DNA from: Kangiella shandongensis
GTDB taxonomy: Bacteria > Pseudomonadota > Gammaproteobacteria > Enterobacterales > Kangiellaceae
DNA length: 64,000 nt
NCBI RefSeq assembly: GCF_020005365.1
Contig: NZ_JACNML010000013.1
Span: forward strand, 1 to 64,000
Reading direction: 5' to 3'
Both the position numbers and the translations under genes were made by a program. The notes under the pieces are model-generated. The model saw only the letters and a program-made list of their open reading frames with translations, ran no database searches and was not told the DNA's origin. Below are positions 1-64,000 of this stretch, piece after piece. Position 1 is the stretch's first letter. Each line of letters starts with the position of its first letter.

Positions 1-64
1 CGCTTTCTGTAATGTGCTTGACGGCCTGAATTTTAAATTCTTCGGTATATCGCTTGGATGACAT
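1..64 (-). CDS. IS3-family transposase OrfA, N-terminal fragment
   Basis: Twenty-one codons starting with ATG at 64 are visible before the window edge. The peptide begins MSSKRYTEEFKIQAVKHITE, the characteristic start of the OrfA helix-turn-helix (DNA-binding) protein of IS3 elements. An AGGAG ribosome site lies just upstream. In this family OrfA overlaps orfB, and a -1 frameshift makes the OrfAB transposase; that part is outside the window, so intactness is unknown. Confidence 0.85.
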   Translation of the reverse strand, partial: MSSKRYTEEFKIQAVKHITES

Positions 65-127
65 TTCATTCTCCTCTTTAGCTTCATTGTATAGCTAAAA
101 AGTGTCTAGGAATATCGGGGCGATTCA
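1..127 (-). mobile_element. IS3-family insertion sequence, left end only
   Basis: Read on the minus strand, a terminal inverted repeat starts at 127 with TGAATCGCCCC and continues to about 101. It is followed 63 bases later by a transposase start codon. This repeat type and spacing are typical of IS3-family elements with IS51-like ends. Only one end is in the window; the rest lies to the left of base 1. The element interrupts an AraC-like gene, whose reading frame runs into the inverted repeat and stops there. The target duplication cannot be checked because the other end is missing. Confidence 0.8.
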
Positions 128-660
128 GAGATTACCTTCGTATCGTCGTCACTATCTACCAGCAACAGTAAAAACTCAATCAGTTTTAGTTCGTGTAATG
201 ATGAAGGGCTACTGTGTTTCGTGCGATAGGTATCAAATAATAAATCTATATAACGATTTATTTGCTGATTAGAACGCACCTTGCAAAGTTTGCTTTCTTT
301 TTGATTAACGCCGCTTCCTGGAGTATGAAACACTAGAAACTTTTTTATTAGCTCATCATCGACAAAGCATATAAAGGCTTCAAAGTGGTGCTCTTCAGTA
401 ACGAAGTCGGAAACTACGTATATGTCCTTGGGAAGGATAACGATTTCATTCTCTGCAACTGTTAAATTAGCACTGTCATAGTTGTGCACCACTTGTTGCC
501 CTTTCTTCACAAGTAATATTGCGATGGATGAAAGGTACATTTTTTTATTGATCAAACTACTAGTCAAAGTTTTATGGAATAGTGAAGACTCCTTGCTTTG
601 CAGAAGCAGTTCACAACTGGATAAGGAGTGGAGAGAAGCAGGCAGGATTTCTAGTGGCAT
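106..660 (-). pseudogene. AraC-like regulator truncated by IS insertion (N-terminal domain only)
   Basis: The 184-residue frame looks like the N-terminal ligand/dimerisation domain of an AraC-family regulator of the ExsA type. Cues are the beta-rich stretch near residues 48-75 (LLVKKGQQVVHNY, then VILPKDIYVVS), the FVDDELIKKFL segment near 100, and a KLIEFLLLLVDS helix near 160. The expected C-terminal double helix-turn-helix is absent. The last residues (ESPRYS) and the stop codon at 106-108 are encoded by the IS inverted repeat, so the gene was cut just before its DNA-binding domain. The remainder should lie beyond the IS, left of the window. The family call rests on domain pattern only. 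Confidence 0.6.
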
Positions 661-749
661 AAGCTATTTTCGACTCTTAACAGTGTGTGGTGACATTATA
701 CTTTCACTTATCCATCAAGCGATATCGACGAAATATTCCGACTCATATG

Positions 750-1127
750 CTAAACGCTATATGACTCGTAAGCCTCACACTCTCGAACCTCTACAGCAAA
801 GCCAAGATGTTCGCCATAGTTCGCGGCGGCATGCTTTGATGCTATGGTTTGTGCCTCTTCGACAGAGTCCGCCTCAATAATAAAAAAGCCGCCCGCTAAA
901 TCACTGCTCTTAATATACGGCTCATTGACCAGGTTAGGCTCACCGTTCTCGGGGACAAAATGAGTCCATGAATCTGGAGCAGCCAGAGAGCCCTGCGCCA
1001 GCACCTTTCCTGTAGCTTTCAAGGCCGAGTCGTGCGGTACACAGGCTTTGCCGACAGCTTCAAGCTCAGAAGGACTCAGGGTAGAAAATGCATCTGTGTT
1101 GTAGTAACAAAGGCAAAGATATTTCAT
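750..1127 (-). CDS. YCII/DGPF-domain protein
   Basis: A 125-residue protein beginning MKYLCLCYYNTDAF, the typical first strand of the YCII-related (DGPF) fold. The pattern then continues with a central GGFFIIEADSVEEAQTIASKH segment and a C-terminal EVRECEAYE strand ending the ferredoxin-like fold. Proteins of this family are small cytoplasmic dimers, often of unknown function, and commonly sit near extracytoplasmic sigma factors or small enzymes. No sigma factor is seen next to it here. It has its own upstream space of about 95 bases before the glutathione transferase gene on the same strand. No catalytic role can be assigned. Confidence 0.75.
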   Translation of the reverse strand: MKYLCLCYYNTDAFSTLSPSELEAVGKACVPHDSALKATGKVLAQGSLAAPDSWTHFVPENGEPNLVNEPYIKSSDLAGGFFIIEADSVEEAQTIASKHAAANYGEHLGFAVEVRECEAYESYSV

Positions 1128-1224
1128 TATATTTCCTCTCGGTTTTGAGTCTATGTACTCAATAGTCGAATGGCACCACGGGAATTCGACAGTACACGAC
1201 CCATCCTTGTCGTCTTTCTTTTGT

Positions 1225-1863
1225 TCAGTCTGCGGCAGCGAAATGCGCTATCTGATCGGCATGAGCCTTTTTAAAAGCCGGACGAGCGGTAGCTTTTTCG
1301 ACGTAAGCTTTACAGGCAGGGTATTCTTTTAGTCCTTCAAACCGGTCTACCAGACGCAGGACATCCACCATCGCGATATCGGCGACAGAAAAGTCACCCG
1401 CTAACCATTCACCCTCAGACAGTATCAATTCCATATGTTTCAGTCGGTTTTCGAGGAATTGGTCAATGCTCTTGCGACCCGGCGTTTGCTCCGTATCGTC
1501 TGTGAAGATGTACAACGACCAGGGCAGGCTCGCCATCTCCACCGAATTCAGCGCGGCGAACAACCATTGAATCACTTCGTTGCGGCCATGGGGATCAGTT
1601 GGCATCAGCTTTTCGCTTAGTTCAGCAAGATGCAACAGGATAGCGCCACTTTCAAAAATCGAGAGGTTACCATCCGTTAGCCAGGGCACCTGGCCGAATG
1701 GTTGGCTTTTAAAATGCTTGGTACTGCGCTCACGAAAAGGCACGCTTTTAACCTGATACGGTAATCCAGCTTCCTCCAGCGCCCAACGTACCCGCAGGTC
1801 ACGTACATAGCCCCGCGGCATATCGGGAACCCAGTCAAAAGTCGTTAGAATTAATTCGTTCAT
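1225..1863 (-). CDS. glutathione S-transferase family protein
   Basis: This 212-residue protein has the two-domain layout of cytosolic glutathione transferases. The N-terminal thioredoxin-like half contains RVRWALEEAGLPYQ, the cis-Pro signature FGQVPWLTDG and the ESGAILLHLAE helix that binds glutathione. The helical C-terminal half contains GEWLAGDFSVADIAMVDVLR, the conserved N-capping/Asp motif. The ATG at 1863 is chosen because it has an AGGTG site upstream and matches where the family starts; an in-frame start 27 bases earlier is less likely. The role is probably conjugation or peroxide detoxification, substrate unknown. It is not clearly in an operon. Confidence 0.85.
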   Translation of the reverse strand: MNELILTTFDWVPDMPRGYVRDLRVRWALEEAGLPYQVKSVPFRERSTKHFKSQPFGQVPWLTDGNLSIFESGAILLHLAELSEKLMPTDPHGRNEVIQWLFAALNSVEMASLPWSLYIFTDDTEQTPGRKSIDQFLENRLKHMELILSEGEWLAGDFSVADIAMVDVLRLVDRFEGLKEYPACKAYVEKATARPAFKKAHADQIAHFAAAD

Positions 1864-1897
1864 GCAACACCTATTTTGTGTTCTGTTCAAACATAAA

Positions 1898-2392
1898 TTA
1901 AATAGATTTCTGTAACTTGTCTATTTCTGAATGATACCTTTTACGATGCTTCTTACAAACAACCTTAAGCCACTCCTCTCTATCTTGAATATGGTCGAAC
2001 GAAGGCTCCGTTATAAAAGGTATGTGATAAAAACGAGCTTTATCTTTTAGTGCCTCTGGCGATTCATTAAGCACTCTTTCCAGTAATTGCTTATATTGTT
2101 TTTCGCTCAACGTAAAAGGCTCCCAAGAAGCTCCCGGGCTCATCCCTGCATCACCACCGCCTGACGAGAACGTTATATTTGCGATATGTAGTGGTGGGAA
2201 GACACCACAAGCACCAAGGTAAGGGATATCATAAACCAGCGTCAACAAGTCCCCTTGAACTTTCTCAGGTTCATGATGAAACTCATGTCTTGTGTAACTT
2301 ATGTTATCAATATCTTTTAATACTGGCGCGTCCATAATATCTCCATTACAAGTCGACATAGTAGAAAACAGCAGGATAATAAAGAATCTCAT
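1898..2392 (-). CDS. exported protein of unknown function
   Basis: The start at 2392 gives a 164-residue protein beginning with a short hydrophobic signal (MRFFIILLFSTMSTC); the Cys after residues MST could be a weak lipobox, so it may be lipid-anchored. The mature part is hydrophilic, with a GGGDAG glycine run near residue 80 and a basic C-terminus (KKHRKRYHSEID). It lies 22 bases after the SMI1/KNR4-like lipoprotein gene and probably shares its transcript. A longer in-frame start at 2488 would overlap that gene and lose the signal peptide, so it was rejected. I do not recognise the family. Confidence 0.6.
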   Translation of the reverse strand: MRFFIILLFSTMSTCNGDIMDAPVLKDIDNISYTRHEFHHEPEKVQGDLLTLVYDIPYLGACGVFPPLHIANITFSSGGGDAGMSPGASWEPFTLSEKQYKQLLERVLNESPEALKDKARFYHIPFITEPSFDHIQDREEWLKVVCKKHRKRYHSEIDKLQKSI

Positions 2393-2414
2393 TAGAGGTC
2401 TTTCTCTGCTCGCT

Positions 2415-3119
2415 TTATGTCCACTCAAAAATTCCCGGGTTATGCTTTCGCCAGATTTCCAGCTCAACCTCTGCCGGGAATAAGCCATCTTTCTTGTAAT
2501 TCTTATGCTGAACCCACTCGATACAGGTTTCTACCATTTTCTCCAGCGAATAGAAGTAGATATCAATTCCTTCAAGTACCGAAATGACGGGCTTTTCTAG
2601 CGCTAAGTTTAGGTTATGCCCTTTGGTTGGTATCACGTACCAACCACCGTTAAAAGAAGCGATTGGAAAGGCGTGTTTAAGCATGTGATGATCCTGCTCG
2701 ATTGTGCCATACGTCTCCATCATACTTTTATACTCACGTTCTGCTCTTTCTAAGCTACAGAAAGAGTTGTCCCTGAACCAGAAAGGGTATTCAGTTTCCC
2801 AGGCATCATTTTTCTGCCCACCCCTCCAGCCATATAAGGCAATTATTTCTTCCGTTAGCTCTCCCGGAAACCATGAGCATTGTTTCCTAAGCGCAGATTC
2901 AGAGACTGATGGTAATAGTGTGTCGCTAACCTTCATTCCTTTGGACTCGAAGGCTGACAGCAACCTGTCTAATTTTTCATGCAAGTTGGCTTTTGAAAAA
3001 GGTGATAATGTTATGTCCATGTGTTTAACGCTTTTCTGGTGTGAAGAATCGTCGCAACCCACTAAATATGCACCAACAAAGGCTCCTAAAGACAACCCCA
3101 TAAATTTCCTACGGTCCAT
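2415..3119 (-). CDS. SMI1/KNR4-like protein with a Tat-type lipoprotein signal
   Basis: A 234-residue protein. Residues 1-25 (MDRRKFMGLSLGAFVGAYLV then GC) combine a twin-arginine motif with a lipobox Cys, suggesting folded export by Tat and lipid anchoring. Residues about 65-105 (LPSVSESALRKQCSWFPGEL, then EEIIALYGWRGGQ) match the start of the SMI1/KNR4 fold, as does the later aromatic-rich FPIASFNGGWYVI strand. That superfamily includes immunity proteins of polymorphic toxin systems, normally cytoplasmic. The gene starts 1 base after the stop of the VOC gene, so translation is probably coupled. The family call is moderate; the function is unknown. Confidence 0.6.
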   Translation of the reverse strand: MDRRKFMGLSLGAFVGAYLVGCDDSSHQKSVKHMDITLSPFSKANLHEKLDRLLSAFESKGMKVSDTLLPSVSESALRKQCSWFPGELTEEIIALYGWRGGQKNDAWETEYPFWFRDNSFCSLERAEREYKSMMETYGTIEQDHHMLKHAFPIASFNGGWYVIPTKGHNLNLALEKPVISVLEGIDIYFYSLEKMVETCIEWVQHKNYKKDGLFPAEVELEIWRKHNPGIFEWT

Positions 3120-3120
3120 A

Positions 3121-3501
3121 TCAGCCCCGTTTCTCCACTCTCCATGGCGGGTTTAATCGATTGTCACCCGCCCAGTAGAGTTTGATTTTGTTGCCCGATG
3201 GATCTTTTAAAATCGCTTCTTTCCATAAATAACGTTGCTCGGTTGGAAGCTGTTCGAACGCAACACCTTTTGCTTGCAACTCTTTAACCCATTCCTCTAG
3301 CGCTTCATGCTCAAAGTAGATGGTCGCACCGTTAGAAAAGTCATTGTCTTCCAGCGACAAAGAAAACGTCGAGTCTCCTTCCGGACATTCAAAGCGAGCA
3401 TAATGCGGTGAATCGACAATCTGCGTAAAGCCTAGTTTAAGGTAAAACGCTACGGCTTGCTCCATGTCTTTAACAGGTAGTGTTACTTGGTTGAGGTTCA
3501 T
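3121..3501 (-). CDS. VOC-family (glyoxalase/bleomycin-resistance fold) protein
   Basis: A 126-residue single VOC module. It opens with NLNQVTLPVKDMEQAVAFYL, the standard first beta-alpha unit. It closes with KEAILKDPSGNKIKLYW, where the DPSGN turn and the following strand are typical of the fold. Members are metal-dependent isomerases, dioxygenases or drug-binding proteins. Here the first-strand metal position is a Gln/Thr rather than a His, so catalysis is uncertain. ATG 3501 is preferred over a TTG one codon upstream. It heads a three-gene minus-strand run with the SMI1/KNR4-like and exported proteins. Confidence 0.8.
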   Translation of the reverse strand: MNLNQVTLPVKDMEQAVAFYLKLGFTQIVDSPHYARFECPEGDSTFSLSLEDNDFSNGATIYFEHEALEEWVKELQAKGVAFEQLPTEQRYLWKEAILKDPSGNKIKLYWAGDNRLNPPWRVEKRG

Positions 3502-3600
3502 CAAACATCCCTGATGTTTTTGTTTTGATAAAAGAAGACTATCAGAAACAATTCACTATAGAAACCGTATGAGCTCTGGGGTAACAGTATCGACTTACCG

Positions 3601-4032
3601 TTAGGCATGCCTATTTTTAACGACAGCTAAAGTTAATCGTGAAATACAACTAAGCTTGTCATTGGAGTCATAAAGTCTGATTTCCCACACCTGAGATTTA
3701 CTGCCACCATGAACCTGCTGCGCTCTACCTCTGACGGTTCCGGAGCGAACGCCTCTTAAGTGATTACCGTTAACTTCCTGACCAACACAAATATATTTAT
3801 CCGGATCGATGGTCAGCATGCCACCAATCGAACCCAGCGTTTCCGCCAGTACAATATTGGCACCACCATGAACCAGTTTATAAGGCTGGAAGGTTCGATG
3901 GTCCGCAGGCATAGTGCCCTCGATATAGTCCTCACCAATTTCGGTTATTTCAATACCAATGTGCTCTAGAATCGTTCCCTGACTCCAGCTATTTACTTCT
4001 TCTAAATTTGGCTCTTTAAACCAGATACTCAC
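3601..4032 (-). CDS. hotdog-fold acyl-CoA thioesterase (MenI/YdiI type)
   Basis: A 143-residue single hotdog domain. It shows the TMPADHRTFQPYKLVHGGA segment that places the active-site helix, then NIVLAETLGSIGG, in which the Glu of LAETLGS aligns with the catalytic Glu of E. coli YdiI. The C-terminal SQVWEIRLYD and SCISRLTLAV strands also fit. The known family hydrolyses 1,4-dihydroxy-2-naphthoyl-CoA or other acyl-CoAs. No menaquinone gene is nearby, so the physiological substrate is open. It is a single gene with about 95 bases to its downstream neighbour on the same strand. Confidence 0.85.
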   Translation of the reverse strand: MSIWFKEPNLEEVNSWSQGTILEHIGIEITEIGEDYIEGTMPADHRTFQPYKLVHGGANIVLAETLGSIGGMLTIDPDKYICVGQEVNGNHLRGVRSGTVRGRAQQVHGGSKSQVWEIRLYDSNDKLSCISRLTLAVVKNRHA

Positions 4033-4255
4033 TATTTGTCCTCCAGCAGATTCTATTGATGCCTAACAGATGCCTGACATCTTCTGCGTGCATTATACGG
4101 ATACGCGACAATAAGCCCAATCCAGATAGACAATGCCTGATCTTGAAATGTTTTTTGCACGCCTATGAATTTCTGAAGATCTTTTTTAACAAATTTTGGA
4201 ATAGAACCGTAACTTCCCCGTTAAGCTAATAGAACAATTACTTTGGGGTTACATT

Positions 4256-4327
4256 ATGAAACGTTTATTGCAGTTACTATTATTGGTCTTGATGTTGGTC
4301 GGCATTGTTATTTTGCTGTTACGGTAA
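4256..4327 (+). CDS. candidate 23-residue single-pass membrane peptide
   Basis: ATG at 4256 opens a 23-codon frame coding MKRLLQLLLLVLMLVGIVIL followed by LLR and a TAA at 4325-4327. The peptide is two basic residues, then an almost unbroken Leu/Val/Ile helix, then a final Arg, a typical small transmembrane protein layout. A GGGG stretch lies 8 bases before the ATG but is not a strong ribosome site. The gene sits alone between two minus-strand genes. Translation is not proven; the strongly biased composition argues that it is real. Confidence 0.45.
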   Translation: MKRLLQLLLLVLMLVGIVILLLR

Positions 4328-4331
4328 TAGT

Positions 4332-4814
4332 TTACTGCTGCCGCCTTTCAACTCGAAAGCCATAACAGCCATAGGCCACAAATCGCACGAGGATAAAACT
4401 GACTACTTCACGATTAAACAACTGCGATATATCTCTATCGGCATTTTCCGCCTCTACGACTGAGGCATCGACAATTCGCTCATCTTCGGAATAGGCTCTC
4501 AATATAAAGGAGTCGGCCAGGTAGCCTGTGCCTTTACCTGCTGGTAGGGGAAGCTCGGTTAAAGCCGGGCTTTCATTCGACTCATTCGCCATGATAAATA
4601 TCGGCCCGTACTCTTTGTAAGGCCCCGGTTTAGAAAATGGACAATAACTGGCAAGTAGGATTTCCTCGCCCGGCCTGGCTCGACGCAGCAGATCCCGACA
4701 AGGTTCCCCTCCTTCGGCAATCATCTTTTGTACGGGTTGATTTTGATCATCTAACCCAGCCTGTCTGGCTTTCTGCAAAAAATCAGCACGAATAGGAACA
4801 ATTTTAATATTCAC
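4332..4814 (-). CDS. DUF1203 family protein
   Basis: A 160-residue protein with the DUF1203 pattern: an N-terminal IVPIRADFLQKARQAGLDD, then PCRDLLRRARPGEEILLASY, then PYKEYGPIFIMANE, and finally FILRAYSEDERIVDA. In typical members the PCR is followed by a second Cys; here that position is Asp (PCRDLL). The family is small, cytoplasmic and functionally uncharacterised. Its stop codon lies 5 bases from the end of the small membrane peptide gene on the other strand. It is probably monocistronic, with about 110 bases to folA downstream. Confidence 0.8.
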   Translation of the reverse strand: MNIKIVPIRADFLQKARQAGLDDQNQPVQKMIAEGGEPCRDLLRRARPGEEILLASYCPFSKPGPYKEYGPIFIMANESNESPALTELPLPAGKGTGYLADSFILRAYSEDERIVDASVVEAENADRDISQLFNREVVSFILVRFVAYGCYGFRVERRQQ

Positions 4815-4923
4815 CCGACACCTTTCATCTTATATTTGATCAGCTTGAGTCAATCAGGATACAGATAAAGAGAATATCTACTCGCCAAAATCGGATCTCG
4901 CAGTTTTATCCTGACAAAGCAGC

Positions 4924-5442
4924 CTAGTGCACCCGGTGTAACTCTACAAACTGATAATTGTGAGGATTCTTTTCATCCGCCTGGTGTTTTTCGCGCGAGA
5001 CTTCTTTCCAGTTATGATGCGCCCAGTCGGGGAAGCGGGCGTCACCGCCAACGTCGAGGTCGATAAAGGTCAGGTAGAGTTTATCGGCCTGGTCGAGCAT
5101 TTGGGCATAGATATTAGCACCGCCGATAATCATGACTTCGTCTTCATTTTTAGTCAGTTCGAGTGCAGCCTCAAGACTGGTCACAACGTCGCAATGTTCG
5201 TTATGAAAATCTGAACGATAATCAGGATTGCGGCTAATGATGATATTCTTGCGGCCAGGCAGCACCATGCCAATGGATTCATGGGTTTTACGCCCCATGA
5301 TCACCGACTTACCTAAAGTTACCGCTTTAAAGTGCTTTAGATCTGCCGGCAGGTGCCAAGGCATCTGATTGTCTTTACCGATCACGCGATCGTTTGCCAT
5401 GGCTACAATAAGACTAATGACCGGCTTTTGCTGTTCAGACAT
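4924..5442 (-). CDS. folA: dihydrofolate reductase
   Basis: This 172-residue enzyme reduces dihydrofolate to tetrahydrofolate with NADPH. Visible family marks are ISLIVAMANDRVIGKDNQMP, the MPWHLPADLKHFK segment with the catalytic Asp at residue 34, GKSVIMGRKTHESIG for NADPH binding, and EVMIIGGANIY near residue 115. The ATG at 5442 comes one base after the thyA stop, so the two are translationally coupled; a longer frame into thyA is not needed. Pairing with thymidylate synthase makes sense because ThyA generates the dihydrofolate that FolA recycles. Confidence 0.97.
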   Translation of the reverse strand: MSEQQKPVISLIVAMANDRVIGKDNQMPWHLPADLKHFKAVTLGKSVIMGRKTHESIGMVLPGRKNIIISRNPDYRSDFHNEHCDVVTSLEAALELTKNEDEVMIIGGANIYAQMLDQADKLYLTFIDLDVGGDARFPDWAHHNWKEVSREKHQADEKNPHNYQFVELHRVH

Positions 5443-5443
5443 T

Positions 5444-6238
5444 TTACACGGCCACCGGTGCTTTAATATGAGGATGAGACTCGTAACCGACGATTTCAAA
5501 ATCTTCGAATGTATAGTCGAACAATGAACCGGGCTTACGCTTGATGTTCAGCTTCGGTAGCGGCAAAGGCTCACGCGACAGTTGCTCTCTGGCCTGCTCG
5601 AAGTGGTTACTGTAAAGATGGGTATCACCGCCTGACCAGATGAATTCCCCAACGTCCAATCCCGCCTGTTCGGCAATCATGTGCGTTAATAAGGCGTATG
5701 AAGCAATATTAAATGGTACACCAAGGAAAATATCGGCACTGCGCTGATAGAGCTGGCACGATAGCTTGCCGTTCGCTACATAAAACTGGAACAGCGAGTG
5801 ACAGGGTGGCAAGGCCATTTCATCAGCCACACCCGGATTATAAGCTACCACCATCAGTCGACGACTGTTCGGATTGGTTTTAATCTGCTCCAGCACATTG
5901 CTGATCTGATCGACTGTCGTGCCGTCTGGTCGTTTCCAGGAACGCCACTGTTCGCCATATACCGGCCCTAAATTACCATGCTCGTCGGCCCATTCGTCCC
6001 AGATCGACACACCATTTTCTTTCAAGTACTCAATATTGGTATCGCCATTCAGGAACCACAGCAGTTCATAAATAATCGATCGCAGGTGTAATTTCTTCGT
6101 CGTTACCAGCGGAAAGCCTTCCTGCAGGTCGAAACGCATCTGGTAGCCGAATACACTACGGGTTCCAGTACCGGTTCTATCACCTTTATCTTCGCCATTT
6201 TCAAGGACATGGCGCATCATGTCTAAGTATTGTTTCAT
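5444..6238 (-). CDS. thyA: thymidylate synthase
   Basis: At 264 residues this is the same length as E. coli ThyA. It methylates dUMP to dTMP using methylene-tetrahydrofolate. The nucleophile is Cys146 in [13 protein letters not shown], and the substrate-binding [10 protein letters not shown] and [18 protein letters not shown] motifs are intact. It starts 12 bases after the lgt stop on the same strand and is followed by folA one base after its own stop, as part of a TauE/SafE-lgt-thyA-folA run. Confidence 0.98.
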
Positions 6239-6250
6239 AATTCTCTTCGA

Positions 6251-7048
6251 TTATTTCGTTGCTTGCTGTGGCTTGCTATAAGCGCTGTATAACCAATAAA
6301 TTCCTAACGCGATCATTGGTACACACAGCACTTGGCCCATGGTTAACCATGAAATCACTTTGCCCAAGTGTGCGTCCGGCTCACGGAAGAATTCGACACC
6401 AAAGCGGAAGACACCATAACCAGTCAGGAACAAGCCTGACACGGCCTTACGTGGTCTCGGTTTGGCCGAGTAGAACCACACGATTAAGAATAATAATAAC
6501 CCTTCAAAAGCCGCTTGGTAAAGTTGTGAGGGGTGACGCAATAAACCTAAGGAATCATCCGGAAAGCGCATCGCTAAAGGGAAGCCCTCAGCAGCCTGAC
6601 GCCCCCACAGCTCTCCGTTAATAAAGTTACCAAGTCGACCAAACATTAAACCTAAAGGTGCCAGCGGTACAATAAAGTCTCCAACTTCAAAGAAGCCCTT
6701 CTTGTTTTTCCGCGCAAAATACCAGCCTGCGGCGGCAACGCCTAAAATCCCACCGTGGAAAGCCATGCCACCTTCCCAGATTTTAAACGGATACCAGGGA
6801 TCGTCTGCCCAGAATTCGAGCCCATAAAATAATACATAGCCGATGCGGCCACCTAAAATCACGCCGATAAAACCATAAAATAAAAAATCGGAAACCTGCT
6901 CAGCGGTCCAGCCTGAGTTTGGCTGCTTGGCGCGATAGGTGCCAAGTCCCCAGGCGGCTAAAAAGCCCAGCAAGTACATAAAGCCATACCAGTGTAAGGC
7001 AATGGGTCCGATTTCAAAAATGACCGGACTTATTTCAGGAAATTCCAT
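6251..7048 (-). CDS. lgt: prolipoprotein diacylglyceryl transferase
   Basis: A 265-residue inner-membrane enzyme that attaches diacylglycerol to the lipobox Cys of lipoproteins, the first step of lipoprotein maturation. The family signatures are clear: AFHGGILGVAAAG (catalytic His region) and GRLGNFINGELWGRQA around residue 140 (Lgt signature with essential Arg and Asn). About seven hydrophobic segments are visible. It lies between the TauE/SafE gene and thyA, the usual lgt-thyA order in Gammaproteobacteria. Several of its likely clients are lipoproteins encoded in this window. Confidence 0.97.
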   Translation of the reverse strand: MEFPEISPVIFEIGPIALHWYGFMYLLGFLAAWGLGTYRAKQPNSGWTAEQVSDFLFYGFIGVILGGRIGYVLFYGLEFWADDPWYPFKIWEGGMAFHGGILGVAAAGWYFARKNKKGFFEVGDFIVPLAPLGLMFGRLGNFINGELWGRQAAEGFPLAMRFPDDSLGLLRHPSQLYQAAFEGLLLFLIVWFYSAKPRPRKAVSGLFLTGYGVFRFGVEFFREPDAHLGKVISWLTMGQVLCVPMIALGIYWLYSAYSKPQQATK

Positions 7049-7085
7049 AATTCGCTCTTTATCGTCTCGTTTTAGTTCTTATCGT

Positions 7086-7892
7086 CTACAGGTGCTCAAT
7101 AATAATCTTAACCGCTACCACAATCAGCAATACGGCAAAGATACGTTTAATGACCTTAGTTGGTAATTTATGCGCTAAATAGGCCCCAAACGGCGCGGTT
7201 ATAACCGAACCTAAAGCAATAGCGATCATCGCTGGCCAATAAACGTAGCCCAAATGGTGCGCAGGAAGCTCATCAATCTGCCAGCCCGTGACAATATAAC
7301 CGACGGTCGCCATGATAGCCAAGGGCAGGCCACAAGCCGCGGCGGTACCAATCGACGTTACTAGTTTTTCCTTATGATACAGCAAATATGGCACCACGAC
7401 ACTACCGCCGCCGATGCCCACCAGCGAAGAAATAGCCCCCATGACAATACCGGCAGGTATACGCTGATGACTCACCGCTTTATCGCCTTTAGCCTGTGGT
7501 GTCAGTCCCGTCAGCATTTTGATCCCGACCAGCATCGCGAACACACTAAATATCCAGGCCAGCCATTCGGTATTCATGACTTTGGCGATAACCGCCCCCA
7601 GTAATCCGCCGATAGCGATGCCGGGAATTAGCACTTTGAGTAACGGCACACTTACCGAGCCGCGCTTATAATGAGAGCGTGCCGAAGAAATAGCGATGAA
7701 GCATATAGTCGCCATGGAGGTGCCAAGCGCCACATGCATCACATAGTCAGACGGCACCCCAAGCTTTGGCGCTAGCCAGATCATGGCAGGAACGATGACC
7801 ATACCGCCACCAATTCCTAACAGTCCCGCCAACACACCGTTAAACAGACCCAATGCCACAAAAGCCAGCATCCACAACCAATATGTATCCAC
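7086..7892 (-). CDS. TauE/SafE-family membrane transporter
   Basis: A 268-residue integral membrane protein of the TauE/SafE (DUF81) family, thought to export sulfite, sulfoacetate or related organosulfur anions. It shows the two repeated signature halves: GLLGIGGGMVIVPAMIWLAP near residue 25 and SSLVGIGGGSVVVPYLL near 155, each followed by several hydrophobic helices. It is the first gene of the lgt-thyA-folA run (gap of 37 bases to lgt). The substrate cannot be told from sequence. The 160 bases upstream are a divergent region shared with the DUF938 gene; I see no strong operator there. Confidence 0.88.
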   Translation of the reverse strand: MDTYWLWMLAFVALGLFNGVLAGLLGIGGGMVIVPAMIWLAPKLGVPSDYVMHVALGTSMATICFIAISSARSHYKRGSVSVPLLKVLIPGIAIGGLLGAVIAKVMNTEWLAWIFSVFAMLVGIKMLTGLTPQAKGDKAVSHQRIPAGIVMGAISSLVGIGGGSVVVPYLLYHKEKLVTSIGTAAACGLPLAIMATVGYIVTGWQIDELPAHHLGYVYWPAMIAIALGSVITAPFGAYLAHKLPTKVIKRIFAVLLIVVAVKIIIEHL

Positions 7893-8052
7893 TATTCTGT
7901 ATCGTTGCTGTTCGATAACGGGATTATGGCATAAATCTCATTTTCTGTGCGGCATATTTTGCAGATTAATAAAAACAGCGGCGTTGCCCTTTTTTTTATT
8001 ATGAAAGCTACGCTATGATGGCCGAAAACCATGGTTTCAAGCGAAGGATATT

Positions 8053-8652
8053 ATGAGACAGTACAGCGACGCGTGTGAACGTAATCAGGGACCGATTCTG
8101 GACGTTATAAAACCCTATCTCACTCACTGTAGCGAGGTATTGGAAATTGGCTCAGGGACAGGACAGCACGCCGTCTGGTTTGCAGGAGCCATGCCACACA
8201 TCACCTGGTATACCAGCGACCTGCGCGAGAACCATGGCTCCATCACTGCCTGGGCCGAGGCCAGTGAGCTGCCGAATATCCAGAAACCACGAACGCTCAA
8301 CGTCGGGCAACGGGTCTGGCCAATCAATCAAGTGGATGCGGTTTTCACCGCTAACACTGCCCATATCATGTCCTGGGAGCGAGTACGCGACATGTTTCAT
8401 GGCGTTAACCGTATACTAAAACCCGGTGGTTACTTCCTTATTTACGGCCCCTTCAATGTCAACGGTGAATATACTTCCGAATCCAATAAGGAATTTGATA
8501 AGAGTCTTAAAGAAAATGACCCTGAACGAGGCCTGCGTGATTATCTGGACATGAACCGCGCCGCCAAACATAACGGTATGCAGCTGGTTGAGCGGCACCA
8601 AATGCCAGCCAATAATATGCTGCTGGCTTACCAAAAAAACTCGAGCTTTTAG
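8053..8652 (+). CDS. DUF938 SAM-dependent methyltransferase-like protein
   Basis: A 199-residue class I methyltransferase fold. VLEIGSGTGQHAVWFAGAMP near residue 35 is the SAM-binding motif I. DAVFTANTAHIMSW near 100 is the motif IV region, and GVNRILKPGGYFLIYGPFN near 123 is the post-motif strand with the family FNVNGEYTS(E)SN sequence. DUF938 proteins are widespread in Proteobacteria and substrates are unknown. It is transcribed alone, divergent from the TauE/SafE gene, with an AAGGA ribosome site at 8045-8049 just before the ATG. Confidence 0.88.
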   Translation: MRQYSDACERNQGPILDVIKPYLTHCSEVLEIGSGTGQHAVWFAGAMPHITWYTSDLRENHGSITAWAEASELPNIQKPRTLNVGQRVWPINQVDAVFTANTAHIMSWERVRDMFHGVNRILKPGGYFLIYGPFNVNGEYTSESNKEFDKSLKENDPERGLRDYLDMNRAAKHNGMQLVERHQMPANNMLLAYQKNSSF

Positions 8653-8769
8653 CACCACAGCAACTGCAAATAAATGAGCAGCTGTTCACAATCTAATCAG
8701 CAACAATTGTAATGGAAAAGTTCAAACTGACAAGGTTAAGATTCATCTCATATATAAGGACATTTGATC

Positions 8770-9408
8770 ATGCTATGTGTTTTCAATGGAGTGATTAGCG
8801 ATCCGAAGATCAAGACGAATATTATTCCAAATATCGAACACTCTAAGCTTGCCAAAGTTAATGCCATTATTTTGCATCGCACTTCTGCCAGCACCGTAGA
8901 ATCGACACTTAACGCTTGGAAAACTAAAAATACCGGAGCCCATTTTCTGATAGCCAAAGACGGTACAATTTATCAAACCGCGGCAATTAATAAACGATGT
9001 TGGCACGTTGGTCTATTACGTTCCCGGTGTCGAATTGAGGATTCTTGCTCTGAAAAAGATACCGAAATAATCAAAAAAGCCCTGCATAGTTCCGGTAGCT
9101 GGAAATCCAAATTTAAAAAAGTGTATCAACACGAAAAAACCAAAGACTATCCGGATAGATACCCATTAAATAGTGACTCCATAGGAGTTGAAATTATCGG
9201 TGCTTATCTTGGTAAGTCGGGTGACAAGGGACTATTTGAACAAATTCAGAAAGCTCAATCCAAAAGTTTTTTATGGTTAATGACAGAGTTACTAGAACAT
9301 TTTAGTTTATCATTTAAAGACGATGTTTACGCCCATGACAGCATTGCGAGAAAGAAAGTCAATGAAGGCGTAAAAGCATCTCAACTTTTGCAGGAATATT
9401 GCCAATGA
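8770..9408 (+). CDS. N-acetylmuramoyl-L-alanine amidase-like protein (Amidase_2/PGRP fold), no signal peptide
   Basis: A 212-residue protein. AIILHRTSAS places a likely zinc His at residue 36, and AHFLIAKDGTIYQTAAINKR followed by CWHVG matches the core of AmpD/T7-lysozyme type amidases that cut the sugar-peptide bond of murein. The C-terminal ligand region reads YAHDSIARKKVNEG, where the usual RKTDPG is altered, so the third zinc ligand is uncertain. ATG 8770 has AAGGA nine bases upstream. There is no signal peptide, yet the next gene, overlapping by ATGA, is an exported lipoprotein. The pairing resembles an effector with a periplasmic partner; that is inference. Confidence 0.75.
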   Translation: MLCVFNGVISDPKIKTNIIPNIEHSKLAKVNAIILHRTSASTVESTLNAWKTKNTGAHFLIAKDGTIYQTAAINKRCWHVGLLRSRCRIEDSCSEKDTEIIKKALHSSGSWKSKFKKVYQHEKTKDYPDRYPLNSDSIGVEIIGAYLGKSGDKGLFEQIQKAQSKSFLWLMTELLEHFSLSFKDDVYAHDSIARKKVNEGVKASQLLQEYCQ

Positions 9409-9821
9409 GAATACCACCTATTCGTTTACTCCCACTTTTAACGACAGCAATCGCAAGCATTTCACTTATTGCTTGCGCAACGAATACTGCTAGCGAGCAG
9501 AAATACACCAATATTCAAATAGCCAATCAGGGGTTGAGTGTTGATAGAGATCCCCTCGTGCAATCTACATGCGAAGATTTCCAACTAACCGAATCACAAA
9601 TTCAAAGCTTCTTTAATAGGGCCAAAACCATTTCTGAACAAGAACTTCACCACGGCTATGACTTATTGCCTTGCTACTCAGAAGGAACTCTAACCTATCA
9701 AACACAAGAGTTTCACTGGCTTATCCGAGCTGGTGGTACTGGCGAGTTAACAAATAGCAATAAAAAAACTAACGTGGTATGTCCTGAAAAAGAATCTGGT
9801 GATATACAGGGGCTACACTAG
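9405..9821 (+). CDS. small lipoprotein coupled to the amidase gene
   Basis: A 138-residue protein starting MRIPPIRLLPLLTTAIASIS and reaching the lipobox LIAC at residues 21-24, so it should be a lipidated periplasmic or outer-membrane protein. The ATG overlaps the amidase stop codon (ATGA), with AGGA about nine bases upstream, so the two genes are co-translated. The mature part has three Cys (STCEDF, LPCYSE, VVCPEK) and an aromatic FHWLIRAGGTGEL segment. I do not recognise a family. A role as partner or inhibitor of the amidase is suggested only by the overlap and location. Confidence 0.65.
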   Translation: MRIPPIRLLPLLTTAIASISLIACATNTASEQKYTNIQIANQGLSVDRDPLVQSTCEDFQLTESQIQSFFNRAKTISEQELHHGYDLLPCYSEGTLTYQTQEFHWLIRAGGTGELTNSNKKTNVVCPEKESGDIQGLH

Positions 9822-9853
9822 AAAGCACAATTCACCATTATCCTGCCATAAAA

Positions 9854-9896
9854 ACCTCCTCTTTATCGCTTTAAATATAAGCTTTAAAAAGGAGGT
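9854..9896 (+). promoter_or_regulatory. RBS-sequestering hairpin in the leader of the 9900 gene
   Basis: The strong ribosome site AGGAGGT at 9890-9896 is perfectly complementary to ACCTCCT at 9854-9860. Beyond one mismatch the pairing continues with TTT/AAA. A second small stem, GCTT at 9868-9871 with AAGC at 9879-9882, lies inside the loop. In RNA this would hide the ribosome site four bases from the ATG at 9900, as thermometers and some riboswitches do. Read directly from sequence; regulation is inference. Confidence 0.5.
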
Positions 9897-9899
9897 ACT

Positions 9900-10256
9900 A
9901 TGTTTAACAAACTGATTATTTTTATCTGCCTTTCGCTTGCTAGTTTTAATGTATCAGCCTGCGGAGGCTCCCGTTCGTCTACCCTTGAAGACCTTGTATT
10001 GATAATCTCTCTGGGACTACTCTTCTCGTGTTTTTTCGTCTTTCCGCTTAGCGTTGTGTTATTTAATACCACTAGCCGTTGGCGCTATATTGCTTATTTC
10101 GCTGGATACTTTTTTGGTGCTACCGCTACTCTCATAACAATGCTTTTTGCCGGTAATCACTCGATGCTTTTCTTAAGCATACCATTCTGTTTATTTTGCG
10201 CCTTACCCACATTCCACACCTTGTACCTTGCTTATAATGCTAAGTCTCGGCCATAA
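9900..10256 (+). CDS. small membrane protein of unknown function
   Basis: A 118-residue protein with a signal-like N-terminus (MFNKLIIFICLSLASFNVSA followed by CGG, a possible lipobox) and three further hydrophobic segments near residues 32-55, 62-82 and 86-110. It is rich in Phe, Leu and Ser, with no recognisable catalytic motif. It has a very strong AGGAGG ribosome site, which the leader can pair away. Its 3' end faces rppH, with a hairpin between them. No family recognised. Confidence 0.6.
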   Translation: MFNKLIIFICLSLASFNVSACGGSRSSTLEDLVLIISLGLLFSCFFVFPLSVVLFNTTSRWRYIAYFAGYFFGATATLITMLFAGNHSMLFLSIPFCLFCALPTFHTLYLAYNAKSRP

Positions 10257-10282
10257 AAAAGAGCAGCTAAATTAGCTGCTCT
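10255..10282 (-). terminator. Rho-independent terminator of rppH
   Basis: GAGCAGCT at 10261-10268 pairs with AGCTGCTC at 10274-10281. Read on the minus strand the stem is followed by six T residues (10260-10255). The stem overlaps the rppH stop codon, and the hairpin probably also slows transcription of the convergent gene. Confidence 0.8.
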
Positions 10283-10937
10283 CTGATTCTTTATTGTGTG
10301 CTCGGTAAGGATGTCGCGGGCGTCGTTTTCGGTTGCCCTGTCGCTGCTGGTTATCACCGTTTGCCTGCGAACCTTTATCGGGTTGCTTCTGTTTCTGCTG
10401 ACGATGATTATTTTTCTTTTTATGCTTCTTTTCCGGACGGTGGCTGGACTTGCCTTTCATCTGGAAACGAAACATTGAGCCCATCAGCTCGGACAAAGCC
10501 GCTCGGTAAACATCCCGCTTGAAATTAACAACGTTCCTTACCGGGTACCAGTAATTGACCCAGATAAAACCATCAAATTCAGGATGGTTCGTTGCTTCAA
10601 AATCAATCTTACTTTCATCACTCACCAGTTGTAACAAAAACCACTTCTGTTTTTGGCCAACACACAGTGGTTGGGAGTTCTGGCGGATCAAACGTTGCGG
10701 CAACCGGTACTTATACCAGTGCTGCGTACTCCCTAGAATACGGACATCATCTTTTTCCAGGCCGACTTCTTCGTATAATTCTCGGTACATGGTTTGCTCG
10801 GGACTTTCGCCAGGGTGCACTCCCCCTTGTGGGAACTGCCATGAGGTTTGTCCATAACGGCGCGTCCAGAGTAACTGGCCTTGGTTGTTACAAATGATGA
10901 TGCCGACGTTGGCTCTAAAGCCTTCTGCGTCGATCAT
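10272..10937 (-). CDS. rppH: RNA 5'-pyrophosphohydrolase (Nudix) with long basic tail
   Basis: RppH removes pyrophosphate from 5' ends of mRNA, which triggers RNase E decay. The Nudix box is intact near residues 38-60: [20 protein letters not shown] followed by VG. The start [20 protein letters not shown] and the IKCVGQK-like region fit the family. The protein is 221 residues, against about 176 in E. coli. The extra part, from about residue 160, is a low-complexity tail very rich in Lys, Arg, Gln, Asn and His. Such a tail could bind RNA or partner proteins; this is inference. It is divergent from mutH. Confidence 0.93.
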
Positions 10938-10958
10938 CTATCCATCCAAATAATTTCT

Positions 10959-10983
10959 TTGGTATCATTGTTCCACATACCAA
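10959..10983. promoter_or_regulatory. inverted repeat between rppH and mutH
   Basis: TTGGTAT at 10959-10965 and ATACCAA at 10977-10983 form a perfect 7-base inverted repeat with an 11-base spacer, centred in the 67-base divergent promoter region. It could be an operator for a dimeric regulator or chance; no factor is proposed. Confidence 0.35.
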
Positions 10984-11004
10984 TGCTTTCGACAATAATA
11001 ATTT

Positions 11005-11664
11005 ATGCAATACGACAGCCCTGAAGCACTTTTAAATCAAGCGCAAAGCTTTGCCGGCTATAGCCTCGGCGAGCTGGCCGAGCAATATAAAGAGCAAATT
11101 CCGCAACAACTGCTGCATAAAAAGGGCTGGATCGGTCAATTTCTCGAATTAATTCTTGGCGCAGAATCGGGTTCACTGGCTCAACCTGACTTCCCCGAGC
11201 TCGGGATCGAGCTGAAAACCCTACCAATTGATGAAAATGGCAACCCGCTGGAGTCGACCTATGTCAGCGTGGTTCCGCTGATTAATATTCAGGGGCTATA
11301 CTGGGATAATTCCGTAGTCCGCCATAAACTGATGCATGTACTGTGGGTTCCGATTGTTGCCAGTAAACACTTAGCGGTTGAAGAGCGACAAATCGCCATG
11401 CCATTTCTATGGCGACCAAGTGCCGAAGAGGAACAAACCTTAAAACAGGATTTTGAAGATGTACTGGATCAGGTATCAATGGGGAATATAGAAAACCTTG
11501 ATGCACGGTATGGTCAAATTCTACAAGTACGCCCGAAGGCCGCTAATGCAAAAGCTCTGACCGATGCTATCGGACCGGAAGGCAAAACGATCCAAACACT
11601 GCCCAGAGGATTTTACCTACGACCACAGTTCACTAAAAAGTGTCTGCAACAACAGTTCAGTTAG
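11005..11664 (+). CDS. mutH: DNA mismatch repair endonuclease MutH
   Basis: MutH nicks the unmethylated strand at hemimethylated GATC sites when activated by MutS and MutL. The catalytic triad is visible in QPDFPELGIELKTLP: Asp62, Glu69 and Lys71, with the same spacing as Asp70/Glu77/Lys79 of E. coli. The WIGQFLELILGAESGS segment before it is also conserved, and the length of 219 residues is normal. Its presence implies Dam-directed repair in this organism. The 3' end overlaps the convergent TPR gene by 8 bases. Confidence 0.96.
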   Translation: MQYDSPEALLNQAQSFAGYSLGELAEQYKEQIPQQLLHKKGWIGQFLELILGAESGSLAQPDFPELGIELKTLPIDENGNPLESTYVSVVPLINIQGLYWDNSVVRHKLMHVLWVPIVASKHLAVEERQIAMPFLWRPSAEEEQTLKQDFEDVLDQVSMGNIENLDARYGQILQVRPKAANAKALTDAIGPEGKTIQTLPRGFYLRPQFTKKCLQQQFS

Positions 11665-12754
11665 CTTCTTCCAGTCTAGCTAACTGCTCTGCTCTTAAAC
11701 GCTGTCGCGCTTGATCATAGGCTAACTTCCGCTGTCGACTCGAAGTATTAAGCTTTTGCTCTAGCTCCATGTATTTCTGATAGTACTTTATGGCTTCTTC
11801 TTTTTTTTCTAATTCTGAATAAAGTTTCGCCAATACTTGTGTAGCATTCTTTGAGCGCTTCACATCACTAATCTCTTCTGCTGTCTTTAGCGCTTTAAGA
11901 GCTAGCTCTTCAGACTTTTCATAATCTTGTAGTATAAAAAAGACTTCTGCCAAATGAATTTCAGTACTGGCGTTGAGTATTTTCCAACCATACTCTTTAA
12001 CCTTTGGGTAGTTAGCTTCGAGTAATTCTTTTGCCTTTGTGAGCTGACCTCTTCCCAGAGCTATCTCCGCTTCCATGTTAGGAAGGTGTAATAGTGGAAG
12101 AGTACCTTTAGCCTTATGGCAAATATCATAGGTTTTTTCCAACCGACTATCCGCCAGCTCTACTTTATCAGCAGAAAGTTCTATCACCGCCATTTCAAAA
12201 TATGCCTGACATTGATCGGCCAAATTTTTATCCTCAACGCCGTGCTTTAACAATCTCCGGGCATATTCCATCGCGTAATCCAGCATACCGGAGTCGTTAT
12301 AAAAACTTAAAGCATTTTGCAAGATATTAGTTTTATAGACCTTATTTTCCATCTTCGGGATGAGCGCTAACGCTCTATCAAGATTCATGAAGGAGTATAC
12401 ATACTTTCCTTGTATTTGCTGAACAGACGCTAAAATCGAGTAAGCACGCCCTTTGTAATCATGCTTGGCATCACTCTTTATGATCTCCTGCAACAACTTT
12501 TCAGCCTCAGCGAAATTACTATGCATTACTTCGGAGTGGGCTTTGAGCAGTGTGTACAGATACTTCTCTTCATCGCTAAACTCAGCTTTCTTCTCAGCAA
12601 TTTCCTCTAACGCCGTTTTAGTTGAAGCAAGGTCATCCAATCTTTGTTCTTCAATAACTTTTAGCTGCTGATAGTAATCAGCTCTGACAAACCAAGCTGT
12701 AAGTAACAGAGGAATAAGAATAATGTATGATATTTTTCTTATTGAAAAGTTCAT
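11657..12754 (-). CDS. exported TPR protein, second of a tandem pair
   Basis: A 365-residue protein with an uncleaved or cleaved N-terminal signal (MNFSIRKISYIILIPLLLTA), followed by helical repeats. The TPR-like pairs are visible as KGRAYSILASVQQIQGKYVY, QNALSFYNDSGMLDYAMEY, IHLAEVFFILQDYEKSEELA and QVLAKLYSELEKKEEAIKYY. It ends in a charged coiled coil (RQRKLAYDQARQRLRAEQLA). Its ATG overlaps the upstream paralogue's stop (TAATG). The architecture looks like the sensor half of TPR-containing diguanylate cyclases or kinases, but with no output domain. Function unknown. Confidence 0.75.
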   Translation of the reverse strand: MNFSIRKISYIILIPLLLTAWFVRADYYQQLKVIEEQRLDDLASTKTALEEIAEKKAEFSDEEKYLYTLLKAHSEVMHSNFAEAEKLLQEIIKSDAKHDYKGRAYSILASVQQIQGKYVYSFMNLDRALALIPKMENKVYKTNILQNALSFYNDSGMLDYAMEYARRLLKHGVEDKNLADQCQAYFEMAVIELSADKVELADSRLEKTYDICHKAKGTLPLLHLPNMEAEIALGRGQLTKAKELLEANYPKVKEYGWKILNASTEIHLAEVFFILQDYEKSEELALKALKTAEEISDVKRSKNATQVLAKLYSELEKKEEAIKYYQKYMELEQKLNTSSRQRKLAYDQARQRLRAEQLARLEEAN

Positions 12755-13818
12755 TACAGCTGACCACGCCTAGCGATATCAAAAGCTAACTTTCTTTGCC
12801 TTACTCTAACCTTGTTCTCAGTATTTAACTCTCTAAACTCATTATAATATTTTAAGGCCTCTTCCTTTTTATCACTTTCAGAATAAATCTGCGCCAAAAT
12901 TCCAGCAGCTTGCTCCTGCCTTCTCTTATCTTGCGCTTCAACTGCGGTTTTATACGCTTCTAATGCAAACTTCTCTGCATTAGCAAAATCATCCATACGG
13001 ATATAGTTTTCAGCAATGACTTTATTAGTTCCTGCTATCAGTATTTTCCAACCAATAGCTTCAACTTTTTCTAGAACTTTCATTAAGCGAGCATTACTCT
13101 TCTCCGGTTCTCCTTCTACTCCCTCAATCTCTGCAAGAAAAGACTCGGTTAAGAGGCTAAAGAGTTTGCTATCTGAGTTTTCGCAATGACTCTTTGCTAA
13201 TAAGAGTCTTTGCTTTGACATTTTAGTCTCACCCACCATTAGCTCTATTGTTCCTAGCTCATAATTCGCTACACATAAAAATGTTTCGTCATCATGTTTC
13301 TGAGCTTCGATTTGTAGCCTACGTCCAACTTCTAGAGCATACTCAAATAATTCTGCTTCTTTGTATATTCCAACTGATGTCTGCAAGATACCAATCCTAT
13401 ACCTCGCTCGACTCACCGCAGGTAACGCATTTATTGCTTTATCTAAAGCAACGAACGCCTCAACATTATTTCCGATGATATGTTCAACTCCAGCCAAAGT
13501 TATATTAGCCTTCGCTTTAATGTCACTAGATTGAGCTTCTTTCGAAAGGGAGGTTAGAACATTTCGCGCTTCTTTTAATTCCGAATGCATATAATGTTTT
13601 TGCGCTACTAAGAGTTGATAAAGATCGCTTTCTTTTTTATTAAACTCCTTTTCTTTTTGTCCTAATTCGTCAACTTTTTTTTTCACAAAGGCGTTACCGT
13701 TGAGCATACTTTTCTCAAGCTCTAATAACTCTTCGTAATAGTTGTTGGCGTACGCCTGATTAACCATAATTACTAAAATTATTGTAACGGAGGCTTTAAA
13801 ATTCCATCTTAGTTTCAT
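12754..13818 (-). CDS. exported TPR protein, first of a tandem pair
   Basis: ATG 13818, with a GGAG site nine bases upstream, gives 354 residues. The first 25 (MKLRWNFKASVTIILVIMVN then QAYA) form a cleavable signal peptide ending in an Ala-x-Ala-like site. Repeats follow the same plan as the downstream paralogue: KANITLAGVEHIIGNNVEAF, LQTSVGIYKEAELFEYALEV, KVIAENYIRMDDFANAEKFA and GILAQIYSESDKKEEALKYY. It ends RQRKLAFDIARRGQL. It begins 91 bases after the borosin methyltransferase stop on the same strand, so it may share the transcript. Duplication with divergence is evident; the role is unknown. Confidence 0.75.
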   Translation of the reverse strand: MKLRWNFKASVTIILVIMVNQAYANNYYEELLELEKSMLNGNAFVKKKVDELGQKEKEFNKKESDLYQLLVAQKHYMHSELKEARNVLTSLSKEAQSSDIKAKANITLAGVEHIIGNNVEAFVALDKAINALPAVSRARYRIGILQTSVGIYKEAELFEYALEVGRRLQIEAQKHDDETFLCVANYELGTIELMVGETKMSKQRLLLAKSHCENSDSKLFSLLTESFLAEIEGVEGEPEKSNARLMKVLEKVEAIGWKILIAGTNKVIAENYIRMDDFANAEKFALEAYKTAVEAQDKRRQEQAAGILAQIYSESDKKEEALKYYNEFRELNTENKVRVRQRKLAFDIARRGQL

Positions 13819-13909
13819 ATAAACTCCAAAAACACAGGAACACAATTCCTTCTGTAAATTAATGATACCAAAACAACACTAATAAATACATCGCTTACTT
13901 AATAGGCTA

Positions 13910-14689
13910 TCAACCCGTAGTAAACCCTAACTTACTTAGTATCGATTCGTTATACTCTAACTCCCTAACTGGAGGTATCACAAGTGTCGTATGAAGGTTT
14001 AGTGCTTGATCTGGTAAGTCTTTTATCAATATTTTATCTTTTCTTACTTTGTCCATAGGCAAGAATTGAGCTTCGTATAATATAACCTCATGCTCTAATG
14101 GATACCAGTTTGAAAGGTGCTCTACCAATATCTCAATACTCGCCCTATCAGCAGTGAACACTTTAGCCGTATAGTCACCAGCAATAGCTATCTGCCATAA
14201 CAGGACATAACCTCTATTGTTAAGCTCATGATTAAACATCATAAACTGGGTCGCCTCAAGGCTTTGAACACCATAATCAGCAGGGTCAAAACCCAAATCT
14301 GCGTAAAGACACGACTCCGCAGAGATTCCAGGCTCCATATACGCATTAAAGCCCTCTTCTCTCGCTTTCATAATAGTTTTATGTGGCACACAAGAAAATA
14401 TTCCTGCATGTCCATAAAAGGCACCGCATACCTGTTTGCCAGCTCTGACATCTTGCATCATAGCCTCAACCATCTCATTATAAGTATCCATCCGATGCTT
14501 ACCTTCTGAATAAAATGGTTGCAGACTAATTAGTTTCGAAGTGCATTGCTGAAGCCAGCTTTCACAAAGCGCGTGAGGCACTAGGCAATAAGTTACGTCT
14601 GAGTTTTTCAAGATGCTTTTGCATCTGGTTGTTATGTGTCCTGCTAGTAACATCCCCGTACTAATAGCAGTAAAGCTTCCTTTTGTCAT
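13910..14689 (-). CDS. split-borosin peptide alpha-N-methyltransferase (tetrapyrrole-methylase fold)
   Basis: A 259-residue enzyme of the tetrapyrrole methylase superfamily with the features of the borosin OphMA/SonM group. GMLLAGHITTRC near residue 12 replaces the GTG loop, and AFYGHAGIFSCVPH near 95 lines the SAM site. MEPGISAESCLYADLGFDP near 118 and VLLWQIAIAGD near 162 are group hallmarks. Tyr60, Arg66 and Tyr70 (FYSEGKHRMDTYNEM) keep the Y-x5-R-x3-Y spacing of the catalytic residues in OphMA. It lacks a fused core peptide; the substrate is expected to be the 70-residue protein encoded 10 bases upstream. It should methylate backbone amides using SAM. Confidence 0.9.
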   Translation of the reverse strand: MTKGSFTAISTGMLLAGHITTRCKSILKNSDVTYCLVPHALCESWLQQCTSKLISLQPFYSEGKHRMDTYNEMVEAMMQDVRAGKQVCGAFYGHAGIFSCVPHKTIMKAREEGFNAYMEPGISAESCLYADLGFDPADYGVQSLEATQFMMFNHELNNRGYVLLWQIAIAGDYTAKVFTADRASIEILVEHLSNWYPLEHEVILYEAQFLPMDKVRKDKILIKDLPDQALNLHTTLVIPPVRELEYNESILSKLGFTTG

Positions 14690-14699
14690 TTTATAGCGA

Positions 14700-14912
14700 T
14701 CACTTTTTACAGAATATAACTACATAACAGTTTTGAGGGTTCCCCAAAATATTCTTAATCTCCTTTTGGTCACCATCAACCATAGCTTTTATTTCTCTCT
14801 CCTCTAGTCCAAAGTCCTTCATCACGGCTTCCGGGTTATCAACATAAGATTTATTCAACTGAGGGTCTTCAGACAGTTTAATGACAAACTCTTCAAATTT
14901 TTTCTTAGACAT
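14700..14912 (-). CDS. split-borosin precursor peptide
   Basis: A 70-residue protein with an AAGGA site six bases before its ATG. Residues 5-56 are predicted all-helical (KFEEFVIKLSEDPQLNKSYV, then DNPEAVMKDFGLEEREIKAM), matching the borosin-binding domain that docks the enzyme in SonA-type precursors. The tail, residues 57-70, ends GNPQNCYVVIFCKK; the hydrophobic YVVIF run is the likely core where backbone amides are N-methylated. Two Cys flank it, which is unusual. The partner methyltransferase starts 10 bases after the stop. The identification rests on recognised domain pattern and gene pairing; methylated positions are a prediction. Confidence 0.87.
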   Translation of the reverse strand: MSKKKFEEFVIKLSEDPQLNKSYVDNPEAVMKDFGLEEREIKAMVDGDQKEIKNILGNPQNCYVVIFCKK

Positions 14913-14983
14913 AATAGTTCCTTAAATTTCCCCTAAATAAATGCTTTTCAAGCCAAAAACGTCTTATTTATACATTACAAATA

Positions 14984-15008
14984 CTTAAAAAGCCAGCAAA
15001 GGCTGGCT
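14984..15008 (-). terminator. Rho-independent terminator of gcvP
   Basis: AGCCAGC at 14991-14997 pairs with GCTGGCT at 15002-15008 around an AAAG loop. On the minus strand it is followed by a T-rich run (TTTTTAAG, ending at 14984). It separates gcvP from the borosin genes, which therefore need their own promoter in the 70 bases before 14912. Confidence 0.85.
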
Positions 15009-15040
15009 CTTTAAGTCAAGTATCCAGTTCTCAGAAATAA

Positions 15041-17920
15041 CTATTCAGCATAAGTTTCTGTCGCTGGACAACTGCACATTAGATTTCGATCGCCAAAGAC
15101 GTCATCGATACGGTTTGTGGTTGGCCAAAACTTACTTACAATCGTTGCTTCCGATGGATAAATCGCTTCGGCGATTGAATAAGGTTTATCCCAATAGCGA
15201 AGATCGGCCTGAGTATGCGGCGCGTTAACTAATGGATTATTATCTTTATCCCACTCGCCACTCGCGACTTTTTCCACTTCTTGCTTAATACGAACCATGG
15301 CATCAATAAAACGATCCAGCTCGTATTTCGACTCACTTTCCGTCGGCTCGATCATGAAGGTTCCAGCAACCGGGAAGCTCATGGTCGGCGCATGGAAACC
15401 GTAGTCCATCAAACGCTTCGCTAAGTCGACTTCGCTGATACCGGTTTCGTTCTTAATATCGCGCAAATCGATAATACATTCGTGTGCGACCTTATCGTTA
15501 CGACCGGTATACAGCACTGGGTAATGTGCAGAAAGCTTATTTTTCAGATAATTAGCATTTAGCAATGCCACTTCCGTCGACTTACGCAGACCAACCTGGC
15601 CGAGCATTTTAATGTAAGCCCAGGAAATTGGTAGGATCATACCACTACCGTAAGGTGCCGCTGATACGGCGTTATCACGCGCTTCGACACTGTGAACCTT
15701 GCGTACTGAGTGGCCAGAAACAAACGGTGCTAGATGTGACTTTACACCGATTGGGCCCATACCCGGACCGCCGCCACCGTGCGGGATAGCGAAGGTTTTA
15801 TGCAGGTTCAAGTGCGAAACGTCTGAGCCGATATCGCCCGGACGCGAGATGCCCACCTGTGCATTCATGTTAGCGCCGTCCATATAAACCTGACCGCCAT
15901 TATCATGAATGATGTCACAGATATGCTTGATCTCTTCCTCGTAAACGCCGTGCGTCGATGGGTAAGTCACCATCAATGCCGCCAGATTGTCTTTCATTTC
16001 AACGGCTTTCGCTTCCAGATCGGCTACATCAACGTTACCGTTATCGTCACATTTTACGATAACCACTTTCATGCCAGCCATCTGTGCTGAGGCTGGGTTA
16101 GTACCGTGGGCCGAACTGGGGATCAGGCAGATATTACGATGGCCTTCGTTGTTGCTCTCGTGATATTTCTTAATAGCAATCAAACCAGCGTATTCGCCCT
16201 GGGCACCAGAGTTGGGCTGCATAGACACGAAATCATAGCCGGTAATTTTAACTAAATCCGCTTCCAGCTCTTTGATCATTTTCATGTAACCGTAAGTCTG
16301 ATCTTCTGGCGCAAACGGATGAATATTGGCAAATTTAGGCCAGGTCACTGGAAGCATTTCACTGGTAGCATTCAATTTCATGGTACAGGAGCCCAGTGGG
16401 ATCATGCCGTGTACCAATGAAAAGTCTTTGCTTTCCAAGCGCTTAATGTAGCGCAGCATATCCGTTTCAGAGTAATAATCCTTAAACGTCGAATGCGTCA
16501 GGAAATCCGACTGACGAACGAGGTTAGCAGGGATAGACTCGGCAGCTTCATCATCCAACTCCAGCACATTCGCTTCAGTGCCAGTAATCACTTCGATGAG
16601 CTGTTCGATGTCTGCCTGATTTTTTGCTTCGTCAATCGAGAAGCTAATCAAGTCACCATCATAATGCAGGTTCACTAAGGCTTCTTTGGCACGATCCTGA
16701 ATGGCTTCAACGTCTGAAGCGCGGAAAGTCACGGTATCAAACCAGTGCTCATTAACCACTTCCAGACCAGCATTGACTACTGCTGACGCCACAATTGATG
16801 CATAACGGTTAATTCGTTTCGCAATCGTGGTCAGGCCTTTCTTACCGTGATAGACCGCGTAGAAGCTGGCAATATTAGCCAGTAATACTTGTGCGGTACA
16901 GATATTCGAAGTCGCTTTTTCACGACGAATGTGTTGTTCACGCGTCTGCATCGCCATTCGTAGCGCATTATTACCACGAGTATCTTTCGAGACCCCAATA
17001 ATACGGCCTGGCAGTGAACGCTTAAACGATTCACGCGTGCCAAAGAAGGCCGCGTGAGGGCCACCGAATCCCATCGGTACACCGAAACGTTGTGCCGAAC
17101 CAAAGACCACGTCGGCACCCATCTCACCCGGTGATTTCAATAACACCAGACTCATGATGTCAGAAGCCACACAAGCAATCGCTTTCTTCTCATGCAACTG
17201 TTCGATAATAGGTTCAAGATCGGCAATGTCACCGTGCATATTGGTGTAAGACAGCAAAGCACCGAACACATCATGATTTACAGCATCTTCAACCGGTCCA
17301 ATAATCAAGTCCCAGCCATAATGCTCAGCACGAGTTTTCACAACATCAATCGTCTGTGGGAATGTCTTTTCGTCGATAAAGAAGTTATTGCACTTTTTAT
17401 TCTTCGACGAGCGCTTGGCCAACGCCATCGCTTCAGCAGCCGCTGTCGCTTCATCAAGTAGCGAAGCGCTGCCTAGCTCCATGCCGGTCAAGTCCATGGT
17501 CATTTGCTGGAAGTTCAAAATCGCTTCCAAACGACCCTGTGCAATTTCCGGTTGGTAAGGTGTGTAGGCGGTATACCAGGCTGGATTCTCCAAAACGTTT
17601 CGCAAGATAATGGTCGGTGTGACCGTATCATAATAGCCCCTGCCAATGTATGACTTAGCGACGATATTTTCATCGGCCAACGACCCCAGGTAACGCAACG
17701 TTTCCTGCTCAGAACGAGAAGCATCAACAGCAATTGGTTCTTCAACTTGAATCTTATGTGGAACTGCTTTTTCCACCAAGTCATCCAATGACGTCAAGCC
17801 TAATTCTCCGAGCATTTCCTGAATTTCATTCTCGCGCGGACCTAAGTGACGACGGATAAAATCATCCGACTGTTGTAAATCTTGCAACTTTATATTGTGC
17901 AAACCTGTTTTCTCAGTCAT
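15041..17920 (-). CDS. gcvP: glycine dehydrogenase (decarboxylating), P protein
   Basis: The P protein uses pyridoxal phosphate to decarboxylate glycine and passes the aminomethyl group to lipoyl-GcvH. The 959-residue single-chain form has both halves. The PLP lysine is in [20 protein letters not shown] near residue 700, and the [16 protein letters not shown] motif near 500 is intact. ATG 17920 is preferred over a GTG nine bases upstream because the AGGT site is better spaced. It is last in the gcvT-gcvH-gcvP order, but 280 bases containing a hairpin and a palindromic repeat separate it from gcvH. Confidence 0.98.
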
Positions 17921-17981
17921 AACTGTCACGACCTATCATTTCAGTGATGCCAGAACAGCATCATCACAAACCATCTAAACC

Positions 17982-18007
17982 GAAAAAGCCTCGAATCATT
18001 TCGAGGC
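17982..18007 (-). terminator. terminator or attenuator between gcvH and gcvP
   Basis: GCCTCGAA at 17988-17995 pairs with TTCGAGGC at 18000-18007 around a four-base loop; on the minus strand five T residues follow. It has the full form of an intrinsic terminator inside the glycine cleavage operon, only about 60 bases before the gcvP start. Partial readthrough or a processing site is possible. Confidence 0.7.
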
Positions 18008-18079
18008 CAATCATATTTAGCTAATAGCTTCTTATCGCTACTTTCCCAAAACTTGGTTAGCTTTGGTCATTCCTAATAA

Positions 18080-18161
18080 AATTCAGAAAAATTACTTTAG
18101 GCGAGGCGGAGACTTAAATGAAGAAAAGGAGTTTACAATAAGTAAATGACTTTTCTGAATT
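18080..18161. repeat. dispersed palindromic intergenic element, copy 1
   Basis: AATTCAGAAAA at 18080-18090 is the exact inverse of TTTTCTGAATT at 18151-18161. Between them lie GGCGAGGCGGAGAC and a small GTTTAC/GTAAAT palindrome, followed downstream by CAACAAAGCATAA. The same arrangement (arm, AGGCG box, inner palindrome, arm, CAACA...TATAA) occurs at 40785-40870. Such elements are miniature repeats in marine Gammaproteobacteria genomes, placed here inside an operon. The remaining gap sequence around it shows no gene. Confidence 0.5.
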
Positions 18162-18200
18162 AAGGCTTCAACAAAGCATAAAGTAATTTTAATAATTTTA

Positions 18201-18590
18201 TTATTCGTCAGCGATTTCTTCAGCGTACGCTTCTGCCGACAGTAACTTTTCTAAATCACCAGCGTCAGCCAATTTCATTTTAAACATCCAGCCATCACCA
18301 TAAGGATCGCTGTTGATTAGCTCAGGAGAGTCTTCCAGCTCTTCGTTTATTTCAGTAATCGTACCGGCGACTGGGGCATAGATATCAGAAGCAGCTTTAA
18401 CTGATTCAACTACTGCGATCTCATCTTCTGCGTCAACGTCTTCGTCCACTTCAGGAACTTCAACAAACACAACATCACCAAGTAACTCTTGCGCGTGCTC
18501 AGTAATACCCACTGTTACCACACCATCACCCTCATCACGGATCCACTCGTGGCTCGATACATATTTTAATTCTGCTGGAATTTGGCTCAT
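18201..18590 (-). CDS. gcvH: glycine cleavage system H protein
   Basis: A 129-residue lipoyl carrier that shuttles the aminomethyl group between the P, T and L proteins. The lipoylation Lys is residue 65 in [14 protein letters not shown]; the start [15 protein letters not shown] and the C-terminal [13 protein letters not shown] are typical. It is very acidic, with long Asp/Glu runs ([12 protein letters not shown]) suited to a salt-adapted cytoplasm, which is inference. It is the middle gene of gcvT-gcvH-gcvP, with its own possible promoter (-10 TACAAT near 18651). Confidence 0.98.
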
Positions 18591-18672
18591 TCTCTCTTCC
18601 TCTATAGCAGCCTGAAATTTTCAGATAACTACCCGTTCAAAAATTAATCGTATTGTATATGAAACTTTTCCT

Positions 18673-18729
18673 CTGCCCAAGCCTTTATAGCTGGGCAGAA
18701 TGCTGGTTTAGCCTTTCTGACAGGCTAAA
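18673..18729 (-). other. two hairpins between gcvT and gcvH
   Basis: CTGCCCA at 18673-18679 pairs with TGGGCAG at 18692-18698, and TTTAGCC at 18707-18713 pairs with GGCTAAA at 18723-18729. Neither is followed by a long T run on the minus strand, so they are not standard terminators. They may set the relative mRNA stability of gcvT and gcvH. No glycine riboswitch core was seen here. Confidence 0.45.
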
Positions 18730-18732
18730 ACC

Positions 18733-19821
18733 TTAAATCAATGACTTACCTTTACGTACGAAGCTTGGCTTGACCACTTTTGCTGGTATTTGCTTCTTAC
18801 GAACCTGGACTAATACTTCTTCAGCATCGACAGAGCGCTGTACACGTGCCATGGCAATACTTTTACTCGTAGTTGGCGACATCGTGCCTGAAGTTACGAC
18901 ACCGACAACGTCATCATTTACCACAACGTCCTGGCCTTCACGCATGATGCCCTTGCCTTCTAGCACCAGACCAATCAATTTTCGTGGAATACCGTTAGCT
19001 TTCTGCTCGACTAGCGCTTTACGACCAACAAAGTCACGCTCTTCCGGTTCCCAGGCGATGGTCCACCCCATATTCGCTTCAAGTGGCGAAACCGTTTCAT
19101 CCATGTCATGGCCGTATAGATTCATCCCTGCTTCAAGGCGTAACGTATCGCGCGCCGCCAGACCACAAGGTTTAACACCGGCTTCAACTAGCTGAGCCCA
19201 CAGCTCAGCTGCCTTGTTATCCGGTACTAGAATCTCGTAACCGTCTTCGCCGGTATAACCGGTACGAGCGACAAACAGATCGCCAGCGTAAGCTGCAACA
19301 AAAGGCTTTAACTCTGCTACCGCTTGTTTTTGCTCGTCACTGAAAACTGACTGAGTTTTTTCAATCGCCAGTGGTCCCTGAACGGCAATAATGGCCAGAT
19401 CCGAACGTTCTTCAACAGAAACGTCGAATTGTTGCGCCACATTTTCTAACCAGGCCAGATCCTTCTCGCGAGTGGCGGCATTAACCACTACACGATAATG
19501 GGCGTCATTAAGGTAATAAACGATAAGATCGTCGATAACACCACCATCTTCGTTTAACATGCCGGTATAAAGCGCCTTACCCTCTGTCGTTAACTTAGCA
19601 ACGTCATTCGCCAGCAAATACTGCAGATAAGGCTTTGCATCACTACCTTTGATTTCAACAATGGTCATGTGCGACACGTCAAACATACCCGCAGCTTCGC
19701 GAACAGCCTTATGTTCATCAATCTGCGAACCATAATTCAACGGCATATCCCAGCCGCCAAAATCGACAATGCGCGCCTCAGCGTCAACATGAGCTTGGTA
19801 CAATGGTGTTTTATTACCCAT
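18733..19821 (-). CDS. gcvT: aminomethyltransferase, T protein
   Basis: The T protein releases ammonia from the aminomethyl-H protein and makes methylene-tetrahydrofolate. This 362-residue copy starts [20 protein letters not shown] and has the folate-site motifs [14 protein letters not shown] near 47, the [12 protein letters not shown] segment near 192 and [19 protein letters not shown] near 225. The C-terminal domain has [20 protein letters not shown]. It is first in the gcv operon, read from a promoter with a perfect TATAAT. E. coli also has gcvTHP next to ubiI, but here iron-transport and unknown genes intervene. Confidence 0.98.
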
Positions 19822-19860
19822 AACGACACCGTTCCTTAATTAAATTCAATGGAAATAATG

Positions 19861-19900
19861 GCGCAAGATTATACAGGGGATCGGGCGACAAAAGAACCCA
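19861..19900 (-). promoter_or_regulatory. gcvT promoter
   Basis: A perfect -10 box TATAAT lies at 19873-19868 on the minus strand, giving a leader of about 40 bases before gcvT. The -35 region (TTCTTT, 17 bases away) is poor, suggesting an activator. The leader is too short for a glycine riboswitch. Confidence 0.65.
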
Positions 19901-20038
19901 AAAGGTGAGTGTCTGACCAGTAGAGTCAGCATAGTTATAACCAAATAGTATTTTGGGCAAATTACTAGCAGAACTCTTGACAGATTTATCTTAGATGGTC
20001 ATTATATACAGCAAATTAATGGAACAATTTTAATAAAG

Positions 20039-20818
20039 ATGCAAGGACTTTCACTTCCCCCATCAGAAAAACAGCAAGTACAACAGTTTCTTGAGAATAT
20101 TTCTAAATCCGAATCACCCACTATTCAACATACCCTTAATAGTCTCATGGCAGGTCGTGAGTCTGCATGGATGAGATATTTAAAAGGCGCTTATAACCAC
20201 CCAATCACATGGTGGATTGGGATAATACAGCTACAAATGCAAATGGGTATTTGGGGACATAAGTGGCAAGGAGTTTCTCAAACAAGAGCAAGCTTGCTCT
20301 GGCAAATATCAAAACCCATTCGTAACGAAGCCTTTCAGTTCATCAAAGGAAATGATGAACCAGATCTAATTATGGCAATATTTAAATATAACTTAAAATA
20401 TCGTAAGGCCGATATTATGGGAAGGCTCTCTGGTGGAGTCTTCACTAACTTTGCTAGCGCAGGAGGTTTGGCTGGCAATCGAATTGCTAAGAAATTTAAG
20501 TCTGTCAATAGAACAAGAAAAGTTTTGAACTTTATCATCGCTAGTTACGGCGCTGCTATCAAAGCTATTGTTGAAGGTGAAAAAACCGTAGCTCCAATTA
20601 TACAATCCATCATTACAGGCAGGGCTGAACAATTACCACCTAACTATGGTAGATTTAAGTCTATGGTATTAAGCCATGAAGAAAAAATTGCCTTAGAAAC
20701 TGTTGAGTACTCCATTGCAGAAATGTTGTCGTTATCACAAATATCCACTGGACTAGTACCAATTAAAGAATTTTGCACTCGTCCAGAAAATATAGACTTA
20801 AAAAGTATTTGTCCATGA
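20039..20818 (+). CDS. protein of unknown function, first of an overlapping pair
   Basis: A 259-residue protein with no signal peptide. The N-terminal 60 residues are polar and helical; a Trp-rich stretch (HPITWWIGIIQLQMQMGIWG) lies near residue 60. A Gly/Ala-rich run (GRLSGGVFTNFASAGGLAGN) near 130 precedes basic residues, and a hydrophobic helix (VLNFIIASYGAAIKAIVEG) near 160. The C-terminus is helical. I do not recognise the family. Its stop overlaps the start of a small two-helix membrane protein (ATGA). Base composition is more AT-rich than the neighbouring gcv and iron genes, hinting at acquisition. Confidence 0.6.
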   Translation: MQGLSLPPSEKQQVQQFLENISKSESPTIQHTLNSLMAGRESAWMRYLKGAYNHPITWWIGIIQLQMQMGIWGHKWQGVSQTRASLLWQISKPIRNEAFQFIKGNDEPDLIMAIFKYNLKYRKADIMGRLSGGVFTNFASAGGLAGNRIAKKFKSVNRTRKVLNFIIASYGAAIKAIVEGEKTVAPIIQSIITGRAEQLPPNYGRFKSMVLSHEEKIALETVEYSIAEMLSLSQISTGLVPIKEFCTRPENIDLKSICP

Positions 20819-21123
20819 GAATGAAATCTTTTATTAACGGAATCAGAACCTTTTTGGCTGAACTGACAGAAGAAGGTTCCAACTACATAGCTTTATTTGT
20901 TGGGATATTATTGTGGGCAATTACTCAGTCCGTATGGGTTGGGGTGGTTTCAGGAGTAGCATGCGCTTTCATACTTTTCTTTCTGATCGATAAAACTATA
21001 AGGCCCAAAGAGGAATCAGCCAATGAACAACCTAGAAAACAGTATCCATCATGGGTTTTGTTATTGTTTCTTCTAGCAACTATAGCTGTGGGCTCCTTAA
21101 TTGCCTATTTTGTCGCGAACTAA
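20815..21123 (+). CDS. small membrane protein coupled to the preceding unknown gene
   Basis: A 102-residue protein whose ATG overlaps the upstream stop (ATGA). Two hydrophobic blocks are visible: YIALFVGILLWAITQSVWVG with VVSGVACAFILFFLI near residues 25-60, and WVLLLFLLATIAVGSLIAYF near the C-terminus. A charged loop, DKTIRPKEESANEQPRKQ, joins them. No family recognised. The layout of a soluble protein followed by a small translationally coupled membrane protein is common for toxin and immunity pairs, but this is inference. Its stop overlaps the convergent permease gene by 4 bases. Confidence 0.6.
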   Translation: MRMKSFINGIRTFLAELTEEGSNYIALFVGILLWAITQSVWVGVVSGVACAFILFFLIDKTIRPKEESANEQPRKQYPSWVLLLFLLATIAVGSLIAYFVAN

Positions 21124-22772
21124 ACTTCGCTTTTCTTAATCAGCAAAATCACGGGGAGAATGCCAACGGCAACCAACAGTATGGCGGGTAATGCGGTCAG
21201 TTCCCATTCGCCTTCGGAACTGAGTTCGTAAATTCTAATCGCCAGCGTATCCCAGCCAAAGGTCCTTAGGATCAGAGTTGCTGGCATTTCTTTCATCACT
21301 TCGACGAAAACCAGCAGCAATGCAGTCAGCACGCCGGGACGTAGTAGCGGGATATAAACTCGGAACAGGCGTTCGCGTTTACCCGCGCCCAGAATACCGG
21401 CAGTTTCGATAATACTTGGCTTAATTTGTCCCATGGAGCTGGATAGAGGGCCGAAGCCAATACGCAAAAAGCGAATCACATAAGCTAACAGCAAAGCAAA
21501 CAATCCCGTCGCCAACCACTGACCTTTTGCATCAAATATATCGGCGATCCAACCGTCGATGATATTCAGCGCCATCATCAACCCGACCGCTAAAACCGTG
21601 CCCGGCATGGCATAACCCAGTTGTGAAAATTCGCCCATGAAAGCTCTCGGTTTCGAGGCTTTATGACGCTGCGCCCAGACGACAACTGCGGCAACCATCA
21701 AGGTTAACAAGGCCGCTAACACCGCGAGTATGACTGTGTTCATTAGTAAACTCAGCGTTCCTTCGGTATGGCGTTCAAAACTGGCTACTGACCAGACAAC
21801 CAATTGAATCACCGGCAATACAAACCCTAAAGCAAACACCAGCCACGCCGATATTTGAGCAAAGATACCCCATACGCCACTCAGTCGTTGTCGGTATTGT
21901 TTTAGTGCCGTTCCTGTCTGCTCATATCGGCCCTGCCCACGGCCCCACTTTTCAGCCAGCACTGCCAGCGTGACAAACAACAATAATAAACAGGCTAGCT
22001 GCGCGGCGGTATTATGGCTGTAAAATCCGTACCAGGATTTATAGACCGCGGTGGTAAACGTGTTGAAATTAAAAATACTGACCGCACCGAAATCAGCCAA
22101 TGTTTCCATTAACACCAACGCCAATCCCGCGACCCAGGCCGGTCTGGTTAACGGCAATACCAGCTTCCAGAAAGCGGCAATTTTACCATAACCTAATGTT
22201 CGCGCACTTTCGTAACTGGAACGTCCTTTACGTTGTAAGGCACTTCGCATCAACAGATACACATAGGGATATAAAGACAGGGTAAAAACCAGCGAAACGC
22301 CGAGCGGGCTACGCATATCGGGTAACCACTCAATACCCAAGCCGACAGCACTTAAGGCATGCTGCATGGGACCGCCAAAATCGGTAAAGCCTAACACCAC
22401 GAAAGCTAAAATATATGGCGGGATCGCCAGCGGAAGCATCAGCCCCCACTGTAAAATACTGCGTCCGGGGAAATCATACATCACGATCAGCCAGGCCAGG
22501 CCAACGCCCAGCAGGAAGCTGGCGGTTCCAACCAAAGCAATTAAGAGTAAGGTATTAGAGAATAATTCGGGAAGTTCTGTTTGCCATAAGTGTTGCCACA
22601 AGTCGCCCTCAACGTTACTCCACGAGCCGATCAGCGGTAACAGCGGCAGGACACAAATTGCAAAAACGAAAAATAGGAGAATGGCAGGAAACCAATCATT
22701 CAAACGCTGACGCCAGCGATGATCGCTGGCGTCTTTTGCAGGAGATGAATTTGATAATTCAGTAGGTTGCAA
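21120..22772 (-). CDS. fbpB: ferric iron ABC transporter permease (FbpB type)
   Basis: A 550-residue inner-membrane protein with two fused permease halves, each with about six helices. Each half has the ABC coupling loop: SARTLGYGKIAAFWKLVLP near residue 190 and TAGILGAGKRERLFRVYIPL near 460. This fusion is typical of FbpB/SfuB iron(III) permeases. It lies 13 bases after the substrate-binding lipoprotein gene and under the same Fur box. No ATP-binding protein follows, so the ATPase must be encoded elsewhere. Confidence 0.9.
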   Translation of the reverse strand: MQPTELSNSSPAKDASDHRWRQRLNDWFPAILLFFVFAICVLPLLPLIGSWSNVEGDLWQHLWQTELPELFSNTLLLIALVGTASFLLGVGLAWLIVMYDFPGRSILQWGLMLPLAIPPYILAFVVLGFTDFGGPMQHALSAVGLGIEWLPDMRSPLGVSLVFTLSLYPYVYLLMRSALQRKGRSSYESARTLGYGKIAAFWKLVLPLTRPAWVAGLALVLMETLADFGAVSIFNFNTFTTAVYKSWYGFYSHNTAAQLACLLLLFVTLAVLAEKWGRGQGRYEQTGTALKQYRQRLSGVWGIFAQISAWLVFALGFVLPVIQLVVWSVASFERHTEGTLSLLMNTVILAVLAALLTLMVAAVVVWAQRHKASKPRAFMGEFSQLGYAMPGTVLAVGLMMALNIIDGWIADIFDAKGQWLATGLFALLLAYVIRFLRIGFGPLSSSMGQIKPSIIETAGILGAGKRERLFRVYIPLLRPGVLTALLLVFVEVMKEMPATLILRTFGWDTLAIRIYELSSEGEWELTALPAILLVAVGILPVILLIKKSEV

Positions 22773-22785
22773 TGCTTTTAATCTT

Positions 22786-23889
22786 TTACTTATAACCTGC
22801 TCGGTCCATCACTTTCACGGCTTGAGGTTGGAGTTCGCCCGCTTTCGATAAGTTCATATCGTCAGCTTTAAAACTTCCCCAGGCTTCAACTTCTGGCACA
22901 GGTTTTATTTCCGGATTAGCTGGATATTCCATATTTAAACCAGCATACATTTGTTGCGCTTCAGCGCTCGACAACCATTCTAACAGCTTTGTCGCATTTT
23001 CGACATTGGAAGAATGCTTAGTGATCCCAGCACCAGAGACATTGACGTGAACCCCTGTCGTCTGCTGATTCGGCCAGAATAATGCCAATGGGATCTCTGG
23101 ATTGTCTTTTTCCAGACGGCCGAAATAATAGGTGTTTACAATGCCCACATCACAGGCTCCCGCCTCAATCGCCTTCATGACCTTAGTATCGTTTGAGAAA
23201 GGATCCGTTGCCAAGTTCGCCACCCAGCCTTCAACAATCTGCTGTGCTTTCTCTTCGCCATGACGCGCAATTAGCATCGCCACCAGCGACTGGTTGTAAA
23301 CTTTCTTCGAGGTTCTCAGGCAGAGACGACCTTGCCATTGCTCATCACCCAGAGCTTCATAAGTGGTTAACTCGTCTGGCTGTACACGTTCTTTGCTATA
23401 GACAATAGTTCGTGCACGCACGGTCAACCCAAACCACTCGTTATCCGGATCCTGAAGACTCTCAGGAATATTGGCTTCCAGTACCTCTGACTCGAGCGGT
23501 TGCAACACACCTTCCTGGGTGGCCTGCCATAAGTTGCCGGCGTCAACTGTCATCAAAATGTCCGCAGGTGAGCGTTCGCCTTCCGCTTTCAGGCGACTGA
23601 TTAGCGGCGCTGCAGCGTCAGTAATATAGATAACCGGGATTCCAGTTTCTTTCGTAAACTGTTCGAAGAATGGTTTAATCAAATGCTCTTTGCGTGATGA
23701 ATAAACCACAATTTCTTGCTGGTTTTCCGCTTTTGCTTCTGCTGTTTCTGAGCCTTTCTTGGCAACAACTTTTTCTTGCTTGCCTGCAGCCTTTGTTACA
23801 GCGCTTTGCTCTTCTGAATCGCCACAGGCAGTTACCGATAGCGCCGCGCCTACGGCAAGTGCCACCAGCCATTTATTCATTGATATCAT
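22786..23889 (-). CDS. fbpA: ferric iron ABC transporter substrate-binding lipoprotein (FbpA type)
   Basis: A 367-residue protein starting MISMNKWLVALAVGAALSVT followed by lipobox Cys 22 and a charged linker rich in Lys, Glu and Ala. The mature fold starts EIVVYSSRKEHLIKPFFEQF. The iron-binding tyrosine pair is visible in VNTYYFGRL near residue 252, as in FbpA/FutA proteins. Unlike classical periplasmic FbpA, it is lipid-anchored. The 5' ATG has AGGAT six bases upstream. A near-perfect Fur box covers the promoter, so expression should rise in iron starvation. Confidence 0.92.
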   Translation of the reverse strand: MISMNKWLVALAVGAALSVTACGDSEEQSAVTKAAGKQEKVVAKKGSETAEAKAENQQEIVVYSSRKEHLIKPFFEQFTKETGIPVIYITDAAAPLISRLKAEGERSPADILMTVDAGNLWQATQEGVLQPLESEVLEANIPESLQDPDNEWFGLTVRARTIVYSKERVQPDELTTYEALGDEQWQGRLCLRTSKKVYNQSLVAMLIARHGEEKAQQIVEGWVANLATDPFSNDTKVMKAIEAGACDVGIVNTYYFGRLEKDNPEIPLALFWPNQQTTGVHVNVSGAGITKHSSNVENATKLLEWLSSAEAQQMYAGLNMEYPANPEIKPVPEVEAWGSFKADDMNLSKAGELQPQAVKVMDRAGYK

Positions 23890-23929
23890 TGGTTCATCCT
23901 AAGATTTGTCATTACATGGACAGTGGTTT

Positions 23930-23960
23930 AAATGATAATTATTATCATTTGTTATTTCAA
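23930..23960 (-). promoter_or_regulatory. fbpAB promoter with Fur box
   Basis: On the minus strand, TTGAAA (23960-23955), a 17-base spacer and TATCAT (23937-23932) form a good sigma-70 promoter. The palindrome AAATGATAATTATTATCATT (from 23930, ending at 23950) overlaps the -10 box and is one base from a perfect inverted repeat, matching the GATAATGATAATCATTATC Fur consensus. Binding of Fur-Fe would block polymerase. Confidence 0.88.
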
Positions 23961-23991
23961 GCTATGTTTCATGATCTGAATCAATTAACGT

Positions 23992-25200
23992 TTATATTCC
24001 CATCGCCTGCCGGATCAACTTTTGCTTCAGTACCGGATGACGGTTGGTCAGCGCCAATCCATAACTCCGTGCCATCTGTATCATCGGTACTTCCTGTTCA
24101 AACAATTGCTTGAAGCCCATCATCGCCAGCTGCATGTTTTTTGTATCAGTTTTTCGCGCGCGCTCGAAAGGTCGTAAGCGGTGTTTCGCACCAATATCGG
24201 CGTCACGCTGCAAGGAGTTCTCGATGGCTTTGACCAGCTCTACTGCATCAGCAAAACCCAAATTAACCCCCTGTCCGGCTAACGGGTGGATGGTATGCGC
24301 CGCATCACCAATCAACGCCAGACGCTCGGCAACCATCTGCTCAGTGGTGCGCTCAAACAGTGGAAATGCTACCACTTCACTAAGCAGTGAAACCTTGCCT
24401 AAGCGCTGCTCGAAGCGCTGAGACAACCGCTCGGTAAATTCCTCTGCCGGTAATTGCAGCAATTCATTCGCGCACTCCTCTTTTACCGACCAGACAATAG
24501 AACAGGTATGCTCATCGGCTAAGGGCAGAAACGCTAGTGGACCATCGTGATCGAAACGTTGCCAGGCAGTAGACAGGTGTGACTCTTCTGTTTTAATGGT
24601 GCAGACGATGGCTTTGTGGCCGTAAGCCTGCTGTTTCAGGCCAATACCGCTGGCTTTACGCAGCCATGAAAAAGCGCCATCTGCCGCAACCAGCAAACGA
24701 CTCTTTAAGCGCTCGTCTGAGCCTAATGTCAGCTCAGCATATTCTTCATGATATTCGACCGATTGGCATTTCTGTGGGCACAACCACTCAATGTTGCGCT
24801 GCGCTTCCACCGACTGGTACAACGCACGGCGCAACACACGGTTTTCGATAATATGACCAAGATTGGGTTCTGCGATCAGTCCCGCATCAAACTCAATTTC
24901 ACCGCGGGTAGACTCACCATCCCACACTACCATCCGTTCATAGGCTGACTTTTCACTGTCTTTGATATGCTGCCAGGCACCGACCGACTGAAATAATTCC
25001 TGACTGGCACCGGTGATGGCACTGACTCGCTGATCGATATCGTTTTCCGGCCACTGCAGCTGTACCGGTTTAGGTTCCACGATGGCAATCGATAAATCCA
25101 GCGGTGCGAGTCGAGCCGCCAGAGCCAAACCCACCATGCCGCCACCCACAATCGTAACGTCATAATCAATGGTATTGCGGCGTTTATTCGAAACAGACAT
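23992..25200 (-). CDS. ubiI: FAD-dependent ubiquinone hydroxylase, UbiI type
   Basis: A 402-residue flavin monooxygenase of the UbiH/COQ6 family that adds the C5 hydroxyl in ubiquinone synthesis. The FAD motif is DVTIVGGGMVGLALAARLA, the second motif ALIGDAAHTIHPLAGQGVNL lies near residue 290, and the LVAADGAFSWLRKASGI segment is the DG motif. The C-terminus QKLIRQAMGI is shared with E. coli UbiI. Its start overlaps the upstream membrane protein gene by 17 bases. Order pepP-ubiH-X-ubiI follows E. coli except for the inserted gene X. Confidence 0.92.
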   Translation of the reverse strand: MSVSNKRRNTIDYDVTIVGGGMVGLALAARLAPLDLSIAIVEPKPVQLQWPENDIDQRVSAITGASQELFQSVGAWQHIKDSEKSAYERMVVWDGESTRGEIEFDAGLIAEPNLGHIIENRVLRRALYQSVEAQRNIEWLCPQKCQSVEYHEEYAELTLGSDERLKSRLLVAADGAFSWLRKASGIGLKQQAYGHKAIVCTIKTEESHLSTAWQRFDHDGPLAFLPLADEHTCSIVWSVKEECANELLQLPAEEFTERLSQRFEQRLGKVSLLSEVVAFPLFERTTEQMVAERLALIGDAAHTIHPLAGQGVNLGFADAVELVKAIENSLQRDADIGAKHRLRPFERARKTDTKNMQLAMMGFKQLFEQEVPMIQMARSYGLALTNRHPVLKQKLIRQAMGI

Positions 25201-26128
25201 TCAGCGCTTCCTCGGATTCAACCTCATTATTCAACACATGAACCAGTAGCTCAGGCATGGGTGGATGCTCCATCGACCCCAATCCTAGCATTTGTCTTTG
25301 TCTCATCACATCCTGTATCAACTTTTGGGTTTGTGCCTGTAGGGTTTCTTCATCAAACTCAAATTCCGTATCGCCCAATATATTCGATGACAACTCCTCC
25401 CCCAGCTGATCGCCAAATTCGACAGCGACCCTACGCCAGGCCTGAAAGTCCAGTTCCAGTTGACGCAGGCGCTCCTGATCCTTCTTATCATCTTCTTTTT
25501 TGCGTTCATCGTAGATTTGTCGCACCAGATGAGACGACTTGCAGATAATTAACGCCGTATAACCGTCAGCAATGGCGCGATCACAATATGGCTGCGCTCG
25601 CTGCATACTCTCCTTGTCTCCTTTCAAGTAGAGGCGGTAGGCAAGGCGCACATTGGCCATCGAATCCCCGGCCTGCGCCATATTTTCCAGCGCATCCATG
25701 TCGTAATAATCGTAATCCGATTTCTTTTTGATGCCGACCGCGCCCTGTGCATACTCCGTTTCAAAGTAGCCTCTAGCAAATGCCCAGTTTTTGACGTCCT
25801 GCATAAATGTATCGGACTCGTAATGATCGCCCTTTCGGTACCAGTCATCATACTGATGTGCTAACTGACACAACTTGAGTTCGTCTTCATCACCATTCTT
25901 ATTCTGCGGCTCAGCGTCCAAGGTACTCATTGCCGCGCTCTCGTCTTTCTGTACTTCCTCGGGCTGAGTCGCCTCCAGTGACAGTGCTGGCTGCTCTGGC
26001 TTAACCGCTGGCTGAGTCAGCTCGGCTCGCTGTGGTTCAGTCTGGCCCTGCTGTTGCCACAGGTTATAAGCGACGACGGCCAGTACCACTACAGCAGCAG
26101 CCAATATCCCTATAATCTTATTCGTCAT
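25184..26128 (-). CDS. membrane-anchored protein of unknown function inserted between ubiH and ubiI
   Basis: A 314-residue protein. Residues 5-25 (IIGILAAAVVVLAVVAYNLW) form one N-terminal membrane anchor. A Pro/Gln/Glu-rich linker follows, then an acidic helical domain. Within it ALENMAQAGDSMANVRLAYR followed by LYLKGDKESMQRAQPYC looks like a degenerate Sel1/TPR repeat. Four or five Cys are present, including the penultimate VCFE end. It overlaps ubiH by 11 bases and ubiI by 17 bases, so it is locked into the ubiquinone operon. A scaffold or partner for the Ubi hydroxylases is possible but unproven. Confidence 0.7.
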   Translation of the reverse strand: MTNKIIGILAAAVVVLAVVAYNLWQQQGQTEPQRAELTQPAVKPEQPALSLEATQPEEVQKDESAAMSTLDAEPQNKNGDEDELKLCQLAHQYDDWYRKGDHYESDTFMQDVKNWAFARGYFETEYAQGAVGIKKKSDYDYYDMDALENMAQAGDSMANVRLAYRLYLKGDKESMQRAQPYCDRAIADGYTALIICKSSHLVRQIYDERKKEDDKKDQERLRQLELDFQAWRRVAVEFGDQLGEELSSNILGDTEFEFDEETLQAQTQKLIQDVMRQRQMLGLGSMEHPPMPELLVHVLNNEVESEEALNVCFE

Positions 26129-27329
26129 GTGCCGCTAACTCACTGTTATTGAAATTAAAGCCCATCGCCTGTTCGGCGAAGAGCCCCTTCACCACTGGCA
26201 GCGTATCCAGTGCTTTTAACAAAACATTACGTGTCAGGCATAAAGGCGTCCAGGTATTAGAAAATAGCCGCGCCAAAGATTCGGTCACACATAAGGTCTG
26301 TTCGCGATCACTATTACGACTCTCCTGATAAGCACTGAGAACCTCATAGGCGCCATAATCGCTTGCCTGACTTAACTGTTGTGACAGCACTGCCACATCA
26401 CGCAAACCCAGATTAAAGCCCTGCCCGGCGATGGGGTGTAATGACTGCGCCGCATTACCAATTAAGACACAACGCCCTCGGAATAGGGTTTCCGCTTTCT
26501 GTTGAATCAAAGGAAAAGATTTTCGCTCTCCGACCTTAGTGATGCGCCCGAGACGTGCGCCAAACGTATCCTCCAGCGCTCGAGCAAACTGTTCATCCGA
26601 CATTGCCAAGTAATCATCAATTTGTTCCCGTGGTTTCGACCAGACCAGGGCTAAACGTTTCTGCGTTAAAGGCAGCAGCGCCAGGGGACCATCGGCTGTA
26701 AAGCGTTCATAAGCACAATTATTATGCGGCAGTTGTGTCGCTAAGTTACACACCAGCGCCGACGTTTTAAAGTCACGAATATCACTGTCGATATGCAGCA
26801 TCTGACGCAAAGGCGAGCGAGCACCATCGGCCAGCACCACCAACTGTGCGCTAACTTCTGCGCTAGATTCTGTGAGCTCAACGGTCAGCTTGGCCTGCTG
26901 CGAATCTTGCTGCAACTGGGTTACAGTGGCTGGCGTCACATAGTCGATCCCCGCCACCGCTTCTATCTTCTGGTGGAGCGCATTTCCTAACTGCCAATTT
27001 TCGACCACGGCACCCAACCGTTCCACACCAATTTCTTCTGCACTCAAACGTGCAAAACCAAAGTGGCCTTCATCGGATACATGGATATTATCAATTGGTT
27101 CAGACACCTGCTGGATGGGCACCTCCAGGTGGCGCAATATATTCAACGAGGCCGCCGAGAGTGCCACCGTGCGGTCATCAAAGCTGGGCTGTGACTGAGT
27201 ATTGGGTACAAAGGCTTCAAACACGGCACATTCAATACCCTGCCTGGCTAATGCCAAAGCCAGGCTAGCCCCCGCCATGCCACCACCAACGATGACTACG
27301 GGGTAATACTGTTTAACCGATACCGTCAT
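26118..27329 (-). CDS. ubiH: 2-octaprenyl-6-methoxyphenol hydroxylase
   Basis: A 403-residue flavin monooxygenase that hydroxylates C1 of the ubiquinone ring. VVIVGGGMAGASLALALARQ binds FAD, HVSDEGHFGFARL near residue 90 and YERFTADGPLALLPL near 200 follow UbiH rather than UbiI. VLIGNAAQSLHPIAGQGFNL carries the UbiH-type GNAAQ in place of GDAAH. ATG 27329 is chosen over an overlapping GTG at 27341 because AGGTG is properly spaced before it. It lies 4 bases after pepP. Confidence 0.93.
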   Translation of the reverse strand: MTVSVKQYYPVVIVGGGMAGASLALALARQGIECAVFEAFVPNTQSQPSFDDRTVALSAASLNILRHLEVPIQQVSEPIDNIHVSDEGHFGFARLSAEEIGVERLGAVVENWQLGNALHQKIEAVAGIDYVTPATVTQLQQDSQQAKLTVELTESSAEVSAQLVVLADGARSPLRQMLHIDSDIRDFKTSALVCNLATQLPHNNCAYERFTADGPLALLPLTQKRLALVWSKPREQIDDYLAMSDEQFARALEDTFGARLGRITKVGERKSFPLIQQKAETLFRGRCVLIGNAAQSLHPIAGQGFNLGLRDVAVLSQQLSQASDYGAYEVLSAYQESRNSDREQTLCVTESLARLFSNTWTPLCLTRNVLLKALDTLPVVKGLFAEQAMGFNFNNSELAAHDE

Positions 27330-27333
27330 GTGA

Positions 27334-28659
27334 TTATGCACCTGCCATTAACTGCTCAATGGCCGCTCGCTCCTTAGGAACATCTTTCGATAAAATATCA
27401 TAGCCTTTACTGGTTACCAGTACATCGTCTTCGATGCGAATACCAATGCCGCGCCATTTTTTTGCAACCGTATGCCCTTCAACCCGACTCAGATTCTGTG
27501 GAATATAAAGTGCCGGTTCAACCGTTAACACCATGCCCGGCTCCAGCACCCGCGGCTCGCCATGCAGATGATAATCACCCACATCATGCACATCCAGCCC
27601 CAACCAGTGACCGGTTTTATGCATATAAAACTGCCGGTACACCCCGCGCTTAATGAGATCGTCCAGCTGCCCTTTTAAGATCCCCAGCTCCAGTAAGCCT
27701 CTGGTCAGTTCACGTACAGCAGTGTCATGAATATGATCCCAATGATTGCCCGGCTTGACCATTTCAATGGCTGCCAGCTGTGCGTTTAACACCACGTCGT
27801 ACAAGGCAGCCTGTGCTTCACTGTACTTACCATTGATGGGAATGGTACGACTGATGTCGGAGGCATACTGCTCATACTCACCGCCGGCATCGACCAGCAA
27901 TAAATCACCATCAACCATAGTATCTGCATTCTCAATATAATGCAGAATATTGGCGTTATCGCCCGCAGCGATGATTGACGGATACGCCGGATAGCGACAA
28001 CCGCCCTGAGCAAAGTGGTAGTGTAACTCGGTTTCCATCTCGCGTTCGGTTTTGTCTGGCGTACAGGCCGCCATCAAGGCCTTATGCGCTTTCGCCGAAA
28101 CTTTGGCCGCATGACGAATGCGCTGTATCTCGGCGGTAGATTTTATCAATCGCATATCGTGTAGATGATGACCAATATCAATCAGTTCACCGGGAGAGTC
28201 GGTGCGCTTCGCTGGCGAAGTCATCAATTCGCTGCGCCACTCCATGACCTTATGGTCAAACTCAGAATTCGCTCCCAGTGCGAAATATATTCGATCTCGC
28301 CCTTCCATCAGCCCTGGCAGAATATCGTCGATATCTTCTATCGGGAAGGCATCGTCAGCACCTAACTGCTCTATCGCTCCCTGCTGGCCCAGGCGCTTAC
28401 CGTGCCAGCGCTCCTGCGCCGGATCCTTTTCACGATTAAAAAGGATAAACTCCGCCTGCTCACGCCCCGGGATCAGGACCATGACCGCGTCCGGCTCGTT
28501 AAACCCGGTGAGGTACCAGAAATTGTTATCCTGCCGGAAAGGGAAGTTCACATCATGACTGCGAACCTTTTCCTCTGCGGCAGGTAAAATAGCAATCGAG
28601 TTGGGACCCATCCATTGCATTAACTTCTTACGCCGTGCGGCAAAATTAATCGCTCTCAT
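27334..28659 (-). CDS. pepP: Xaa-Pro aminopeptidase P
   Basis: A 441-residue dimetal enzyme that removes the N-terminal residue before proline. The pita-bread metal ligands are all visible: LLLVDAGGEYEQYASDISRT (two Asp), HKTGHWLGLDVHDVG (His), VLTVEPALYI (Glu) and RIEDDVLVT (Glu). The N-terminal domain starts FAARRKKLMQWMGPNSIAIL. It is 14 bases after ygfB and begins the pepP-ubiH block found in many Gammaproteobacteria. Confidence 0.97.
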   Translation of the reverse strand: MRAINFAARRKKLMQWMGPNSIAILPAAEEKVRSHDVNFPFRQDNNFWYLTGFNEPDAVMVLIPGREQAEFILFNREKDPAQERWHGKRLGQQGAIEQLGADDAFPIEDIDDILPGLMEGRDRIYFALGANSEFDHKVMEWRSELMTSPAKRTDSPGELIDIGHHLHDMRLIKSTAEIQRIRHAAKVSAKAHKALMAACTPDKTEREMETELHYHFAQGGCRYPAYPSIIAAGDNANILHYIENADTMVDGDLLLVDAGGEYEQYASDISRTIPINGKYSEAQAALYDVVLNAQLAAIEMVKPGNHWDHIHDTAVRELTRGLLELGILKGQLDDLIKRGVYRQFYMHKTGHWLGLDVHDVGDYHLHGEPRVLEPGMVLTVEPALYIPQNLSRVEGHTVAKKWRGIGIRIEDDVLVTSKGYDILSKDVPKERAAIEQLMAGA

Positions 28660-28673
28660 ACTTTATTCTATCG

Positions 28674-29231
28674 TTAATGGATATTCTGGTTATCCGCTTC
28701 AACATTCGGTTTTGGCTGATTTGCCTGAAATAATAGCAACGCCGACATCTTAATATGCTCACACACCGTCATAAATGCTTTTTCCATTTCCTCGTCAGCC
28801 TCGTCCATTTCAAATTCAATCTGTGCGATTTCGCCGATATCCTGCAACGCTTCCTTTGCTTCTCCTTCCAGCTTTTCCCCTTCCTTTGCCTGTACCAGGC
28901 CATAACCTGATAAATAACCCTGGCACCATTCACCGATGGCTTTGGCTCGTTGCTCCAGGGGAAAATCGTCTTCCGGTTTGACTAAATCAATCGAAAAAGA
29001 GTCAGGCTGATAGTCTTTCTGGGTAAATGCCATTAACTCTTCAAGTCCTTCCAAAGCTGGTTCGGGTAGCGCATCACCAGAAGTCAAAAAATTGCTCATT
29101 TGCTGTTGCCAGCGGCCCGTTTCAACCACAAAACCGTGACCAAATAACCCATGAATCATGCCGGCCAATTCCGACGGGCTGAGATCCGGAAAGAAATTTT
29201 GACATAATTCACTTACTTGCGTGTAATTCAT
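28674..29231 (-). CDS. ygfB: UPF0149/YgfB family protein
   Basis: A 185-residue acidic helical protein matching the YgfB (UPF0149) pattern: SPSELAGMIHGLFGHGF near residue 18, PLEQRAKAIGEWCQGYLSGY near 90 and EMEKAFMTVCEHIKMSALLL near 145. In Pseudomonas a YgfB protein antagonises the regulator AlpA and affects cell-wall recycling; here only the family can be stated. It is the first gene of the ygfB-pepP-ubiH run and diverges from the zapA block, as in E. coli. Confidence 0.9.
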   Translation of the reverse strand: MNYTQVSELCQNFFPDLSPSELAGMIHGLFGHGFVVETGRWQQQMSNFLTSGDALPEPALEGLEELMAFTQKDYQPDSFSIDLVKPEDDFPLEQRAKAIGEWCQGYLSGYGLVQAKEGEKLEGEAKEALQDIGEIAQIEFEMDEADEEMEKAFMTVCEHIKMSALLLFQANQPKPNVEADNQNIH

Positions 29232-29358
29232 AACCTAACGTGCTGAAAATTGCTGAATTTTGGCGTTAGTGTAACCCCTGTGAGCAATAAAACCCAGTTT
29301 ATCCCCCACAACTTCCGGTAAAAGGCGAGAAACAGTTAACTTAGGGTCTGATTATTGA

Positions 29359-29387
29359 TTGACCAGCTTGGCTCAGAACCTTATAGT
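29359..29387 (+). promoter_or_regulatory. strong sigma-70 promoter of the zapB-like/zapA operon
   Basis: TTGACC at 29359-29364, a 17-base spacer and TATAGT at 29382-29387 make a near-consensus promoter about 35 bases before the first start codon. Confidence 0.8.
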
Positions 29388-29428
29388 ATACTTTAATAAA
29401 ATTAGGTAACTTGCTATAACGGCTCATT

Positions 29429-29626
29429 ATGACCAACAGTCAATTTGAACAATTAGAAGAAAAAATTGACGCCTTATTGGCGCGTTTTAACGTGATCGAT
29501 AGTGAAAACAAACAATTACGCCAACAGGTTAACGAGTTACGCGTGGAACGTGATCGCCTGCAAAGTCGCAACGAATCGGCTCGCAAGCAAATTGATCTGA
29601 TGATTTCACGTTTAAAATCATTATAA
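29429..29626 (+). CDS. small coiled-coil protein (TIGR02449 family)
   Basis: A 65-residue protein that is one continuous coiled coil: heptads run from FEQLEEKIDALLARFNVID to LRQQVNELRVERDRLQSRNE, ending ISRLKSL. It fits TIGR02449, found next to zapA in many Gammaproteobacteria and resembling ZapB, the coiled-coil cell-division factor. The site suggests a role in Z-ring assembly with ZapA; this is by context. It has a near-consensus promoter but a weak ribosome site. Confidence 0.85.
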   Translation: MTNSQFEQLEEKIDALLARFNVIDSENKQLRQQVNELRVERDRLQSRNESARKQIDLMISRLKSL

Positions 29627-29712
29627 CAATCATAATCAAGATTTAACGATTACCAGGGACACCGGTAATGTATTATTGGGTATCAACAATAGCAACAGAG
29701 AACGGCTGACAT

Positions 29713-30042
29713 ATGGCAAAATCAAATGTCGCTCCAGTGAATATCACAATACTGGGGAAAGAGTTTCAGGTAGCGAGTCCCGAGGACGAGCACCAGACAC
29801 TGCTCCAAGCAGCGAACTTTCTGGATAAGCGTATGCGTGAAATACGTTCGTCTGGTAAGGTCTTAGGCTTGGAACGGATTGCCGTGATGGCAGCACTTAA
29901 CTTAAGCTATGAACTGTTAAATGGCCCCAATGTTGATTCAGAACAAGCCTCTGAACTCCAACAGCGTATCGAACTCATACAGAATAAAATTGACGATGCG
30001 TTAGAACAAAGCGAACAAATAGGGCTGACGGACAATCCCTGA
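29713..30042 (+). CDS. zapA: cell division protein ZapA
   Basis: A 109-residue FtsZ-ring stabiliser. The N-terminal NITILGKEFQVASPEDEHQ and ANFLDKRMREIR are the ZapA globular domain; the second half (ERIAVMAALNLSYELL then the Gln/Glu-rich ELQQRIELIQNKIDDALEQS) is the dimer/tetramer coiled coil. It is followed by the 6S RNA and fau, the conserved zapA-ssrS-ygfA order. Confidence 0.95.
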   Translation: MAKSNVAPVNITILGKEFQVASPEDEHQTLLQAANFLDKRMREIRSSGKVLGLERIAVMAALNLSYELLNGPNVDSEQASELQQRIELIQNKIDDALEQSEQIGLTDNP

Positions 30043-30054
30043 CTTTGTTATACT
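30025..30054 (+). promoter_or_regulatory. 6S RNA promoter
   Basis: CTGACG at 30025-30030, an 18-base spacer and TATACT at 30049-30054 sit within the 3' end of zapA and place the transcript start near 30060. Confidence 0.65.
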
Positions 30055-30059
30055 GGCTC

Positions 30060-30236
30060 TGCCTGGGCTGTTCGTCAGTAGCGACCGTCCTCGAGCCGAT
30101 AATTAATACTTAGGGATCCCTCAATGTGGGTGTTGTGCAAGTCCGCTTAGACCGGAAAGCCTGATCCTGCACATGGTTTCCCCCCTTGAAACTCCGGGTT
30201 TCAGGGCTATTACCTACAACGGCAGTCTGGGTTTCT
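30060..30236 (+). ncRNA. ssrS: 6S RNA
   Basis: 6S RNA mimics an open promoter and binds sigma-70 RNA polymerase in stationary phase. The site between zapA and fau is the conserved one. The 5' half carries CTCGAGCCGATAATTAATAC, like GAGCCGATATTTCATAC of E. coli. The 3' half has CTTGAAACTCCGGGTTTCAG, GGCTATTACC and a closing ACGGCAGTCTGG that can pair with the 5' end. Length about 177 nt is normal. The exact ends were inferred from the -10 box and the fau start, so they may be off by several bases. Confidence 0.88.
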
Positions 30237-30836
30237 ATGAACGAGTTTGTTGCGCAAAAGAACTACATTCGTGCACGCATAAAACATGAGCGGCAGGCTC
30301 TGACTTCGCCGTTTATGCAGCGTTCTGCCATTGCACTTCTTGGCCATGTCTCACAGGCCCAGCTCATCGAAAAACACGATAATATCGCTTTCTACCTTCC
30401 TACTGGCGGTGAAATCAGTTGCTTGCCTATTATTGAATACGCTTTATCCCAAGGCAAAAAGTGCTACGTGCCTAAAATCGTTTCTACACAAAAGCGTGAA
30501 ATGCTGTTTCTGCCCTATACGGGTCGAGAGTCCGTTGAGAAAGGACGTTACGGTATTCTCGAACCAACCGCCGATGCCAAAGAAGCTATCCCCCCTGAGG
30601 ACTTAACATTAGTGTTTATGCCATTAGTCGCGTTTGATAATGCTGGCAACCGCCTCGGCATGGGCGGTGGCTACTATGATGCGGCATTTGCTCAACAGTC
30701 CCAGGACAAGCGGCCACAGCTCGTCGGTCTCGCCTATAACCTGCAAAAGGTGCCTCAGGTGCCCACTGAAACCTGGGATCTGCAAATGGATGCTGTCATA
30801 ACGCCCAATAATTATCATCGCTTTGTAAAACAATAA
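30237..30836 (+). CDS. fau: 5-formyltetrahydrofolate cyclo-ligase
   Basis: Also called ygfA. A 199-residue enzyme that converts 5-formyl-THF to methenyl-THF with ATP, recycling a storage form of folate. NYIRARIKHERQAL is the start of the family, NIAFYLPTGGEISC near residue 57 the substrate region, and NRLGMGGGYYDAAFA near 140 the ATP/phosphate loop signature. ATG 30237 immediately follows the 6S RNA; an in-frame earlier start would lie inside that RNA. Co-transcription with ssrS is known in other Gammaproteobacteria. Confidence 0.95.
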   Translation: MNEFVAQKNYIRARIKHERQALTSPFMQRSAIALLGHVSQAQLIEKHDNIAFYLPTGGEISCLPIIEYALSQGKKCYVPKIVSTQKREMLFLPYTGRESVEKGRYGILEPTADAKEAIPPEDLTLVFMPLVAFDNAGNRLGMGGGYYDAAFAQQSQDKRPQLVGLAYNLQKVPQVPTETWDLQMDAVITPNNYHRFVKQ

Positions 30837-30917
30837 TCCTTTCCGCTATTACCCTAACAATTTTCATGCCCATGTTTTATACTGGGCCTCATCAATAACC
30901 CAACATAATAAAACACT

Positions 30918-31382
30918 ATGGCCTATTGGTTGATGAAGTCTGAGCCAGATGTTTTTGGCATCGAGCATTTAAAAGCACTACCCAATCAAACCGATCACTG
31001 GGACGGCGTCCGTAATTATCAGGCCCGTAACATGATGCGAGATGAGATGAAAGTCGGCGATCAGGTTTTCTTTTACCACTCCAACTGCAAACCACCGGCA
31101 ATTGTCGGCATTATGGAAGTAACCAGAGAGGGTTACCCGGATCACACTGCCTTCGACCCAGATGAAAAGTATTACGACCCTAAAAGCGATCCGGAGAAGC
31201 CGCGCTGGTATATGGTAGACGTTAAACACGTTAGAGATCTAAAGCGCGAAATACCACTGGATGAGCTGAAACAATATCCTGAGCTTTCTGATATGCGTCT
31301 GGTACAAAAAGGCAATCGCCTTTCTATCATGCCGGTTGATAAGAAAGAGTGGGACTTTATTTTAAGTATTGAGGATGAATAA
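30918..31382 (+). CDS. EVE-domain protein
   Basis: A 154-residue single EVE domain. It begins [20 protein letters not shown], the family signature, continues [20 protein letters not shown] with the conserved VRNYQARN motif, and has [23 protein letters not shown] folds belong to the PUA-like group and can bind modified bases; this short chromosomal form is a housekeeping-type protein of unknown function. Its stop overlaps rpiA by one base (TAATG), so the pair is translationally coupled. Confidence 0.93.
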
Positions 31383-32041
31383 TGACTCAGGATGAATTAA
31401 AAGCATTAGTAGGCAAAGCTGCCATCGATTACGTTGAAGACGGCTCCATCGTTGGTGTTGGTACCGGCTCCACCGTTAATTACTTCATTGATGAGCTGGC
31501 CACAATCAAACACACCATCAAAGGTGCGGTCTCCAGTTCTGAGGCTTCAACCGAACGACTGAAGCAACATGGTATTGAGGTATTCGAGCTTAACGACGTC
31601 GATCGCATCCCGGTGTATGTTGATGGTGCCGACGAGTCTAACCATTTATTGGAACTGATCAAAGGTGGTGGCGGGGCTTTAACCCGCGAAAAGATTATCG
31701 CTGCCGTTGCCGAAAAGTTTGTGTGTATCGCCGACGAATCCAAACTGGTACGTCGCCTGGGCGAATTTCCGTTGCCGGTCGAGGTTATTCCGATGGCGCG
31801 CAGTTATGTTGCCCGTCAAATCGTCAAACTTGGCGGTAATCCTGTGTACCGTAACGGCTTTGTGACGGATAACGGCAACGTTATTCTGGATGTACATAGC
31901 CTGGAAATCAATGAACCGATCAAACTCGAGCGTATTCTGAACAATATCGTTGGTGTCGTTACCAATGGCCTCTTCGCTGAACGCGCTGCTGACGTTCTAT
32001 TGTTAGGAAAACAGGATAAGGTTGAAACCATCACCCGCTAA
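31382..32041 (+). CDS. rpiA: ribose-5-phosphate isomerase A
   Basis: A 219-residue enzyme interconverting ribose-5-phosphate and ribulose-5-phosphate in the pentose phosphate path. Motifs: [14 protein letters not shown] for phosphate binding near residue 24, [20 protein letters not shown] with the catalytic Asp/Glu region near 80, and [11 protein letters not shown] near 112. It is coupled to the EVE gene and ends 21 bases before a long hairpin. Confidence 0.97.
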
Positions 32042-32061
32042 TTCCGCACCAGCCCTATTCT

Positions 32062-32094
32062 CTTGCTTCCATTTTTGACAGAAATGGAAGCAAG
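32062..32094 (+). terminator. 13-bp hairpin after rpiA
   Basis: CTTGCTTCCATTT at 32062-32074 is perfectly inverse to AAATGGAAGCAAG at 32082-32094, loop of seven. The T run after it is broken (CCTTTTTA nine bases later), so it may terminate rpiA weakly or protect the mRNA 3' end. Confidence 0.5.
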
Positions 32095-32217
32095 GCCTCA
32101 TACCTTTTTAGCTTATGGGTGAAGCGTGAAAGTATGATTCTGTCGGCAGTCCACTTGCCCCAAGTCCGCTATAATTTTGCGCTTAAATAAAAGAATGTCC
32201 CATAGCGCAATAATCCC

Positions 32218-32697
32218 ATGTCACAAACAATCGATTCACCACCTAGTCCATTAAGCAAAGGGAAGCTTGCGTTGTATCACCTGGTTCTGTTTTATCTCGC
32301 CAGCTTAGGGGTATGCTGGTGGCTTATTGAGTCGAATCATATGGATTGGGGTTTTCTGCTGCAACACAGCACCCTGAATTTAGCCGGAACCATGCATATC
32401 ATCCTGGCCTGCATGCTATTGGCCTGGCAGGCCCTGCGCCTAAAGGCCGGTTACGCCAAATTACGGGAATGCTCCGAGTACGAAAATTACTTAGATAAAC
32501 TGTTCGATACACGGGAACGCCATCGCCCTGCCCAAAACGCATCAAGACTCGAGGTAGTCAGGAAGATGCGGCAGCAGAACAGTCAGGCTCGAGGAACCAT
32601 CGAGCATTACCAGCAAGCCAACTACGGTATTACCCAGTTCGGCGTGCTGATACTATTCTTCGGTAGCCTGTTACAGCTGGGCGGACAGTTCTCTTAA
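32218..32697 (+). CDS. membrane protein of unknown function
   Basis: A 159-residue protein with three hydrophobic segments: LYHLVLFYLASLGVCWWLI near residue 19, NLAGTMHIILACMLLAWQAL near 54 and FGVLILFFGSLLQLGG at the C-terminus. A basic helical loop of about 70 residues lies between the second and third. It has no catalytic motif and no family I recognise. It is convergent with the response regulator prsR, 8 bases away; a 7-bp GC-rich inverted repeat (TGGGCGG/CCGCCCA at 32678-32704) covers both ends. Confidence 0.65.
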   Translation: MSQTIDSPPSPLSKGKLALYHLVLFYLASLGVCWWLIESNHMDWGFLLQHSTLNLAGTMHIILACMLLAWQALRLKAGYAKLRECSEYENYLDKLFDTRERHRPAQNASRLEVVRKMRQQNSQARGTIEHYQQANYGITQFGVLILFFGSLLQLGGQFS

Positions 32698-32705
32698 CCG
32701 CCCAT

Positions 32706-34058
32706 CTAGCTATGAATGCTGTATTTATCCATCAGGCTATAGAGGGTCGGCCGCGTTAACCCCAGCAGTTTCGCCGCCTGGGAAATATTGCCATCGGCCA
32801 GCACAATAGCTCGTTGAATGGCCCGGGTTTCGGCGGCCTCACGAACCTGCCTGAGATTCAGCGGCATCTCCCGTAGTTGCGACTCTTCGATCTGCAACTC
32901 CTCCGCGCTGATCTGACTATTCTCCGACATCACCACGGCACTTTTAACCTTGTTCTCAAGTTCTCGCACATTACCCGGCCATGAATAGGCTTCCATCGCC
33001 TGTACGGCATCTTTGGTAAAGCCTCGAATGTTGCGACCAAATTGCTTATTAAACTTATTCAGCATGGTTCTTGCTATCAACACAACGTCACCATCACGTT
33101 CAGCCAATGGTGGGATTTTGATGGTAATTTCATCCAGCTTATAAAACAGGTCTTCTCTGAACTTCCCCTGTTGCACCTGCTGTGCCAGGTCGTCGTGAGC
33201 AGAGCAGATCACGCGCAAGTTAACGGTTTTCTCTTCGCGACTACCAACACGAGCAGTCACACCCTCATTCAGTACCCGCATTAATTTTGCCTGTACTGAC
33301 ATCGGCATTTTTCCGATCTCGTCGAGGAATAATACCCCTTGGTTGGCTTCTTCGATCTTGCCGTGGCTGGTCGACTTATTGTCACTGAAGCCGGAAGCGT
33401 CATAACCAAACAGTTCAGTCTCTAACAGGTTTTCAGGTATTGCAGCACAGTTGAGGTGGACAAAAGGTTTATCTTGTCGAGAACTCAAGTTATGCACGGC
33501 CCGGGCCAAGACTTCTTTACCAGTGCCACTATCCCCTACTAACAACACATTCAATTCTGTCGGCGCAACTTTTTCGATTTTTTGGCACACGCTTAACATC
33601 TTTGGGCTGGTGGCGACGATGCCGTGAAAGCGCATATTCTCATTACGATGATAAACGCGACTTTCCTCTTCCAGATTCGCCAACTCCAGTGCCCGCTTAA
33701 TAATCAGCTTCAACTCTTCCGGCTGTATCGGCTTCTGATAATAGTCGTAAGCACCCAACTCCACGGATCTCATGGCAACTTCACGCTGGTCATTACCGGT
33801 CACAACAATAATTTTACTGGATGGTGATAACTTTAAGATATCTTCCAACAGCTCCAGCCCGATCGTTGCATTGGCCGGATCGGGTGGCAGTCCCAGATCC
33901 AGCGTGATGACTTTTGGCTGAAATCGTCGTAACTCGACTAATGAAGACTCTTTATCTTCCGCTAGCACTACATGGTACTCATCCAGCGACCACTTAAGCT
34001 GCTTTTGCAAACCCTTGTCATCCTCGATGACCAATATTTCAGGTTTGTTCTGTGTCAT
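32706..34058 (-). CDS. prsR: PrsR-type response regulator with degenerate GAFTGA loop
   Basis: A 450-residue regulator of the PEP-CTERM/exosortase type: receiver domain with phospho-acceptor Asp54, AAA+ domain (Walker A GDSGTGK at 175-181, Walker B GVLFLDEIG near 241), and a Fis-type helix-turn-helix at the C-terminus (NISQAAKLLGLTRPTLYSLM). The position of the sigma-54 contact loop GAFTGA reads YDASGFSDNKS at 219-229; only the Phe remains, so activation of sigma-54 polymerase is doubtful. It overlaps prsK by 20 bases, so the sensor and regulator are made together. Confidence 0.9.
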   Translation of the reverse strand: MTQNKPEILVIEDDKGLQKQLKWSLDEYHVVLAEDKESSLVELRRFQPKVITLDLGLPPDPANATIGLELLEDILKLSPSSKIIVVTGNDQREVAMRSVELGAYDYYQKPIQPEELKLIIKRALELANLEEESRVYHRNENMRFHGIVATSPKMLSVCQKIEKVAPTELNVLLVGDSGTGKEVLARAVHNLSSRQDKPFVHLNCAAIPENLLETELFGYDASGFSDNKSTSHGKIEEANQGVLFLDEIGKMPMSVQAKLMRVLNEGVTARVGSREEKTVNLRVICSAHDDLAQQVQQGKFREDLFYKLDEITIKIPPLAERDGDVVLIARTMLNKFNKQFGRNIRGFTKDAVQAMEAYSWPGNVRELENKVKSAVVMSENSQISAEELQIEESQLREMPLNLRQVREAAETRAIQRAIVLADGNISQAAKLLGLTRPTLYSLMDKYSIHS

Positions 34059-36051
34059 ATTCCTTACTCCTTTCCCCCTCAGGAGACCTTAAAATCGCGA
34101 TACAGTGCGTACCCTGACCAACCTCACTATGAATAATTAAATCACCACCAAAGCTTTGTAGCAAATAGCGGCATTGATAAACACCAATACCAATACCCGC
34201 ATTCCCCTTAGTAGTAGCAAACGGCTTGAACAATTGTTTGCGCATAAAGTCACTGTCCATGCCACTGCCTTTATCATGTATATGCCAGTGGACCTGTCCA
34301 TCATTCAGCTCAATTCGATGGGTCACGACACTGTCATCATCACTCGCTTCCAGCCCATTTTGATGCAAATGTTGAATTATATTCAACAAAGCGTCCTTAT
34401 CACCACTCACTTTCACCGCCGGTACCTTACCGATCAGTCGAGCTCGCTCCGCATCTTCCATAAAGGTATCGACGATTAACTTCAAATCGCACAATTTTTT
34501 CAGCTCGGAGCCCGAACGCCCTCGCTTTAACTGTCCCAGCATTTTATTGAGCCGACGCGTTGCACTACCCACTGTTTCAAAGGCATCATCGACAAACTCC
34601 TGATTGTCCCTGAAACGCTCGGCATTGTGTGTAATGAGCTCCAACTGGGCAGTAACGTTCTTAATATCATGCACCACAAAAGCCGATAAGCGGTTAAAGG
34701 CATCAAAGTGGCGCTGTTCATAAATCTGCGTCGTGGCCTCAAACATGGCTAAGTAACTTGCCATCTGCAACCCTGCTGCTTTTAATAAGTCATGATCTTC
34801 CCAGTTTAAAATGGGTTTACTGTAACTGGCTGCCAGCCCAACAATGCCGATCAGTTCATCATTGCGTCGTAACGGTATAAAAATCCGATGATGACGGAAT
34901 AATGGTTCACTCAAATCAATATCCAGGCCATGATAGATGCTGCGATCCTTTTGATACTCCTGTGTATCAATCACCCAGTTCGTGTTTTCGATAAACTGAA
35001 CCAAAGCCTCCGGCAGTTGATAGCTCATGTCATCCGACAGAGGCGACTCCCAGTGATCCACAAACGCAAATTTGTCGTTGCGTAAGCTCCACAACTTGCC
35101 CGCCGGGCTATCAATAATGTTAGCAATGGCTTTTATTGATAATTGATAATAATTACCAGTGACATTCGCTTCATCCAGCGCTCGATTAAAGCGAATCCAA
35201 CTTTCCCGGTAGTCATACTTATAGGCAGAAAACAGCTTCCGGTAGAGAATCTTCAGTTGCCCAAAGAAGCGTTTTTTATAAGCCAGAACCACAAAGCCCA
35301 CACCCGTCGTCAGTAGAAATGCCAACGCCAACTCCGAGTTCTTAATGGTAATCTCAATCAGAATATAGCCAACGACCGCAATCCAGCAATAAATCGCAAA
35401 AATATTCAGACCGCTTTCTGGTCGGTAACGCGGCAGGGCTTCGTTCAGTTGAAGACGATTATGCTCAATACCCTGCAAATGAATAATACTGAATGTTATG
35501 GCTAAGGCAGTAACGATTGAGCGAGAAATATCCAAAGCCTCTGGTGTGCGCGACTCATCCAGCATAAAAATCAGCATACACAACAAATCCCATACCAGAA
35601 TAAAGCCGATGGAGCCTGCCAGGCTGGCAATTTCTTTGCGGTAGGTTTCGGCGAACTGATTCCCTGCAATTTCAACAATGTGCAATAGCAATAATAGCAC
35701 CAGGCCGGCAAAACCCGGGTTGATCAGGTTTCCAAGCTGTCCTAAGTCATACCATTGCAGTGCCAACCAGGCTGACATTACAGCAGCAACGGCCACATTC
35801 AGCCAGATATTTGGCCTGGCGAACTTCCACATAAAAAGGGCCAGAGTGACATAAAAGCCAAACAGCCGAATCCATTCCACTAACCAGAAAGAGAGCTCAT
35901 GCGAGTCGTCGAGTAATTTGGCACCACTCCACATGGCTAACGTGGTCGCGATCACCAGCAACGGCCAGAATAGCGCAATACGCCGCCAGCGTACTAACGT
36001 TAAGACCAGTAAGTAAATAGCCAGAACGATACTGGCAATGAAACCTGCCAT
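34039..36051 (-). CDS. prsK: PrsK-type membrane sensor histidine kinase
   Basis: A 670-residue kinase. The first 300 residues hold about eight to ten membrane helices, the layout of PEP-CTERM system kinase PrsK. A GAF-like domain spans about 300-430 (HRIFIPLRRNDELIGIVGLA). The H-box FVVHDIKNVTAQLELI lies near 450 with the phospho-His. The ATPase has HQNGLEASDDD (N box), HDKGSGMDSDFM (G1) and FATTKGNAGIGIGVYQCR (F/G2). It is coupled to prsR. The signal is unknown. Confidence 0.9.
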   Translation of the reverse strand: MAGFIASIVLAIYLLVLTLVRWRRIALFWPLLVIATTLAMWSGAKLLDDSHELSFWLVEWIRLFGFYVTLALFMWKFARPNIWLNVAVAAVMSAWLALQWYDLGQLGNLINPGFAGLVLLLLLHIVEIAGNQFAETYRKEIASLAGSIGFILVWDLLCMLIFMLDESRTPEALDISRSIVTALAITFSIIHLQGIEHNRLQLNEALPRYRPESGLNIFAIYCWIAVVGYILIEITIKNSELALAFLLTTGVGFVVLAYKKRFFGQLKILYRKLFSAYKYDYRESWIRFNRALDEANVTGNYYQLSIKAIANIIDSPAGKLWSLRNDKFAFVDHWESPLSDDMSYQLPEALVQFIENTNWVIDTQEYQKDRSIYHGLDIDLSEPLFRHHRIFIPLRRNDELIGIVGLAASYSKPILNWEDHDLLKAAGLQMASYLAMFEATTQIYEQRHFDAFNRLSAFVVHDIKNVTAQLELITHNAERFRDNQEFVDDAFETVGSATRRLNKMLGQLKRGRSGSELKKLCDLKLIVDTFMEDAERARLIGKVPAVKVSGDKDALLNIIQHLHQNGLEASDDDSVVTHRIELNDGQVHWHIHDKGSGMDSDFMRKQLFKPFATTKGNAGIGIGVYQCRYLLQSFGGDLIIHSEVGQGTHCIAILRSPEGERSKEYDTEQT

Positions 36052-36167
36052 GGCATATTCATTGTTTTGGGTGAGTCTTTGTTATAAAAGAATTAGCGTG
36101 AAAGATCCACTACTAACGCCTTAGAAATCAATACTATAGTTGCTAGTAAAAAGATAATGCTCGAAAG

Positions 36168-36431
36168 TTAAATTGCGGTTGCTGCTTGCTGAATCTCAAC
36201 AAACTCAGTCAGAGACTGGACTGTTTCGAAGACTTCCCCTGAAAGTTCATCATCAGGAATTTCAATACCGAAGTTTTCCTCAATCTGCATTAAAATTGAG
36301 ACAATAGCCATGGAGTCGAACTCTGGCAAATTACCAATAAGCTGAGTATCGGCCGATAGATCATCCGGCGACAACGATAAGGTATCGCTCAGTAGCTCGA
36401 TCATTTTATTGATGTTAACTTCGTATGCCAT
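36168..36431 (-). CDS. acyl carrier protein-like, next to prsKR
   Basis: An 87-residue ACP fold. The phosphopantetheine Ser is in LPEFDSMAIVSILMQIEE near residue 40, with the typical DSM helix start. Helix one is MIELLSDTLSLSPDDL and the third region is IEIPDDELSGEVFETVQSL. Such ACPs occur in exosortase/EPS loci beside PrsK/PrsR and load unknown acyl groups. It lies 116 bases upstream of prsK on the same strand, so it may lead that transcript. No acyltransferase or ligase is nearby. Confidence 0.85.
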   Translation of the reverse strand: MAYEVNINKMIELLSDTLSLSPDDLSADTQLIGNLPEFDSMAIVSILMQIEENFGIEIPDDELSGEVFETVQSLTEFVEIQQAATAI

Positions 36432-36470
36432 ACGGCACTCTCCTCAAAAAAGGACTCAAAAACAACAAAA

Positions 36471-36524
36471 CCCAGCATTCACAGGCTGGGAGGCGGCAAA
36501 TTGTAGCAAAATCCATCGCTACAA
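36471..36524 (-). promoter_or_regulatory. operator-like repeat and leader hairpin of the ACP gene
   Basis: TTGTAGC at 36501-36507 and GCTACAA at 36518-36524 are a perfect inverted repeat. The right part on the minus strand reads CTACAAT, a possible -10. Downstream, CCCAGC at 36471-36476 pairs with GCTGGG at 36485-36490 and on the minus strand is followed by TTTTGTTGTTTTT, an intrinsic-terminator form lying in the ACP leader 40 bases before its ATG. Attenuation is possible. Confidence 0.4.
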
Positions 36525-36647
36525 ACACCTTTTTTGTCATTCAATTACAATAATTTCATGAAACCCTTCCACTGGCTTTTTGCTTTTGCTTAAATAGACT
36601 TCTTTACTGGTAAAACTACAACATCAAAGGTGCAATAGCGGACGGCC

Positions 36648-37880
36648 ATGCAGACCAATACTTCTTTTGACAAACAAAATCTCAAAGTGTTACTTCTCGA
36701 GGGTGTACATCCAGTAGCGGAAAAGATCTTTCATCAAGACGGCTATGAGAATGTCACTTACCATAAAACTGCCCTTTCACAAGACGAATTGCTTGCCACC
36801 ATCGGCGACTACCATTTTATTGGTATTCGCTCCCGTAGCCAACTCACTGACGAGGTTTTCGCTCAGGCAAAGAAGCTGTTCGCCGTCGGCTGCTTCTGTA
36901 TTGGAACCAATCAGGTCAACCTTAATGCCGCGCAAAATAAGGGCATCCCGGTCTTCAATGCGCCCTACTCCAATACCCGTAGCGTGGCCGAGCTGGTTTT
37001 AGGCGAAATGATCATGTTACTGCGCGGTATCCCCGCAAAGAATGCGGCTGCGCACCGAGGCGAGTGGCAAAAAAGCGCAGCCCATTCTAACGAAGCAAGG
37101 GGTAAAACCTTAGGTATTATTGGCTATGGCCATATCGGTACACAGCTAGGGATCCTCGCTGAAGGTATTGGCATGAAAGTCCGCTTCTACGATATCGAAA
37201 ATAAGTTGACTCTGGGCAATGCCGAACAGGTCGCCGAGCTTAACGAGCTTCTTGCCAGTTCCGATGTAGTCAGTCTGCATGTGCCGGAAACCCCACAAAC
37301 TAAAGGTATGATGGGTGCCGAACAAATTGCTCAAATGAAACAGGACAGTATTCTCATCAATGCCTCACGCGGCACGGTTGTTGATATAGCGGCATTGGCA
37401 CAGGCGCTGGAAGAGAAGCGTCTGGCAGGCGCCGCTATCGATGTTTTCCCGGCCGAGCCCAAGTCCAACAGTGAAGAATTCGTATCACCATTACGGGCAT
37501 TTGATAATGTGATATTAACGCCTCATATTGGCGGCAGCACGCAGGAAGCACAGGAAAACATTGCCATCGAAGTCGCCGACAAACTGATAAAGTACAGTAA
37601 TAACGGCTCCACCATGTCGGCTGTTAACTTCCCACAAGTATCGCTTCCCGAGCATGACAACCGTCACCGCATTCTTCATATTCACCAAAACCGCCCAGGT
37701 ATATTAACCCAGATAAACCAAATCCTATCCGAAAATGACGTTAATATTTCCGGACAATATTTACAGACCCAGGGCGAACTTGGTTATGTGGTGACCGATA
37801 TTGAAGAAGGATCAAGCCAGACAGCGTTGAAAAAGATGCGCCAGATTGAAGGGACTATCCGAACCAGGATTTTGTATTAA
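36648..37880 (+). CDS. serA: D-3-phosphoglycerate dehydrogenase
   Basis: A 410-residue enzyme, the first step of serine synthesis, same length as E. coli SerA. NAD motif: LGIIGYGHIGTQLGILAEGI near residue 155. The substrate/catalytic motifs SRGTVVDIAALAQALEE near 240 and PHIGGSTQEAQENIAIEVAD near 293 (catalytic His) are intact. A C-terminal ACT domain from about 340 (ILHIHQNRPGILTQINQILS) should give serine feedback inhibition. It supplies serine for glycine, feeding the gcv system nearby. Confidence 0.97.
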   Translation: MQTNTSFDKQNLKVLLLEGVHPVAEKIFHQDGYENVTYHKTALSQDELLATIGDYHFIGIRSRSQLTDEVFAQAKKLFAVGCFCIGTNQVNLNAAQNKGIPVFNAPYSNTRSVAELVLGEMIMLLRGIPAKNAAAHRGEWQKSAAHSNEARGKTLGIIGYGHIGTQLGILAEGIGMKVRFYDIENKLTLGNAEQVAELNELLASSDVVSLHVPETPQTKGMMGAEQIAQMKQDSILINASRGTVVDIAALAQALEEKRLAGAAIDVFPAEPKSNSEEFVSPLRAFDNVILTPHIGGSTQEAQENIAIEVADKLIKYSNNGSTMSAVNFPQVSLPEHDNRHRILHIHQNRPGILTQINQILSENDVNISGQYLQTQGELGYVVTDIEEGSSQTALKKMRQIEGTIRTRILY

Positions 37881-38081
37881 GTGGATGTCTGCACGTGACA
37901 TCTTCTCCCCCTTATATTGAGATAAACGAATCAAAAAATATAGCAAGCAAAATCTTGGATGATTTTGCTAAGAGTTTTCAGCATAAGGATGTGATGTAAA
38001 CTCTGGTGCGTTAAATATTTTATTATTCGTTTAGGTAGTCATGTTTTCATGACCTCAATATCTGGGGTGTCTTTTCTTTTG

Positions 38082-38115
38082 GTTCGTTTTCTTTGGACAA
38101 GCAAAGAAAATGAAC
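38082..38115. repeat. dispersed palindromic repeat in the serA-fba gap
   Basis: GTTCGTTTTCTTTG at 38082-38095 and CAAAGAAAATGAAC at 38102-38115 are inverse with one mismatch, around GACAAG. I recognise this form (GTTC..CTTTG-GACAAG-CAAAG..GAAC, after GTGTCTTTTCTTTTG) as a repeat common in intergenic regions of Proteobacteria. The whole 364-base gap 37881-38244 otherwise holds a weak 6-bp hairpin after serA (GATGTC/GACATC, 37882-37901), AT-rich DNA without a gene, and the fba terminator. Confidence 0.6.
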
Positions 38116-38196
38116 AAAATAACCAGCGCATATAGTTAGTTCCAAGGACTTTATGTATGTGTCATACCACTTTTAAAACTAACTTTTCTAAATTAT

Positions 38197-38226
38197 ATAA
38201 AAAAGGCCAGCGAATTGCTGGCCTTT
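38197..38226 (-). terminator. terminator of fba
   Basis: AAAGGCCAGC at 38202-38211 pairs with GCTGGCCTTT at 38217-38226 (loop GAATT); on the minus strand a run of T residues follows. It ends the gap-pgk-fba transcript. Confidence 0.88.
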
Positions 38227-38244
38227 AAAAGATAGCAAAAATGA

Positions 38245-39309
38245 TTACTTGACGCGAGGATCGAGTTTACCCGCTTTGTAATCCACTGCCATTTGTTCCA
38301 TATTGATTGGCTTGATCTTGCCAGCATTACCTGCAGTACCAAAGGCTTCGTAGCGTGCTTTACAGATTGCCTGCATCGCATCCTGTGCGGCACGGTTATA
38401 TTTACGTGGATCAAACTCTTTGGGATTGTGCTTCAAGAATTTACGCACCGCACCAGTCGCTGCCAAACGTAGATCAGTATCAATATTAACCTTACGCACA
38501 CCGTGCTTGATACCTTCCTGAATTTCTTCAACCGGCACACCGTAAGTTTCGCCCAGGTCACCGCCGTACTCGTTGATCACTGACAACCAGTCTTGCGGTA
38601 CTGATGAAGAGCCATGCATCACAAGGTGTGTATCAGGAATACGCTCGTGGATTTCTTTAATGCGCTTAATAGAAAGCACGTCACCCGTTGGTGGACGCGT
38701 AAATTTATAAGCACCATGAGACGTGCCGATGGCGATCGCTAAGGCGTCTACATGCGTATCTTTAACAAATTGCGCCGCTTCTTCTGGATCCGTTAGCAAC
38801 TGATCCATACTTAACTGGCCTTCGGCGCCAGAACCGTCTTCTTCACCTGCCATACCGGTTTCCAATGAGCCTAAACAACCCAACTCACCTTCTACAGAAA
38901 CACCACAGGCATGCGCCATATCGACTGCTAATTTAGTTACGCGAGAGTTGTACTCGTAACTCGCAGGCGTTTTCATATCTTCCTCAAGAGAACCATCCAT
39001 CATGACCGATGAAAAGCCCAGTTGAATCGACTGCTGACAAACTGCAGGTGATGCACCGTGGTCCTGGTGCATACAGACTGGGATATGCGGGAATTCTTCC
39101 GTCGCCGCCAAGATCAGGTGACGTAAGAAGTTTGAACCTGCATATTTACGCGCACCTGCTGATGCTTGAACGATAACAGGACTATCAGTTTCATCCGCAG
39201 CCTGCATCACCGCACGCATTTGCTCCAGGTTATTCACGTTAAATGCCGGAATACCGTAATCATTTTCTGCTGCATGATCCAGTAATTGGCGTAATGTAAT
39301 TAATGCCAT
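38245..39309 (-). CDS. fba: fructose-bisphosphate aldolase, class II
   Basis: A 354-residue zinc aldolase that splits fructose-1,6-bisphosphate. The metal/substrate motifs are ICMHQ-like [20 protein letters not shown] near residue 78 (zinc His, Asp), [20 protein letters not shown] near 100 and [20 protein letters not shown] near 280. It belongs to the CbbA-like branch, starting [20 protein letters not shown], rather than the E. coli FbaA branch. It follows pgk by 80 bases on the same strand. Confidence 0.96.
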
Positions 39310-39389
39310 CTTGTTATCCTCTTAAACTCTATAACTGTTTAATATTTAAATTCTTCACGCTAGGTTAATTAGCTGATTTTTTGAAGAAG

Positions 39390-40565
39390 CTACTTCGCAC
39401 GCTCTTCTAAAATTGCTACTGCTGGTAACTCTTTCCCTTCCAAAAACTCAAGGAAGGCTCCGCCACCCGTCGAAATATACGAGACTTTATCTTTAATACC
39501 GTATTTATCTACTGCTGCAAGGGTATCACCGCCACCAGCAATAGAAAAAGCATCACTTTCTGCAATCGCTTTTGAAATCGCCTCGGTACCCGCGCCAAAC
39601 TGATCGAACTCAAACACGCCGACTGGACCATTCCAGACGATGGTTTTGGCTTCTTTTAATATTTCCGCTAAGTGCTCAGCTGACTTAGGGCCAATATCAA
39701 AGATCATATCATCCTCAGCAACCTCATCGACCGATTTGGTCTCAGCCACTGCGCTTTCCGAAAACTCTTTACCCGTAACCACATCAACTGGAACCGGAAT
39801 CTCGCCACCTTTGGCCTGCGCCTGTTCGATTAAACGCTTAGCTTCAGGAATCAAGTCCTCTTCGCACAATGACTTACCCACAGGCTTGCCCGTTGCTGCA
39901 ATAAACGTATTGGCAATACCACCACCGACGATTAACTGATCGACCACAGTTGACAAAGAATCCAAAACGGTCAGCTTGGTGGAGACTTTAGAGCCACCGA
40001 CAATCGCCACCATCGGACGGGCCGGGTTATCTAACGCTTTACCTAAAGCCTCTAACTCTCCAGCCAATAAAGGCCCTGCACATGCCACTGGTGCAAACTT
40101 TGCGACACCATGAGTCGACGCCTGAGCTCGATGTGCCGTACCGAAAGCATCATTCACAAACACATCGCACAGATCCGCATACATTTTTGACAGACGCTCA
40201 TCATTAGCTTTCTCACCAACGTTACAACGAACGTTTTCAAAAATGACCACCTCACCCTGTTCAGCCTCAACACCATCAAGATACTCGCTGATCAGACGCA
40301 CAGGCGCGTCCAACAGATTATCCAAATACTCTGCGATCAGTTTCATCGAGTCTTTTTCGGTCAAAACACCTTCGGCTGGACGACCACGGTGAGACATCAC
40401 CATTACTTTAGCGCCTTTCTCCAACGCTAATTTAATGGTCGGCAGCGATGCCTGGATGCGTGCATCACTGGTAATCTTGCCGTCTTTCACCGGCACATTC
40501 AGATCTTCACGAATAAGGACTCGCTTACCTTCTAGATCCAAATCAGACATTCTTAAAACGTTCAT
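39390..40565 (-). CDS. pgk: phosphoglycerate kinase
   Basis: A 391-residue glycolytic kinase. Substrate motif [20 protein letters not shown] near residue 15, [10 protein letters not shown] near 60, hinge and nucleotide motifs [19 protein letters not shown] near 190, [12 protein letters not shown] near 325 and [16 protein letters not shown] near 350. The start [16 protein letters not shown] parallels E. coli MSVIKMTDLDLAGKRV. It is separated from gap by 314 bases carrying a terminator-like hairpin and a palindromic element, so it may have its own promoter. Confidence 0.97.
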
Positions 40566-40607
40566 GTTTTAGAACCTTTATTCAATAAATTATTAAATCT
40601 TCAAATA

Positions 40608-40638
40608 ACAAAAAAGACTTTCCGCAAAAGCCTTTTTT
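40608..40638. terminator. bidirectional terminator-like hairpin between gap and pgk
   Basis: AAAAAAGACTTT at 40610-40621 pairs, with one mismatch, with AAAGCCTTTTTT at 40627-40638. The stem is flanked by A and T runs, so it could stop either strand; on the minus strand it would end gap mRNA before pgk. The gap 40566-40879 also has an 8-bp inverted repeat GCAGCCTG/CAGGCTGC (40647-40654, 40694-40701) and no gene. Confidence 0.55.
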
Positions 40639-40784
40639 ATTACAACGCAGCCTGCAACTCTTAAGTACAAAGTAAGCAGATTCCCGCTCAACCCAGGCTG
40701 CTTTATCTCACATTGCGATTCACCTTGTCCGCGGGAATGACGCTTAAATTAACCCATATCTCTAGCGAGAATTTCTTTTGTTAG

Positions 40785-40870
40785 ACAAGGCGCTTAGTGT
40801 TTTTAACGAATGACGTGTATGACTAATACACCAATGAGTTAAAAACACTAAGCAACACCGTATAACGGAA
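40785..40870. repeat. dispersed palindromic intergenic element, copy 2
   Basis: GCTTAGTGTTTTTAAC at 40792-40807 is exactly inverse to GTTAAAAACACTAAGC at 40838-40853, a perfect 16-bp repeat. The 30-base centre holds a smaller GTGTAT/ATACAC palindrome. An ACAAGGCG box precedes it and CAACACCGTATAACG follows. The layout matches the element at 18080-18161, though the arms differ in sequence, as expected if each copy keeps its pairing but not its bases. Confidence 0.6.
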
Positions 40871-40879
40871 GAAAGGCCG

Positions 40880-41881
40880 CTAGACGGACATCATTTTTAT
40901 TGCAACATCTAACATACGGTTCGAGAAACCCCACTCGTTATCATACCAGGTCACTACTTTTACTAAGTTGCCACCCATAACACGAGTCTGGCCTTCATCG
41001 AACGTTGACGATGCTGGGCTATGATTAAAGTCGATTGAAACCAGTGGTTCGTCGTTATAGCACAGGACGTGACCATCTGCTGCTTTCTTAACGATTTCGT
41101 TAATTTCTTCTACGCTGGTATCGCGCCCCGCCTTGAACGTCAGATCAACGCACGATACGTTAATGGTTGGTACGCGCATAGCGAAACCGTCCATCTTACC
41201 GTTCAATTCTGGAAGTACTAAACCAACGGCTTTTGCAGCACCTGTTTTTGTTGGGATAATGCTTTGCGCTGCTGCACGAGCACGACGCAGGTCTTTGTGC
41301 TGGTTATCGATTAACTTCTGATCGTTAGTATAGGCATGAATGGTGTTAACCAAGCCTGACTCGATACCAACGCTATCGTTTAATACTTTCGCCAGTGGAG
41401 CCAAGCAGTTTGTTGTGCATGATGCATTTGAAACTACGCGATGCTCTGGCTTTAAGATGTCATCGTTAACACCGAATACTACAGTTGCATCAACATCGGC
41501 TGCGCCTGGTGCTGAAATAAGTACTTTTTTAGCGCCGCCTTTGAAGTGCTTTGAGGCTCCGGCCTGATCTTTAAACACACCAGTACACTCAAATACGACG
41601 TCCACATCCTGATCGCCCCAAGGAATTAACTCTGGGTTACGTTCTGCGTACAACTTAATTTTATCGCCGTTGACGATAAGGTATTCGCCGTCGGTTGAAA
41701 CGTCAGCGTTAAAACGACCGTGAGTGGTATCGTATTTCGTTAAGTGCTTTGTAGTTTCCGCTGGGTGTGAAGAGTTGATGGCAACTACTTCAATACGATC
41801 ACGGTAACCGTGTTCATAAATTGCACGTAACGCTGTACGACCAATACGACCATAACCATTAATTGCTACTTTAACTGTCAT
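40880..41881 (-). CDS. gap: glyceraldehyde-3-phosphate dehydrogenase
   Basis: A 333-residue type I enzyme. NAD site [20 protein letters not shown] at the start, catalytic Cys in [20 protein letters not shown] near residue 150, and the C-terminal [20 protein letters not shown] 41881 has a GGAG site upstream; an earlier TTG start is unlikely. In E. coli the gene in this position is epd (erythrose-4-phosphate dehydrogenase). With no second gap in the window, either activity is possible, though glycolytic GAPDH is the simplest reading. Confidence 0.92.
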
Positions 41882-41984
41882 TTGCTTCTCCAAAATTTGC
41901 AGTCTTTAGGGCTTATTTTGTAACCACATTAAGCAGGTCAGCTCCATAACAGGGTCGTCATGGGTGCTTCCCTACTCGTTATGA

Positions 41985-44021
41985 TTAATCCAGTAAGCCA
42001 CCTTCGTCTAACATGTCTTCCGCTACAGCAGTTACGTTTTCTACTGTAAAACCGAAATGCTCAAATAAATCACCTGCCGGCGCTGACTCACCAAAGCTTG
42101 TCATGCCAACAATTTGCCCTTCCAGGCCAACATATTTGTACCAGTAATCAGCGATAGCCGCTTCAATCGCGATACGGGCAGGCACATCAGCAGGCAATAC
42201 ACTTTCTTTATATGCTGCTTCCTGTACATCGAATGTATCTGTCGATGGCATAGAAACGACGCGAACCTGTTTACCTTTCGCTTTTAAGCTAGCAGCGACT
42301 TCTACCGCTAACGCTACCTCAGAACCGGTTGCGATCAGAATCAACTCAGGCTTTTCTTCGCTATCCACTAAAACATAACCACCCTTCGCAACGTCAGTTA
42401 ACTGCTGCTGATCACGCTCCTGATGCGGTAACCCCTGGCGACTTAAGCTTAGCGCTGTCGGACCATCGCGACGTACAATCGCCGCTTTCCACGCGACGGC
42501 AGTTTCGACTGCATCGCACGGACGCCATACCGAACAATTTGGTGTAGTCCGTAAATTAGCTAGCTGCTCGATCGGCTGATGAGTCGGGCCGTCTTCACCC
42601 AAACCGATAGAATCGTGAGTGAAAACATAAATGGCCTGCTGCTTCATCAGGGCTGCCATGCGAACCGCGTTACGGGCGTACTCCATGAAAATCAGGAAGG
42701 TACCACCGTACGGCATTAAACCACCATGTAACGCCATACCATTCATGATGGCACACATACCAAATTCACGGACCCCATAATACAGGTAGTTTCCGCTGGC
42801 ATCTTTCGCCGTAATGGCTTTTGACTGTTCATTAATGGTCAGATTAGAGCCCGCCAAGTCGGCCGAGCCACCCAGCATTTCCGGTAACAATGGCGCATAA
42901 GCATTAAGTGCCATTTGTGAAGCTTTACGGCTCGCGACCGTAGGGCCTTCAGCCTGTAGTTGTTTAATGTATTTCTGTGCTTCTTCAGTAAAGTTGTTCG
43001 GTAAACGCTTATCCAAACGACGCTTAAGCTCATCGGCCAGCTCGGGGTGCGCTTCACGGTAAGCAATAAATTTCTGATCCCAGTCGCTCTGCAACTTTTG
43101 TCCGGCATCTCTCTTGTCCCAGGCATCGGCAATATCTTGTGGCACTTCAAAAGCCGCGTGAGGCCAGTTCAATTCTTTACGAGCCAACTCGATCTCGTCA
43201 TCACCTAATGGCGCGCCATGACACGATTCTTTACCTTGCTTATTCGGTGAACCAAAGCCAATCACGGTTTTACAGCAGATTAATGTCGGACGCTCACTAT
43301 CCCCGCGAGCCTCTTCAATAGCATTCTTAATCGCTTCAGGATCGTGGCCATCAACATCGGAAATCACCTGCCAGCCATACGACTCAAAGCGCTTAGGGGT
43401 ATCGTCGGAGAACCAGCCATCGACGTCACCATCGATCGAGATGCCGTTGTCGTCCCAGAATGCAATCAATTTACCCAGGCCAAGCGTACCGGCCAACGAG
43501 CAGACTTCATGAGAGATACCTTCCATCATGCAACCATCACCCATAAAAACATAAGTGAAGTGATCGACGATATCGTGCCCAGGGCGGTTAAATTGCGCTG
43601 CTAAGGTTTTCTCAGCAATAGCGAAGCCCACAGCATTGGCAATACCCTGTCCCAGTGGACCTGTCGTGGTTTCAACGCCAGGCGTATAGCCGTACTCAGG
43701 ATGGCCCGGAGTTTTCGAGTGTAACTGTCTGAAATTCTTAATATCATCAAGGCTGACATTGTAACCTGATAAATGCAGCAGTGAGTAAACCAGCATGGAA
43801 CCATGACCGTTCGACATTACAAAACGATCACGATTAACCCAGTCTGGGTTGGTTGGATTGTGTTTTAAATAGTCGCCCCAAAGAACTTGAGCGATATCAG
43901 CCATCCCCATGGGAGCGCCAGGATGTCCTGACTTGGCTTTTTGGACCGCGTCCATGCTTAAAGCACGGATTGCGTTAGCTAATTGAAAACGACTTGGCGT
44001 GTCATTACCAGAAGTGGACAT
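41985..44021 (-). CDS. tkt: transketolase
   Basis: A 678-residue thiamine-diphosphate enzyme of the pentose phosphate path. ThDP motif [20 protein letters not shown] near residue 155 ending near [31 protein letters not shown] with active-site His near 66, and the pyrimidine-site Glu in [20 protein letters not shown] near 405. ATG 44021 has GGAG before it. It precedes gap by about 100 bases on the same strand, so tkt-gap-pgk-fba may form one regulated block together with rpiA elsewhere. Confidence 0.97.
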
Positions 44022-44086
44022 CGAATCTCCTAATGATGTGAGTAGGGCCAGCAATTTTTAGGGCGCTTATTGTCTCAAACCGCGCA

Positions 44087-44115
44087 CAGCCAATCAAATA
44101 AATTGGCTGTTTTTT
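44087..44115 (+). terminator. plus-strand terminator-like hairpin upstream of tkt
   Basis: CAGCCAAT at 44087-44094 pairs with ATTGGCTG at 44102-44109 and is followed on the plus strand by six T residues. No plus-strand gene lies to its left, so it may stop antisense transcription from the tkt promoter region, or be part of the long 3' region of the downstream sensor gene. Confidence 0.5.
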
Positions 44116-44167
44116 ATTCAAATTCACGATTTTTTACTGGCGTTCGCTGCAGAAGCTTCGTTTTTCC

Positions 44168-47100
44168 CTATTCCTCTTCTTGCAGCTCACACAAAACGGT
44201 ATCTAAATTGACATCGGGATCGGTCAGCATGGCTTCCATTTCCCACGGTGGAACCGGTTTACTGAAGATGAAACCCTGGATTTCTTCGCAGTTCATCGCT
44301 CGTAATGATTCCACCTGAACGACGGTTTCGACACCTTCTGCCACCACTTTAATCCCCAGGTTATGAGCCAAGGTCACAATGGAAGCGACTAACTTCTGGT
44401 CTCGATCGGAGTCCTCCAGATCCCAGACAAAGGAACGATCAATTTTCAGCGTATCGATCGGAAAATCTTTGAGGTTACCCAGCGACGAGTAACCCACACC
44501 GAAATCATCCAGTGCCAGACTGATCCCCATCTCCTTTAGCGTTCTCATCTGCTGGATCGAGTGTGATAAGTCCTGCATAACCATTCCCTCGGTAATTTCA
44601 AATTCGAGCGCCGAGGCATCCACTTTGGCAATATGCAGTGCGTTCTTAACCGTTTCCCATAGATTCTCGTGATAAAACTGTACTGCTGACAGATTAACCG
44701 CGACCTTTCCGTCATAAATGCCACGATTCTTCCAGTCCTTCAGCTGCAGGCAGGCCTTTTCGATAACTTTCTGACTGATAGGAATAATAAATCCAGCCTC
44801 TTCTGCTAAAGGAATGAACTCTCCCGGCATGACCAGACCACGATTTGGGTTACGCCAGCGGACCAGCGCTTCCATACTGGTGATCTTCCCAGTTTTCAAA
44901 CTCACTTTCGGCTGGTAGAAAACAACAAACTCATCTTTTTCAATGGCCTGTCGCAACTCATTTTCCAGATTAATGCGTAACTGTGCCTGCTCATTCATTT
45001 GCCGGGTATAGAACTGATAGGTGTTCTTGCCTTTTTTCTTGGCGTAATACATTGCCATGTCGGCATTTTTCAACAACTCTTCAGCACTCTCACCATTTTC
45101 CGGGTACATGACGATACCGATACTGGGAGAGACCACCACTTCAGCGTTTGACAGTTTAAGCGGCCTCGAGAAATATTCCAGAATGGCCTGCGCATACTTG
45201 GCCGGCTGGCTCCAGGTATCAACATCGGTTAGCACTACTGTAAACTCATCCCCGCCAAGGCGCGCTACGATACCCTGATTATCCGATGTGATTTCGAGTA
45301 ATGCCTTGGCTACCGATGTTAACAATTCGTCACCAACCCCGTGCCCCAGCGAGTCATTAATTCGCTTAAAGTTATCCAGATCAATAAACAACAGAGCATG
45401 CTGATTGTTTTCCGAAGATAAGGCCAGAATTTCTTCGAAACGCTGTTTAAAGCTGTTTCGATTACGTAGGCCGGTTAGCTGATCCACCGTAGCTAACCGT
45501 CGCAACTCTTTTTCTGCCTTTTTACGGAAGGTAATGTCTGAGAACACGCCAACATAATTGATAATATTGCCATCGCTGTCGCGCACAACGTCAATATTAA
45601 TCTCGATCGGGTAGGCCTGCCCATTTTTTCGAACAGCTTCCAGCTCCCCGCTCCAACTGCCTTCCTTAGCCAGGATATCTCTTAAGTCCTCAATAAAATT
45701 ATCCGGCGCATTCACAATTGCAGAGTCTCGGATTGGTCTCCCGATAACCTCTACCGACTCGTAACCCGTAATCTTGGTGTAAGCCTTATTCACCGCGATA
45801 TAATTATAGTCTTCATCCAAAATCCAGACACCGTCTGAAATATTATCGAACGACTTCACTACCATACTCAATTGCTGCTCAGTATCTTTAAGATCACTGA
45901 TGTTTTTGAGCGTACCGGCCATACGCAGTGGTTTGTTTTCACTGTCCCGCGACACCACCTTGCCGCGATCGAGCACCCAGATCCAGCTTCCTTGCTCATT
46001 ACTGATACGATAGGTGCTTTCAAAGTGCAGTGACTTACCAGCCAGATGCGCATTAAGCGCCTGCTTCACATACGGCAAATCATTAGGGTGGATATTTGAG
46101 TTAGCCATCGAGTAGCCACTGCGAATGCCGTCTCGAGGGAAGTCATAAGGCCACTCATTAGATAGATGCAGAGCGCCTGTGTTGATCTGCCAATCCCACA
46201 GTTCATCGCCGCTGCCCCATAAGGATAATTTCAACCGCTCTTCACTTTCAGCCAGTTGTTGCGCGGCAAATTGACGCTCACGCATTCGAGACCAAATCAG
46301 ATAAGAAAAGGCCAGAATAATCAGTCCCAGTATGAAGCCATAAATAGTGTAAGCCAGAGGTGACAACCAGGCCAGATTTTTGACTTCCACCATGATCTCT
46401 GCAGGCTGCTCACTCCACAAACCACCTTTATTCGCCGCATTGACCTTAAACTGATAGGTGCCCGGTTTCAGATTGGTGTACGTCACCCGGCGGCTTTGTG
46501 CATCCGTTTCTGTCCAATTTGTGTCATAGCCTTCAAGTTTATAACGAAAGCGGTTACTCCAGGGATCGGTATAATTAAACCCTGAAAAATCGAAGCTTAC
46601 TGCCGTGTCTTCTGGATATATCACCACCTTCTCGGCGATATTAGCTGGCTTTTGTAGTCGTTTACGATATTCTTCGCCGACCACAATCGAGTTATTGTTC
46701 ACTAATATATCCGTGATAACAGGTGCGGGAGCTTTACTGTCTTTAGTATAAGCCTGTGGGTTGAAATAAATCACCCCATTCATGCCACCAAAATAGAGGT
46801 TACCCAACCGATCTTTCGAGGTGGCGCCCGTATTAAATTCTATAATGGGCTGATCTTCGGTAATGGAAAAGTGAGACAAGCCGAAATCGGTTGGATCGAT
46901 ACGGTAAAGCCCACCGCCCGTCCCTGCCCAAATACTTCCGGAAGAGTCTTTCAGTAACGAATAGACGGTTTCATGCAAATTGCTGATGGCGTTATTAATT
47001 ATGGTCGCTTCCTGACTAATTAAGTCAACCACCACCAAACCGCTGCCATAGGTTCCGATCCACAAACGCGATGCATCATCAATAACTAAACTAAAAATAG

Positions 47101-48727
47101 GATCATGAGCTTCCGCTGGCAAATCAGTAAAAAGGTTATCCAATGAGATAAAGGCTTCATTCTCCTTACTGAAACGATAAACGCCGCTCGCTGAACCAAG
47201 CCAAAAGTAATCCGAGTTTTTGTCGTCAGGGATCAGCACATTGATGCGATTATCCCGGTGGTAATCAATATCAACCAGCTGGTATTTTTTTAATGAGTTA
47301 TCGGCATTCAGTCGCCGCAGCCCCGTGGTCGTTCCCAGCCATAAGTATTGCCCATCGTAATGGGCCGTGAGAAAGCGTTCACGCGGTTCATTCGACTGGT
47401 AGGCCAATTCAAAACTGAGTTTTAATTCATCAAAAATCCAAACTGACTGTTCAGCGATGAGCCAATGTCGGCCTGCGCCAATTGACAGTAATCGATTGAT
47501 ATTCTTACCTTTCAGCCTGTCAGGTAACGTCACATCCACGACCTCAGCACCGTCAGCTTTTCGCTTCAACACTGTCAAGCCGCTGGTGTCACTGCCGACG
47601 AGCAGATGATCGTAGTCGGTAGCCAGCAACGAGTAGGTCACATCGCCTGCTAAAGCCCCCTGCTCGCTGGGAGTGTGATCAATGTGATTAAATTTAATGG
47701 CATTGGGGTTGATCTTGTTTAAATAAGAAGAGGAACCTATCCATAAAATATCGCTACTATCCTGATAGAGCACGTTGATATTATTACTGCCCACGGCGCC
47801 CGGCTTGCCGTAGATATGTTGGTCAATCACCTTGCCGTTCTGCAGCGTATACAAGCCATGGGACTCGGTCCCCACCCACAGGCGCTGCTTACGATCGAAA
47901 TACAAGCTATTTAACGTTAAATCGTTGCTACTTAATCCAATATCCGTAAGCTTCTTGGTTTTGTAGGTTTGTTCCTCGGGATCAAATTCGACCAGGCCCA
48001 TGGTCGATGACAGTAGCCACAGCTTGCCCTCGGAGTTTTCTACAATGGAGTCAACCCTTCCCAGACCCGACAAAAAGTTATTTTCGATAACGTCAAAATG
48101 TTCCAGGTTTGGGTTATAGCGTGCGATATGTCCAGCTGTCGTCACCAGCCATACTCGCTCCTGACTATCAACCAGCATGTCACTCACTTCAATCAACGAA
48201 GCTGGCACGCGTCGACTTTTCATTATAGGCAAGGTTTTAAACCCTTTAATGTCCGGGTCATAGTAGGATGGCCCACTGTAGGTTCCGACCCAAACCCCAC
48301 CATCATTATCCACCGCCAGACTGGTAACGAAATTGTCGGCTATGGAAAAAGGCTCTTGCGCATTGTGGTAGAAGTTAATGATCTTGCCAGTGTTTTGCTC
48401 GAACAGTGCCAGCCCATTCTGCGTGGCTATCCACAGGTCACCCTTCTGGTCGATAGCCAAATCTCGAATACTGGTATTAGGTAACTGACTGTTTTGTTTG
48501 TTAAAAATCTTAACGCTATAGCCATCAAAACGGTTCAGACCATCGGCCGTACCGATCCATAAAAAGCCGTACTCATCCTCTACGATCGAGGTCACTGTAC
48601 TTTGCGACAACTCTCCCTCAAGCAGTGCGTTGGCGGCAAATTGCATGCGCGCTGATGCAGCACCGATCACACACAGTGAGATGCAGATAGTGACTGAAAA
48701 TAATAGTCGGCCTAGCTTCGCTAGCAT
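44168..48727 (-). CDS. giant membrane sensor: beta-propeller + PAS + GGDEF + EAL
   Basis: A 1519-residue protein with AGGA six bases before ATG 48727. After a signal peptide (about 1-27) come two-component-type propeller repeats to about residue 650 (EYGFLWIGTADGLNRFDGYS is the first). A Y_Y_Y domain follows near 690-760 and one membrane helix near 770. Two PAS domains follow near 800-1060. A GGDEF domain with intact RLGGDEFTVVL and an EAL domain with MEALVRWRNP and DDFGVGYSSLGNLKDFP are both likely active. It should sense a periplasmic ligand and tune c-di-GMP. It is transcribed alone, divergent from elbB. Confidence 0.92.
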   Translation of the reverse strand: MLAKLGRLLFSVTICISLCVIGAASARMQFAANALLEGELSQSTVTSIVEDEYGFLWIGTADGLNRFDGYSVKIFNKQNSQLPNTSIRDLAIDQKGDLWIATQNGLALFEQNTGKIINFYHNAQEPFSIADNFVTSLAVDNDGGVWVGTYSGPSYYDPDIKGFKTLPIMKSRRVPASLIEVSDMLVDSQERVWLVTTAGHIARYNPNLEHFDVIENNFLSGLGRVDSIVENSEGKLWLLSSTMGLVEFDPEEQTYKTKKLTDIGLSSNDLTLNSLYFDRKQRLWVGTESHGLYTLQNGKVIDQHIYGKPGAVGSNNINVLYQDSSDILWIGSSSYLNKINPNAIKFNHIDHTPSEQGALAGDVTYSLLATDYDHLLVGSDTSGLTVLKRKADGAEVVDVTLPDRLKGKNINRLLSIGAGRHWLIAEQSVWIFDELKLSFELAYQSNEPRERFLTAHYDGQYLWLGTTTGLRRLNADNSLKKYQLVDIDYHRDNRINVLIPDDKNSDYFWLGSASGVYRFSKENEAFISLDNLFTDLPAEAHDPIFSLVIDDASRLWIGTYGSGLVVVDLISQEATIINNAISNLHETVYSLLKDSSGSIWAGTGGGLYRIDPTDFGLSHFSITEDQPIIEFNTGATSKDRLGNLYFGGMNGVIYFNPQAYTKDSKAPAPVITDILVNNNSIVVGEEYRKRLQKPANIAEKVVIYPEDTAVSFDFSGFNYTDPWSNRFRYKLEGYDTNWTETDAQSRRVTYTNLKPGTYQFKVNAANKGGLWSEQPAEIMVEVKNLAWLSPLAYTIYGFILGLIILAFSYLIWSRMRERQFAAQQLAESEERLKLSLWGSGDELWDWQINTGALHLSNEWPYDFPRDGIRSGYSMANSNIHPNDLPYVKQALNAHLAGKSLHFESTYRISNEQGSWIWVLDRGKVVSRDSENKPLRMAGTLKNISDLKDTEQQLSMVVKSFDNISDGVWILDEDYNYIAVNKAYTKITGYESVEVIGRPIRDSAIVNAPDNFIEDLRDILAKEGSWSGELEAVRKNGQAYPIEINIDVVRDSDGNIINYVGVFSDITFRKKAEKELRRLATVDQLTGLRNRNSFKQRFEEILALSSENNQHALLFIDLDNFKRINDSLGHGVGDELLTSVAKALLEITSDNQGIVARLGGDEFTVVLTDVDTWSQPAKYAQAILEYFSRPLKLSNAEVVVSPSIGIVMYPENGESAEELLKNADMAMYYAKKKGKNTYQFYTRQMNEQAQLRINLENELRQAIEKDEFVVFYQPKVSLKTGKITSMEALVRWRNPNRGLVMPGEFIPLAEEAGFIIPISQKVIEKACLQLKDWKNRGIYDGKVAVNLSAVQFYHENLWETVKNALHIAKVDASALEFEITEGMVMQDLSHSIQQMRTLKEMGISLALDDFGVGYSSLGNLKDFPIDTLKIDRSFVWDLEDSDRDQKLVASIVTLAHNLGIKVVAEGVETVVQVESLRAMNCEEIQGFIFSKPVPPWEMEAMLTDPDVNLDTVLCELQEEE

Positions 48728-48873
48728 TAAATATCCTAGAGCGTGGTTAGCTACCACTTTATTGTGGCCATTAGTTTCAACTAAATAGCGTTAAAAATCA
48801 AAATCCTGAACCTTAATTTATTCCCATAACTATATTATCATCGATAATAACATTCATGTTACGGAGTTCCTCC

Positions 48874-49530
48874 ATGAAAAAAATTGCAGTGGTTTTATCC
48901 GGAAGCGGCGTCTTTGATGGCGCTGAAATCCATGAGAGTGTGTTAACTTTGCTCGCTCTCGAACGACATCACTTTGATTACCAATGCTTTGCGCCTGACA
49001 TCGAACAAATGCACGTCATAAACCACCTGACGGGAGAAGTTGCCGAAGGAGAAAATCGTAATGTCTTAGTCGAAGCGGCCCGGATAGCCCGCGGCGACAT
49101 TAAAGATTTGGCCAAAGCCAACGCCGACGACTTTGACGGCGCGATCTTACCGGGTGGTTTTGGTGCCGCCAAAAATCTATCGGACTTTGCGGTAAAAGGC
49201 AACGACTGCTCGGTCAACCCGGATCTGGTGCGCTTTATTCGAGGCTTCGCCGAGTCGAAAAAGCCGGTGGGGTTTATCTGTATCGCTCCAGCGATGCTGC
49301 CCTTAATCTACGGCAGGGGCACCAAGCTCACTATTGGCACAGATCAGGATACGGCTGACGCTATCGAAGCAATGGGCGGTATCCATGTTGCATGTCCCGT
49401 CGAAGATATTGTGGTCGATGAAGACAAGAAACTGGTGACGACCCCGGCTTATATGCTGGCGTCCAGCGTTTCTGAAGCCGCCACCGGCATCAACAAGCTG
49501 GTGGATAAGATGGCCGATATGCTGGCTTAA
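48874..49530 (+). CDS. elbB: ElbB, DJ-1/PfpI-family glyoxalase-like protein
   Basis: A 218-residue DJ-1 superfamily protein close to E. coli ElbB. Motifs: KIAVVLSGSGVFDGAEIHES at the start, the nucleophile-elbow region GFICIAPAMLPLIY near residue 132 with Cys, and VVDEDKKLVTTPAYMLASSV near 185. Known members have weak glyoxalase activity and were linked to isoprenoid synthesis, but the role is unsettled. ATG 48874 has CGGAG upstream; an earlier in-frame ATG at 48856 is less well placed. Its stop codon directly abuts the stop of the convergent gene. Confidence 0.92.
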   Translation: MKKIAVVLSGSGVFDGAEIHESVLTLLALERHHFDYQCFAPDIEQMHVINHLTGEVAEGENRNVLVEAARIARGDIKDLAKANADDFDGAILPGGFGAAKNLSDFAVKGNDCSVNPDLVRFIRGFAESKKPVGFICIAPAMLPLIYGRGTKLTIGTDQDTADAIEAMGGIHVACPVEDIVVDEDKKLVTTPAYMLASSVSEAATGINKLVDKMADMLA

Positions 49531-51597
49531 TCAGCTTTCATCGTTGACCAGATCTTTCAGTGATTCGAAGTCCGTTATCGGCGGGAAGCACTGATGTTCC
49601 CGGCAGCAATAAGCGGTTAGCTCCTGTGTTGCCGGGAACTTAACTTCGAGCGCCTTATCATTAGCCCCAGCCTCGATAGCAAACACCTGCCGCTGTGGGT
49701 TCAGTCCAGTCTGCAGGTACTGCTGCCATGGCAACATCTCCACCGTATCTCCACGCAGAACCCATAATTCCAGCCCTTGCTGCCACTGCTCAAGCAAACT
49801 GATCACCGATGGATATTGCAGTGGGGCTTCTTTTGCTTCACTTGCAGCTAGCTGTAAACTTTTCTCGACAAAAGTTATCCATTCCGTGCGGTTGGTCATC
49901 TCAGCGACCACCCATAACGCTTGCAACGCCTGACAGGCACTGCTTGGCATGGCATCATCACTCCAACTTTTATGCCGGGTAATAACCGCTTGGTGTTCTT
50001 TCGATGTGAAATAGAACCCGCCGTCGTTCTGATCGGCAAATTGTTGCCACAGAACCTCACAGACTTGCTTTAACCAGCTCCAGTCAGACTGTGAAAACTG
50101 CTCCGATAGCGACAAAAGCAAGGCCTTAGCCAGATAGCCATAATCGTCAAGGAATCCTTCCTGGTAATACTGACCGTCTTTATAACAGGCATATAACTGA
50201 TTACCGTGCCAGACATTATCACGCAGATGCTGCTTTAACGGTTCTATCATCGCCTCGATGCCCGATTTGCTCCCTGCTTTCTTTGCCTGTAGCAGCCCCT
50301 GCAAAACCAAAGCATTCCAACTGGTCAAAAGCTTGTCGTCCCGAAACGGTAACGGTCGCTTATCACGTAACAGTTTCAGTTGTTGTCTGGCCGACTCCAT
50401 CAATATTGGCGCCTGCTTATCATGAACACCTTTTTCTTGTGCTACCTGACGCCAGTGCTGCCGCGTGACCAGGTGCCATTGCCCTTCAAAATTGGCCGCT
50501 TCATCTAACCCATAATATGCTCGAGCGAAGTCCTGCTCTTCAGCTCCCAGCGGCTCAAGCTCCTGCTGCTGCCAGCAATAATATGCTCCTTCCCGACTTC
50601 GTCCCTCATCATCCTGACTATCAGCATCCAACGCCGAATAGAAACCGCCTTCAGGTGCCTGCATCTGTTCCAGCAACCAGGTCAGCGTCAGTTCGACACT
50701 TTGCATCAGGTCGCCATTAGCAAAATGATGCCCAGCCTGTGAGATCAAGCTCAGCAACTGACCATTGTCATACAGCATTTTTTCAAAGTGTGGTATCTCC
50801 CAGCGCTCATCTACGCAGTATCGGAAAAAGCCACCTCCGAGGTGATCGAATAAGCCGTAACGCGTTATCCCATCTAGAGTTCTCTGCAAAGCAGCTTCTG
50901 CCGCTTGCCTTTGCTCCGAGCCTAATGAGCGACTGGGCAGCAGTGTGAGCAGGCCCTCCCAAATTGCCACCTGAGGAAACTTTGGTGCGCCTTCCATACC
51001 TCCATAACGTTTATCCGCTCGTTGCATTATGCTCTCCAGCAACGCTGATGCTAACGACTCAACCGGCCCATCACTCTTACTTGAGCCTCCTGCAATGGTT
51101 TGCAGGGCCTGGGTCAGTCGCTCGTTCTGCTCTTCGATATCACCCCGTCGCTGTTCAAAGATTTCACTGATTTTCTGCAACAGCTCGGTAAAGGGCGGCA
51201 GGCCAAACTTAGCCTCTTTCGGGAAATAGGTACCGCTGAAAAAAGGTACCAGAGTTTGCGGATCCAGTACGGCGGTCAGGGGCCAACCTCCAGCCTGCCG
51301 GTTCAGAAGCTGGTGCGCCAGCTGGTAGGTTTTATCCAGATCCGGACGCTCCTCACGGTCCACCTTAATATTAATGAAGTGCTCGTTCATAACACTGGCC
51401 ACGTCATTATCTTCAAACGATTCGTGCGCCATGACGTGACACCAGTGACATGACGAATATCCGACTGAGAGTAGTATCGGCTTGTCCTGCTCCTTCGCCA
51501 AAGCCAATACATTGTCGCTCCATTGCTGCCAATGGACCGGATTATCCTGGTGCTGTAATAAATAGGGACTACTGGCCTGACTCAGCTTGTTTTGCAT
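49531..51597 (-). CDS. thioredoxin-domain protein of the YyaL/DUF255 type
   Basis: A 688-residue protein. The N-terminal 130 residues are a thioredoxin-like DUF255 domain with SSCHWCHVMAHESFED, where CHWC is the redox motif. The rest forms an alpha/alpha-barrel glycosidase-like region: GGGFFRYCVDERWEIPHFEK, YSALDADSQDDEGRSREGAY and RDDKLLTSWNALVLQGLLQA. The family occurs in all domains (YyaL in Bacillus) and has no settled function. AAGGGTAAGT precedes the ATG. Converges with elbB with no spacer. Confidence 0.9.
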   Translation of the reverse strand: MQNKLSQASSPYLLQHQDNPVHWQQWSDNVLALAKEQDKPILLSVGYSSCHWCHVMAHESFEDNDVASVMNEHFINIKVDREERPDLDKTYQLAHQLLNRQAGGWPLTAVLDPQTLVPFFSGTYFPKEAKFGLPPFTELLQKISEIFEQRRGDIEEQNERLTQALQTIAGGSSKSDGPVESLASALLESIMQRADKRYGGMEGAPKFPQVAIWEGLLTLLPSRSLGSEQRQAAEAALQRTLDGITRYGLFDHLGGGFFRYCVDERWEIPHFEKMLYDNGQLLSLISQAGHHFANGDLMQSVELTLTWLLEQMQAPEGGFYSALDADSQDDEGRSREGAYYCWQQQELEPLGAEEQDFARAYYGLDEAANFEGQWHLVTRQHWRQVAQEKGVHDKQAPILMESARQQLKLLRDKRPLPFRDDKLLTSWNALVLQGLLQAKKAGSKSGIEAMIEPLKQHLRDNVWHGNQLYACYKDGQYYQEGFLDDYGYLAKALLLSLSEQFSQSDWSWLKQVCEVLWQQFADQNDGGFYFTSKEHQAVITRHKSWSDDAMPSSACQALQALWVVAEMTNRTEWITFVEKSLQLAASEAKEAPLQYPSVISLLEQWQQGLELWVLRGDTVEMLPWQQYLQTGLNPQRQVFAIEAGANDKALEVKFPATQELTAYCCREHQCFPPITDFESLKDLVNDES

Positions 51598-51700
51598 ACT
51601 TACCCTTATGAACTTGATAAATAAGATTCGCTTGTATTACAACCCAAAGCATGGCACTTTTAACCCAAGGAATGCAACCGCAAGGTTCGATAATATCGCT

Positions 51701-52426
51701 ATGACACTGTCCTTCATGCCACTTCTCGACTGGATCGCTTTTATCTGGTTTCTTGCCAGCTGGATCGGTTATACCTATTTTGCTCGCTATAAACAAAAAA
51801 GTACCTCAACCATCGCCAATCAGCTCGAAGGCAATCGGGTGGAATGGCTCGAGCGTATGTTGAAACGTGAAATGCGTATGCCGGATATCAGCAGCATTGG
51901 GATCTTGCAGCGTAATGTCACTTTCTTCGCCTCGACCACGATCTTTATTATCGCCGGCCTGTTAACGGTTCTAGGCTCCACCGACAAGGCGATTCCACTG
52001 CTGGAGGCGCTGCCGTGGATTGAGATTGATTCCAGAGCAGCCTGGGAGCTGAAGATTCTGATTCTGGTAATAAGCTTTGCCTATGCATTCTTTAAATTTA
52101 CCTGGTCCATGCGGCAATACAATTTTGCTATCGTGCTATTTGGCTCGGCCCCAGATCTGGACGACCCTCTAAAAGACCGGGAGAACTATATCAAACAAAC
52201 CAACTGGCTATTAGGTCGCGCCTCCCATTCCTTTAACTATGGTCTAAGAGCCTATACCTTCGCTTTAGCAACCCTCGGCTGGTTCTTTAACCCCATCGTT
52301 TTTATTATCGCATCCACTATTGTCGTTGCCGTGCTTTACCGTCGCGAATTTCATTCGGCGACCTTGGCCGCCTTGTACAATGCCAGCCATCATTCCAATG
52401 AAAAGCAGCTAAGCGATAACGGGTAA
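51701..52426 (+). CDS. DUF599 membrane protein
   Basis: A 241-residue membrane protein of the DUF599 family: MPLLDWIAFIWFLASWIGYT is the family-like start and the C-terminal YRREFHSATLAAL matches the usual end. About four hydrophobic segments are visible. ATG 51701 is chosen because the earlier in-frame codons would run over the divergent DUF255 gene start. The upstream region has no clear ribosome site, so the start is uncertain. Function unknown. Confidence 0.82.
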   Translation: MTLSFMPLLDWIAFIWFLASWIGYTYFARYKQKSTSTIANQLEGNRVEWLERMLKREMRMPDISSIGILQRNVTFFASTTIFIIAGLLTVLGSTDKAIPLLEALPWIEIDSRAAWELKILILVISFAYAFFKFTWSMRQYNFAIVLFGSAPDLDDPLKDRENYIKQTNWLLGRASHSFNYGLRAYTFALATLGWFFNPIVFIIASTIVVAVLYRREFHSATLAALYNASHHSNEKQLSDNG

Positions 52427-52430
52427 TGGG

Positions 52431-53012
52431 TTATAATGAACGTAGGTGATCGAGGACTTGACCAAACTTTTTGATAGTCATGGTATGACGTGCATCGGTG
52501 GCGTAGCGTCCTTTAACCACAACCGTCGGCGCATATTGAATACCGTAATGTTCGGCCAGGGCTTCTGCCTGCTCGATCCGCTCATATAATGCACTGTCTT
52601 CCAACAGCTCGCTGACCGCCTCTTTGTCGTAGCCCAGCTCAATAACGGCTTCAAACAGCGCCTGTTGATCCCGCGGATCCAAGGTTCCTGCATCCACCAG
52701 CTGCTTTAACTTCAGCTCGGCATTCGGCTCCCCCTCCAACATACGCATCACGTAAAATACTTTAGCCGCCGGACGCCAATCCTGTCTTGCAATTAAAGGA
52801 ACAACTTCAAAGCCTTCCAACTGCTGTGATAGTTCTGCTTCTATTTGACGGCACGAATCACAGCCAAGCCAGGTAAAAAATAAATTCTCATCTTCAGCTA
52901 TAGGGACACCTTCTACCTGCTTGATTTCCCAATAATCCTTACCCTGCTGATACTCGGCAGAGTGCACCATCGATACCCAAGTAAACATCAGAACCATTAA
53001 TAACTTATACAT
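52431..53012 (-). CDS. dsbA: periplasmic thiol-disulfide protein, DsbA-like, with CDSC active site
   Basis: A 193-residue exported protein with a 19-residue signal (cleaved after HSA). The thioredoxin motif is WLGCDSCRQIE with Cys51 and Cys54, and the cis-proline loop is YAPTVVVKGRY near residue 160. A helical insert between them (LEGEPNAELKLKQLVDAGTL) is DsbA-like. E. coli DsbA has CPHC, so CDSC is a marked change that should alter the redox potential. The place beside cytochrome c4 and engB is the usual dsbA site in Gammaproteobacteria. Confidence 0.8.
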   Translation of the reverse strand: MYKLLMVLMFTWVSMVHSAEYQQGKDYWEIKQVEGVPIAEDENLFFTWLGCDSCRQIEAELSQQLEGFEVVPLIARQDWRPAAKVFYVMRMLEGEPNAELKLKQLVDAGTLDPRDQQALFEAVIELGYDKEAVSELLEDSALYERIEQAEALAEHYGIQYAPTVVVKGRYATDARHTMTIKKFGQVLDHLRSL

Positions 53013-53068
53013 TGACCTAATTCCTATAAAATCGAGCTGAACCTGCTAAAAGTGCCAACTACTGACAC

Positions 53069-53097
53069 AAAAAAGGCGACCCTTAAGTCGCCTTTTT
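53069..53097 (-). terminator. terminator of the cytochrome c4 gene
   Basis: AAAAAGGCGAC and GTCGCCTTTTT form an 11-bp stem (53070-53080, 53087-53097) around CCTTAA. On the minus strand it is followed by a T run. It isolates cytochrome c4 from the dsbA-like gene. Confidence 0.9.
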
Positions 53098-53127
53098 ACC
53101 CTGAACCTTGCGTCAGTTGCAAGTCAA

Positions 53128-53745
53128 TTAGTGTAAACCCAACACAAAGTGGGCTACTGCTTCGATTTGCTGATCCGACATACGGATAGCAATATCACGC
53201 ATGATAGCGTTAGCGTCATTATTACGCTCACCGTGTGAGAAGGCTTTTAACTGTTTGATAGTATAGTCAGGATGCTGACCAGAGAGGCTAGGGTAGCCCG
53301 CCAAGTTCAACCCTTGACCAGTGGCACCGTGGCATGCACTACAAGCTGGAACCTTACGCTCGGCATCGCCCTGGAAATAAACTTTCTTACCCAACTCCAG
53401 GAACTCTTTATTGACTGCACCCAGTTGAGTTTCCTGTGAGGCAAAGTACGCCGACAGATCAGCAATGTCTTCATCACTCAAATTTTGAACCATAGGAGCC
53501 ATTGAAGGATCGAAACGGCCCTGACTTTGATCTTTCGCACCCGCTCTAAAGTCGGAAATTTGTTTCTCAAGGTACTTTTCACTTTGTCCAGCCAGTTTCG
53601 GCCACATTGGATTACCACTGTTGCCGTCCTGACCATGACACGCTGCACAAGTTGATGCTAATTCAGCACCTTTAGCAGCATCACCTGCTACTCCAGGAGC
53701 ACTCCACGCCATAAAAACAAAAGCAAAAATAGCTAACTTTCTCAT
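53128..53745 (-). CDS. diheme cytochrome c4
   Basis: A 205-residue periplasmic cytochrome. Signal peptide about 1-21 (MRKLAIFAFVFMAWSAPGVA). Two class I haem domains: STCAACHGQDGNSGNP near residue 35 with its Met ligand near MAPMVQNLSDEDIADL, and PACSACHGATGQGLNLAGYP near 133 with a second Met region. Cytochrome c4 passes electrons between the bc1 complex and terminal oxidases. It is monocistronic, ending at a strong terminator; divergent from engB. Confidence 0.93.
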   Translation of the reverse strand: MRKLAIFAFVFMAWSAPGVAGDAAKGAELASTCAACHGQDGNSGNPMWPKLAGQSEKYLEKQISDFRAGAKDQSQGRFDPSMAPMVQNLSDEDIADLSAYFASQETQLGAVNKEFLELGKKVYFQGDAERKVPACSACHGATGQGLNLAGYPSLSGQHPDYTIKQLKAFSHGERNNDANAIMRDIAIRMSDQQIEAVAHFVLGLH

Positions 53746-53843
53746 TCGGTTACCTACTAAAATATAAAAAATATCTGCGACTCATCAGCCGCTGACAAAA
53801 TAAATCGAAAAGCTCGGTGAATTATAGGGAACTAACCGTTAAA

Positions 53844-54494
53844 ATGCCAATATCCAAAGGCAAAAAATCCATTTTTATGCATTATCAACAGGCTAAATAT
53901 TTACTTGGGGCAGCAAAACTGGCTCAGTTACCCACAGACGAAGGCATCGAAGTTGCTTTCGCTGGTCGTTCCAACGCTGGTAAATCCAGCGCCCTTAATG
54001 CTCTGACCCAGCAAAAAAGCTTGGCCCGAACCAGTAAGACGCCAGGGAGAACACAGCTGATTAACGTTTTTACCCTGACCGATAGTGCGCGCCTGATCGA
54101 TCTTCCTGGCTACGGCTACGCCAAAGTCTCAGAATCCACCAAGCAATTATGGCAGGAAGAACTGTCCCGTTACCTACAAGAGCGCCGGTGTTTGCAGGGC
54201 CTCATTTTACTGATGGATATTCGCCACTTTCTTAAAGAAACCGATCAGCAAATCCTCGCCTGGGCACATGAAGTCGGACTCCCCGTGCATTGTTTATTGA
54301 GTAAAGCGGATAAACTTAAACAGGGCGCCAAGTCCAAAGCTCTGATGCAGTGCAAAAAGCAGTTAGAGACCATTCACCCGGAAGCGACGGTTCAGGCCTT
54401 CTCAGCCACCAAAAAGCATGGCCTTGACCAACTTTTAGCCAAACTGGATGCGTGGTACGCTAGTGCTGAGCCAAGCATCGAGCAAGAGGACTGA
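53844..54494 (+). CDS. engB: ribosome biogenesis GTPase YihA/EngB
   Basis: An essential GTPase for 50S assembly and cell division. G1 is FAGRSNAGKSSALNALTQQK near residue 40; RTSKTPGRTQLINVFTL is G2, RLIDLPGYGYAKVSE is G3, LLSKADKLKQG is G4 and FSATKKHG is G5. Several starts are possible (GTG 53817, ATG 53844, ATG 53877), none with a good ribosome site; 53844 best fits family length at 216 residues. It diverges from cytochrome c4. Confidence 0.93.
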   Translation: MPISKGKKSIFMHYQQAKYLLGAAKLAQLPTDEGIEVAFAGRSNAGKSSALNALTQQKSLARTSKTPGRTQLINVFTLTDSARLIDLPGYGYAKVSESTKQLWQEELSRYLQERRCLQGLILLMDIRHFLKETDQQILAWAHEVGLPVHCLLSKADKLKQGAKSKALMQCKKQLETIHPEATVQAFSATKKHGLDQLLAKLDAWYASAEPSIEQED

Positions 54495-54499
54495 ACTCA

Positions 54500-55372
54500 A
54501 TGATAAAACAATTTCTACAAACTGTACTGACAGTATTTGTGATCTTTTTTAGCGCAGCCTCTTATGCCGCTGAACAAGAGCAGCCAAAGCAACAAGAACC
54601 CGCTTTACAAAAAACCAGTAATTATCAACCGCTCATCGAGCGCTATATACTGGATGAGTTAAAGTCCGTGCGTCAGGATCAACAGGCTTTACGTGCCGAT
54701 ATTGAAGAAAAGGTCGCGCACGCCCGTCTCGATGCGACCGATCGCGCCGTTCGCTATACCGCCGATACACTGAACAATATGTTCATTATCATCACCACCG
54801 CTGCGTCTATTCTGGTGATTATGGGTTGGCGCTCCATGCGTGACGTCAAGAGCAAACTCAATGAAGTCGTGGAAACCAAAATCAATGAACTAACCAGCGA
54901 GTACGAAGACAGGTTGCTCGAGCTTGAAAATAAAGTGAAGCGTCGCTCGCAGGAAATTATCGATGCTCAGGAAGACATATCCAAAGCCAACGAAATCCAC
55001 TCGATCTGGATGCGGGCGGGTCTCGAAACCAACATGCACCAGAAAATAAAACTATACGACGAAATTCTGGCCATCAACCCCGAAGATATTGAAGCGCTGA
55101 TCTATAAAGCCGATGCCGCTTATGAACTGGGTGATTACGAATGGGCCTTCAGCCTTGCCAATCGTGCGATTGAACAGGATGAAGAGTATGGTTTGGCCTA
55201 CTGGCAACGCGCCTGTGCCAATGCTGCCAACGGTGCTGTGCAGGAAGCGATCAGCGATATCAAAATTGCCATAGAAAAGGCGCCCAAACTAGCCGACGAA
55301 TTAGAACGAGAGCCTGCTTTCGAAGACCTACATAAACTGGAAGAGTTCGAAGCACTCATGCCTCAGGTTTGA
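54500..55372 (+). CDS. membrane protein with coiled coil and TPR region
   Basis: A 290-residue protein coded 5 bases after engB. Signal peptide about 1-23 (FLQTVLTVFVIFFSAASYA), then a polar stretch and a coiled coil (YILDELKSVRQDQQALRADI). A membrane helix lies near residue 95 (MFIIITTAASILVIMGW), followed by another coiled coil and a TPR-like end: LYDEILAINPEDIEALIYKA, AYELGDYEWAFSLANRAIEQ and AYWQRACANAANGAVQEAIS. No family name is certain. It ends at a bidirectional terminator. Confidence 0.75.
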   Translation: MIKQFLQTVLTVFVIFFSAASYAAEQEQPKQQEPALQKTSNYQPLIERYILDELKSVRQDQQALRADIEEKVAHARLDATDRAVRYTADTLNNMFIIITTAASILVIMGWRSMRDVKSKLNEVVETKINELTSEYEDRLLELENKVKRRSQEIIDAQEDISKANEIHSIWMRAGLETNMHQKIKLYDEILAINPEDIEALIYKADAAYELGDYEWAFSLANRAIEQDEEYGLAYWQRACANAANGAVQEAISDIKIAIEKAPKLADELEREPAFEDLHKLEEFEALMPQV

Positions 55373-55386
55373 TTCTAATATCTAAT

Positions 55387-55417
55387 AAAAAAGCCAGCTA
55401 AATGCTGGCTTTTTTAT
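55387..55417. terminator. bidirectional terminator
   Basis: AAAAAGCCAGC at 55388-55398 and GCTGGCTTTTT at 55404-55414 form an 11-bp stem with loop TAAAT. It serves both the engB/TPR transcript and the convergent lipoprotein gene. Confidence 0.9.
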
Positions 55418-55418
55418 T

Positions 55419-57641
55419 TTACAAATCGAGTTCCAAAGGGAATTCAGAGTACTTATTCCAGTACCTGGTTGATAACATCTCAAAACTCCATACCTCTTTG
55501 AGCTCCTCGCTAACTTCACCCTCAAATAATGGATGATAGTTAAATTTGTGATTATTTGTCACATAGACTCTATCTTCTTCAATTTTAAATAAGTCGATCT
55601 CTCTGCGATTTAGTAAGAAACAGTCAGGGTTTCCTGCATCCGGTAAACATCCGTTAAAGCTTAAGTCTGTGTATCGCTCAACAATTAGCAATCCATCCTC
55701 AAGATGCCATAAAAGCGGATCCTTCTTATACTCATCCGCTTCAGCAATCCCATTGCCGTTATTGTCGTGCCCTCTGATCCAGTCTCCTGCACCACCAGCT
55801 TTTAAATGCAAGACAAATGAAAGTTCATCTCTTGTTATCTCGTAAGGAAGATCATAGAATCCGATAACTTCTTCCTCGGTCCAAAGTGTAGATTGGTTTC
55901 TTTTACCTGTATACCCAGTTATGAAACCAAGAAAATCACCGCCTATAGCATTTATTGTTACACCGACAAAATCGTCACGGTACTTTTCAATAGTAATGAC
56001 TGCATTTGCTAAATTCAGTACCAAATTAGAGTTATTATTAATTCCCCAGCTCCCACTACCTAACTCTGAATGAGTATCTGTAACCGTGCCATTCTCGTTC
56101 AGTGTAAAGCTACCAGCTTCCTTTGTAATATCATTATACAAGTCACCATAAGATGTATTGTAAGTAACTAACTCATGTAGCATTTCCGCATTAAGTGGAA
56201 GCATCATCGTGCCAGGCGTCTCACTCAACTCCGCAGGTTTCAATGTTTTTGCCATTAAAGCCAATCCTGAAGTATCAAATGGCTCATCTGGATAGTAATT
56301 TGGATACAATGAACTTTCGTAGTGGTAGTATCCGATCGTACGAACTATAACCAAGTCGAAAGTAGCAAAAGATTGGACCAGATCATACTCCTTGCTGCTA
56401 TAGACTTTATGCTTTATAAACTGAGCATCAAAGCCACCGACATCTTTCATTACCGCTGATTCAGTAATGGTCTTTTCTTCAAGCTCGGCATTTATCTTCC
56501 CATCCACTATGGTTGCATAAGCTCCCTGAACAACAGTTTCATCCAGATATTGGTTATTATCAAAATCTATTTTTTGAGCAGCGTAGTTCAAAGCACCGGT
56601 CAAGGGTGCATAAAAAGATGGTTGCTCTGAGTAGGTGTTACGATTTCTTAACTGCTCAATAATTGTTGAACTCGCAGTGTTAAAGTCTGATCCATATGAG
56701 TCTTTTATCTCTGCTAAAAACTCTCTGGCCATAAACTCACTAGAAGCCAACTCCCATGTCGTAGCAGTGCCCGCTGGCAACTCAAACTCTGGGTTGGTAT
56801 CTGACTGTTCAACAATCAACTTAATTCCTGCTGCTAAGCTTACAATGTCATAACCAGAATAATTTTTTAGGCTGGCTTGGTAAGTTGCTCTATCAGCTGG
56901 CAATTGATTACCGTTATTGATGGTCGCTAATGCAAGCATCGCTGTCGCTGTTTCCGAAATCTCAAGTGGCAGGTACTCATCACTGGTTACAACACTATCG
57001 CTACCAGCACTATCCACTAGAGCTGAAACACTACCAATTGCCGACTTGAGGCTAACAAAGCCCTGTGCTCCCACTCCTTTAGCAGAAAGAATAGCGAACT
57101 CATTATCTGTATCAGCATCTTCATCAAACTCAATAGTAAGTTCATACTGACCATCGGAGCCTGCGGTAGTTGAGAAGTCTTGGCCGAAAACTGTGATGCT
57201 AATTTCTGCATTTGCTATCGGTTCCTCCGTAGCAAATCCCCGCATGGTAAGCTTCTCTTCATTAACCGGTGATACAACAACTTGCACTGTATCTTTAGCC
57301 GTTGCACCTTCGTTATCTTCAACAATTAATTCGAATTCTAAGGTTAGTTCAGTCTTAGCCACAGGAGCAGTGAACGTTAAATTTGCAGTATCCGCTGCAG
57401 CAAGCTCTACAGCCTCACCAGAAGTCTGAGCCCAGCTGTAGCTTGAGACAGAACCATCGCTGTCTGAACCAGAGCCCTCTACTGTAACTTCTGTTTGTTC
57501 ATCAACGGTCAGATCTTGACCAGCATCGGCTGTTGGTTTCTGGTTGGTCGGCTCAGAATCGTCAGAGCCCCCACCCGAGCAGGCTGCCACAGTTAGCGCT
57601 AAAAAAGATAATGATAGAAAACGCGAAATGCCTTTATTCAT
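55419..57641 (-). CDS. large surface-type lipoprotein with PKD-like domain
   Basis: A 740-residue protein starting MNKGISRFLSLSFLALTVAA followed by lipobox Cys 21 and a Gly/Ser/Asp-rich linker. Residues about 34-130 resemble a PKD/REJ-type Ig domain (PTADAGQDLTVDEQTEVTVE, then SGSDSDGSVSSYSWAQTSGE). A second beta domain follows near 135-200 (AEISITVFGQDFSTTAGSDG). The rest, 220-740, is unlike anything I know and contains acidic loops such as HDNNGNGIAEADEYKKDPLL, similar to a Ca-binding EF-type loop. Likely an outer-membrane, exposed lipoprotein; function unknown. Confidence 0.7.
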   Translation of the reverse strand: MNKGISRFLSLSFLALTVAACSGGGSDDSEPTNQKPTADAGQDLTVDEQTEVTVEGSGSDSDGSVSSYSWAQTSGEAVELAAADTANLTFTAPVAKTELTLEFELIVEDNEGATAKDTVQVVVSPVNEEKLTMRGFATEEPIANAEISITVFGQDFSTTAGSDGQYELTIEFDEDADTDNEFAILSAKGVGAQGFVSLKSAIGSVSALVDSAGSDSVVTSDEYLPLEISETATAMLALATINNGNQLPADRATYQASLKNYSGYDIVSLAAGIKLIVEQSDTNPEFELPAGTATTWELASSEFMAREFLAEIKDSYGSDFNTASSTIIEQLRNRNTYSEQPSFYAPLTGALNYAAQKIDFDNNQYLDETVVQGAYATIVDGKINAELEEKTITESAVMKDVGGFDAQFIKHKVYSSKEYDLVQSFATFDLVIVRTIGYYHYESSLYPNYYPDEPFDTSGLALMAKTLKPAELSETPGTMMLPLNAEMLHELVTYNTSYGDLYNDITKEAGSFTLNENGTVTDTHSELGSGSWGINNNSNLVLNLANAVITIEKYRDDFVGVTINAIGGDFLGFITGYTGKRNQSTLWTEEEVIGFYDLPYEITRDELSFVLHLKAGGAGDWIRGHDNNGNGIAEADEYKKDPLLWHLEDGLLIVERYTDLSFNGCLPDAGNPDCFLLNRREIDLFKIEEDRVYVTNNHKFNYHPLFEGEVSEELKEVWSFEMLSTRYWNKYSEFPLELDL

Positions 57642-57757
57642 TATTTTGTCCTTTATGATTTGTCGTTAATATAATTTTTCGCGCGGTATATTAACCGAAA
57701 TGAGAAATTATAACTAGTTCAAATTTTGAACGGACTAAATAAAAAACATACAGATAT

Positions 57758-57893
57758 AAAAAAAGGGGTGGCCTGAGGGAACATAGGCACCACCCCAAAT
57801 ACGCAATCCAGCTTGGGGAGGCCGAATTGCAAAGTCCCGCTGAAAGGAGGGAGTCGCGGGGAGCACTTCATTGTGCTCAGTAACATAGACCCT
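57758..57893 (-). ncRNA. candidate sRNA downstream of polA
   Basis: The minus strand of this gap can fold into about 135 nt of structured RNA. Hairpin GAGCAC/GTGCTC is near the 5' end; CCCGC/GCGGG has a loop with CTCCCTCCTTT, and GCAATTC/GGATTGC has a loop with CCTCCCC. A GC-rich stem (GGGGTGG.../...CCACCCC) is followed by seven T residues at 57764-57758, a classic Rho-independent end. A -10-like CTATAC lies at 57900-57895. The locus between polA and engB is where Spot 42 (E. coli) and ErsA (Pseudomonas) lie. The loops are anti-Shine-Dalgarno. The 377-base gap 57642-58018 holds no other credible gene. Confidence 0.6.
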
Positions 57894-58018
57894 CGTATAG
57901 ATGGTTTGTTTCAAGAATTTTGTAAGGTTGTGTAAAGAAAATTTCAAAGTGTGAAACTAAGCGACGTTAGCACCAGAAAACGGCACTATGTCACACGTAA
58001 AGCGATAAATGGCGCAAG

Positions 58019-60742
58019 TTAGTGCGCCTCTTCCCAGTTATCGCCCACACCAACGTCAGCGATCAGAGGCACAGACAGTTCGGCCACATCAGCCATCAGC
58101 TGAGGAATCTTTTGCTGTGCTAAACTCAGGTACTGCTCCTCGACTTCAAACACCAGCTCATCGTGCACCTGCATGATCATTTTAATCCCCGGTTGGGACA
58201 GTAACCACTGATCCACTTCGATCATGGCTAACTTAATAATGTCTGCCGCACTACCCTGCATCGGTGCGTTGATCGCGGTGCGCTCGGCAGCTTTACGACG
58301 CATGCCATTTTTCGAATGTATTTCGGGCAGATACAGACGACGACCGTAAAGGGTTTCGACATAACCCTTATCCGCTGCTTTGGCGCGGGTATTATCCATG
58401 TAGGCCTCCACGCCCGGGTAACGAGCGAAGTAGGTATTGATATAATCCTGTGCCGTATTGCGATCGGTACCAATCTGCTTGGCCAAGCCAAAGGCCGACA
58501 TACCATATATCAAGCCAAAATTAATCGCTTTGGCGTCCCGACGCTGGTTATCGGAAACCTCTTCTAACGGTACATCGAATACCTCCGATGCAGTGGCCGC
58601 ATGCACATCCAGGCCATCCTCAAATGCTTTTAACAGTCCTTTGTCTTGCGACAGGTGAGCCATAATACGCAGTTCAATTTGAGAGTAATCCGCTGCCAGC
58701 ACCTTACAGCCTTCTGGTGCAATAAATGCAGTACGGATACTACGTCCTTCCGGAGACTTTATCGGGATATTCTGCAGGTTCGGCTCCGTCGAAGACAAAC
58801 GGCCCGTCGCAGCAATGGCCTGATGGTACGACGTATGAACGCGCTTGGTTTGTGGGTTGATCATTTGTGGCAGCTTGTCAGTATAGGTCGACTTCAGTTT
58901 ACTCAAACCGCGGTGCTCAAGGATTCGTTTTGGCAGAGGGTAATCCAGCGCCAGCTCTTGCAACACTTCCTCTGCTGTCGAAGGTTGGCCTTTTGGCGTT
59001 TTCTTGATGATCGGCAGTTCCAGCTCTTCAAACAAAATCGCCTGTAACTGCTTAGGTGAGCCCAAATTAAACTCTTTGCCTGCGATATCAAAGGCTTCCG
59101 CTTCCAGCTCTTTCAACCGCTTTTCAAATTGTCGACTTTTCTCCAGCAACAACTTACCATCGACCAGAACACCGTTTCGCTCTACCTTTGAGAGAATGCT
59201 CAACAACGGTATTTCAATATGTTGGAACACTTGGGTCGGGCCTTCTTCCTTCTTTAACTCAGCCCATAACTTCTGATGCAACTTCATGGTAATGTCAGCA
59301 TCTTCCGCGGCATAGGGTGAAGCTTTTTCCAGCTCGATCTGATCGAAGGTTAACTGGTTCTTGCCTTTACCAGCAATTTCCTCGAACTTAATATTGGCAT
59401 GGTTTAAGTGCTTTAACGCCAACGAATCCATATCATGGCGGCTCGCTACCGAATTTAAGCAATAAGACTCGAGCATGGTATCAAATTCAATGCCCCTCAG
59501 CTTAATATCGTAGCGCGCCAACACACTCATATCGTATTTCAGGTTCTGCCCAACCTTTTTCACCTCTTCACTTTCCAACAGAGGCTTTATCGTCTTCAAC
59601 ACATCATCCCTGTCCAGCTGTTTTGGCGCGCCCATATAACTGTGAGCAAACGGCAAGTAGGCGGCTGCGCCATTATCTAAAGCGAACGACATGCCTACCA
59701 GTTCCGCTTCCATATAATTCAAGCTGGTGGTTTCAGTATCGAAGGCGAATAAATCCGCTTTCTTTAACTTTTCCAGCCACTTGTCGAAGTCTTTCTGCTC
59801 TAAAATTGTTTCATACTTACTGCGGTCGATGCCTGATTCTTCGGCTTCTTCTTCGGCTATTTCCTCACCACCTTCCTTCAACACTTCGGTTAACCAACGA
59901 CGGAACTCCATTTTGCCGTACAACTCTTTTAATTCACCCAGGTCCGGCTTATTTAAGGTTAGCTCTTCAGGTTTGTAGTCCAGCTCACAGTCCAGCTTGA
60001 TGGTCGCCAGTTCGTAAGACAGCGGCAACTGCGGTAAAGCTTCGCGCAGATTTTCGCCAATTTTGCCACCAATTTTATCGGCATTTTCCATGACGCCATC
60101 CAGTGAGCCGTACTCATTCAACCACTTAACCGCGGTTTTCGGCCCACATTTATTGACACCAGGAATATTATCAACCTTATCCCCGACCAGCGCTAAATAA
60201 TCGATAATCTGCTCCGGCTTCACACCAAACTTCTCAATCACGCGCTCATAATCAGTGATCGGGTGATTCTTATCCATGGTGTTAATCAGGGTCACGTGCT
60301 GACTGACTAGTTGCGCCATATCCTTATCGCCTGTCGAGATCAGTGTTTCACGCCCCTCAGCGCACGCCTGCTTGGCCAGAGTGCCAATCACATCATCCGC
60401 TTCGACACCATCGATCACCAGCAACGGCAACCCCATGGCTTCAACGATCTGATGGATGGGCTCAATCTGCTGGCGCAGGTCTTCCGGCATTGGCGGACGG
60501 TTAGCCTTATATTCTGGGTACAGGTCGTTGCGGAAGGTTTTACCCTTTGCATCAAAGACCACCGCCATATGGCTAGGCTGGTATTCGTTAATTAAGCTTT
60601 TCAACATATTAATCACGCCAAACACGGCTCCGGTCATCATACCTTCCGAATTTGTCATACGCTGTAATTGCGGCACATGATAGGCACGGAATAAATAAGA
60701 CGAACCATCGACGAGGATAAAAGGGGTTTGTTGTTTTGACAT
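58019..60742 (-). CDS. polA: DNA polymerase I
   Basis: A 907-residue polymerase with all three domains. 5'-nuclease: FILVDGSSYLFRAYHV at the start and GVEADDVIGTLAKQA near 115. 3'-5' exonuclease: LFAFDTETTSLNYMEAELVG near 345 and KYDMSVLARYD, YAAEDADITMKLH, so proofreading residues are kept. Polymerase: ADYSQIELRIMAHLS, RRDAKAINFGLIYGMSAFGL and MIMQVHDELVFEVEE. ATG 60742 is the internal start; the upstream nine codons are less likely. It is on the minus strand, alone, with the sRNA-like locus just downstream. Confidence 0.97.
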   Translation of the reverse strand: MSKQQTPFILVDGSSYLFRAYHVPQLQRMTNSEGMMTGAVFGVINMLKSLINEYQPSHMAVVFDAKGKTFRNDLYPEYKANRPPMPEDLRQQIEPIHQIVEAMGLPLLVIDGVEADDVIGTLAKQACAEGRETLISTGDKDMAQLVSQHVTLINTMDKNHPITDYERVIEKFGVKPEQIIDYLALVGDKVDNIPGVNKCGPKTAVKWLNEYGSLDGVMENADKIGGKIGENLREALPQLPLSYELATIKLDCELDYKPEELTLNKPDLGELKELYGKMEFRRWLTEVLKEGGEEIAEEEAEESGIDRSKYETILEQKDFDKWLEKLKKADLFAFDTETTSLNYMEAELVGMSFALDNGAAAYLPFAHSYMGAPKQLDRDDVLKTIKPLLESEEVKKVGQNLKYDMSVLARYDIKLRGIEFDTMLESYCLNSVASRHDMDSLALKHLNHANIKFEEIAGKGKNQLTFDQIELEKASPYAAEDADITMKLHQKLWAELKKEEGPTQVFQHIEIPLLSILSKVERNGVLVDGKLLLEKSRQFEKRLKELEAEAFDIAGKEFNLGSPKQLQAILFEELELPIIKKTPKGQPSTAEEVLQELALDYPLPKRILEHRGLSKLKSTYTDKLPQMINPQTKRVHTSYHQAIAATGRLSSTEPNLQNIPIKSPEGRSIRTAFIAPEGCKVLAADYSQIELRIMAHLSQDKGLLKAFEDGLDVHAATASEVFDVPLEEVSDNQRRDAKAINFGLIYGMSAFGLAKQIGTDRNTAQDYINTYFARYPGVEAYMDNTRAKAADKGYVETLYGRRLYLPEIHSKNGMRRKAAERTAINAPMQGSAADIIKLAMIEVDQWLLSQPGIKMIMQVHDELVFEVEEQYLSLAQQKIPQLMADVAELSVPLIADVGVGDNWEEAH

Positions 60743-60842
60743 GATTAATTGCTGTTTTTCGGAATTCAATTAAGTTTAACGTAACTTAGTTAACAATCCT
60801 ATATGCCCATAAAAATAAGCCCCGGCTGATCGAGTCTTCCGG

Positions 60843-62501
60843 TTATTTTTTGGTCATAACCCGCGGCTTGCCTCGCTGCGTAATCGTTAACTGAGTTTCT
60901 TCCGTATTGAACTCAATAACGATATCGGCCATATCAAACTTGAAGGTGGTCTGGTTCACCGCTGTCAGCGGAAATGCGGGTTGCCCCGTTGCCTGAGCAT
61001 ATAACTCCTCATCTTTAATCATCACCTGCAATTTAAGATGAAATGAATCTGATGCATAGGTACCTGTATATTGCTCTAACGTTTTCAACGGAACCTTTAC
61101 GACGTCTTTGCTAGCATCCTCAGTAACTTTAGTAAAAATATCGGCCCGACCCGCCTGCTTAATCTCAAACTGCACACCATCCGCATCAAACTGTATTTCG
61201 ATACCCGCTTTAGCATACTCAAAGCGCTCATTGTCAATTGCCGTTAACGGAAATCCTCCCTGTCCTGTAGCCTGACCGTACAACTTTCCATCAACCAAAC
61301 GGATTGAGATATCTAGCGGATGAGTAGTACTCTGATAGTTACCGACAAACTGCCGCAACTGTTCGACCGACAAACTGAACTCTTGACTAAACGTCGGTAC
61401 ATCAACTGCCTTGCCAAAATAGGCATCCAGCATCACGTTATAAATCTGTCGTACATCGTGATTGAGGCCATTACTTAACACCACAGCGGTTATTTGGTGA
61501 TCAGGATAATAGGAAACATGAGAAATAAAGGCTTCGATACCACCATTATGCCAATACCCTTGCAACTCTTTATTGTCCAGCTGATATTGAGTGCCAAAGA
61601 TACCCTTCCCAAAGCCGTCATCCAAACGGATCATCTGCTGCAAACTGCTTTTTTTGATCAGTCTCCCCGAAAACAAAGCCTGCATAAAACGGTTTAAATC
61701 TGCCGGGGTCGACACCAGGGCCCCAGCCGAATAAGCTACCGACATATCCCACTCAGGCACTTTTACCCACTCTTTAAATAGCTGATAGGAATAAGCTTCG
61801 CCATTATCCGGATCAATTCTCCCACCCAGGAACGTATTCTCCAATGCTAATGTCTCAACGATCCTTTCATGCACTACTTCCGCGAAAGGTTTACTTTCTA
61901 TGTCTTCGATAATAAAACCTAACAGTAAGTAATTACTGTTACTGTAAGCACCTTTCTCTCCAGGTTTAAAATCCGACTCGAAACTTTCGAGCTTGCTCAG
62001 AAGGAAAGTCTTGTCTTGAGGCTTCTGATGATAGGTTAAAAAGTCAGGATCAGCGGTATAGTTGTGTATTCCCGAATGATGGTTCAGTAATTGTTTAATA
62101 GTGATAGTTTCTGCATTGACCACTTCAGGATAAAACTCTGACAAGTTCGTATCCAGAGTAAGACGTTTTTCTTCGATCAACTGGAATACAATGGCAGCAG
62201 TAAAAGTTTTTGTAATGGAGCCAATCTTGTATTTATATTGCTTATGGGTTAACTCCGAAACCTTTCCACGAGGCTCAACCGTTGCTCGGTATAGCTCACG
62301 CCTCCCCTTATAAAGAGCAACGCTGCCAAGAAACCGATTATGGTTGGCTAATGCCTCAAAATAGGGATCCAACTGCTCTGTAACAGTGATCGGTTTCGTT
62401 TCTTTCGCGCTGATAGGTTCAGCTATACTAAGGTTTATACCACTAAGAATAGACAGCGCCGCTAGCGATACAGCTGCTGTTTTAATCATTTTTATCCACA
62501 T
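60843..62501 (-). CDS. exported serine hydrolase of the beta-lactamase class C family with tandem C-terminal repeats
   Basis: A 552-residue protein with an N-terminal signal. The serine hydrolase part has the SxxK motif KIGSITKTFTAAIVF near residue 93, YxN in GAYSNSNYLLLGF near 187 and the HxG motif in YWHNGGIEAFISH near 320. Two related C-terminal beta repeats follow, each with LYGQATGQ/LYAQATGQ and FPLTA: one near 390-470 and one near 475-550, of the DUF3471 type. AAGGAG precedes the ATG. Substrate unknown: esterase, peptidase or D-aminopeptidase. A DnaA box lies across its start codon. Confidence 0.88.
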   Translation of the reverse strand: MWIKMIKTAAVSLAALSILSGINLSIAEPISAKETKPITVTEQLDPYFEALANHNRFLGSVALYKGRRELYRATVEPRGKVSELTHKQYKYKIGSITKTFTAAIVFQLIEEKRLTLDTNLSEFYPEVVNAETITIKQLLNHHSGIHNYTADPDFLTYHQKPQDKTFLLSKLESFESDFKPGEKGAYSNSNYLLLGFIIEDIESKPFAEVVHERIVETLALENTFLGGRIDPDNGEAYSYQLFKEWVKVPEWDMSVAYSAGALVSTPADLNRFMQALFSGRLIKKSSLQQMIRLDDGFGKGIFGTQYQLDNKELQGYWHNGGIEAFISHVSYYPDHQITAVVLSNGLNHDVRQIYNVMLDAYFGKAVDVPTFSQEFSLSVEQLRQFVGNYQSTTHPLDISIRLVDGKLYGQATGQGGFPLTAIDNERFEYAKAGIEIQFDADGVQFEIKQAGRADIFTKVTEDASKDVVKVPLKTLEQYTGTYASDSFHLKLQVMIKDEELYAQATGQPAFPLTAVNQTTFKFDMADIVIEFNTEETQLTITQRGKPRVMTKK

Positions 62502-62891
62502 AGAGAGACTCCTTGTTACTACTTCGTTAGACTAACCCATTTACCCGACTGAAAATAACCAATGGTTCTTTTATTTAACGCACAACTTTGAAAGTTATTC
62601 CTTCGCCATTTGTCTCTGCTAAATCTTAACCGCCAGATTGGATCTTTTCCATTAATTACAGTATCTTTGCTTTTCGGTATTTGTGGATTTTTTCCACAAG
62701 AGCACCTTTTCTGTGGATAACTTTGTGCAAAAGTTTCTGAAAACATGACAAATACTGTAATAACAAGACATTTTTAGCTATGGGGATCAAAAATCGTCTT
62801 GCAAAACTAAATATATCAACAGGTTAAGAAGCCAAATAAAAGCGCCACTTTAATTAATAGCTATTTGGCACTATAACTAGCCTGTGGATAA
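62492..62891. other. cluster of DnaA boxes
   Basis: Perfect DnaA 9-mers occur at 62492-62500 (TTATCCACA) and, inverted, at 62712-62720 and 62883-62891 (TGTGGATAA). A one-mismatch box lies at 62690-62698 (TTTTCCACA), paired with TGTGGATTT at 62682-62690 as a TGTGGA/TCCACA palindrome. The region from 62721 to 62882 is AT-rich. The 433-base gap 62502-62934 has no credible gene; a 75-codon frame lacks any ribosome site. This may be an origin, a DnaA-titrating site or a DnaA-controlled promoter region. Confidence 0.6.
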
Positions 62892-62934
62892 CTTGCGGAA
62901 TAACCGCTCACTAAGCACGAAATAAGAGTAATAA

Positions 62935-63501
62935 ATGCTTAAAACTGCGACCCTTAAAACGCTATCATTTTTAGATAATATCACCGAGTGGACAGGGCGA
63001 CTGATTTCCTGGCTCACGCTGTTCATGGCACTGACCGTGATTCTCGTTCTAATCCTTCGTAACTGGTTTGACTTAAGCGCAATCGCGCTTCAGGAATCGG
63101 TGACCTATATGCACGCAGCAGTCTTTATGTTGGGAGCGGCTTTTGCGCTCAAGCACAATGATCACGTCAGGGTCGATGTCTTCTATCAGAGTTTTTCACC
63201 GCGCAAGAAAGCGCTCGTTAATATGTCAGGTTTTGTATTACTACTACTGCCCGTTTGTCTATTCATTTTTATCTACTGTAAAGATTATGTGCTGTTCAGC
63301 TGGGCGTTACGGGAAGATTCCAATCAACCTGGCGGTATTCCATTCATGTATTTGTTGAAAAGTCTCTTACTGGCAATGCCAGTGGCGCTGATTCTTCAGG
63401 GATTTGCCGACTTCTTAAAATGCCTGGCCTACCTGTGTGGCTGGATAGAAGTACCTCAATTGCTGGAAAGCTCACACGACAAGGAGGCCACTCATGCTTG
63501 A
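62935..63501 (+). CDS. TRAP transporter small permease (DctQ type)
   Basis: A 188-residue membrane protein with four hydrophobic helices: RLISWLTLFMALTVILVLIL near residue 22, then QESVTYMHAAVFMLGAAFAL with the family-type charged HNDHVRVDVFY, VLLLLPVCLFIFIYC near 100 and YLLKSLLLAMPVALILQGFA near 140. It stabilises the large permease and substrate protein for import of C4-dicarboxylates or other organic acids with a sodium gradient. It overlaps the large permease gene by 8 bases. A DnaA box lies 44 bases before its ATG. Confidence 0.92.
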   Translation: MLKTATLKTLSFLDNITEWTGRLISWLTLFMALTVILVLILRNWFDLSAIALQESVTYMHAAVFMLGAAFALKHNDHVRVDVFYQSFSPRKKALVNMSGFVLLLLPVCLFIFIYCKDYVLFSWALREDSNQPGGIPFMYLLKSLLLAMPVALILQGFADFLKCLAYLCGWIEVPQLLESSHDKEATHA

Positions 63502-64000
63502 GTTAATGCCTCTTTTATTATTTCTGGCCGTCTGTGCCGTATTACTATGGGGCTATCCGGTAGCCTTTTCTCTGGCCGGCACCTCGCTGGCCTTCGCCGC
63601 CATTGGCGCCATAACGGGTATGATTGAGCCGATTCAGCTCAACTTTATGGCCGGTCGCTTATTTAAAATTATGGATCGAAGCACACTCATCGCAGTGCCT
63701 TTGTTTATCTTTATGGGATTAATGCTGGAGCGAACCAAAATAGCCGAAGACCTACTCGAATCCATGGCCACACTCTTCGTAAAATTGCGCGGTGGTATGG
63801 GGTTCGCCGTCACCATTGTCGGCATGTTGCTCGCCGCCAGTACCGGCATTGTTGGCGCGACAGTCGTCACCATGGGATTATTGTCGCTTCCTGCCATGCT
63901 TAAGCGCGGGTACAAACCCGAGTTAGCCACGGGTGTGATCTGCGCCTCAGGAACCTTAGGGCAAATTATCCCCCCTTCCATTGTGCTGGTCTTACTCGGC
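63494..64000 (+). CDS. TRAP transporter large permease (DctM type), partial
   Basis: An ATG at 63494 with AAGGAGG six bases upstream opens a frame that runs past the right edge; 169 codons are visible. The peptide begins MLELMPLLLFLAVCAVLLWG, with PLFIFMGLMLERTKIAEDLL and GIVGATVVTMGLLSLPAML, which are standard DctM signatures, and ends in CASGTLGQIIPPSIVLVLLG. Family members have about 425 residues, so about 60 % is missing. The substrate-binding protein (DctP) is not in the window. Confidence 0.93.
   Translation, partial: MLELMPLLLFLAVCAVLLWGYPVAFSLAGTSLAFAAIGAITGMIEPIQLNFMAGRLFKIMDRSTLIAVPLFIFMGLMLERTKIAEDLLESMATLFVKLRGGMGFAVTIVGMLLAASTGIVGATVVTMGLLSLPAMLKRGYKPELATGVICASGTLGQIIPPSIVLVLLG

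Follow-up and report, generated by a model that had tools for sequence, protein, structure and literature searches.

A type IV split borosin gene pair in Kangiella shandongensis and its linkage to tetratricopeptide repeat proteins

The window analysed here is a stretch of 64,000 nucleotides from Kangiella shandongensis (contig NZ_JACNML010000013.1), whose 2.80 Mb genome in 26 contigs contains one borosin enzyme. Four consecutive genes on the minus strand encode a SonA-like borosin precursor of 70 aa (14700..14912), a SonM-like borosin alpha-N-methyltransferase of 259 aa with the tetrapyrrole methylase fold (13910..14689) and two tetratricopeptide repeat (TPR) proteins without a GGDEF domain: TPR1, of 354 aa from the ATG at 13818 (12754..13818; the open reading frame reaches back to a TTG at 13845), and TPR2, of 365 aa (11657..12754). 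The original prediction of a 70-aa peptide ending in NCYVVIFCKK, separated by 10 bases from a 259-aa enzyme on the same strand, is confirmed by the open reading frames. The operon continues past the enzyme with the two TPR genes (13818-11657). As TPR2 and the end of TPR1 share one base, the two are probably translated together. A terminator-like hairpin (14983..15016, minus strand), identified by consensus match only, lies after gcvP, between that gene and the four-gene unit, while mutH is convergent to the unit; precursor, enzyme, TPR1 and TPR2 therefore probably form one operon. A promoter scan of the region returned fewer matches than were found in shuffled sequence. The statement that no protease or exporter adjoins the pair agrees with the Pfam assignments of the flanks (gcvP, mutH, NUDIX and others), although it overlooked the conserved TPR neighbours.

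The assignment of the enzyme to the borosins is upheld by sequence searches. Pfam recognizes TP_methylase in the protein (E = 2.5e-15), the best matches in the PDB are SonM entries (E = 6.5e-77) and the next are the fused fungal borosin enzymes (E = 6e-45 to 1e-36, with the OphMA type at about 1e-38), whereas the best cobalamin-type match, precorrin-2 C20-methyltransferase, reaches only E = 0.0065. The closest homologue is thus SonM and not an enzyme of the CobA/CysG type, and the NCBIfam corrin and YabN models scored far under their cut-offs. The enzyme stands alone at 259 aa, without a fused core. The motifs from which it was initially recognized, Y60-x5-R66-x3-Y70, MEPGISAES and LLWQIAIAGD, are all present, and Y60, R66, Y70, Y92, F98, W165 and Q166 are invariant among 20 aligned Kangiella enzymes. 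Y60, R66, Y70 and Y92 correspond to SonM Y58, R67, Y71 and Y93, which matter according to the mutants described in passages of the SonM study (PMC8429565), while W165, Q166 and F98 are the counterparts of SonM lock residues. Other lock contacts differ on our reading of the alignment, SonM E173 being D172 and SonM Q178 being V177 in the window. The ratio dN/dS of the enzyme was 0.04 in one close pair of relatives; none is given against the nearest relative of the window because dS is saturated in that comparison.

The precursor, recognized from the list of open reading frames, a match to SonA (E = 5.6e-9) and its predicted fold, comprises a leader, the borosin-binding domain, at about residues 1-60 (14912-14733, minus strand) and a core, NCYVVIFCKK, at residues 61-70 (14732-14703, minus strand). 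The helical borosin-binding fold that had been proposed for the peptide is recovered in its AlphaFold2 model, a helical bundle (mean pLDDT 77, pTM 0.60; pLDDT 53 over the last ten residues). SonA chains take the first 28 places in a Foldseek search of the PDB with this model, for the most part at about 0.7-1.2 Å; the small size of the protein makes the Foldseek E-values weak, at 0.047 to 0.6. Alignment of the precursor with 34 relatives and with SonA places Y63-V64-V65-I66 against SonA Y62-L63-V64-I65. As SonA is methylated at L63 and I65 according to the passages available from PMC8429565, V64 and I66 are the likely methylation sites of the core by analogy. Mean identity was 71% over leader residues 1-50 and 26% over core residues 61-68 in seven distinct precursors hand-picked out of the 17 at the gcvP site. 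By eye, a cysteine stands just ahead of the hydrophobic run in 10 of these 17, and an extra one right behind the run is found in two, those of the window and K. taiwanensis. The suggestion that the two core cysteines lead to oxidation of the product is therefore unsupported, and so is an oxidized two-Cys core as a defining trait, the pair occurring in only 2/17 precursors at the site.

In its overall design the pair resembles SonM-SonA of Shewanella oneidensis as presented in passages of PMC8429565, with a separate enzyme of about 260 aa and a precursor of about 70 aa encoded by adjacent genes, a helical borosin-binding leader followed by a short hydrophobic C-terminal core, and conservation of the Y/R/Y residues of catalysis as well as of W, Q and F of the lock. 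It differs in gene order, the precursor coming first in the window and the enzyme first in Shewanella loci; in the loop of the enzyme between the first tyrosine and the arginine, which is three residues shorter; in the core itself, which in SonA reads YLVISHGN...; and in the TPR-only proteins that stand in place of one TPR-GGDEF protein. By features of sequence, motif and predicted fold, the precursor and enzyme constitute a type IV split borosin with predicted methylation, and the window pair is a new member of this class.

The arrangement is a recurrent one within the genus. A borosin enzyme was found in each of the 20 Kangiella genomes searched, with one to four matches per genome, and in 38 of 40 genomes of the family to which Kangiella belongs. 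Enzyme and precursor directly follow gcvP in 16 of the 20; mutH lies on the far side of 15 of these loci, the contig of the sixteenth ending first, and all 16 carry short TPR genes in one to four copies. Some enzyme matches from the genus search, in G001, G003, G005, G011 and G016, read stops within the aligned stretch, which may reflect overrun past the true stop in some cases and decay in others. At one locus (L038, in G004) a second, partial mutH-like open reading frame separates the third TPR gene from the fourth, which points to local duplication there. In four genomes (G008, G013, G014 and G016) the gcvP-mutH site has one or two short TPR genes without an enzyme or a convincing precursor. 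All four carry borosin loci elsewhere, so that these orphan TPR proteins may serve other loci or something else.

Both TPR proteins of the window have N-termini that, by hydropathy and by eye, look like signal peptides, ending at AYA/NN in TPR1 and VRA/DY in TPR2. Both stop after the TPR region with neither a membrane segment nor a GGDEF domain, and Pfam reports only TPR above threshold. Over their full length they match the periplasmic sensor region of borosin-linked TPR-TM-GGDEF diguanylate cyclases. With these proteins, found in Shewanella, Rheinheimera, Lysobacter and others, they share the exported TPR region, two invariant cysteines and the position in the operon; unlike them, they break off ahead of the membrane segment and the GGDEF domain, and they come as a tandem pair. 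TPR1 and TPR2 are the only matches to the TPR family profile in the window genome, which has 14 other GGDEF matches, two of them extending from the last TPR of the query onwards. With one enzyme, two family TPR proteins and other GGDEF proteins in the genome, no dedicated cyclase is visible, and any c-di-GMP output from the GGDEF-less operon would need another protein. The predicted model of TPR1 is a TPR superhelix (pLDDT 92, pTM 0.86) whose first 23 Foldseek matches are TPR domains of LGN/Pins/Gpsm2, followed by bacterial peptide receptors, namely Rap with its competence peptide, NprR and RapI; every one of these is a TPR that binds peptides. Rap and NprR belong to the RRNPP group of bacterial TPR proteins, which bind short peptides and whose genes lie close to that of the peptide. 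Receptors of this group work in the cytoplasm, on peptides that are imported, unmethylated and linear. The window proteins are likewise all-helical TPR superhelices, but their signal-peptide-like N-termini set them apart and the likeness is one of fold. Because the TPR superhelix is a generic fold, the resemblance of the TPR1 model to Rap and NprR lends weak support to peptide binding.

Linkage of this TPR family to borosin enzymes extends well beyond Kangiella. An alignment query found 565 loci, the window enzyme alone having found none in genome contigs. In the 80 closest of them, nine of which are from Kangiellaceae, a member of the TPR family lies within 2 kb on the strand of the enzyme at 79, a proportion that overstates the family as a whole since these are the closest 80 of 565; the exception (L120) is a contig of 5.9 kb. 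Within Kangiella, a member of the TPR cluster of open reading frames is present at 37 of 38 borosin loci including that of the window, the exception (L050) again being a 5.9-kb contig. TPR1 alone was too weak a query, reaching the family in only three of eight genomes of other genera, and the TPR alignment (A3) was therefore used. In eight named genomes searched in this way all 12 enzymes have a TPR member close by, and 18 of the 19 full-length members (E <= 1e-30) adjoin an enzyme. An even draw of 295 genomes from the order of Kangiella contained 108 enzymes in 70 genomes and 125 TPR members in 66; both were present in 62 genomes, the enzyme only in eight, the TPR family only in four and neither in 221 (Fisher p 1e-49, with the kinship of the genomes ignored). 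Within 6 kb of an enzyme lay 107 of the 125 TPR members (60/73 outside the genus Kangiella), and 87 of the 108 enzymes had a TPR member within that distance (52/73 outside the genus). No TPR member was found within 6 kb of the remaining 21 of the 108 enzymes in this sample, for which the search scored the six best first-look candidates per genome, so that misses are possible, using a profile itself built from borosin-linked proteins.

The usual partner at these loci is a TPR protein fused to a diguanylate cyclase domain. The TPR members at the 80 named loci divide into 83 with GGDEF and 16 without; Kangiella accounts for 15 of the 16, and the last (L128, from Shewanella) has its GGDEF in a separate neighbouring frame. 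A TPR frame of 427 aa from outside Kangiella (G142), considered as a further GGDEF-less form, has a GGDEF in the same frame after one stop and was not counted. The GG[DE]EF motif is kept in 80 of the 83 GGDEF-bearing members, as GGEEF in 79 and GGDEF in one; 71 of these 80 have RxxD at the position of the inhibitory site, and a hydrophobic segment separates TPR and GGDEF in 78/83. Kangiella also has the long form, as at its other loci the TPR protein is of 572-614 aa and the two tested have a C-terminal GGDEF (E = 7e-41 and 7.6e-42). A profile of 34 short Kangiella TPR proteins covers residues ~5-350 of TPR-GGDEF proteins, with a best E of 2.5e-47. A maximum-likelihood tree, built by a quick method, covers 141 TPR domains (two of 143 were dropped as too short). 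In it the 39 short domains are separated from the 102 GGDEF-bearing ones by a single change (SH-aLRT 99), and the GGDEF-less form of the window falls in one clade. The tree is rooted at the midpoint, the root not being established; as long forms lie on both sides of this midpoint, the simplest reading would be that GGDEF was lost once in Kangiella. The only columns identical in 141/141 domains are C182 and C212. In the TPR1 model they lie on two helices that pair with each other, 178-194 and 198-215, one cysteine mirroring the other in its distance from the turn, a placement that would suit a C182-C212 disulfide.

Kangiella harbours borosin loci of other kinds. A second family (L052, L054-L056, L058, L060, L062, L065 and L066) has a TPR-GGDEF gene between precursor and enzyme and SonA-like precursors ending like ...EYAVVVHNVKEHNL or ...CDYLTIIHHIDEHKM, and in a third (L047-L050) the core motif of the precursor is duplicated, SCSKLLLLEPTNGQDHKLLLLTPEA. 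The fourth family comprises L051, L053, L057, L059, L061, L063, L064, L067 and L068 together with the second enzymes of L047-L049; here the enzyme is followed by open reading frames of 80-100 aa with a hydrophobic run, PAEDDE... and an acidic tail, and similar tails occur in Rheinheimera loci. Whether these frames encode precursors is unsure from their sequences because the leader profile matched them weakly or not at all. Among genes that might act further along the pathway, pepsin-like aspartyl proteases were identified by Pfam near 12 of 71 named loci outside Kangiellaceae, including those of Neiella and Bowmanella (for example L099, 6089-7372, and L145, 6598-7896, with 10 further named loci), and near none of 38 Kangiella loci; they are candidates for removal of the leader. 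A search of the window genome for pepsin-like proteases (PF00026) gave no match, its control also being without one. A pepsin homologue, shewasin A, was reportedly identified in 2024 as a protease of a borosin precursor. GNAT acetyltransferases, which possibly provide a further tailoring step, were found by Pfam near 38 of the 71 named loci outside Kangiellaceae and 11 of the 38 in Kangiella.

The explanation that we favour, with moderate confidence, is that the window encodes a split borosin pair together with exported TPR proteins for which the methylated core is the ligand, a role that we infer for the peptide. The leader of the precursor would dock on a dimeric enzyme, which, by analogy with SonM-SonA, would methylate backbone amides of the core, most likely at V64 and then at I66. 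Some protease would cut the core from the leader, and the core would reach the periplasm and there bind the TPR proteins, which by homology and linkage represent the detached, GGDEF-less sensor region. In the common fused form, binding of the peptide may set the activity of the diguanylate cyclase, while the free TPR proteins of the window may bind the peptide, buffer it or hand it on, or may have some other membrane protein as their target. Several observations count against a ligand role: the four Kangiella genomes that have TPR genes without borosin genes at the gcvP-mutH site, the 21/108 enzymes without a found TPR neighbour, the lack of GGDEF in the window operon and, from the structural model, a generic TPR fold with eukaryotic LGN as its top Foldseek matches.

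The same genes can be read in other ways. An ordinary type IV split borosin could act outside the cell, in metal binding, antibiosis or a similar function, with the TPR proteins as helpers in immunity, folding or delivery. The SonM and SonA matches fit such a product, exported TPR proteins can be scaffolds, and the linkage to them shows association and not the direction of function. At the other loci, however, this TPR region forms the input half of a protein whose diguanylate cyclase is mostly intact (motif kept in 80/83), an architecture more in line with sensing than with immunity or delivery, and an enzyme held by nearly every genome of the family is more like physiology than an optional weapon; we regard this explanation as rather unlikely. 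The TPR proteins might instead regulate a diguanylate cyclase through TPR-TPR contact, with the borosin peptide modulating or anchoring the complex. RcbA and RcbB of Vibrio vulnificus, as described in passages of PMC12282931, offer a parallel in which a GGDEF-less TPR protein is paired with a TPR-GGDEF cyclase and relieves the repression of this partner via the TPR domains, and the window genome does have other GGDEF proteins, including the two whose match to the query begins at its last TPR. The parallel is one of description, however. Forms without the TPR show cytoplasmic fluorescence in the same passages, those on RcbA/RcbB name no borosin genes, in contrast to the window, and the main text of that paper contains neither 'methyltransferase' nor 'RiPP' (PMC12282931). 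As only the two TPR proteins of the locus match the family profile in the window genome, regulation in the manner of RcbA-RcbB appears decidedly improbable. That the enzyme is a cobalamin or porphyrin methylase beside an unrelated small protein would accord with its Pfam assignment to the broad TP_methylase family, but the distance between the SonM and corrin methylase matches (6.5e-77 vs 0.0065), the low NCBIfam corrin and YabN scores and the match of the precursor to SonA refute it at the sequence level and leave it a negligible likelihood.

Returning to the methylated core as ligand of the exported TPR proteins, its interest lies in the role of bacterial borosins, none being established in the portion of the open-licence literature available. 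A near-universal partner of the close relatives, which in most cases looks to be an intact diguanylate cyclase whose input region is an exported TPR, leads to a direct ligand hypothesis. At least part of the cyclase association has been noted before, since the legend to Fig. 1 of a borosin paper (PMC11395268) mentions a GGDEF domain. The tandem TPR-only form was not found in print in the full text of open-licence papers, nor did that full text contain a paper joining borosin with Kangiella, tetratricopeptide or diguanylate. Binding would be easiest to test in the Kangiella form, whose TPR proteins are soluble. It is possible, if doubtful, that backbone-methylated borosin peptides are dedicated ligands of periplasmic TPR receptors that are mostly fused to a diguanylate cyclase, and that in Kangiella the output was lost once and the free binding proteins multiplied. 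If this were true, c-di-GMP would be set by a protease-proof peptide signal, and Gram-negative bacteria would have their own equivalent of the Rap/NprR peptide systems.
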